From Rhodospirillales bacterium (GTDB taxonomy: Bacteria > Pseudomonadota > Alphaproteobacteria > Rhodospirillales > Defluviicoccaceae), in contig JALOTH010000028.1 in NCBI GenBank assembly GCA_025458035.1, positions 1 through 40,103 of the forward strand: a stretch of DNA of 40,103 nucleotides, given 5' to 3'. This document shows, in pieces, positions 1 to 40,103 of the stretch. The notes beneath the pieces are model-generated. The model made no database searches and was not told where the DNA came from. It saw only the letters and a list, made by a program, of their open reading frames with translations. A program made the position numbers and the translations under genes. Each line of letters begins with the position of its first letter. Positions within the stretch are counted from its first letter, which is position 1.

Positions 1-434
1 GCCGAGGCGAAGCTGACACGCTGGCCGCCCTCGTCGAGGATTTCCAGTTGGCCATCGACGGTGATGGTGTACCGATACTCCGGCTCGACGGTGAACGCGC
101 CCTGGAAACCTTGTTTTTTCGGCAGCGCTTCCTCGGTCACCGGCGCATTCATCACCGAGAAGCGGCCGATCCCGCTGATGCCGGTGGCGCGCAGCCGGTC
201 ATGGGCCCACCGCTGCATCACGCTGCTCGGCGGCGAGGCGAAACGGGTTTCGACGTTGGGCGGCGTCGTTGCGTCCTGATAGACCGACACCACCTCGATG
301 GTGCGAACCTGCAGGCTGATGGGGGGCAGGTGGGCGAAGGTGACGTCGGGTGGGCGTTCCGCCACCGGCGACGCGCAGCCGCCGCCAATCGCCGCCAGAA
401 AGATCGCAAGCGTCACGTACCGTGCCATTGCCAT
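1..434 (-). CDS. putative lipoprotein of unknown function (3' end outside window)
   Basis: Minus-strand reading from ATG at 434: MAMARYVTLAIFLAAIGGGCASPVAERPPDVTFAHLPPISLQ..., a signal peptide with a GGGC lipobox; open to the window edge. Confidence 0.7.
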   Translation of the reverse strand, partial: MAMARYVTLAIFLAAIGGGCASPVAERPPDVTFAHLPPISLQVRTIEVVSVYQDATTPPNVETRFASPPSSVMQRWAHDRLRATGISGIGRFSVMNAPVTEEALPKKQGFQGAFTVEPEYRYTITVDGQLEILDEGGQRVSFAS

Positions 435-489
435 TGGCTGCACCCCTTCAAACGCGCGGCGCCGCTGCGGGTGGGACAGCCGCCCGTGA

Positions 490-1419
490 TCAGCCGTCAC
501 CGTCGGTATCGCCGGCCAGCTCGCCGAGGGTCAATTCATATCGTGCCTTGCAGAATTCGCACACGACAACGATCAGCCCCGGTTCCGTCGTTTCCGCCAT
601 TTCCGCCAGTTCGTCCAGCGGAAAGGCGCTGAGCGTGCGTCGAACCCGTTCGGGCGAGCACCGGCAGCGGTGGCGAAGCGCCCGCTGTCGATAGACGCGA
701 ACGCCGTCCTCGTGGAACAACCGGTACAGGAGTTGCGCCGACGGCGGCGCCGGCGCCAGCAATTCCCGCGGGGTTGCGCTGCTCATCAGCAGGACGGCCC
801 GGCGCCAGTCGTCTTCCGCGAACGGGTCGGCCGCCGATGACGGCGGCAGGCGTTGCAGCATCAGCGCCGCCGCGCGGGGCGGCTCGGCGCCGCGAGTGAA
901 GTCGGTCGTGCACAGATGGAGTGCCGTATCCAACTGTTCCGACTGGCGGAAATAGGCATGGGCGCAATCGCCGAGGCTCGCCCCCTCCAACGCGGTGACA
1001 CCCTGATAACGCTCGGTCGACGGTCCCTGATCGACGGTAAAGGCCATGACGCCGGTCCCGAACAGGCGCGGCAGCGGCACCTCACCGAGGCCAAATCCGC
1101 CCAATGCGTCGCTGTCGAATCGCGCACAGGCGCGCAGCTCGCCGCCGCTGGTGACATCGGCGACGACGAGCCGGACCGGTCCCTGTCCCTGCAATTGCAG
1201 ACTGAATACGCCGTCGTATTTCAGGCTGCTGGCGAGCACGACGCTCAGCGCCACGGCCTCGGCGACGATGGTCGCGATCGGCGGCGGGTAGGCGTGCGGC
1301 CGGACGATCGCTTCGACGGCCGGACCAAGGCGCACGAGGCGCCCGCGAACGCCGACGTTCTCGATCTGAAACGGCAGGACGTGATCAGCGGCGGAACAGC
1401 TGCCGTCGGCGGCCGTCAT
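490..1419 (-). CDS. hslO: Hsp33 redox-regulated chaperone
   Basis: 309 aa; Hsp33 fold motifs and C-terminal CxC...CxxC zinc motif (HRCRCSPERVRR...VVCEFCKARYELT). Confidence 0.93.
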   Translation of the reverse strand: MTAADGSCSAADHVLPFQIENVGVRGRLVRLGPAVEAIVRPHAYPPPIATIVAEAVALSVVLASSLKYDGVFSLQLQGQGPVRLVVADVTSGGELRACARFDSDALGGFGLGEVPLPRLFGTGVMAFTVDQGPSTERYQGVTALEGASLGDCAHAYFRQSEQLDTALHLCTTDFTRGAEPPRAAALMLQRLPPSSAADPFAEDDWRRAVLLMSSATPRELLAPAPPSAQLLYRLFHEDGVRVYRQRALRHRCRCSPERVRRTLSAFPLDELAEMAETTEPGLIVVVCEFCKARYELTLGELAGDTDGDG

Positions 1420-1480
1420 CGCCGGTCAGTGGCTGCGGCGGTTCGCGCCCGCGGCCCGCGAGCGCCGGCCATCTGCGCGT

Positions 1481-2401
1481 TCAACCCATGCACCACGCGA
1501 GGATACCCTTTTGTGCGTGCAGCCGGTTCTCCGCCTCGTCCCAGACCACCGACTGCGGCCCATCGATCACATCGGCGGTCACCTCCTGGCCACGGTGCGC
1601 CGGCAGGCAGTGCATGAACAAGGCATCGGCCTTGGCCCTCGCCATCAGTTTGGCGTCGACGCGATAGGGGGCGAGTTCGTTGTGGCGCTTTTCGGCTTCC
1701 TTCATGCCCATGGAAAACCACGTGTCGGTCACGACGAGGTCCGCGCCTTCGACCGCCTGCTCGGCGCGATCGGTCAGCATGAGATCGCCGCCCTCGGCGC
1801 GAACCCAGTCAAGCCAGCGAAACGGCAGCAGCGCCGGCGGGCAGGCCAGCCGTAGCCGAAAGCCGAAGCGGATCGATGCGTGAACCCACGATCGGGCGAC
1901 GTTGTTGGCGTCGCCGGTCCAGGCGACCGTCCGCCCGGCGATGCTGCCGCGATGTTCCTCGAAGGTCATCACATCGGCCATGAGTTGGCAGGGATGGGAA
2001 GTGTCGGTCAGACCGTTGATCACCGGCACCGCCGCGTGCTGGGCCAGATCCAACAGCTTCTGCGGGTCGTTGGTGCGGATCATGATGGCGTCGACGTAGC
2101 GCGACAGGACGCGGGCGGTGTCGGCCATGCTCTCTCCCCGCCCCAGTTGCGAGTCGCTATCGGTCAGCACGACGACGTGGCCACCCAGTTGCTTCATGCC
2201 GACCTCGAAAGAAACCCGCGTGCGTGTCGACGGCTTCTCGAAGATCATCGCCAGCGTCCGGCCGCGCATCAGTGTCGCTGTCTTGGGCCGCTTGCGCCCG
2301 TTGGCGCGCTCACTCTTGATGGTTCCGGCAAGGTCGAGGATGCGCCGCAGGGTCGTCAGATCGAAGCGGTCGATATCCAGGAAGTGGCGCGGTTGAGGCA
2401 T
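1481..2401 (-). CDS. argF: ornithine carbamoyltransferase
   Basis: [14 protein letters not shown]...; [32 protein letters not shown] and [12 protein letters not shown] motifs; start placed at the internal Met 2401 rather than the ORF-track Met 2437. Confidence 0.96.
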
Positions 2402-2406
2402 GATCC

Positions 2407-3588
2407 TTAGGCAGCCTTGTTGGCAAGTTCCAGGCAACTGCGGTCAATGATCTCCAGCGCGGCATCCACTTCCGCGTCGTCGATGATCAGCGGCGGTAGC
2501 AGTCGAACAACGTTGTCGGCGGCGGGGACGCTGAGCAGGCCGTTGGCGAGCAACTGATGGACGAGGGCGGTGTTGGCAACCCGGCATTGCAGGCCCAGCA
2601 TCAGGCCGAGGCCGCGAACCTCCGCCAGCACGTCGGAACGCCGGGCGATGACACCTTCCAGGCCGTGGCGCAAGCGTTCGCCAATGGCGATGACGTGGGG
2701 CAGAAAATCGCCGGCAAGAACGACATCGAGCACGGCGTTGGCCACGGCGGTGGCCAACGGATTGCCGCCGAAGGTGGATCCGTGGCTGCCGGGGGAAAAC
2801 GCGGCGGCGACGGCATCGGTGGCAAGGCACGCGCCAATGGGGAAGCCGCCGCCCAAGCCCTTGGCAATCGCCATGATGTCGGGGGTGACGCCGGCCCATT
2901 CGTGGGCGAACAGACGCCCCGTCCGGCCCATGCCGCATTGCACCTCGTCAAAAACCAGGAGCAAGCCGTGCGCATCGGCGATCGCGCGCAGTTCGCGCAG
3001 GAACGCCGGCGGCACCGGGCGCACGCCGCCTTCGCCCTGCACCGGTTCGATCAGCACGGCCGCTGTCGTCGGACCGATCGCGGCGCGAACGGCGGCTGCA
3101 TCGCCGAGGGGCAGATGGTCGAACCCATCCACTGGCGGATCGAACCCCGCCAGATGCTTGGCGGAGCCGCCGGCGGCGATGGTGGCGAGGGTGCGGCCGT
3201 GGAAGGCGCCGTTGAAGGCGATGATCCGGTAGCGCTCCGGGTGGCCGGTCATATCGTGAAATTTGCGAACGAGTTTGATCGCGCACTCCAGTGCCTCGGC
3301 GCCGGAATTGCAGAAAAATGCGCGGTCGGCGAAGGTGTGAGCGATCAGGCGCGCCGCCAGCCGTTCCTGCTCGGGCACCCGGTACAGGTTCGAACAGTGC
3401 CATAGCCTGCGTGCCTGCGCCTCGAGCGCTGCGACGAGGTGCGGATGACAGTGGCCGAGGAGATCGACGGCCACGCCGGCCGCGAAATCGAGGTACCGCC
3501 GCCCGTTCGTTCCGTAGAGATAGGCGCCCTCGCCGCGCTCAAAGGCAACATCATGACGGTCGTACGTCGCCATCAGCGGCGAAGACAT
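2407..3588 (-). CDS. argD: acetylornithine/succinyldiaminopimelate aminotransferase
   Basis: Class III aminotransferase: [45 protein letters not shown]; adjacent to argF. Confidence 0.94.
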
Positions 3589-3707
3589 GGCACACCCCTA
3601 AAACAAATCGGGCCGATGCCAGGCACCGGCCGCCGATCGGAAATCTCAAATTTATGGGCGTGAACTTGCCCCTGTCAACGCCGCCTTTTCAGGCCCGCTG
3701 GCCAGGG

Positions 3708-4529
3708 TCAGGCCTTCAACTTGTAGCCGCGCGCGAACATTCGCCAGCACAGCCACATCAATCCCGCGTTGGTGACGGCCAGCACGATGACGCCGATGGC
3801 CGGATCGGTGTCGGACCGGCCATTACAGGCGAAACGGAAGCCATCGATCATGTAGAAGAACGGATTGACATGGGCGAGCGTCCGCAACCCTTCGGGCAGC
3901 CGCTCGATCGAGTAGAAGGTGCCGGACAGAAACGACAGCGGCGTGACGATGAAGTTGGTGACGGCGGCAATGTGATCGAACTTTTCCGCCCAGATGCCGC
4001 CGGCAATGCCGAGGAGGGCCAGCATCAGCGCGGCCGACAGTGCGAAATAGGCGAGCAGCCATGGATCATGGATGCGCAGCGCCACGAACGGCAGCATCGC
4101 CACGGCGACCGCGGCGCCGACGACCAAGCCGCGCGTCACGCCGCCCAGAGCCATCGCCGTCGTCAATTCCCCCGGCGACAGCGGCGCCATCAGCACGTCG
4201 ACGATGGTTCCCTGGATCTTGGCGATCATCAGCGACGACGACGAGTTGGCGAACGCGTTCTGCGTGATCGCCATTACGATGAGGCCGGGGGCGAGAAAGA
4301 CGAGGTACGGGACGCCGCCAATACTCTCCTTAACCGGGCCGAGTGCGAGAGCGAAAATCGCCAGGTAGAGGAGAGTCGTCACCACCGGCGCCACGACGGT
4401 CTGGTTGTAAACTTTGGCGAAGCGCAACACTTCGCGACTGTAGAGCGTCCACCATCCCACGGCGTTCCACCGTCGGTGCGGCGCGCTGGAGACGGCGGGG
4501 GGCAGGCTGCTTGCGGACATTGTCGACAC
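3708..4529 (-). CDS. ABC-2 type transporter permease
   Basis: 273 aa, six hydrophobic segments; FLAPGLIVMAITQNAFANSSSSLMIAKIQGTIVDVLMAPLSPGE is typical of NodJ/ABC-2 permeases. Confidence 0.85.
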   Translation of the reverse strand: MSTMSASSLPPAVSSAPHRRWNAVGWWTLYSREVLRFAKVYNQTVVAPVVTTLLYLAIFALALGPVKESIGGVPYLVFLAPGLIVMAITQNAFANSSSSLMIAKIQGTIVDVLMAPLSPGELTTAMALGGVTRGLVVGAAVAVAMLPFVALRIHDPWLLAYFALSAALMLALLGIAGGIWAEKFDHIAAVTNFIVTPLSFLSGTFYSIERLPEGLRTLAHVNPFFYMIDGFRFACNGRSDTDPAIGVIVLAVTNAGLMWLCWRMFARGYKLKA

Positions 4530-4786
4530 CTTTAGGTTTTAGCGGGCTCGGTGTTGGTAGAAATTCTGCGGTGCAGCGGGCGTTCTAGCTAACGTAAGGA
4601 TTGTCAAACCGTAAAAAATTTCTTAGAATGTGAGAGAAATCGGCGGCAAAAGGCTCTTTCGGTTGTAGCCAGTCGCCGAAAAGCGTGAGCTGGATAGGGG
4701 CGCACCGAGGCTGAAATCAAGGCCCGGTTATCAAAAAGCGGAGGCGATGGAGAGCAGCGCCGCTCGGCGGCAGCTGCTTTCTTTTT

Positions 4787-5530
4787 TTGACCCGCTCACG
4801 CATTGAACGCCACCGTTGCATACGCCACCTCTCCGCTATGCCGATTCATACGCCCACTGCGGCGCGGCGCCGCGAGGACAACGACGATCCACTGCGCCAG
4901 TGGCGACGCCGTGATCTGCTCGCCGCGGGCGCGCTGGCGGCCGCGCTGATGCCGTGGCGGGCGCTCGCGGCGACGCCGGGACCAGCGTTACCGCCGACCC
5001 CCGCTCAGACCGCCGGGCCGTTCTATCCGCAAACGCCGCCCGCCGACAGCGATGCCGACTTGACCCGCGCCGCGGGGCGGTCGGATACCGCCCGTGGCGT
5101 GCCAGTGGCGATTGCCGGCCGCATCCTTGACCGCTCGGCGGTGCCGGTCGCCGGCGCGCTGGTTGAAATCTGGCAGTGCGATGCGTTCGGCCGCTACCAC
5201 CATCCGCTCGACGGCGGTGGTGCCGATCCCGGTTTTCAAGGCTATGGCCGCTGCCTGTCCGCCGCCGACGGCAGCTACCAGTTTCGCACCATCAAACCCG
5301 TCGCCTATGGCCCGCGAACGCCGCACATCCACTTCCGGATCAGCGCCAGGGGCTTGCCGCCGTTGATCACGCAGATGTACATCGCCGGTGAACCCGGCAA
5401 CGACCGCGACTTCGTGCTGGCGGCGATCCGCGATCCGGCCGCCCGCGACCGCGTCATCGTGCCGCTGACGGCGGCGTCGGTGGCGGACGCCAAGCTGGCC
5501 GGCACCTTCGACATCGTCCTCGCCGGGTGA
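4787..5530 (+). CDS. intradiol ring-cleavage dioxygenase family protein (protocatechuate 3,4-dioxygenase beta-like), Tat signal
   Basis: RRRDLLAAGALAAALM Tat-like leader; TAGPFYP, EIWQCDAFGRYHHP, RTPHIHFRI metal-site motifs. The exact start is uncertain; Met at 4838 (MPIHTPTAARR) is an alternative. Confidence 0.87.
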   Translation: MTRSRIERHRCIRHLSAMPIHTPTAARRREDNDDPLRQWRRRDLLAAGALAAALMPWRALAATPGPALPPTPAQTAGPFYPQTPPADSDADLTRAAGRSDTARGVPVAIAGRILDRSAVPVAGALVEIWQCDAFGRYHHPLDGGGADPGFQGYGRCLSAADGSYQFRTIKPVAYGPRTPHIHFRISARGLPPLITQMYIAGEPGNDRDFVLAAIRDPAARDRVIVPLTAASVADAKLAGTFDIVLAG

Positions 5531-5594
5531 ATCGCGCCGCCCATGGGCGTGGGCGGCGACAGCAGCGGGCGGCGGCGCCAGCCGTGCGGCGATC

Positions 5595-6635
5595 TCAGGC
5601 CGCCCGCTTCAGCACCGACGCGATTCGGCTGAGGGCGACGTCCACATCGGCCGCCGAGATATCGCGGTGGAGAACGGCGCGAACGCCATCGCCGCCGCTC
5701 GGCAACAGATAGACGCCTGCCGCAAAACACTGCTGGACAAAATCGGCCGACGAAAGCCGCTCCAATCGGAAGCGAACGATGTTGGTGGCGACCGTCGCCG
5801 CGTCGATGACGACACCGCGAACGTCCGTCAGCCCCTCGGCGAGGCGGCGCGCGTTGGCGTGATCTTCCGCCAGACGCTCGCGGTGGTAACGCAACGCGTG
5901 CAGCGCGCCGGCGGCGACGATGCCGGCCTGCCGCACGCCGCCGCCGAACAACGCCTTGAAACGGCGCGCGCGCCGCACGAACGCTTTCGAGCCGGCGAGG
6001 GCTGAGCCCATCGGCGCGCCGAGACCTTTGGAAAAGCAGACGCTGATGCTGTCGAAGGGTTTGGCGTAGGCCGCTTCGGCGACGCCGGTGGCGATGGCCG
6101 CGTTCCACAGCCGCGCCCCATCCAAGTGCACGGCCAGGTGATGACGGCGCGCCACCTCGGCGACGGCCTCGATCGCGGACAGCGGCCAGATCGTGCCGCC
6201 GCCGACGTTATGGGTGTTTTCGAGGCAGACCAGCTTTTGCGGCGGCTGCACGAGGGGCACGAACGGCAGCGGCTGGCGGATGGCCGCCGCCACGTCGGCT
6301 GCGGAAAACACGCCGCTGCGGCCGGGGAGCGCGCGCACCGTCAGACCGGAGAGCGCCGCCGGCGCGCCCCGTTCGAGCACGGCGATGTGGGCAAGCTGGT
6401 CGGCGAGGATCTCGTCCCCCGCTTCGGTATGCACCCGCAGCGCCACCTGATTCGTCATCGTGCCGCTGACCATGAACACCGCATCCTCCGTGCCGAGGAG
6501 GCTCGCGGTCATCTCCTCCAGCGCCCGCACCGTCGGATCGTCCCCGTAAACGTCGTCGCCGACCTCGGCGCTGGCCATCGCCTGCCGCATCTCGGCCGTG
6601 GGCTTCGTTACCGTATCGCTTCTGAGATCGATCAT
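5595..6635 (-). CDS. ltaE: low-specificity L-threonine aldolase
   Basis: MIDLRSDTVTKPTAEMRQAMASAEVGDDVYGDDPTV...; HLDGARLWNAA; SVCFSKGLGAPMGS PLP-Lys region. Confidence 0.94.
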   Translation of the reverse strand: MIDLRSDTVTKPTAEMRQAMASAEVGDDVYGDDPTVRALEEMTASLLGTEDAVFMVSGTMTNQVALRVHTEAGDEILADQLAHIAVLERGAPAALSGLTVRALPGRSGVFSAADVAAAIRQPLPFVPLVQPPQKLVCLENTHNVGGGTIWPLSAIEAVAEVARRHHLAVHLDGARLWNAAIATGVAEAAYAKPFDSISVCFSKGLGAPMGSALAGSKAFVRRARRFKALFGGGVRQAGIVAAGALHALRYHRERLAEDHANARRLAEGLTDVRGVVIDAATVATNIVRFRLERLSSADFVQQCFAAGVYLLPSGGDGVRAVLHRDISAADVDVALSRIASVLKRAA

Positions 6636-6787
6636 GGCAGGGGGTTCCGTAGCCGGGCAGCGCCCACCGGCAGGACGCTGAACCCTGTGGGGACGTGCGC
6701 GGATAGTAGGTGTTTTTTCCTAAAATTGCAAGCGGCTCCACCGGAGAGGGTTCGTTCGCCGGAGCGCGCTAAGGGTTTACCAACGGG

Positions 6788-8671
6788 ATGCGCGTCCGCT
6801 ACGCTGCGCGGCGCAGCGCGATCAAGGCCATTGAAGAGCATTCGTCGGGAGCCGTTCACTCAAGCGCGAGTTCCGCATTGACCTGGGAAACCCTGCAGAT
6901 CGTCATCGTTCTCGTTCTGGTGGCGGTCGTTTTTTTTGGCATGATCAAGGAGTACGTCACGCCGGATGTGCTGGCGATGGCGGCGGTGTCGTTGCTGCTC
7001 GTCTGCGGCATCCTGTCGACCCGGGATGTGCTGCAGGTTTTCAGCAACAGTGCGCCGATCGCCGTCGGCTGTCTGTTCGTGCTGTCCGCCGCGCTGGAAC
7101 GAACCGGCGTGATCGCTCGGATGGGGCAGGCGATCACCCGGGTGTCCTGGAAGTCACCGGCGCGTGCGTTTGTGGCGATGATGATCTCGGTCGCCGTCGT
7201 CTCGGCGTTCGTCAACAACACGCCCATCGTCGTCATCTTCACGCCGGTGGCCATCCAGCTTGCGCATTCGCTGTCGATCGCTCCGTCACGCTTGCTGATG
7301 CCGCTGTCGTTCGCGGCGATTTTGGGCGGCACCTGCACCCTGATTGGCACATCGACCAACATCATCGCCGATGGCGTCGCCCAGAAGCATGGTGTCGCGC
7401 CCATCGGCCTGTTCGAGATCACGATCCCCGGGGCGATCATGGCGCTCGCCGGCATCGCCTACATGAGCCTGATCGGCCGCCACCTGCTGCCTGATCGGCA
7501 GACGCTGTCGGAAACGCTGATCGACCTGCCGCAGCGCAAATTTCTCACCGAAGTTCTGGTGCCGCAGGGCTCCCCGTTGATTGGCAAGACGCCAACCGAG
7601 GCGGGGCTGACCCGCAAGCGCGGCTTCCATGTCATCGATATCATCCGCGGCGAGGGAACCTTTGACCCAGAGCACGGCGAACCGAAGCTGCGAGCGGGGG
7701 ATCGCATCGTCATTCGCACCAGCGCGGCGGAGTTCATGGGGTTGCGCAACGGCGGCGACGTGACCTTCAACAGTCAACAGCCACACGATCTTGAGCCGAT
7801 CGCCACCCGCGGCGTGCGCATGATGGAGGGCATCGTTGGGCCGAGCTCAACCTTCGTGGGTCAAAGGGTGCGCGACCTGAACCTGCGGCAGTTGTATGAC
7901 ACGCACATCCTCGCCATCCATCGGCAAAACGAGAACCTCTACCGCGACTTCACCGAATTGCGCCTGCAGTTTGGCGACACGCTGTTGCTCGAAGGGCCGC
8001 AGGACGGGCTGAAGCGCCTGTTCGAGCGGCAGGAACTGATCAACCTGACGGAAGTCACGCACCGGCCGTTCCGCGATGAAAAGGCCTGGATCGCCATTGC
8101 CGCCGTCGTCCTGGTGATCGTGCTGTCCGCCTTCAATGCGCTGCCGATTGCGGCGACGGCGCTGATCGCTGCCACGACCGTGATTGCGCTCGGCTGTCTC
8201 GACGCCGAGGAAGCGTATCGCGCCATTCACTGGCCGATCCTGATCTTGATCTTCGGCATGCTGGCGATCGGCACGGCGATGGAAACGACGGGCGCGGCGA
8301 ATCTCATCGTGCAGGGGGTCGTTGCCGTGATCGGTCATTGGGGCCCCGTCTACGTGCTATCGGCGATCTATTTCGTCACTTCGGCCCTCAATGCGTTTAT
8401 CAGCAACAACGCCGCCGCCATCCTGTTCACGCCAATCGCCATCGGCCTCGCCGAACAACTGGGGTGCGATCCGCGCCCGTTCGTCATCGCCATCATGTTC
8501 GCGTCCAGTGCCGATTTCTGTACGCCGGTCGGCTATCAGACCAATACCTTTGTCTTTGCCGCCGGGGGCTATAAGTTTCTCGACTTCACCAAGGTCGGAC
8601 TGCCGCTCAATATTCTGGTCTGGCTGATGGCGAGCGTCCTCATCCCGATCTTCTGGCCGCTGTACGGCTGA
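6788..8671 (+). CDS. SLC13/DASS-type permease with two central RCK/TrkA-C-like domains
   Basis: 627 aa; hydrophobic halves (NNTPIVVIFTPVAIQLA; NNAAAILFTPIAIGLAEQLG) flanking TrkA-C-like segments (LTEVLVPQGSPLIGKTPTEAGL, GPSSTFVGQRVRDLNLRQLYDTHILAIHR). Confidence 0.88.
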   Translation: MRVRYAARRSAIKAIEEHSSGAVHSSASSALTWETLQIVIVLVLVAVVFFGMIKEYVTPDVLAMAAVSLLLVCGILSTRDVLQVFSNSAPIAVGCLFVLSAALERTGVIARMGQAITRVSWKSPARAFVAMMISVAVVSAFVNNTPIVVIFTPVAIQLAHSLSIAPSRLLMPLSFAAILGGTCTLIGTSTNIIADGVAQKHGVAPIGLFEITIPGAIMALAGIAYMSLIGRHLLPDRQTLSETLIDLPQRKFLTEVLVPQGSPLIGKTPTEAGLTRKRGFHVIDIIRGEGTFDPEHGEPKLRAGDRIVIRTSAAEFMGLRNGGDVTFNSQQPHDLEPIATRGVRMMEGIVGPSSTFVGQRVRDLNLRQLYDTHILAIHRQNENLYRDFTELRLQFGDTLLLEGPQDGLKRLFERQELINLTEVTHRPFRDEKAWIAIAAVVLVIVLSAFNALPIAATALIAATTVIALGCLDAEEAYRAIHWPILILIFGMLAIGTAMETTGAANLIVQGVVAVIGHWGPVYVLSAIYFVTSALNAFISNNAAAILFTPIAIGLAEQLGCDPRPFVIAIMFASSADFCTPVGYQTNTFVFAAGGYKFLDFTKVGLPLNILVWLMASVLIPIFWPLYG

Positions 8672-8749
8672 CCGCCGGCCGCCCTCGACGGCGCCACGCT
8701 TGCCCCGGCCTCGGCGTCGCGACATGTTATCGCGTATGCAGATCCAGCG

Positions 8750-9469
8750 GTGACACGTGCCTTGAGCGAGCCCGATGCGACGGCGACCGACGTGCTCGCC
8801 GCTGGCCAGCCCCGCGCGACGGACGGGGGGGAGGATCTGGAACCGCTGAACGGGCTGAGCGCATCGGTGGCGTTGACGCGCCTGGCGAACGAGGTCGGCC
8901 CCGAGCGGATCACCTTCGATCACATCATCGCCCGGCTGCAGGACCGCGCTTTCGGCATCGTCATGATCATCCTCGCCGTGCCGAACTGCCTGCCGATGCC
9001 GCCCGGTGGTTCGACGGTCTTTGGCGTCGCGCTGATGCTGGTGGCGCTGCAGATGATGCTCGGCAGGCACGAACTGTGGCTGCCGCCGGTGCTCCGCCGC
9101 CGCAGTCTCGCGCGCAGCGATTTTCAGAAGGTGGTGGCGCGGCTGGCGCCCCTTCTCGCACGCATGGAGCGGCTATGCCGGCCCCGCGCCACCTGGATCG
9201 CCACCGGTCCCTTCGAGCGGCTGGCGGGCTTCGTTGCTTTCGTGCTCGCCTTTGTCGTCTCGCTGCCGATCCCGATCATCGGCAACATGCCGCCGGCCGT
9301 CGTCATCGCCGTGCTGTCCATCAGCATGATCGAACGGGATGGGCTGGCCGTGATCGTTGCCCTCGTCCTGGCGATCGCCGTTGTTGCCCTGAATTTCGGC
9401 GTCATCACCGCCGCCGTCCTCGCCGCTATCCACGCGCTGGGCGCCCTTTTTGGCATCCAGGCCATCTGA
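8750..9469 (+). CDS. ExoD family exopolysaccharide synthesis protein
   Basis: ERITFDHIIARLQDRAFGIVMIILAVPNCLPMPPGGSTVFG is characteristic of ExoD. Confidence 0.88.
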   Translation: MTRALSEPDATATDVLAAGQPRATDGGEDLEPLNGLSASVALTRLANEVGPERITFDHIIARLQDRAFGIVMIILAVPNCLPMPPGGSTVFGVALMLVALQMMLGRHELWLPPVLRRRSLARSDFQKVVARLAPLLARMERLCRPRATWIATGPFERLAGFVAFVLAFVVSLPIPIIGNMPPAVVIAVLSISMIERDGLAVIVALVLAIAVVALNFGVITAAVLAAIHALGALFGIQAI

Positions 9470-9555
9470 TCTGCGCTGCCGCGCCGGCTGGACAACGTGC
9501 GTGCCGGCGCTACCTCTTGAGCAGTGACGAAAAAGGCGTCTGGAGCATTCAGGGT

Positions 9556-10158
9556 ATGGCAGGCTGGCGAAATTCGGCGTCCCGCTACGGCATGGTCGCC
9601 ATCGGCTTCCATTGGCTGATCGCTGCCGCCATCCTCGGCATGCTGGTGCTGGGCACGATCATGGTCGAGATCAGTCCCGCATCGCCGCTGAAGTTCGCCC
9701 TCTATCAGTGGCACAAGTCGATCGGCATCAGCATCCTCGTGCTCAGCCTGCTGCGTCTCGCTTGGCGGTTCGCCAACCCGGTGCCGCCGCTGCCGGCGGG
9801 CATGCAATGGTGGGAAATCGCTGCCGCCCGCGGCACCCACGTCGGCTTTTACGCCCTGATGATCCTGCTGCCGGTGAGCGGCTGGGCAATGGTATCCGTA
9901 TCCCCGTGGAACATTCCGACGATCCTTTACGGGATCGTCGAGCTGCCGCACCTGCCACTGCGCGGCATGATTGAGGATCACAAGGGCGCCGAGAGCGCTT
10001 TGAAGGAGGTTCACGAATGGTTGGGCTGGGGCGTTGTCGCCTTGCTCGTGCTGCACGTCGCCGGCGCGCTCAAGCATCACTTCGTGATGCGCGACGACAC
10101 GCTGCTGCGCATGTTGCCCGGGCGGACCCGCCGCGCGGCGACTGGCGGCGGCCGGTGA
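9556..10158 (+). CDS. cytochrome b561 family protein
   Basis: Start MAGWRNSASRYGMVAIGFHWLIAA; HKSIGISILVLSLLRLAWRFANPVPPLP; four TM helices with His ligands. Confidence 0.9.
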   Translation: MAGWRNSASRYGMVAIGFHWLIAAAILGMLVLGTIMVEISPASPLKFALYQWHKSIGISILVLSLLRLAWRFANPVPPLPAGMQWWEIAAARGTHVGFYALMILLPVSGWAMVSVSPWNIPTILYGIVELPHLPLRGMIEDHKGAESALKEVHEWLGWGVVALLVLHVAGALKHHFVMRDDTLLRMLPGRTRRAATGGGR

Positions 10159-10733
10159 CTGCCTTGCGCGCGGCGCTCGCCGTCGTCGCGCTGGTTGTCG
10201 GCACGATTTCACTTCCGCCGCCGGCTGCGGCCGCTCCCGCATGGATCGTCGATCCGGCGGAGAGCCGCCTCGGCTTTGTCGGCACGCAGATGGGGGCTCC
10301 CTTCGAGGGGCGGTTTGGGCGCTTCGACAGTGACATCACCTTCGCGCCGGAGGAGCTGGCGGCCAGCCGCGTCGTTGTCATCATCGACATGGCCAGCGCC
10401 GAAACCGGCAGTCGCGAACGGGACGGGCTGCTGCCCGGACGGGCCTGGTTCGACGTCGCCGGCTCGCCGCAGGCACGCTTTGCCGCCAAGTCCTTCCGCC
10501 ACCTCGGCGGCAACCGCTATGAGGCGCTCGCCGACTTGACCATTCGCGGCAACTCAAAGACGGTGGTGGTGCCGGTGACCATCGACATCGCCGGCACGAC
10601 GGCGAAGGTCGAGGGCGCGACCCGCATCAATCGCATCGATTTCGGTGTCGGCGAGGGCGAGTGGGCGAGTGCGGCGGTGGTCGGGCACGAGGTGGAGGTG
10701 CGGTTTGCGCTGACGGCGCGGCGGGCGCCGTGA
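10155..10733 (+). CDS. YceI family periplasmic protein
   Basis: GTG start at 10155 overlaps the b561 stop (GTGA); signal peptide then WIVDPAESRLGFVGTQMGAPFEGRFGRFDSDITFAPEEL. Confidence 0.88.
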   Translation: MTALRAALAVVALVVGTISLPPPAAAAPAWIVDPAESRLGFVGTQMGAPFEGRFGRFDSDITFAPEELAASRVVVIIDMASAETGSRERDGLLPGRAWFDVAGSPQARFAAKSFRHLGGNRYEALADLTIRGNSKTVVVPVTIDIAGTTAKVEGATRINRIDFGVGEGEWASAAVVGHEVEVRFALTARRAP

Positions 10734-10762
10734 TCCGCGGACGATGAGGGGCTGAGGCGACG

Positions 10763-11467
10763 ATGATCGAGCTGTTTTACTGGACCACGCCCAATGGCCA
10801 TAAGGTCACCATTTTCCTTGAAGAGGCGGAGGTCGAGTATCGCATCACCCCGGTCAACATCAGCGAGGGCGCGCAGTTCGCGCCGGCGTTCCTCGCCATC
10901 TCGCCCAACAACCGCATCCCGGCGATCATCGACCATGCGCCGGCGGATGGCGGTGCGCCCGTGTCCGTCTTTGAGTCCGGTGCGATCCTGCTCTACCTCG
11001 CCGAGAAGACCGGCCGCTTCCTGCCGGCGGGCCTCCGCGATCGCGTCGAGGTGCTGCAATGGCTGTTCTGGCAGATGGGCGGTCTCGGCCCGATGGCCGG
11101 TCAGAACCATCACTTCAAGCAGTACGCGCCGGAGAAGCTGCCCTACGCCATCGACCGCTACGTCAAGGAAACGGCGCGCCTCTATGGCGTCCTCGACCGC
11201 CGGCTGGCGGGCCGCGAGTTCATCGCCGGCGACTATTCGATCGCCGACATGGCGTCGTATCCCTGGATCGTGCCGCACCGTCGCCAGGGCTTGCGGCTCG
11301 AAGACTTTCCCAATGTCGCCCGGTGGTTCGCGGCGATCCGGGCGCGGCCGGCGGTACAGCGCGCCTACGCCCGCGCCGACGAGATCAACCGCGTGCCGAC
11401 GGTGACCGAACGCTCGGCGGCAATTCTCTTCGGTCAAGGGCCCGACCTTCCTCCGACCGGGACCTGA
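10763..11467 (+). CDS. glutathione S-transferase family protein (YfcG/Nu-type)
   Basis: MIELFYWTTPNGHKVTIFLEEAEVEYRITPVNISEGAQFAPAFLAISPNNRIPAI...ESGAILLYLAEKTG. Confidence 0.92.
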   Translation: MIELFYWTTPNGHKVTIFLEEAEVEYRITPVNISEGAQFAPAFLAISPNNRIPAIIDHAPADGGAPVSVFESGAILLYLAEKTGRFLPAGLRDRVEVLQWLFWQMGGLGPMAGQNHHFKQYAPEKLPYAIDRYVKETARLYGVLDRRLAGREFIAGDYSIADMASYPWIVPHRRQGLRLEDFPNVARWFAAIRARPAVQRAYARADEINRVPTVTERSAAILFGQGPDLPPTGT

Positions 11468-11470
11468 CCG

Positions 11471-12271
11471 ATGCCGGCTCCGCCGCTCAAGGCGCGGCAG
11501 ACGCCCCGCCGCCACGTGCTTCTTGCCCTCGTCGGCGCGGCGGGAGTGGTTCTCGTCGGCTGCGAGCAGCAGGACCTGGCAAAGGTCGCGCTGAAGATCG
11601 TGCCGCCGGAAACGATGAACGAGCTGGGCCTGAAGACCTGGGCGCGCATCCGCCAGCAGTTTCCGCCCTCGCCCGATCGCGCCCTGCAGGCACGGCTGAA
11701 GGCGATCGGCGCGCGCATCGTCGCCGCCAGCCATCCGGACGAGGCGCACTGGGAGTTCGTTGTCTTTCGCGCCGACGAAATCAACGCGTTTGCCCTGCCG
11801 GGAGGGCGGATCGGGTTTTTCGAGGGGATGTTCGAGGTGGCGCGCAACGACGCCCAGATCGCCGCCGTCGTTGGCCATGAAGTCGGCCACATCAACGCCC
11901 ATCACGGCGCTCAGCGCCTCGCCGCCGGTCTGGTGAAGGAGATCGGGCTCAAGGCGCTGCTGACCGCGCTGAACGCCGGCGACGTTGCCTATGCCAATCA
12001 GATTGCCGCCGTTCTCGGTGCCGGCATCGAATATGGCCTGATCCTGCCCTATTCCCGCCGCCAGGAGTTCGAGGCCGACGCCCTCGGTGTCGGTTACATG
12101 CAGCGGGCCGGCTATGCGCCGCGGGAAGCGGTGGCCTTCTGGCGGCAGCTGATGGCGCTGAGCGAGGGGCGGCCGCGGCCCCTGGAATTCCTGTCGACGC
12201 ATCCGTCCGATGACAAGCGGGTCGAGGCTCTGGAAGCGCTGATCGCCGCGCCGCTGCCGCACCGCCCGTAG
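11471..12271 (+). CDS. M48 family metallopeptidase, lipoprotein
   Basis: Lipobox VVLVGCEQQ; VVGHEVGHINAHHGAQR (HExxH); EFEADALGVGYMQRAGY. Confidence 0.92.
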   Translation: MPAPPLKARQTPRRHVLLALVGAAGVVLVGCEQQDLAKVALKIVPPETMNELGLKTWARIRQQFPPSPDRALQARLKAIGARIVAASHPDEAHWEFVVFRADEINAFALPGGRIGFFEGMFEVARNDAQIAAVVGHEVGHINAHHGAQRLAAGLVKEIGLKALLTALNAGDVAYANQIAAVLGAGIEYGLILPYSRRQEFEADALGVGYMQRAGYAPREAVAFWRQLMALSEGRPRPLEFLSTHPSDDKRVEALEALIAAPLPHRP

Positions 12272-12294
12272 TCGATCGCCGCGGCGGCGTGGGC

Positions 12295-12717
12295 TCAGAA
12301 GCTGGCGTACTCGACGATTTCCTGGCCCACCAGCGGGCATTGTCCCGGCACCTGCGCGTATAGTAACCGCATGCGATACTGCGCTTTCTCGACGTAGCCC
12401 CAAACCTCCAGCACATCGAGCCGCTGCGCGGGGTTGGCCGGGTTGGGCAGCGGCGCGATCACGTGCACGGCCGTCTCCAGGTCGATGACGCCCTCGCTCT
12501 CGCCCGCCGGCGGCACCGCCACATGCCAGGCGAGCAGGCGCCGGGCTTGCTCCCGCGCTTCGGCGGCGCAGGCGTGCCCCGGGTCCGCCGCTGCCGGTGC
12601 GCCTGCCGGTGCGCCGCCAGCGGCGAGCAGGGTGATGCTGGCGGCGATGGCGAGACCGCCCCTGCGGCGCGGTGTCCGCCGGCCGCCGAGACGCGTCGCG
12701 GCCGTCATTACCGCCAT
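12295..12717 (-). CDS. secreted hypothetical protein
   Basis: MAVMTAATRLGGRRTPRRRGGLAIAASITLLAAGGAPAGA signal-like leader; start overlaps the end of the GH19 gene; no family recognised. Confidence 0.6.
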   Translation of the reverse strand: MAVMTAATRLGGRRTPRRRGGLAIAASITLLAAGGAPAGAPAAADPGHACAAEAREQARRLLAWHVAVPPAGESEGVIDLETAVHVIAPLPNPANPAQRLDVLEVWGYVEKAQYRMRLLYAQVPGQCPLVGQEIVEYASF

Positions 12718-13349
12718 ATCGCCTTGGTTTTGCGCAGCCAGTCGGTGCGGTCGCCGATCCCGATCTGGCCGCCGTTGATCGCCCGCGTCACCCGCGTGAT
12801 GCTGTCGGCGTCGGCGAGCGGGTTGCAGCCTTTCGCCGCCCACAGCGAGGCGGCAACCGCCAGGCACCATTGCGCGCTGATCACCTCGTCGGGCGCGGCG
12901 ACGAAGTCGGGAGCCGTCGGGTCGTCCTGGCGCAGGGTTTGCGTCGTCTGCTCGTAGCTGAACTTGCCGGTGAGCTGCAGCAGCCCGCGGCCGCGATAGG
13001 TGAAGCCGTCATTGGGTCCGGTGTTGCCCATGCGCCCGCCATAGACTTCGTTGGCCAGCTTCTGCGGGTTGTTGGCGTAGTCCGCCGGGTTGAGCGGCCC
13101 CTTCGGTTTAAAACGGCTCGGCCAGACCTGCGGCAGCCGCTTGGCACTGTAGTTCAGGTTTTCGAACTGGATGGTGAGCCCGCCACATTCGTGCAGCACC
13201 TGCGCCATGAAATGGGCGACGCGAAGGTTCGAGGCGGAGATGCCATAGCGATCGAGGATGTCCTGGCCGTTGGCGAACGCTTCCCGGTAGCTGGACCGTG
13301 CACTGGGGGCGAGGCGCTGCAGGTCGTCTTGGGTGATGGTCACGGTCAT
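12708..13349 (-). CDS. glycoside hydrolase family 19 (chitinase/endolysin-like)
   Basis: MTVTITQDDLQRLAPSARSSYREAF...HFMAQVLHECGGLTIQFENLNYSAKRL...FTYRGRGLLQLTGKFSYEQ; start at the internal Met 13349. Confidence 0.88.
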   Translation of the reverse strand: MTVTITQDDLQRLAPSARSSYREAFANGQDILDRYGISASNLRVAHFMAQVLHECGGLTIQFENLNYSAKRLPQVWPSRFKPKGPLNPADYANNPQKLANEVYGGRMGNTGPNDGFTYRGRGLLQLTGKFSYEQTTQTLRQDDPTAPDFVAAPDEVISAQWCLAVAASLWAAKGCNPLADADSITRVTRAINGGQIGIGDRTDWLRKTKAIWR

Positions 13350-13446
13350 GGCTGTCTTTCCTCCCGTTGCAAATCTGCGGTCACGGCCAGCGCACCACGG
13401 ATCGCCTTCGGCCGCGCCGATAGCGAACGGGTGCGCGTCATGGAGG

Positions 13447-13623
13447 TCACCACGGTGTAGGCGATGCGCGAAGGCCGGCGCTCCGGAAGCGGTTGAGGAA
13501 GCCAGCGATGCCGCCCGGCTCACGGCTCATCAGGCGGATCACTTCGGCGATCAACGAGCCGGCTTTGGCTCCGAGCCCGAATCTGCTGCCGAACTCGGCG
13601 ATCACGCTGTCAAAAAGTGCCAT
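13447..13623 (-). pseudogene. short ORF resembling the N-terminus of YidB/DUF937-like proteins; possibly truncated
   Basis: 58 aa: MALFDSVIAEFGSRFGLGAKAGSLIAEVIRLMSREPGGIAGFLNRFRSAGLRASPTPW*; ends where related proteins normally continue. Confidence 0.45.
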
Positions 13624-13718
13624 GGCGCGGGGTCCCTCGTGCGGCGAGCGTCTCGGGGATTTGGACGCTTGGTTTCCCCATTAGGGGTTTAGTGTGCACG
13701 ATCGGCCGGCGCGGGGCA

Positions 13719-13749
13719 ACCGGAGGCGGCGGGCTGCGCCGCCTCCGGT
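13719..13749 (-). terminator. strong hairpin downstream of eno, possible terminator
   Basis: 12-bp perfect inverted repeat ACCGGAGGCGGC-GGGCTGC-GCCGCCTCCGGT; no clear U-tract. Confidence 0.5.
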
Positions 13750-13759
13750 GTCATCGCAT

Positions 13760-15064
<1,305 letters not shown>

Positions 15065-15191
15065 TCACGGAATGGGCGGCGATCCCGATGACGCGGTGCG
15101 GAACGGCGGGTGCCGACCGATTGAACGCCCCGAGCATTAAGGGTTTGTCGGGCGGGTGGCAAGCCGGCCTTCCCGCCCGGGCTAGTCCGTT

Positions 15192-15218
15192 GGCGGAGCG
15201 CGATAATTCCGCTCCGCC
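15192..15218. terminator. hairpin in the kdsA-eno intergenic region
   Basis: 9-bp perfect stem GGCGGAGCG / CGCTCCGCC with a 9-nt loop just after the kdsA stop. Confidence 0.4.
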
Positions 15219-15224
15219 GGGGCC

Positions 15225-16070
15225 TCAGCCGATGGTGATGGGGTGGCTTTTCGCCAGCCGGTCGAGGTCGACGAGCAGCGACAGCACATCCGGCATCTGC
15301 CGCATCGGGATCATGTTCGGTCCGTCGGAGGGGGCGTGGTCCGGGTCGGGGTGGGTCTCGATGAACACCGCGGCGACGCCAACGGCGACGGCGGCGCGGG
15401 CCAGCACCGGCGCGAACTCCCGCTGGCCGCCGGAGGCCGTCCCCTTGCCCCCCGGCTGCTGCACCGAGTGGGTGGCGTCGAAAACGACCGGGCAGCCGGT
15501 CGCGGCCAGGATCGGCAGCGCCCGCATGTCGGAGATCAGCGTGTTGTAGCCGAAGCTGGCGCCCCGCTCGCAGACCATGACGTTGTCGTTGCCGGCGCCG
15601 CGGATCTTGGCGACGACGTTGGCCATGTCCCAGGGGGCGAGGAACTGCCCCTTCTTGACGTTGATCGGCTTGCCGGTGCGGGCGGCGGCGAGCAGCAGGT
15701 CGGTCTGCCGGCAGAGGAACGCCGGGATCTGCAACACGTCCACGGCCTCGGCGACGGCGGCGCACTGATCGGCCTCGTGCACGTCGGTGATCACCGGCAC
15801 GCCGAGGCTTTCGCGGATCTCGGCGAAGACGGGGATGGCGCCGGCGAGGCCGATGCCGCGCTCGGCGCTCAAGCTGGTTCGGTTCGCCTTGTCGAACGAG
15901 GTCTTGTAGATCAGGCCGAGGCCCAGCGCCGCCGTCATTGCCTTCAGTGCCGCCGCCGTTTCCAGGGCATGCGCCCGGCTTTCCATCTGGCACGGGCCGG
16001 CGATCAGGGCGAGCGGCAGATCGTTGCCGAGGACGAGGTCGCGGACGGCGACGTGGTGGGGCTGAGCCAT
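15225..16070 (-). CDS. kdsA: 3-deoxy-8-phosphooctulonate synthase (KDO8P synthase)
   Basis: [45 protein letters not shown]; start chosen at MAQPHHVAV. Confidence 0.95.
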
Positions 16071-16133
16071 GGCATCCATTCAACTCTGGCGATGGGGCGT
16101 CGGCAAAGATGGTAACGGCAGTGGCCCCGCGCG

Positions 16134-17828
<1,695 letters not shown>

Positions 17829-18176
17829 TCAGCGGGCGAGCGGCGGTTGCGGTTCGTTGCTGGGCGGCGTCGCCGGGCCGGCCGCCGGCGGCACCGGCAG
17901 CAGCTCGCCGCTCGCCGGCGCCTCGATCGGAATGACCACCCGCTCCGGCCGCGCCGACAGCTTCGTCAGTGTCAGCGAGGTGATGATGAACACGGTGGCG
18001 AGAATGGCGGTGGTCCGCGTCAGCAGGTTGGCGGTGCTGCGGCCGCTGAGAAAGCCGCCCATGCCGCCGCCGGAACCGCCGATGCCGAGAGCGCCGCCCT
18101 CGCTCCGCTGCAACAGGACGACGGCGACGAGGGCGATGGCGACGAACAGGTGGATGACGAGCAGAACGTTGATCAT
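17829..18176 (-). CDS. secG: preprotein translocase subunit SecG
   Basis: 115 aa; INVLLVIHLFVAIALVAVVLLQRSEGGALGIGGSGGGMGGFLSGRSTANLLTRTTAILATVF. Confidence 0.93.
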   Translation of the reverse strand: MINVLLVIHLFVAIALVAVVLLQRSEGGALGIGGSGGGMGGFLSGRSTANLLTRTTAILATVFIITSLTLTKLSARPERVVIPIEAPASGELLPVPPAAGPATPPSNEPQPPLAR

Positions 18177-18243
18177 CGGCGGACAGCGGCCTTATTGATG
18201 ACGGCGATCGGGGCGGCGGGCGCGCGGGGCGGCGGGCGCGGGC

Positions 18244-19005
18244 TTAGCGGGGCGAGTGCTCCGCCAGCGTCCAGAAGTCGTCCACCTTCAGCGCGGCGCC
18301 GCCGATCAGGCCGCCGTCGATGTCGGTCTGGGCGAGCAGCTCGGCCGCGTTGCCGGGGTTCATCGAGCCGCCGTAGAGGATGCGCAGGGCGTTGCCCTCA
18401 CCGTCGCCGAGGCGGCCGACCAGTTCGGCGCGGATCATCGCGTGCACCTCCTGCGCCTGCGCCGGCGTCGCCGTGCGGCCGGTGCCGATCGCCCAGACGG
18501 GCTCGTAGGCGATGACCACCTTGTCCGCCGTGGTGCCGTCGGGCAGCGAGCCGTGCAGTTGCCGGCGGTTGACTTCGAGGGTCTGGCCGGCGTCCCGCTC
18601 CTCGAGCGTCTCGCCGATGCAGACGATCGGCTTCAGGCCCGCGGCGAGCGCCGCTTGCGCCTTCGCCTTGATGTCGGCGTCGCTTTCCTTGTGATAGGTG
18701 CGCCGTTCCGAGTGGCCGACGATGACGTAGGCGCAGCCGAGGTCCTTCAGCATCCAGGCGCTGGTATCGCCGGTGAACGCGCCCTTTTCCTTGGCGTGGC
18801 AGTCCTGGCCGCCGACGGCGATGGCGGAACCGGCAACGGCGGCGAGCACGGTGGACAGCAGCGGGAACGGCGGGCAGATCGCCATGTCGAAGCGCGCCGC
18901 GCCGGCCGCCTTCATCTTCGCGGCGAGGCCGGCGGCGAGCGCTTGGCCATCGGCGCTCAGGCAGTTCATTTTCCAGTTTCCGGCGATCAGTTTGCGTCGC
19001 GCCAT
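18244..19005 (-). CDS. tpiA: triose-phosphate isomerase
   Basis: MARRKLIAGNWKMN; VIVGHSERR; VIAYEPVWAIGTG; ILYGGSMNPGNA. Confidence 0.97.
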   Translation of the reverse strand: MARRKLIAGNWKMNCLSADGQALAAGLAAKMKAAGAARFDMAICPPFPLLSTVLAAVAGSAIAVGGQDCHAKEKGAFTGDTSAWMLKDLGCAYVIVGHSERRTYHKESDADIKAKAQAALAAGLKPIVCIGETLEERDAGQTLEVNRRQLHGSLPDGTTADKVVIAYEPVWAIGTGRTATPAQAQEVHAMIRAELVGRLGDGEGNALRILYGGSMNPGNAAELLAQTDIDGGLIGGAALKVDDFWTLAEHSPR

Positions 19006-19264
19006 CGTCGTCTCCGCAGCCAGCGTTCAAACGGGGGTCGAAAGGGAAAGCGCTGTTGTGTAGCACACGGACCCGACCGCACCAAGGGCCAGCGACGGCG
19101 GCGAGGGGCGGGCCGGCCGCCTTTCCCCGCGGTACCCCCGGACGATCCGCCGCCTAAGCCGGCATTGTGACGCACCGCTTGATCCCAATTTCCGCGATTC
19201 GCGGCTTGGTTACGCAAGCGTCCGATTTGATGCGCAAAGCGACCCATGCGCTGCCGGACGCCAC

Positions 19265-19374
19265 CGTCATCGCGAGGAGCGCAGCGACGCGGCGATCCAG
19301 GCAATCCTGCCCCTGCGCAAACCCTCGGGCGGTGATTCTGGATTGCTTCGTCGCTCCGCTCCTCGCAACGACGA
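19265..19374. repeat. intergenic inverted-repeat element (type 1)
   Basis: CGTCATCGCGAGGAGCGCAGCGACGCGGCGATCCAG ... CTGGATTGCTTCGTCGCTCCGCTCCTCGCAACGACG: imperfect ~36-bp arms. Confidence 0.8.
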
Positions 19375-19440
19375 GCATATCCCAGAAGCGTCGATTTGGC
19401 CTGAATCGCGGTGACGTCCGCAATTGTCCACATCCCGACA

Positions 19441-19527
19441 CGTAGCCCGTCATGGAGCGGAGCGGAATGCGGGGGATCCGTCGCGGCATCAAAACCTGGA
19501 TTTCGCTCACGCTCCATCCAGGCTACG
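19441..19527. repeat. intergenic inverted-repeat element (type 2)
   Basis: CGTAGCCCGTCATGGAGCGGAGCGGAAT ... CCTGGATTTCGCTCACGCTCCATCCAGGCTACG: imperfect inverted arms. Confidence 0.75.
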
Positions 19528-19730
19528 CTTGCTGGATCCGCTCGCGGCTCGCCGGTGCCGTCACGGTGGCGGCCGCTTTCCGCCAGGAGGAGACATCAAA
19601 GCCAGTGTCGCCGTAGGGTCCGCTTTGCCTTCGAGAGCAACCGAGAATATCAAGTATCGGAACGGCATGCTTCCCGAACCCGTTGAACCATGCCGACGAA
19701 GAATCCTCGACCGCGGATTCGGCGAAGTGC

Positions 19731-20351
19731 TTACGTCGTGGCCTCCAGAATCGCATCACAGAATAGGACGAAGCTGTGCGAGTTCGAGCGCTGCCGCTCG
19801 ACCAAGGCCCCCAGCGTCCGGCCCGCCTCTACCTTGCGCAAACCCGTTTCAAAGTAGCCGTGCCGTTTGAGCACGCGTTCAAACGCCTCCCAGGTTCCGC
19901 CTTTGATCGCATCTGGATCGAGGAAACCTCGTTTGCGCACGATGCCTTGCGGCACATTCGGGTACGCGGCGCATACCGCCTGCCAATCGCCAAAGTACCA
20001 GGACTCGAGTTCCTCGATCGCGATGCGGTTGACCAACTGCCAAGCGAGATGTTTGCTGTGCGCGCGACTGACGAGTCCTGACCGCTGGGCCGTCGCCTCC
20101 AGACGCCGCTTCAGGTCATGGCAGTCTTGATCGTCGCGATCGACCACGACAACGATCCGCCAGTCCTCAGGAAGCCACGTCGCGTAAGCCCTGAGGCGCG
20201 CCTCCAGTTTATCGAATAAGTCATCCCTGCCCTGAAACGGGTGGACTTCGAAGGTGCGCTCGTCGGTTAACAGGCGCGGCAAGAGACCACGAAGGAAGGC
20301 CTCCATGGATGGCTCCTCGACAAGCAGTTCAAGATGCGTGGCTGGGATCAT
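19731..20351 (-). CDS. DUF4276 family protein, TOPRIM-like (second gene of a two-gene ATPase system)
   Basis: 206 aa; [22 protein letters not shown] (conserved Glu) and [21 protein letters not shown] (DxD-like), [18 protein letters not shown] overlap with the upstream ATPase. Confidence 0.8.
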
Positions 20352-21559
20352 GAGCGGCCTGCGCGCGGCCGTGTCGGCGCACCCTGGTTAACCAGTGGGT
20401 CGCCCACCCCCAGTTGGCCTTCCATCCAAAGGTGGCCCAAGAGGGCGCCATGCTCAACGAACTCGCACACACCGGGAAGGTCAGCCGCGCGCTGCGTCTG
20501 GGTATAGCCCTGTTCGTCCCGCCAGAGCACACGTACTTCCTTCGGTTTCAGGGCGTTGAGAAAGAACGGGGAATGGGTCGTTACTAGAAGCTGCGTTCGC
20601 TCGATGGCCGCGCGGCATTCTTCGGCGAGTTCCGGTAGCAAGCGCGGGTGCAGGAAGTTCTCCGGCTCCTCAATTCCGATGAAGTGAGGCGGCGCTGGAT
20701 CGTAAAGGAGAACCAAATAGGCTAGGATCTTCAGCGTGCCGTCTGAGGCGAAGCGCGCGAGAACCGGATTACTGAAGGGCGCGTCCTTGATCTGCAGGAG
20801 CAGGCGCCCGTCTGGCATGGTATCCGCCAGAACCTTCTCAATACGTGGCACCCGGTGTCGCAAGACATCAAATATCTTGTTCAGATGGTCCTCGTGACTT
20901 TCAGCCAAGTACTGGATGACGTTGGCCAAGTTATCGCCGCTCTTTGTCAGCCGCTCCTGTGGTCCGGCCTCCGGCTGGCCACGCGCGCTGTCTGCCGAAA
21001 GATAGGAAACGTACCATCCCGTGATGAAGTCGCGCAGGGCCGCCACTCGCGGATGTTCCGCGAACTGGCCCAGTGCATTCACCGCCAGCAGGTCGGCACT
21101 CTTGAGTGGAGTGTCAACGCGCTTATCCTCGGCATCGGGCTGATCGCCGCTCACCGCCTTGCCTTCCCCCTCGCGGTAATCAAGAAAACGGAACGGTCTT
21201 CCGTGCGAGCCGCGCTTCCATTGCAACCACTCCTCGACGACCACAGGCGCGTTGTTGCGTTCGTCTACTGTCAGGTGATAGGTGATCAGCGGGTATTCGG
21301 GCTCGCGGTACTTGATCTCGATGAGCACCGGCCCGTCGCCGCCTCGGGTTTTGAGCTCCTTCGCCCGGCCGCGCTTGTCCCAGGCGCGACGCAGACCCAG
21401 TTCGAAGCACTCGGCCAGGAAGGCGAAAACGTCAAACACCGTGGATTTGCCGCTGCCGTTAGGCCCGAGCAATACGGTCAGTGGCGTTAGCTCCTTGAGT
21501 TCTACATCGCGCAAGGCGCGGAAGTTTCTAACCTTGAGATATTCAATACGTGGTGGCAT
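20348..21559 (-). CDS. AAA family ATPase (AAA_21/SMC-like ABC ATPase)
   Basis: 403 aa; [43 protein letters not shown] (Walker A), [39 protein letters not shown] (signature/Walker B), [14 protein letters not shown] (H-motif). Confidence 0.92.
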
Positions 21560-21822
21560 GTGCTGGCCCCGGTCGCGTTGGATTCATGCTTACTTCTCTG
21601 ACAAAGTCATTGCCGCGTCATTTAAAGGACCTTGCCCTAGACCAGCTTGGGCAGCAGCTCGCGTAATGCGTAATAGCGACAGGTCATTGGGCCACATGGT
21701 TTCATGCGCGCATATTCAACCACCAAGGAATACATCTTAGCTCAATCCGCTATGATGTCTAATTATACTCCGATACCGGACCCTGAGTGGGTTCGCAATG
21801 GTCCACCCACCGAGCCCGCAAC

Positions 21823-21998
21823 TGGGATTTCTCGTCAAGCGGCCAAGGTTGGCGGGTTGCGGCGGCGGCGGCGATCGGCCAGCCTTACCCGCGGCGGCCC
21901 ATCGCCGCGCGGTGATCGGGCGCTCCGACGCGGTACGGCCAGCGCGCGGCTGCCCCGGCGATGACGACAAATGATGACAGATGACGACACAATCGCCC
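21823..21998. repeat. direct repeat copy A (~176 bp)
   Basis: tgggatttctcgtcaagcggcc...ggcgatgacgacaaatgatgacagatgacgacacaatcgccc; highly similar to 22786..22961. Confidence 0.9.
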
Positions 21999-22034
21999 GG
22001 ACTGGAACATCTTGTGTCTGTTTTCAATGGGTTA

Positions 22035-22125
22035 GCGAGCGTAGCGAGCGTAGCGAAATCCGGGTTTACCTGCCGCGGAGGTTCCCGCATTCCGCTGCGC
22101 TTCATGCTGGATACAGGTTACCGTG
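22035..22125. repeat. diverged, inverted relative of the type 2 intergenic element
   Basis: The reverse complement contains GAAGCGCAGCGGAATGCGGGAACC...CCCGGATTTCGCTACGCTC, matching parts of 19441..19527. Confidence 0.5.
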
Positions 22126-22176
22126 CGCAGCAAACCGGACATAATCACGGCGGCACCACCATGTCTGTTCCTGTGA

Positions 22177-22407
22177 TCATCGGTCTGTGGCCAGGAACTG
22201 CGCTACCGATACTCCCGCTTGCTTTAGGATGGCACGTAGAGTTCCCTGCGGTATGTCGCCGGGGTGGTTGGGGATCGTCGTATATCGCTTCGTTTCTGGG
22301 TTGTACCAGGTCTCATGACTGCCGGCCGCTTGCCGATCGAAGCGAAACCCAAGTTGTCTCAGCCGCCGAACGACATCGCGATAGCGATAGCCGGCAAGTG
22401 TCCCCAT
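22177..22407 (-). CDS. hicA: HicA family toxin (mRNA interferase, YcfA-like)
   Basis: 76 aa; YRDVVRRLRQLGFRFDRQAAGSHETWYNPETKRYTTIPNHPGDIPQGTLRAILKQAGVSVAQFL, with GSH and PNHPGDIPQGTLRAIL HicA motifs. Confidence 0.9.
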   Translation of the reverse strand: MGTLAGYRYRDVVRRLRQLGFRFDRQAAGSHETWYNPETKRYTTIPNHPGDIPQGTLRAILKQAGVSVAQFLATDR

Positions 22408-22673
22408 CAGTCGCTGACGACGAGGGGATAGTCGAACGCCTCGGCCGCTATCGGCGGCGCAGCAGTTGGTTCGCGCTCCGCCTGCGCTTCCAGCAGGCGC
22501 CGGGCCACATCACGGGCGATTTCGAGCGTCTCGGTGATGGTTCGACCTTGAGCGACCAGGCCTTGCACCTCGTCCGACGTTGCCAGGTAGACCCCTTCCG
22601 GCAGTTTCTCGACTCGAACGTTGACGATCCGCTCCATTGGGGCTGCCCGCTCCGAAGTTGTACGCACGCTCAT
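22407..22673 (-). CDS. hicB: HicB-like / DUF1902 antitoxin
   Basis: 88 aa; IVNVRVEKLPEGVYLATSDEVQGLVAQGRTITETLEIARDVARRLLEAQ; TGATG overlap with hicA; an alternative start is 22637. Confidence 0.82.
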   Translation of the reverse strand: MSVRTTSERAAPMERIVNVRVEKLPEGVYLATSDEVQGLVAQGRTITETLEIARDVARRLLEAQAEREPTAAPPIAAEAFDYPLVVSD

Positions 22674-22785
22674 CCTAGCCGGCGCGAGGCATTGCTGCCA
22701 GCCTAACCAATCGGCGGCTGGCCCCGTTTCGACGATGTGGGATCGAGAGCCGACAAGCCCGCGCGCGAGCCAAAGCCGACGTTGA

Positions 22786-22961
22786 TGGGATTTCTCGTCA
22801 AGCCGCCGGGGTTGGCGGGTTGCGGCGGCGGCGCCGATCGGCCAGCCTTACCCGTGGCGGCCCATCGCCGGGCGGTGATCGGGCGGCCCGTCGCGGCGCG
22901 GCCAGCGGGCGGCTGCCCCGGCGATGACGACAAATGATGACAGATGACGACACAATCGCCC
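22786..22961. repeat. direct repeat copy B (~176 bp)
   Basis: tgggatttctcgtcaagccgcc...ggcgatgacgacaaatgatgacagatgacgacacaatcgcc; pairs with 21823..21998. Confidence 0.9.
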
Positions 22962-23008
22962 AGCCCGGAAAATATTATGTTTTTTTTCAACGCGTTGTGC
23001 ATTCGACA

Positions 23009-23093
23009 TGACGACATTTGACGACATCGTGACGACACCGGTGACGACATCGGCCCGTAGAACTGACGACATCGTGACGACAGGCTGACGACA
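23009..23093 (+). repeat. TGACGACA octamer array
   Basis: Exact TGACGACA at 23009, 23019, 23030, 23042, 23064, 23075 and 23086 (plus 22925 and 22945 in repeat copy B). Confidence 0.9.
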
Positions 23094-23206
23094 GCGGCGG
23101 CGGCAGCGCCGAGCCGGGCGGCGCGGCGGCGCCAACGCGCCGGTTGACAGGATCATCGCCATACCGTTAACGGGGCGGGAATGGGTGCCCCTGTTCCCGC
23201 CTCGCC

Positions 23207-24778
23207 ATGACCGTCCCCGGCGCCGTCGCCGCCGGCCACCCGGAAACCTGCCGGGCCGCCGTCGACATCCTTAACGCCGGCGGCAACGCCGTCGACGCGG
23301 CGCTGGCGGCGATGGCGGTCGCCTGCATCGCCGAGCCGGCGCTCGCCTCGCTGGGTGGCGGCGGCTTCCTTCTGTCGGCGATGGCCAGCGGCCGCCATGC
23401 GGGGACCCGCGTCGTCCACGACTTCTTCGTCAACACCCCCGGACAGCGGCCGCCGCGCCCCGACGCCATCGACTTCCGCCCCGTGCACGCCGAGTTCGGC
23501 GCCACCCGCCAGGAGTTCCACATCGGCCGCGCCGCCATCGCCGTGCCGGGGATCGTCCGCGGCCTGTTCGCCGCCCACCGCGACCTCGGGCGGATGCCGA
23601 TCGCCGCCGTCGTCGAGCCGGCGGTCCGCTGCGCCCGCGACGGCGTGCCGCTGGCGCCGGCGCAGGCCGACATCCTCGCCATCATCGATGCCATCATCGG
23701 CGCGACGCCGGCCGCCCGCGCCCTGTTCGCCAGCCCCGACCGTCCGGGCGCGCGCATCGGCGCCGGCGAGCGGCTGCGCTGGCCCCGCCTCGCCGACGTG
23801 CTGGAGACGCTGGCGATCGAGGGCGATGAGCTGTTCTACCGCGGCGAGATCGCCAGACAGATCGTCGCCGACGCCAGCGCCGGCGGCGCGACGCTGAGCC
23901 TCGACGATTTCGCCCGCTACCGGGTCGAACACCGCCCGCCGCTGACGCGCCGCGCCTGCGGCGCCGAGATCCTGCTCAACCCGCCGCCGGCGAGCGGCGG
24001 CGTGCTGCTGGCGCTGGCGCTGGCGCTGATCGATGACCGCCGCCTCGCCGGCCACGGCTTCGCGACGGCGGCGGCGCTGGACGAGACGATCGCGGTGATG
24101 GCGGCGGCCCAGCAGGCGCGCCTGGACGCCGGCGAGGGTGGCGACGAGGAAGCGGCGGCGCTCGACCGGCTGTGCGATCCGGCGCTGATCGCGCTGTGGC
24201 GGCGGCGCATCGCCGGCCGGCCGCGGGCGCTGCGCGGCACCACCCACATCAGCGTCGTCGACGGCGAGGGCAATGCCGCCGCGCTGTCGCTGTCCAACGG
24301 CGAAGGCTCCGCCTATGTCGTCCCCGGCACCGACATCATGATGAACAACATGCTGGGCGAGGACGACCTGGCGCCCCGCGGCTTTCACCGCTGGCAGCCG
24401 GCGACGCGGATGACGTCGATGATGGCGCCGACGCTGGTGACGACGGCGGCGGGCGAGCGCATCGCCCTCGGCTCCGGCGGTTCCAACCGCATCCGCACGG
24501 CGATGCTGCAGGTGCTGGTCAATCACCTCGTCTTCGGCCTGCCGCTCGCCGACGCCATCGCCGCGCCGCGCCTGCACTACGAAGCGGACGCGCTGTCGAT
24601 CGAACCGGGCTTTGCCGAAGCCGAGCTGGCGCGCCTTCTCGCCGCCCATCCATCCGCCGTCGTCTGGCCGGCGCTCAGCATGTTCTTCGGCGGCGTTCAT
24701 GCGGCGGCACGCAGCGGCGCCGGCCGCTTCATCGCGGCGGCGGACGCACGCCGTGGCGGTGCTGCCCATGCCGGCTGA
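23207..24778 (+). CDS. ggt: gamma-glutamyltransferase family protein
   Basis: AVDILNAGGNAVDAALAAMAVACIAEPALASLGGGGFLL; catalytic Thr region GTTHISVVDGEGNAAALSLSNGEGSAYVVPGTDIMMNNMLGEDDL; SGGSNRIRTAMLQVLVN. Confidence 0.92.
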   Translation: MTVPGAVAAGHPETCRAAVDILNAGGNAVDAALAAMAVACIAEPALASLGGGGFLLSAMASGRHAGTRVVHDFFVNTPGQRPPRPDAIDFRPVHAEFGATRQEFHIGRAAIAVPGIVRGLFAAHRDLGRMPIAAVVEPAVRCARDGVPLAPAQADILAIIDAIIGATPAARALFASPDRPGARIGAGERLRWPRLADVLETLAIEGDELFYRGEIARQIVADASAGGATLSLDDFARYRVEHRPPLTRRACGAEILLNPPPASGGVLLALALALIDDRRLAGHGFATAAALDETIAVMAAAQQARLDAGEGGDEEAAALDRLCDPALIALWRRRIAGRPRALRGTTHISVVDGEGNAAALSLSNGEGSAYVVPGTDIMMNNMLGEDDLAPRGFHRWQPATRMTSMMAPTLVTTAAGERIALGSGGSNRIRTAMLQVLVNHLVFGLPLADAIAAPRLHYEADALSIEPGFAEAELARLLAAHPSAVVWPALSMFFGGVHAAARSGAGRFIAAADARRGGAAHAG

Positions 24779-24827
24779 GAATGCGGACGTGGCCGCTTTC
24801 CAACCCAAGCAGATTTGAGATGACGCC

Positions 24828-25694
24828 GTGACCATCGACGACGATCCCTTGTATATCTTCACCATCACCTGCGCCGACCGCAAGGGCATCGTTGCCGCCG
24901 TCGCCGGCTTCCTTGCCGATCACGATTGTTTCATTACGGAATCAACCCATTTCGGCGACCCGATCAGCCACCGCTTCTTCATGCGCACGGTGTTCCGGCC
25001 GGGTCCGCTGACGCCGTCCATCGCCGAGGCGACACAGCGCTTTTCGCGGCTGGCCGAGCGCTTCGAGATGGTCTGGGGCATCCATGACGCCCGCCGCAAG
25101 GAGCGCGTGCTGATCATGGTCTCGCGCTTCGACCATTGCCTGAACGACCTGCTGTACCGCTATCGTACCGGCGACCTGCGCATCGACATTCCGGCGATCG
25201 TCTCCAATCACCCGGACCTGGCGCCCCTCGCCGAGTGGCACGGCGTGCCCTTCCACCACCTTCCCGTCACCCCCGAAAGCAAGGGCGAGCAGGAACAGCG
25301 GCTGCTGCGGCTGGTGGACGAGCTGTCCGTCGACCTCGTCGTCCTCGCCCGCTACATGCAGATCCTGAGCCCGCGCACCTGCGACCGGTTGAGCGGGCGC
25401 TGCATCAACATCCACCACTCCTTCCTGCCGGGGTTCAAGGGCTCGCGTCCCTACCAGCGGGCGCACGCCCACGGCGTCAAGCTGATCGGCGCCACCGCCC
25501 ATTACGTCGTCGCCGACCTCGATGCGGGGCCGATCATCGAGCAGGAGGTGCAGCGGGTCGACCACACCTTCGCGCCGGAGGACTTGGCGCGGGTCGGCCG
25601 CGATATCGAAAACGCCGTCCTCGCGCGGGCGGTGCGCCTGCACATCGAGCACCGCGTGCTGCTCAACAACGGGCGGACCGTCATCCTGCGCTGA
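24828..25694 (+). CDS. purU: formyltetrahydrofolate deformylase
   Basis: ACT domain YIFTITCADRKGIVAAVAGFLADHDCFITESTHFGD; LARYMQILSPRTCDRLSGRCINIHHSFLPGFKGSRPYQRAHAHGVKLIGATAHYV. Confidence 0.95.
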   Translation: MTIDDDPLYIFTITCADRKGIVAAVAGFLADHDCFITESTHFGDPISHRFFMRTVFRPGPLTPSIAEATQRFSRLAERFEMVWGIHDARRKERVLIMVSRFDHCLNDLLYRYRTGDLRIDIPAIVSNHPDLAPLAEWHGVPFHHLPVTPESKGEQEQRLLRLVDELSVDLVVLARYMQILSPRTCDRLSGRCINIHHSFLPGFKGSRPYQRAHAHGVKLIGATAHYVVADLDAGPIIEQEVQRVDHTFAPEDLARVGRDIENAVLARAVRLHIEHRVLLNNGRTVILR

Positions 25695-25845
25695 CGCGGC
25701 CCTGGCCGGCCGCCCATCGGCGTTCCCCGCCATCGGCGAAAACGCCAACAAAATGCCGGTAAATACAACTTTTGCGCGCGTCATTGCTTCGTGTTATGGT
25801 TGCAGACAAGCTCGTCCCCACTCCCATTCGACGGATTGTCCCGCC

Positions 25846-26577
25846 ATGGCCGAAGGCAAGCTCTCCCGGGACGCCGTCCCGCCGCCCACCGACTACAGCC
25901 TGCTGTCCAACATCCGGCTGTTTCGCGATCTGACGCCGCTGGACCTCAACGCCATCGAGCAGGCCTGCCGCTATCGGCGGTTCTCGGCCCACGAACTGAT
26001 CCTCGACCGCGACAGCCCGACGGCGGACGTGTTCTTCGTCGTCCGCGGCCGCGTGCGCATCGTCAACTATTCCGTCGCCGGCCGCGAGGTCGCGTTCGAC
26101 GATCTCGGCGAGGGCAGCTACTTCGGCGAGCTGTCCGCCATCGACAACGACCACCCGCGCTCGGCGAGCGTCGTCGCGGTCACCGACACCCTGATCGTCG
26201 CGCTGGCGGGAAAAACCTTCCTGGAGGTGGCCCTGGCCCGCCCGTCGGTGGGCCTGAAGGTGATGCAGCGGCTGGCCCAGATCATCCGCACCGGCAACGA
26301 GCGGATCATGGACTTGAGCACCCTCGGCGCCAACAGCCGCGTGCACGCCGAGGTCCTGCGCCAGGCGCGACGCCACGGCGTGAACGGCAATCATGCGGTG
26401 ATCGAGCCGATCCCGATCCACAGCGATATCGCCAGCCGCGCCAGCACCACACGGGAAACGGTGGCGCGGGTGCTCGGCGATCTGGCGCGCCAGGGCATCC
26501 TCGAGCGCACGCGCGACGGGCTGGTGATCCGCGACCTGCGGCGGCTCGACGACCTGGTCAACGACATTCGGGGCTGA
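25846..26577 (+). CDS. Crp/Fnr family transcriptional regulator
   Basis: cNMP-binding domain (FFVVRGRVRIVNYSVAGREVAFDDLGEGSYFGELSAID...PRSASVVA) and HTH (IASRASTTRETVARVLGDLARQGILERTRDGLVI); start at the internal Met 25846. Confidence 0.92.
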   Translation: MAEGKLSRDAVPPPTDYSLLSNIRLFRDLTPLDLNAIEQACRYRRFSAHELILDRDSPTADVFFVVRGRVRIVNYSVAGREVAFDDLGEGSYFGELSAIDNDHPRSASVVAVTDTLIVALAGKTFLEVALARPSVGLKVMQRLAQIIRTGNERIMDLSTLGANSRVHAEVLRQARRHGVNGNHAVIEPIPIHSDIASRASTTRETVARVLGDLARQGILERTRDGLVIRDLRRLDDLVNDIRG

Positions 26578-26634
26578 TGCGCGCGGCCGCTGCCGGCGCG
26601 CTGCCCGGCCGCCGCCGGTGGCGGCGCGACCGGA

Positions 26635-26802
26635 CTATTTGATCTTCGCTTCCTTGAACGGAACGTGCTTGCGCACGATCGGATCGTACTTGCGGAACTC
26701 CAGCTTTTCCGTCGCCTTGCGCGGGTTCTTTTTGGCGACATAGAAATAGCCGGTGCCAGCCGAGCTCAGCAGCTTGATCAGCACCGTGGTCGGCTTTGCC
26801 AT
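26635..26802 (-). CDS. rpmG: 50S ribosomal protein L33
   Basis: 55 aa, absent from the ORF track: [55 protein letters not shown]. Confidence 0.96.
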
Positions 26803-26923
26803 CCCGAGACTCTCGTGCAGTATTGAACGCCAGCGAAGCCGCGTACAATACGCAGGCGCCGCCCGAAGTCAAGCGCGACGCCGGCGCCGATTGCCCGCGT
26901 TCGCTCGCGCAGATCGCCGGCCG

Positions 26924-26971
26924 GGCCAGGGTTTGTTGGGCCAGGGGGGTTGCCAGGCCAGGGTTTGCTGG
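26924..26971. repeat. short direct repeats GGCCAGGGTTTGYTGG
   Basis: Full copies at 26924 and 26956, with an extra GGCCAGGG at 26939. Confidence 0.7.
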
Positions 26972-27079
26972 CCAGCGGCGATGAAAAGTTCCGGGCGCGA
27001 CGGCGAGGCGGCGGCAGAAGGGTTCACCGCCGCGGCATGTGCGATATGATGAACGCCCGTTTCGACGTCGCCACGTGCC

Positions 27080-28039
27080 ATGAGCAAGCCCGCCGCCGAA
27101 AGCCTGCCGCCGCCATCATCCGCCGAAGCGTCTGCGGCGCCAGCGAGCACCGCACCGCCCATGGGCCTGCGCGAAGCGGAAGCGCTGGTCCGCCGCCTGA
27201 TGCCGGCGCTGCAGCGCCACGGCCAGTGGATCACCCACATCCACACCACGCTGATCTGCCGCACGCCGCCGCGGCCGGAGGACCTCGCCGTCAACAGCCA
27301 TCTGCAGACGGAGATGGGCCGCTGGTTCGCGGAGGAGGATGAGAAGTACATCCTCCGTCATCCGCAGCACCGCGTCGCCTACGAAAGCTGGCTGGAGCAG
27401 CACGCGCGGGCGCGCGCCCTCTGCCGCGCCGTTGCCGCCAACGAACCGATCCCTCCCGCCGACTACGAAGCCTTCGCCGACAGCATCCGCCGCTTCGATG
27501 ATACGATGGAGGTGCTCGTGCGGGAGTTGTGGGATCTTTTGCTGCACACCGACCCGCTCACCGGCATTGCCACCCGTACCGGCATGCTCCCCCACCTGCG
27601 CGCCGCCCACGAGCGCACCCGCCACGCCGGTCACGCCTGCTCCATCTGCATGATCGATCTCGATCATTTCAAGTCGATCAACGACGCCTACGGCCATGCC
27701 GCCGGCGACCGGGTGCTGTCCGCGGTCTCCGCGTTCCTGGTCCGCAACCTGCGCCATAACGATCACGTCTGCCGCTACGGTGGCGAGGAATTCGTCCTCA
27801 TGCTGCCGAACACCGATCCGCCGCAGGCCCTCGAACTGGTCGAGCGCCTGCGCCGCGAACTCACCGAGCTGCCGGTCGTCCTCGACGACGGCCGCATCCT
27901 GCACGTGACGGCATCGTTCGGCATCGCGCCGATGACGCCGGAGCACTCGGTGCGGGAAACCATCGCCATGGCGGATCAGGCGATGTACGCCGCCAAGCAG
28001 GCCGGGCGCAACCAGGTCTGCGTCTGGCAGGACGCGTAG
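27080..28039 (+). CDS. diguanylate cyclase (GGDEF) with N-terminal CZB-like domain (DgcZ-like architecture)
   Basis: RYGGEEF active site, RHND I-site 5 aa upstream; N-terminus HGQWITHIHTTLICR...NSHLQTEMGRWF...YESWLEQHARARAL resembles the DgcZ CZB domain. Confidence 0.87.
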   Translation: MSKPAAESLPPPSSAEASAAPASTAPPMGLREAEALVRRLMPALQRHGQWITHIHTTLICRTPPRPEDLAVNSHLQTEMGRWFAEEDEKYILRHPQHRVAYESWLEQHARARALCRAVAANEPIPPADYEAFADSIRRFDDTMEVLVRELWDLLLHTDPLTGIATRTGMLPHLRAAHERTRHAGHACSICMIDLDHFKSINDAYGHAAGDRVLSAVSAFLVRNLRHNDHVCRYGGEEFVLMLPNTDPPQALELVERLRRELTELPVVLDDGRILHVTASFGIAPMTPEHSVRETIAMADQAMYAAKQAGRNQVCVWQDA

Positions 28040-28233
28040 GCGGCGAACCCGGCCCGCACCGTTAGCACCGCTTTAACCGCCGCTGTCACAGTGTGCGGCG
28101 AAAGTATGCGGCCGGCCTTCGCGGCACGGTGCGGCAGCTGTCTTCACATCGCTGGCAAGAACGGGCCGGCAACAATGGGCCGACAAGAACGGAAATTCCG
28201 CACGGCACCGCTGACACTCGGAGGCTGACGTCC

Positions 28234-29982
28234 ATGCGTTCACTGAAACTATGGCACCAACTCATGCTGTTTCCGGCCGGGCTGCTGATCGCGCTGGCCA
28301 TCGTGTTCACCCTGTCGGTGGTCACCGTGCGCGGCACCATGCTCGATGACCGGCAGGTCAAGACCCGCAACCTGGTGGAAACCGCTTACGGGCTGATCGA
28401 ACACTTCGCCGCCGAGGCAAAAGCCGGCCGCCTATCGACCGAGGACGCGAAGGCGCAAGCGATCGCCGCCATCAAGGCGCTGCGCTACAACACCGATGAC
28501 TATTTCTGGATCAACGACATGCATCCCAGAATGGTCATGCACCCGTTCAAGCCGGCCCTCGACGGCACCGACCTGTCCGGCTTCGCCGATCCCAGCGGCA
28601 AGAAGCTGTTCGTTGCCTTCGTCGACGAAGTGAAGGCCAACGGCGCCGGCTTCGTGCCCTACCTGTGGCCGAAGCCCGGCCTCACGGAACCGGTCGAGAA
28701 GATTTCCTATGTCAAGGGCTACGCGCCGTGGGGGTGGATCGTCGGCTCCGGCATCTACATCGACGATGTCGAACAGGCGATCTTCGAGGACTTCATCATG
28801 GACAAGGGCGGCATCGCCCTCGCCGTCGTCGTCGTTGCCGGCATCGCCGCCTGGCTGATGGCGCGCAGCCTGTCGCGTCCCCTGCAGCGGGTCACCGCGG
28901 TGATGGACGCGGTCACCCGCGGCGACCTGGACATCACCGTGCCGACGACGCAGCGCCGCGACGAAATCGGCGCCATCGTCCGCGCCGTCGGCGTGTTCCA
29001 CGCCAACGCCTGCGCGCTGAAGCGCATCGAGAGCGAGCAGCACGAAGCGGCGGCGGCGGCGGCGGCACAGCGCGCGGAGGAAACGCTGCGTCTCGCCCGC
29101 ACCTTCGAGCAGTCGATCGCTCCCGTCGTCGATGCGGTGGCCACCGCTTCCGGCGAAATGCGGGGCGAAGCCGAGGCCATGTCGACGCTGTTCGGCGAGA
29201 CGGAGAGCCAGACCAGCACGGTCACCGCCGCCGTCGGCCGTGCTTCCGCCAATGTCGAGGCGGTAGCGGCAACCTCGGAGGAGCTGTCGGCGTCGATCGC
29301 CGAGATCGGCCGCCAGGTCGCGCACGCGTCGAAGATCACCGGCGATGCCGTCAACGAGGCGAGCGTTGCCAACGACCGCGTGCAAGGCCTTGCCGACGCG
29401 GCGCAACGCATCGGCGAGATCGTCGACCTGATCAACCGCATCGCCAGCCAGACCAACCTGCTCGCCCTCAACGCGACGATCGAGGCCGCCCGCGCCGGCG
29501 AGGCGGGCAAGGGCTTCGCGGTGGTGGCCGGCGAGGTCAAGGGACTGGCCAACCAGACGGCGACGGCGACGCAAGATATCGCGCGGCAGATCGACGCCGT
29601 ACAGGGAGCCAGCCGCGAAGCGGTGCAGGCGATCGGCGGCATCGCCAGTACCATCCGGCAGATCCACGAGATTGCCTCGACCATCGCCGCCGCGGTCGAG
29701 GAGCAGTCGGCAGCGACCCGCGAAATCGCCGCCAGCGCCGAGAATGCGGCGGCGGGAACTCAGGAGATGACGCAGGCGATGGACATGGTCTCCGTCTCGA
29801 CGACGGAGGCGAGCCACGCCGCCGGCAAGGTCCTTGCCGCATCCAGCGGCCTGATGCAGCGTGCCGACGACCTTCACGCGGCGGTCGATCGCCTGCTCAG
29901 CAGCATCCGCGAGAGCGCCATCGCCACCCCCGACGCCAGCGAACCGGCGGCCGCCGCCGCACCGCACCGGCTGGCGGCCTGA
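28234..29982 (+). CDS. methyl-accepting chemotaxis protein with sCache_2-type sensor
   Basis: TM-Cache ([45 protein letters not shown]...[17 protein letters not shown])-TM-HAMP-signalling hairpin ([46 protein letters not shown]); start at the internal Met 28234. Confidence 0.95.
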
Positions 29983-30015
29983 TCACCGGCTGCCAGGTCG
30001 ACGGATCGGCGCCGG

Positions 30016-30738
30016 TCAGCGCGGCGGTCCGTCGGCGGCATCCGGCGCCAGGGTCGCAGCCGGCGGCGCGAAGCCCGGCCGCGTCGGCTGGCCGGCGCCC
30101 GGCGGCACGCGGGCCGGCGCCGCTCCCCTCGGCGGCTGCTGGCCCGGCCGGCCCATCCCCCGCTCCGGCGCCCCCGGCGGTTTCCTGCTGGTGGGCCGAG
30201 CCTCGCCGGCCATCGCCGCGATCGCCTTGAGCCGCTCGCTGAGGGTGATTTCCCGCGTCGTCTCGCCGGACCGCAGCACGACGGCTTCGGCACCGATCGA
30301 TTCCACCTTCCAGCCCCCCACCGTGTTGCCGACCTCGACGCTGACCGGCCGCGGCACGCCTTCCAGCTGGATCAGCGCCACGCGCCGGCCGCCACTGAGG
30401 ATGACCCCGGCGAGCTGAATCGACGTATCCAGCACCTGCGGCGTCGCCGGGCCGTCGCTGACCACGGCGGCGGCCGGGCGGCGCGTCGCGGTGAACAGCG
30501 GCCGTTCGGTGATGTTGACGAAGCTGTCCAGGGGGCTGGGAACGAACTCCGGCATCGAGCCGTCGTCCGCCGCCACCGCCGGCACCCGCAGCGCGGCCGG
30601 CGACGGTCTCGCCACCTCCGCCTCCCCGGGATCGGGTGCCATGCCCACCTCGGCCGCCACCAGCGCCGCCAATCCGGCGCAACCCGCCGCCAGCAGCGCC
30701 GGCAGCCGCCAGTGGGCGGGGATCCCCTTGCCTGTCAT
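30016..30738 (-). CDS. type II secretion system GspC/GspN-like periplasmic protein
   Basis: MTGKGIPAHWRLPALLAAGCAGLAALVAAEVG TM; ITERPLFTATRRP...IQLAGVILSGGRRVALIQLEG...VGNTVGGWKVESIGAEAVVLRSG; Pro-rich tail. Confidence 0.7.
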   Translation of the reverse strand: MTGKGIPAHWRLPALLAAGCAGLAALVAAEVGMAPDPGEAEVARPSPAALRVPAVAADDGSMPEFVPSPLDSFVNITERPLFTATRRPAAAVVSDGPATPQVLDTSIQLAGVILSGGRRVALIQLEGVPRPVSVEVGNTVGGWKVESIGAEAVVLRSGETTREITLSERLKAIAAMAGEARPTSRKPPGAPERGMGRPGQQPPRGAAPARVPPGAGQPTRPGFAPPAATLAPDAADGPPR

Positions 30739-31313
30739 GGCGTTGGCCTCATGAATCCATAAACGTCGAAGGTGACCGTCAGATCGGGATCGGTCTCCCG
30801 TTCGCCGGCCCGCCGCCGGTCTTGCCGGCTCGAAACATCGAGATTGTCGATAAACATCAGCGGCCGGCCCGCCTCCAGCTCGTAAAGGACGCGGCGCAGG
30901 CCCTCGATGCCGGCGTTGAGCCGCACACGAATGGTGATCTGGCGAAAGCCCGCCTCCTCCGTCGTCGCCAGAACCTGCGTACTGGCGAGCTTGCCATCGG
31001 CACCGGCGATCACGGTTTTCAGCCGGTTCTGCAATTCCGCGGCGACGATCGCTTCCGAATTGCCGACGAGATAGTCGTCGGCGCTGCCGCCGTCGCGCTT
31101 GATGGCGGCGAGGCGGCTTTCGAGGGTGCCGAGCCGTCCGGCGATGCTCCCGTAGCGCTGCAGCATGTCCTGCTGTTCGGCGATCTCCGTATCGACAGCC
31201 GCAAAGCGGTCGAGCACGGGCCGCACGATCAGCCAATAGGGCAGCGCGACGACGATGACGAGGATGCCGAGCGCCAGGACCCGCCGGGCCGGCGGCGACA
31301 GCGTCGTCGTCAT
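30735..31313 (-). CDS. gspM: type II secretion system protein GspM (GspMb/PilO-like)
   Basis: Single N-terminal TM, coiled-coil, then VLATTEEAGFRQITIRVRLNAGIEGLRRVLYELEAGRPLMFIDNLDVSSR. Confidence 0.75.
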   Translation of the reverse strand: MTTTLSPPARRVLALGILVIVVALPYWLIVRPVLDRFAAVDTEIAEQQDMLQRYGSIAGRLGTLESRLAAIKRDGGSADDYLVGNSEAIVAAELQNRLKTVIAGADGKLASTQVLATTEEAGFRQITIRVRLNAGIEGLRRVLYELEAGRPLMFIDNLDVSSRQDRRRAGERETDPDLTVTFDVYGFMRPTP

Positions 31314-32419
31314 GATCCGGCCCGGTCCAGGAAGCGGAAGCCGATGTGCAGGCGCTCCGCATCGGTGCGGGCATCGCGCGTCAGCGGTGCGCGGAACTGC
31401 GCGTCCTCGAACAGCGGCGCCTGCTCGATGAGGCCGATCAACGCCGTCGCCGACGCGGAATAGCCGAAGATCTGGACCTCACGATCGGCCGTGCGCAGAC
31501 GAAACAGCCACGTGTCGTCGGGCACCACGCTGGTCAGCTCGTCCAGCACCTCGACGGTCAGCGGCCGCGCCGCCCGGCGGGCGACGAGGAACCGCCGCTG
31601 CGAGCTGAGCTGCTCGATTTCCGTTTCCAGCCGTTGCACCGCCTCGGCGCGCTTGCGCTGCTCCGCCACCTGCTCGCGCAAGGCTTCGGCGACGGCGCCC
31701 CTCTGCCGCAGCGGCACGGCGACGGCGGCGACGGCGAGGCCAACCGCCAGCGCCGCCAAGGCGACGGTCAGCGGGCGCAGGAACGCCGGGCCGCCGGCTT
31801 CCCGCGTGCGCGGCATCAGGTTGACGCGGGGACCATCGCCGCCGGGCCAGGCAACCTCGACGAAGCGCGGAACGAGGCCGAGTTCGCGGGCGATCGCCGT
31901 CGCCCCGTCGACGAGTTCGCGGGGGGCGGCGACCAGTTCGACCAGCACCCGCCCTTCCTTGCGGTCGATCTCCCGCGCCACGTGGTCGAAGTAGACCTGC
32001 TCGGCGGTGAACGGCGTCTGCCGATCGATATCGATGGCCAGCACCTCGGCCAGGTTTTCGCTCGCCGCCGCCGGCAGGTCGATGGTGCGCCGCAGCACAC
32101 GCGCCGCCGGCAGCCGCACCGCCGCGTCCCGCGACGCCTTCGTTTCGCTGCCCGGCAGCAGCGTCGCCAACTGCGCCCGCCGAGCTTCGGCGGACAGGCC
32201 GGCGATGATCAGCTGAGCCAGCTCCCGCCGCTCGCCGTCCTGCCCGTGGCGGACGATGACCCGGTCGTCGGCGACATCGACGATGAGATCCGGTCCCGGC
32301 TTGGTCATCAGCTGGCGCAGGCGCGCCGGCAGCATGCCGCGGAGTTCGCCGATCCACCAGTCGACGCCACGCCGGAACACATCGAGGGCGGGGCCGAGGC
32401 TGCGCATCATGGTTGTCAA
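31310..32419 (-). CDS. gspL: type II secretion system protein GspL-like (PilM/PilN-type)
   Basis: Actin-like N-terminus (LIVDVADDRVIVRHGQDGERRELAQL...PAARVLRRTIDLPAAASENLAEVLAIDIDRQTPFTAEQVYFDH), TM, PilN-like C-terminus (TVEVLDELTSVVPDDTWLFRLRTADREVQIFGYSASATALI). Confidence 0.82.
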   Translation of the reverse strand: MTTMMRSLGPALDVFRRGVDWWIGELRGMLPARLRQLMTKPGPDLIVDVADDRVIVRHGQDGERRELAQLIIAGLSAEARRAQLATLLPGSETKASRDAAVRLPAARVLRRTIDLPAAASENLAEVLAIDIDRQTPFTAEQVYFDHVAREIDRKEGRVLVELVAAPRELVDGATAIARELGLVPRFVEVAWPGGDGPRVNLMPRTREAGGPAFLRPLTVALAALAVGLAVAAVAVPLRQRGAVAEALREQVAEQRKRAEAVQRLETEIEQLSSQRRFLVARRAARPLTVEVLDELTSVVPDDTWLFRLRTADREVQIFGYSASATALIGLIEQAPLFEDAQFRAPLTRDARTDAERLHIGFRFLDRAGS

Positions 32420-32467
32420 ACCTTCAACGTCCTCCGACGATCGCGCGAATGCTCCATCCTCATTCGA

Positions 32468-33139
32468 CTATTGTAAAGGCATGCCGAGCATCGGCGCCAC
32501 CAGCAATTGCGGCCATACCCGGCGGTCACCGGGCTGAAACTCCACCTGTACCGACACGATCATCGGCAGCGTCGGCTGATTTTGCCAGCGATCGTGCCAT
32601 TGCGCAGCGTCATCGTCGCGCGCGGTGCCGAAGTAGGCGAAACGCGCCCTGGCGATGCCGTCCAGCAGCACCCGCGATGTCGCCGCCTCGGGATCCCGCT
32701 CGGCTTCCGGGGTCTGCGGCTGCCAGGCGAAGATCAGCTGGCCCACGCCGTCCTGCCCGATCACCCCGAACGCCAGCCGGTACAGGCCGCCACCGAGGAC
32801 CGCCGCCGGCGCCGGTCCGACGAAGCGGACACCATCGGGCAACCCCTCGAAGTCGACCGCCGGCTCGCCATCGCTGCGCCGATGGCCAGCCCTGCGGTCC
32901 TGCCCGGTGCGGGCTTCGAACACCAGCTTCGGCGAGGCCGCCATCATCGTCCGCCGCATCAGCGCGAAGGCGGTGTCCGTTCGCGCAAACCGCTCCAGTT
33001 CGGCATCGCCCACCTTCCAGACGCGGGTGCCGAACTCCAGGCCACCGAACAGCAGCGCCGTCAGCAGCGCCAGCACCGTCATCGCGACAAGCAACTCGAG
33101 CAAGGTGAACCCGGCGTCGCCCTCAGCGCACCGCGTCAA
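32468..33139 (-). CDS. gspJ: type II secretion pseudopilin GspJ
   Basis: Prepilin motif AGFTLLELLVAMTVLALLTALLFGGLEFGTRVW; position after gspI. Confidence 0.85.
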   Translation of the reverse strand: MTRCAEGDAGFTLLELLVAMTVLALLTALLFGGLEFGTRVWKVGDAELERFARTDTAFALMRRTMMAASPKLVFEARTGQDRRAGHRRSDGEPAVDFEGLPDGVRFVGPAPAAVLGGGLYRLAFGVIGQDGVGQLIFAWQPQTPEAERDPEAATSRVLLDGIARARFAYFGTARDDDAAQWHDRWQNQPTLPMIVSVQVEFQPGDRRVWPQLLVAPMLGMPLQ

Positions 33140-33603
33140 CGGGGAAACTCCTCGCCACTGTCGCCGGCGATGCGCAGCGTCGACAGCACGACCCCCTCGT
33201 CAGCCTCGGTGCCGGGCCAGCCGACGACGACGACGATGCGATAGGCAAAGACGCCGGCATCGTCGGCGAACAGGCTCTCGGCGGCATAGGGTTCGATCCA
33301 CCGCCGCCAGCGATAGCCATTGGCAAACACGCCCTCGGCGAAACCGGCGACGAGCGGCTGCTCGCGTCCCGTCGCCGCCAGCACCGACGTGGCGATGAGC
33401 GCCGCCGTCGCCCGCTCATCGGCGCTTTTCGCGGCGCCGAGACCGCCGGAAAAGATCGCGAGGACGATCGACAGCACGAGTGAGGTGATGACGAGGGCGG
33501 CGAGCACCTCGATCAGGGTGAAGCCGCCGCTGGCGGGCGGCGGCGCCGGCGGCCGGCTAGCGGCGCGGACGGTCGGGCGGCGGCGCACGGACGATCTCGA
33601 CAT
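33136..33603 (-). CDS. gspI: type II secretion pseudopilin GspI
   Basis: GGFTLIEVLAALVITSLVLSIVLAIFSGGLGAAKSADERATAALIATSVLAATG. Confidence 0.8.
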   Translation of the reverse strand: MSRSSVRRRPTVRAASRPPAPPPASGGFTLIEVLAALVITSLVLSIVLAIFSGGLGAAKSADERATAALIATSVLAATGREQPLVAGFAEGVFANGYRWRRWIEPYAAESLFADDAGVFAYRIVVVVGWPGTEADEGVVLSTLRIAGDSGEEFPR

Positions 33604-34084
33604 CGCCGGTCAGCCACTCGACGCGGACGATGAAGGCTTGCGTGGCATCGGCGACGGCAATCTCGCCACCGGTCGAGCTGCCGTCGGGGTAAAAGCGGAT
33701 GCTGCCGACGTTGCGCGCCTGCCGCTCGCTCGTCGCCGTCAGCAGATCGAGATCGAGGCGCGCCGGCAGCGGCCGGGGGGTGTCGCCGTCGACGCGAAGC
33801 TGCTTGGCCTCGACGTCGACGTAAAGGGCGCGGTCGATATTGTCGGCGATGGCGCGCGAGCGGGCGCGGCGCAGGTGCTGGGCGATATCCTGCGCGACCA
33901 CCTCCGGCTTGTCGGTGCCCAGCGAGCGCCCGCCGACCGCCAGCGAAATGCCCGCAACCACCGCCATGATCGCCATCACGATCAGCAGTTCGAGAAGGGT
34001 GAACCCTGCCGGGTGGCGCCCGGTCGGCGCCGCGATGCTAATAATTGGTGATGTCTCGGTTCTCACCGTCGCCGCCGACGGCAT
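33557..34084 (-). CDS. gspH: type II secretion pseudopilin GspH
   Basis: AGFTLLELLIVMAIMAVVAGISLAVG; RARSRAIADN; FYPDGSSTGGEI. Confidence 0.85.
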   Translation of the reverse strand: MPSAATVRTETSPIISIAAPTGRHPAGFTLLELLIVMAIMAVVAGISLAVGGRSLGTDKPEVVAQDIAQHLRRARSRAIADNIDRALYVDVEAKQLRVDGDTPRPLPARLDLDLLTATSERQARNVGSIRFYPDGSSTGGEIAVADATQAFIVRVEWLTGDVEIVRAPPPDRPRR

Positions 34085-34532
34085 TATCCGCGCCCAGGGT
34101 ATAGAGGTCGTACTCTCCGTACTGGCCGGGGATGCGATAGTTCAGCGGGCGGCCCCACGGATCGATGATCGCTTCCCGCTTCTTCAGGTAGGGGCCATTC
34201 CAGTTCGGCAGCCCCGCCGGCGGATCGACGAGAGCGGTCAGGCTTTCCTGCTGCGAGGGATAGCGGCCGACCTCGAGGCGGTAGAGATCAAGGGCGCCGG
34301 CAACCCGTTCAAGCTGCACCTTCGCCGCCTCGCTCTTGGCCGTGCCGAGGTACTTGAACACCTGCGGGCCGGCGACGACGGCGGCCACCAGCCCGAGGAT
34401 GACCAGCACGATGAGGATCTCAAGGAGCGTGAAGCCCGCCTGCGCGCATCGCGCGTGGGCGGTGCGGCGAGGCGCGGCAAGCTCCCGCGTCACCGGCAAC
34501 CGCGCGAAAAACCAGTCAGAATACGAGTTCAT
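34038..34532 (-). CDS. gspG: type II secretion major pseudopilin GspG
   Basis: AGFTLLEILIVLVILGLVAAVVAGPQVFKYLGTAKSEAAKVQLERVAGALDLYRLEVGRYPSQQESLTALVDPP...WGRPLNYRIPGQYGEYDLYTLGAD. Confidence 0.95.
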   Translation of the reverse strand: MNSYSDWFFARLPVTRELAAPRRTAHARCAQAGFTLLEILIVLVILGLVAAVVAGPQVFKYLGTAKSEAAKVQLERVAGALDLYRLEVGRYPSQQESLTALVDPPAGLPNWNGPYLKKREAIIDPWGRPLNYRIPGQYGEYDLYTLGADNAVGGDGENRDITNY

Positions 34533-35733
34533 GGATGCTCAACATGGGTATGAGAATGGAGATGATGATACCGGCGATCAGCAGGGCGATGACAACGGTG
34601 AGGATCGGCACGAGAAGGGTAAGCCCCCGCTGAATCCCGCGCAATACTTCCTGCTCATAGGTTTCGGCAACCTTAAACAGCATGTCTTCGAGGCGGCCGC
34701 TTTCCTCGCCGATGCGCAAAAGGCGCGTCGCCAAGCTGGGAAACAGCCCCGTGCGCTCCAGCGGCGCGGCGAGCGTCTTGCCTTCCTTGACATCCTTCGA
34801 GACATCGCCAAGGGCGCTGCCGATGGCCGCATTGCCGACCGTATCGCGGGCAACGCCCAGCGCCGCCATCATCGGCACGCCGTTGGTCAGCAGCATGCCG
34901 AGCGTGTAGGTAAAGCGGGCCACCTCGATCTTGGTCATCAGGTCGCCGAACAGGGGCAGCCGCAGCAGCCGCAAGTCGGTGGCGCGCCGGCCTTCGCTGG
35001 TGGCGCGCACCCGCATCCACCACAGCAGCGCCAGCAGGGCGAGCAGCGGCGGCAGCCACCAGAAATTCTGCGCGGTGGTGCCGACGGCCATGACGATGCG
35101 CGTCGCCAGCGGCAACTCGTAGCCCGCCTGGGTGAACACGTCCTCGAAGCTGGGAATGACGACGGTGACGATCACCGCCACCGACAGCATCGCGGTGACG
35201 AGCAGAATGCATGGATAGATCAACGCCGATTTCAAATCCTGCTTGGTCTTGTCGGCCCGCTCCATGAACTCCGCCGTCTTCGTCAGCACCGTATCGAGCG
35301 AGCCACCCGCCTCGCCGGCGCGCACCATGCCGATGGAGAAGCGATCGAACACGCCCGGCTGCTTGGCGAAGGCATCGGCCAGCGACGCGCCGCCACGCAC
35401 CGCCTCCAGCACCTTCGCCACCATCCGCGCGATCGACGGCTTGGCGGCATAGGCCGCCATCACGTCGAGCGCCTGGTCGAGCGGCAAGCCGGCCTTGAGC
35501 AGCGTCGCCAGCTCGCGGATCATCATCGTCAGATCGGCGCGGGACGCGCGGCCGCGCCCGACCTCGCGATTCAGCCAGTCGGTGAGCCGCGGCCGGGAAC
35601 TCTCCTCGGCGCGGATCGGCAGGAACCCCTGCGCCCGCAGCGACTCGATGACGGCGGCGCGCGACGGCGCCTCGATCGTCCCTTCCAGCAACTCACCCGG
35701 CTGATTGACGGCCTTGTATCGGTACAGCGGCAT
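34516..35733 (-). CDS. gspF: type II secretion inner-membrane platform protein GspF
   Basis: MPLYRYKAVNQPGELLEGTIEAPSRAAVIESLRAQGFLPI; LATLLKAGLPLDQALDVMAAYA; VPMMAALGVARDTVGNAAI. Confidence 0.96.
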   Translation of the reverse strand: MPLYRYKAVNQPGELLEGTIEAPSRAAVIESLRAQGFLPIRAEESSRPRLTDWLNREVGRGRASRADLTMMIRELATLLKAGLPLDQALDVMAAYAAKPSIARMVAKVLEAVRGGASLADAFAKQPGVFDRFSIGMVRAGEAGGSLDTVLTKTAEFMERADKTKQDLKSALIYPCILLVTAMLSVAVIVTVVIPSFEDVFTQAGYELPLATRIVMAVGTTAQNFWWLPPLLALLALLWWMRVRATSEGRRATDLRLLRLPLFGDLMTKIEVARFTYTLGMLLTNGVPMMAALGVARDTVGNAAIGSALGDVSKDVKEGKTLAAPLERTGLFPSLATRLLRIGEESGRLEDMLFKVAETYEQEVLRGIQRGLTLLVPILTVVIALLIAGIIISILIPMLSIHELVF

Positions 35734-35747
35734 TGCGGCGGGCTTTT

Positions 35748-37463
35748 TCAGGTATCGCGGGTCACGCGCAGCACCTCCTCGACGGAGGTCAGGCCCGACA
35801 CCACCTTGCGCAGGCCATCCTCATACAGCGTGCGCATGCCCATCTCCACCGCCGCCCGCTGGATCTCGCCGGCCTCGGCGCGCTTGAGCGTCAGCCGGCG
35901 CACCGCCTCCGACATCACCAGGATCTCGGCGATCGCCGTCCGGCCGTAATAGCCGGTGCCGCTGCACGCAGCGCAGCCGACGGGCTTATAGAGGCTGATC
36001 GGCTGGCCGCGGGCAACGCGCTCCAGTTCGAACTCGGCGATCAATTCGGCGGCGGCCGGATGCGGCACCCGGCATTCCGGACACAGGGAGCGGACCAGTC
36101 GCTGCGCCGCGATGCCGTTGATGGTGGACGCCATCAGGTAGTCCTCGAGGCCCATGTCGAGCAGGCGGGTGATCGTTGCCGCCGCTGAGTTGGTATGCAG
36201 CGTTGACAGCACAAGGTGGCCGGTGAGCGCCGCCTGCGCCGCAATCTGTGCCGTTTCGAGGTCGCGGATTTCGCCGATCATCACGATGTCCGGGTCCTGG
36301 CGCAGGATCGCGCGCAAGACGTGGGCGAAGGTCAAGCCGATCTGCGCCTTGACCTGCACCTGGTTGACGCCCTCCAGCTGGTATTCGACCGGGTCTTCGA
36401 CGGTCAGGATCTTCTTGTCCGGCGTATTGATGCGCAGCAGGGATGTATAAAGCGTTGTCGTCTTGCCGCTGCCGGTGGGGCCGGTGACCAGCAGGATGCC
36501 GTTGGGCCGCTCCAGCACGTCGAGAAAGGCCGTCAGCGTGTGCTGGCCGAAGCCGAGCACCGAGAAGTCGAAGATGTTGCTGCTTTTGTCGAGGATGCGC
36601 ATGACGACGCTCTCGCCGTACATCGTCGGCAGCGTCGAAATGCGAAAGTCGATCTCCTTGCCGCGGATGGCGAGCTTGATGCGGCCGTCCTGCGGCAGCC
36701 GCCGTTCGGCGATGTTCAGCTTGGCCATGATCTTGACGCGGGAGACGATCGCCGACTTCAGGCCAAGGGGCGGCGTTTCCACCTCCTGCAGCACGCCGTC
36801 GATGCGATAGCGGATGCGCAGCGAGTTCTCGAACGGCTCGATGTGGATATCGGAGGCGCGGGCGTCGACGGCGCGGCTGATCAGGTGATTGACGAGGCGG
36901 ATCACCGGCGCCTCGCTGGCGAGGTCCTTCAGCCGTTCGGCGTCCTCGTCGGCGCCATCGATGACCGCATCGCCCATCCCCTCGACGATCTGGCGAATGC
37001 CACCGGCGTTGCCGCCACCGCCGTAGAGGCGCTCGAAGGCGCGCTCGATTTCCGCCGGCACGCCGACGCGGCAGACCACCGGCCGGCCGACGGCGAGGGC
37101 GAGGGCGTCGGTGACATAGGTATCGAGCGGGTCGGCGAGGGCGACCACCAGGCCTTCGTCGCTGTCGGCGATGGGCAGCGCCCGCGCTTCCTTCAGGAAC
37201 TTCAGGCTGACGGCGTTGTCGAGAACCGGCTCCTCGGGAAAATCGGCGGCGGCGACGAGCGGCAGATGAAGGACCTGGGCAAGGGCCTCGGCAACGTCCT
37301 TCTCGTCCACCAGTCCCAGCTTGACGAGGATGAGATGCAAGGCCTGCCGCTCGCCGGCCACCCGGCGCGCCCGATCGACCGCCGCCGCGTCCACCTTGCC
37401 GCGCTCGACCAGGCGCTCGATGACTGCGGCCGCCGCTGGGCGATCGACAACAGGAGCGTCCAT
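35748..37463 (-). CDS. gspE: type II secretion ATPase GspE
   Basis: ASDIHIEPFENSLRIRYRIDGVL; GPTGSGKTTTLYTSL (Walker A); ILRQDPDIVMIGEIRDLETAQIAAQAALTGHLVLSTLHTNSA; CxxC pairs. Confidence 0.97.
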   Translation of the reverse strand: MDAPVVDRPAAAAVIERLVERGKVDAAAVDRARRVAGERQALHLILVKLGLVDEKDVAEALAQVLHLPLVAAADFPEEPVLDNAVSLKFLKEARALPIADSDEGLVVALADPLDTYVTDALALAVGRPVVCRVGVPAEIERAFERLYGGGGNAGGIRQIVEGMGDAVIDGADEDAERLKDLASEAPVIRLVNHLISRAVDARASDIHIEPFENSLRIRYRIDGVLQEVETPPLGLKSAIVSRVKIMAKLNIAERRLPQDGRIKLAIRGKEIDFRISTLPTMYGESVVMRILDKSSNIFDFSVLGFGQHTLTAFLDVLERPNGILLVTGPTGSGKTTTLYTSLLRINTPDKKILTVEDPVEYQLEGVNQVQVKAQIGLTFAHVLRAILRQDPDIVMIGEIRDLETAQIAAQAALTGHLVLSTLHTNSAAATITRLLDMGLEDYLMASTINGIAAQRLVRSLCPECRVPHPAAAELIAEFELERVARGQPISLYKPVGCAACSGTGYYGRTAIAEILVMSEAVRRLTLKRAEAGEIQRAAVEMGMRTLYEDGLRKVVSGLTSVEEVLRVTRDT

Positions 37464-37563
37464 GCTTTCCTCACCAAGAGTTGCAAATTACCGGGATGGC
37501 AATCCGTCGGACTGGCGACCTATCGGCATGATTGTCGCACGGACCGCCCTGCCGTGAAAACCC

Positions 37564-38337
37564 TCAACCTCCGGCGGCAGACAGCGGGCCATAGAGCCAG
37601 ACCAGCCAGATGGCGGCGCACAGGTAGGGACCGAAAGCCAGCCGCTGATCGGCGGCCAGCGGCGGTGCCGATGCGCCACCGAGGGCCGCCAGCGCGCGGG
37701 CGGCGAGGGCGACGGCGAGCGCCAGTCCGGCGGCGCCCGCAACCACCGTCGGCAGCGCCTGCCAGCCGAGCCAGGCGCCGCCGGCGGCGAGCAGCTTGGC
37801 ATCGCCAAGGCCGAGGCCCTCGCGCCCGCGGACGCGGCGATAGGCGGCGGCGATCAGCGCGAACGCGGCAAAGCCGGCGGCGGCGCCGATGGCGTGGTCG
37901 CCCAGACGATCGGGGGCGAGGACGGCGGCGACGGCAAGGCCGAGGCCGAGCAGCGGCAGCGTCAGCATGTCGGGCAGGATGAAATGGGCACGGTCAATGG
38001 CGGCCAGCGTCAGCAGCAGCCAGCCGAGGAGGCTCGTCGGCCACACCGGCCAGCCAGGCACGACGAGCGCCGCCCACAGCGCCACGGCGATGCAGGCCAG
38101 CTCGAAACGGGGATAAAACGCTGAGATCGGCGCCCGGCAGTGGCGGCAGCGGCCGCCGAGCAGCAGCCAGCCGACGATCGGCACCAGGTCCGTAACGCCG
38201 AGGGTGGCACCGCAGCTTCGGCACCGCGACCGGCCGCGAACGACCCCCTCCCCCGCCGGCAGCCGCACCGCCAGATTGGCGAGGAAGCTGCCGGCGAACG
38301 GCGAGAGTACCAGGGCGCTCAGCGCCGGCGACGCCAT
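37564..38337 (-). CDS. gspO: prepilin peptidase (A24)
   Basis: GSFLANLAVRLP; CRSCGATLGVTDLVPIVGWLLLGGRCRHCRAPIS (CxxC pairs); GLGLGDAKLLAAGGAWLGWQALP. Confidence 0.92.
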   Translation of the reverse strand: MASPALSALVLSPFAGSFLANLAVRLPAGEGVVRGRSRCRSCGATLGVTDLVPIVGWLLLGGRCRHCRAPISAFYPRFELACIAVALWAALVVPGWPVWPTSLLGWLLLTLAAIDRAHFILPDMLTLPLLGLGLAVAAVLAPDRLGDHAIGAAAGFAAFALIAAAYRRVRGREGLGLGDAKLLAAGGAWLGWQALPTVVAGAAGLALAVALAARALAALGGASAPPLAADQRLAFGPYLCAAIWLVWLYGPLSAAGG

Positions 38338-38468
38338 CAGTGTCTCGAAGGTGGCCAGGGGTCGTCACCGCCCAAGAAAAGCCAGGGTCTTTGTGATAGA
38401 CTTCATAGGCGTTTGGCGGACGCGCGGCGAGCCTGTTTGCCGCATGCCTTCGCCACGAGGAGACCCGC

Positions 38469-38993
38469 GTGTCCGTGCCACACCATCGCCACACCGTCCG
38501 CCGCGTCCTCTGGCCGGTTCTGGTGATCGCCGCCTGGCTGGGATTTGCCCATGGCAGCCACGCCGCAGCCGAGATCCTCCACAGCTACGCCATCATCAAC
38601 GGCGATGCGACGATGCTGGTGCGCGGCAAGCTGGTTCGCCTTTACGGCATCTTCGTGCCGGAGGACGACCGGCTGTGCAGCCGCATCATGCGGCCGGCGA
38701 TGTGTGGCACGCGGGCGGCGGTCGCGCTGGATCTCAAGGTGCGCCAGTTCGTCCGCTGCGAGATCGTTGCCGAATACGACGACGGCAGCGTCGGCGCCTA
38801 CTGCGCCGTCGGCGCCGGGCGTTTCAGCGACGGCGAAGATCTCGGCGCCTTCCTGATCCGCCAGGGGCTGGCGATGGCCGGCCCCGATGCGCCGTTCGAG
38901 TATCAGGCGCTGGAGCGGATCGCCGCCGCCAACGGGCGGGGCGTGTGGGGTTTTCAGGCGGACTCGATCCGCCTGCGCCCCCGCTACAACTGA
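38469..38993 (+). CDS. thermonuclease (SNase-like) family protein
   Basis: Signal peptide; GDATMLVRGKLVRLYGIFVPEDDRLCSR...FLIRQGLAMAGPDAPFEYQALERIAAANGRGVWGF. Confidence 0.78.
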   Translation: MSVPHHRHTVRRVLWPVLVIAAWLGFAHGSHAAAEILHSYAIINGDATMLVRGKLVRLYGIFVPEDDRLCSRIMRPAMCGTRAAVALDLKVRQFVRCEIVAEYDDGSVGAYCAVGAGRFSDGEDLGAFLIRQGLAMAGPDAPFEYQALERIAAANGRGVWGFQADSIRLRPRYN

Positions 38994-39129
38994 CGCCGCT
39001 CAGCCGTCCGACGCCGGCGCCGCTGGCGATCGGGAACCCGCTGCCCGCCGTCACCAAAGCTTCTCGTGCTTGATCATCCCCGCTGGCGAAGATGCCGGCG
39101 TAAGGCGTTGCGTCAGCGCCGAGACGACG

Positions 39130-40103
39130 ATGGGAGCGCGGGTGATGCTGAGACGATTTTTCATGGTGATGATGGTGGCCGCGGTCGGCCTCGCGCTGAG
39201 CCACGGGCCGGCGGACGCGCAACGGCGGCGCGAGCGCGACGTCCGCATCACCGGCCAGGGGGCGAGCTTTCCGGCTCCCCTTTATTTCGCCTGGTTCCGC
39301 GAATTCAACCGGGAGATGGACGGCGTCCGCATCACCTATCAGTCCACGGGCAGCGGTGCCGGCATCCGCGCTTTCATCGATCGCATCGTCGACTTTGCGG
39401 CGAGCGATGCGGCGATGACCGACGAGGACATCGCCCGGGTCGACGGCGGCGCGGTGGTGCTGCCGATGACCGCCGGCGAGGTCGTCATCGCCTACAACGT
39501 CGCCGGCGTCGATGCCCTGAAGCTGCCGCGCGATGTCTATCCGCTGATCTTCAGCGGCGCGGTGACCCGCTGGAACGATCCGCGCATCGCCAAGGCCAAC
39601 CCGGGCGTGCCGCTGCCCGATCAACCGATCACCGTCGTCGTTCGTTCCGACAGCGCCGGCACCACGTTCGTCTTCACCAAGCACCTCAGTGCGATCAACG
39701 CGTCGTTTCGCGAGACCATCGGCACCGGCACGACGGTGCCGTGGCCGCGCCGGCCCAATGTCATCGCCGCGCCGCGCAACGACGGCGTGGCCGCCACGAT
39801 CAATCAGACGCCGGGGTCCATCGGTTTCATGGAGTTCTTTTTCGCCTCCTCCACCGGCCTGCCGATGGCGCTGCTTGAGAATGCCGCCGGCAACTTCGTC
39901 GCGGCCGGCGAGGGCGGCGGCCAAGCGGCCCTCGCCAGCGCCGACCTGAAGGGCGAGGACCTGCGAATCTGGGTGCCGGACCCCAGCCATCCGGAAGCCT
40001 ATCCGATCACGACGTTGACGTGGATGCTGTTCTTCCGCCGTCACGGTAACGAACAGGTTGCCGCCGGCCTGCGCACATTCGTCGATTGGGCGATGGGCAA
40101 GGG
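39130..40103 (+). CDS. pstS: phosphate ABC transporter substrate-binding protein PstS (3' end outside window)
   Basis: Signal peptide; ITGQGASFPAPLYFAWFREFNREMDGVRITYQSTGSGAGIRAF...FAASDAAMTDED...VVVRSDSAGTTFVFTKHL; absent from the ORF track because it is open-ended; start 39130 or 39145. Confidence 0.94.
   Translation, partial: MGARVMLRRFFMVMMVAAVGLALSHGPADAQRRRERDVRITGQGASFPAPLYFAWFREFNREMDGVRITYQSTGSGAGIRAFIDRIVDFAASDAAMTDEDIARVDGGAVVLPMTAGEVVIAYNVAGVDALKLPRDVYPLIFSGAVTRWNDPRIAKANPGVPLPDQPITVVVRSDSAGTTFVFTKHLSAINASFRETIGTGTTVPWPRRPNVIAAPRNDGVAATINQTPGSIGFMEFFFASSTGLPMALLENAAGNFVAAGEGGGQAALASADLKGEDLRIWVPDPSHPEAYPITTLTWMLFFRRHGNEQVAAGLRTFVDWAMGK

Follow-up and report, generated by a model that had tools for sequence, protein, structure and literature searches.

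Organization of the locus

The window, a stretch of 40,103 nt of DNA from a Rhodospirillales bacterium, carries two intact open reading frames that follow each other on the minus strand. The first gene of the pair (20348..21559) encodes an ATPase of 403 aa, and the second (19731..20351) a protein of 206 aa belonging to the DUF4276 family. As the preliminary description had reported, the two genes overlap by the 4 nt ATGA (20348..20351, minus strand). From this overlap, which recurs as a spacing of −4 in relatives, we infer that translation of the two genes is coupled. A scan for promoters and terminators gave results at chance level only, and tRNA and Rfam searches of the window returned no matches.

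The setting of the pair between tpiA and ggt, next to repeats and a toxin-antitoxin pair, was also found as described, the flanks being secG-tpiA and ggt. A dispersed low-copy repeat, detected by inverted-repeat and own-genome searches (inverted repeats I2/I3; five places in its own genome), lies to the left of the pair (19451..19514, minus strand), and the same repeat is found in the opposite orientation to its right (22040..22110, plus strand). Beside the pair, a HicA toxin gene and a HicB-like partner (22177-22673) are bracketed by the copies of a 211-nt direct repeat (21823-22033 and 22786-22996; 90% identical). HicA was recognized by Pfam (2.2e-21), and the DUF1902 match of its partner fell just under the cut-off. 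Since the 211-nt repeat, whole or in parts, has 22 matches in the genome, it constitutes a dispersed repeat family.

The pair is already known as the PADLOC candidate defence system HEC-01 (Hma-embedded candidate 01). The ATPase matched the HEC-01A model (PDLC04182) with 537 bits and the DUF4276 protein the HEC-01B model (PDLC04202) with 264 bits, both nearly over the full length and in adjacent genes; the layout has thus been catalogued before. According to a recent survey, HECs were identified by screening Hma systems for 'guilt-by-embedding', and several of the candidates, HEC-06 among them, were active (PMC12988326, citing doi 10.1101/2024.01.29.577857). No Hma system surrounds the pair in the window, where tpiA/secG and HicAB/ggt form the flanks; embedding in Hma is the route of discovery and not a sequence criterion. 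A literature search for the names DUF4276 and HEC-01 yielded nothing usable, and DUF4276 occurred under that name in no full text searched, even though the family is widespread.

The ATPase

Pfam assigned the 403-aa protein to AAA_21 (E 1.5e-31, 111 bits), with AAA_15 as a further match (66 bits). Its motifs comprise a Walker A GPNGSGKS (21443..21466), an ABC signature-like SDGT (20735..20746), a Walker B segment including FIGIEEPE (20654..20683), and an H-loop TTHSPFF (20561..20581), all on the minus strand. Judged over 56 relatives, the core residues of Walker A are invariant, as are S272, D273, G274, and T275 of the signature, E297, E298, P299, E300, and N301 of the Walker B segment, and T327, H329, S330, and P331 of the H-loop. 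The four motifs and the length given in the preliminary description are therefore correct, but its term 'SMC-like' is not the best one. With the AlphaFold model (pLDDT 83) as query, the best Foldseek matches among solved structures were PtuA, OLD, and Rad50 (E about 1e-12 to 1e-14), so that, on the predicted structure, the protein is better called an OLD/PtuA-type ABC ATPase. ATPases of this kind have often been misnamed AAA+ or Rad50/SMC (PMC12839542).

In 98.5% of comparisons the ATPase was better conserved than the DUF4276 protein (mean identity 72% versus 58.5%). Such conservation is not easily squared with a sensor that has to keep up with rapidly changing phage proteins, and the cue sensed by the ATPase may be a conserved one rather than a phage protein of that sort.

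The DUF4276 protein

For the 206-aa protein, Pfam reported DUF4276 (PF14103, E 3.2e-27) and no other family over the threshold. The AlphaFold model (pLDDT 93) has the element order b1-a1-b2-a2-b3-a3-b4, with strands at residues 6-11, 33-38, 64-71, and 106-111 alternating with helices. Conservation was assessed in a diverse alignment of 39 sequences. E12 (20316..20318, minus strand), which immediately follows strand 1 and would be the catalytic glutamate of TOPRIM motif 1, is conserved to 100%. At the end of strand 3, D71-R-D73 (20133..20141, minus strand) forms the candidate TOPRIM DxD, with D71 at 100% and D73 at 85%. After strand 4 follows E114-x-E116 (20004..20012, minus strand), with E116 at 100% and E114 at 87%; K173 is conserved to 90%. 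The conserved N-terminal glutamate and the acidic strand end noted earlier are hence borne out by the alignment, and the arrangement of a Glu after strand 1 and a DxD after strand 3 in an alternating alpha/beta fold is that of TOPRIM domains.

Profile comparison with hhalign linked the 39-sequence alignment to the OLD TOPRIM domain (P 1.2e-4, over the first motif only) and to RloB (P 1.5e-4). In the RloB comparison, the initial Glu aligned together with the region of the DxD and with that of the RloB FELW motif, which pairs with E114-x-E116. Reversed profiles gave P >=0.23 and the column-shuffled controls listed P >=0.4, and RloB against the OLD TOPRIM domain, as a positive control, gave P 3.4e-6. 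With a narrower alignment of 71 DUF4276 sequences, the OLD TOPRIM domain was matched at P 4e-4 and RloB without a sensible alignment. Among viral structures, the top Foldseek match to the DUF4276 model was RloB-like (E 4.3e-3, probability 0.99, TM 0.50).

Against the PDB, the same model retrieved nothing at E <= 0.001, only weak Rossmann-like matches, and our search for direct sequence relatives with a solved structure found none. Because of the missing PDB match, the TOPRIM assignment of the preliminary description rests on profile comparison and topology: element order, E12, D71xD73, and the alignments to OLD TOPRIM and RloB speak for it, and a significant solved-structure match in its favour was not obtained. 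On these grounds DUF4276 is probably a TOPRIM-like protein, which is supported and not proven, and the 206-aa protein a probable TOPRIM-like nuclease. The weak Rossmann-like matches would also suit a different Rossmann-like, metal-binding enzyme or an adaptor without nuclease activity. The invariance of E12, D71, and E116 and the conservation of D73 and K173 at TOPRIM-type positions argue against this, as does the profile match to OLD TOPRIM and RloB, and we regard a DUF4276 protein that is no nuclease as improbable. The link to RloB/OLD-type TOPRIM nucleases allows candidate catalytic residues to be named for the family.

Conservation of the gene pair

The ATPase gene lies upstream of the DUF4276 gene, in the same order, in each of the 90 loci that a search with the DUF4276 protein yielded, a recurrence far beyond chance. 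We also sampled 30 distant DUF4276 genes from a broader, profile-based set, most of them too divergent for the subfamily profile. An ATPase gene was situated immediately upstream of 29 of these (the window being one of the 29), and the sole case without it is at a contig end. The spacing between the two genes was −4 nt in 57 of 89 relatives and between −7 and +14 nt in 86 of 89. The ATPase and DUF4276 genes thus form a real coupled module whose pairing is near-obligate. The earlier description had proposed such a two-gene unit and had named missing co-occurrence of the two families in other genomes as grounds for rejecting its reading; the two families do co-occur, and these grounds do not apply.

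A few loci deviate from the common layout. In L031, one of the few with apparently broken coupling, frame calls place the two genes about 1.2 kb apart. In two Latescibacterota loci, the pair is directly preceded by the gene for a further AAA_21 ATPase, which falls into a different HEC-01A subgroup (L012:3333-4361, with 445 bits, and L030:2134-3156); these may be two HEC-01-type modules side by side.

Association with type I restriction genes

When the neighbouring genes in relatives were clustered, the most frequent families proved to be HsdR, HsdS, and HsdM. Type I restriction genes were located within about 6 kb of the pair in at least 32 of the 80 close relatives, 29 of the 32 with HsdR, and always on the strand of the pair. 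These counts are lower bounds, as the profiles were built here from the clustered neighbours and contig ends hide some neighbours; they refer to the closest 80 relatives only, in which MAG assemblies may be chimeric and shadow ORFs enter the neighbour list. For one restriction-linked locus that was checked, Pfam confirmed HsdR, HsdM, and HsdS. As a background, simple arithmetic with an assumed rate of even 5 hsdR genes per 4-Mb genome gives a hit for a 12-kb stretch in ~1.5% of cases.

The typical layout in the restriction-linked relatives is hsdM-hsdS-[ATPase-DUF4276]-hsdR. At 21 loci hsdS is upstream and hsdR downstream of the pair, and distances of <=150 nt from the pair were recorded for hsdS in 13 loci and for hsdR in 16. 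The hosts of the close relatives include Pseudomonadota, Cyanobacteriota, Planctomycetota, Deinococcota, and Armatimonadota, as well as archaea (Methanosarcinaceae). Among distant pairs, none of 20 had type I restriction genes nearby (close versus distant pairs, Fisher P 2.6e-4, with the relatedness of loci ignored), and the restriction context therefore appears peculiar to the close subfamily.

In L033, L040, L060, L061, and L079, genes that we take to be RhuM-like, a name given from the look of their sequence rather than from a database match, adjoin the pair or sit between the pair and hsdR. They are possibly a further insert in the same restriction operons.

Genomic context and origin of the window copy

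In the genome to which the window belongs (96% complete), HSDR_N, Methylase_S, and N6_Mtase had no match, while the controls did. Since the genome lacks any HsdR, HsdM, or HsdS domain, the window pair is an orphan of the restriction-linked subfamily. In the ATPase tree it falls within a group of 36 rows, 22 of them restriction-linked, with modest support (84/74). Possibly, the pair became detached from a former restriction operon; the tree leaves the direction of change undecided.

The pair is patchy within the same genus and family, and the pairs of two relatives (G002 and G007) are on other contigs and elsewhere in the ATPase tree. No conserved insertion site was detected: seven relatives keep pyrG-secG-tpiA and have neither the pair nor hicAB nor ggt there. 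On the contig of G007 that carries pyrG-secG-tpiA, a gene with an RloB-type match (L118, G007:C431:501-911) was noted near the equivalent of the window locus. The G+C content of the pair (~0.605) is below that of tpiA (0.705) and ggt (0.753), which suggests a foreign origin, and patchy occurrence together with low G+C content points to horizontal transfer. Neither the 50,697 phage records searched nor viral contigs contained a close relative.

Outside restriction operons we found no defence-island context; the neighbours are mostly housekeeping genes, as are tpiA and ggt in the window. This raises the question of an ATPase-nuclease pair that serves DNA repair, replication, or the cell cycle instead of defence. 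The high identity of the ATPase across phyla would suit such a role, and Cran1, an OLD-family ATPase of an archaeon, has a part in cell-cycle progression but apparently none in defence (PMC12796447). Patchiness within genus and family, with the copies of relatives at other loci and elsewhere in the tree, speaks against such a role, however, and so do the type I restriction genes beside the pair in 32 of 80 relatives; HEC-01, moreover, is listed as a defence candidate (for the HEC approach, see PMC12988326). We therefore consider a housekeeping role unlikely.

A second, divergent DUF4276-ATPase pair resides in the same genome beside fdhD/mobA/mobB (L171, G000:C6:4577-6089). As its ATPase gene is broken into two reading frames, this pair is either decayed or misassembled.

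The broken second pair shows that loss is tolerated, and HicAB next door together with the flanking repeats suggests a small genomic island. Along with the tight coupling of the two genes, these features would be in line with a toxin-antitoxin-like or selfish element, in which a DUF4276 toxin would be restrained by the ATPase and the unit would maintain itself without defending against phages. A purely selfish element would not be expected to be embedded in restriction operons, though, and in PARIS deletion of either gene is non-toxic and abolishes defence (PMC9122126). An element of this type seems quite unlikely to us.

Proposed function

In our judgement the two genes rather probably make up a HEC-01-type defence module with two components, namely an ATPase-gated TOPRIM nuclease that is often recruited into restriction operons and of which the window holds an orphan copy. 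Some points count against such a defence module: the DUF4276 model has no significant solved-structure match, the neighbours outside restriction operons are mostly housekeeping genes, and the ATPase is better conserved than its partner.

Under the proposed mechanism, the ATPase would dimerize on ATP, bind the DUF4276 protein, and keep it inactive. An invasion cue would alter the ATPase, by which the DUF4276 protein would be freed or activated. The activated protein would then cut DNA or RNA, possibly host RNA in the way AriB cuts tRNA, and the infection would fail. Most likely, by analogy with PARIS or RloAB, the ATPase both holds and licenses the TOPRIM nuclease. Within the window's subfamily the module seems to have been recruited often into type I restriction operons, at a place between hsdS and hsdR, where it would probably serve as a backup of restriction, for example against a phage that disables the latter. 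The orphan in the window would have to do its work with no type I restriction enzyme present. Both the anti-phage role of the pair and its link to restriction failure are what we infer from these parallels.

A more specific version of this proposal is that the DUF4276 subfamily guards type I restriction in the manner of RloAB and PARIS, residing in hsdMSR operons of bacteria and archaea and firing when restriction is blocked, with the window copy as an autonomous unit whose cue would involve neither HsdR, HsdM, nor HsdS. We hold this version to be rather doubtful. As an orphan without restriction genes, the window pair lends itself to a clean test of what ATPase-TOPRIM modules sense.

Comparison with known systems

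The preliminary description had named RloA/RloB, PARIS, and the OLD family as the nearest parallels, and these hold, given the profile and structure likeness to RloB and OLD TOPRIM and the separate ATPase and effector genes as in PARIS. With PARIS the pair has in common separate genes for an ABC ATPase and a TOPRIM-type effector, and the window ATPase, with its AAA_15/AAA_21 matches, agrees with the AriA (AAA_21) model, which is a generic feature. PARIS itself is defined by AriB as a DUF4435 protein (PMC9122126). Membership of the window pair in PARIS was rejected, as Pfam gave no DUF4435 (PF14491) and PADLOC no match to any AriB model at E up to 10. The cue for PARIS is an anti-restriction protein (PMC9122126). 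AriB cleaves tRNA as a two-metal TOPRIM nuclease, an activity absent from its E26A mutant (PMC12409363).

Members of the OLD family, including GajA of Gabija, likewise combine an ABC ATPase with a TOPRIM-type active site. OLD and GajA have the two domains in a single protein, whereas the window has two separate ORFs, and no UvrD-like helicase partner; OLD class 1 and class 2 were rejected on account of the separate ORFs. Septu and retron PtuAB resemble the pair through PtuA, which is among the best solved-structure matches of the window ATPase, but the partner there is an HNH nuclease and here DUF4276. The HEC class is named for embedding in Hma, whereas the close subfamily studied here often occurs within operons for type I restriction, with the window copy embedded in nothing.

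RloA/RloB, which is of the AbiL type, resembles the pair in its two slightly overlapping genes within an hsd locus, and DUF4276 resembles RloB by structure and profile. In Campylobacter jejuni, rloA and rloB overlap slightly and lie inside the hsd locus (PMC2928727). RloB (PF13707) and DUF4276 (PF14103) are nevertheless different Pfam families with a remote relation only; none of the 71 members of the DUF4276 alignment matched PF13707 at E up to 10. RloA/RloB belongs to a type I restriction locus and the window pair does not, although 32 of its 80 close relatives do. From the repeated layout hsdS-[ATPase-DUF4276]-hsdR it would seem that type I restriction enzymes have acquired ATPase-TOPRIM modules of different kinds as companions on more than one occasion.
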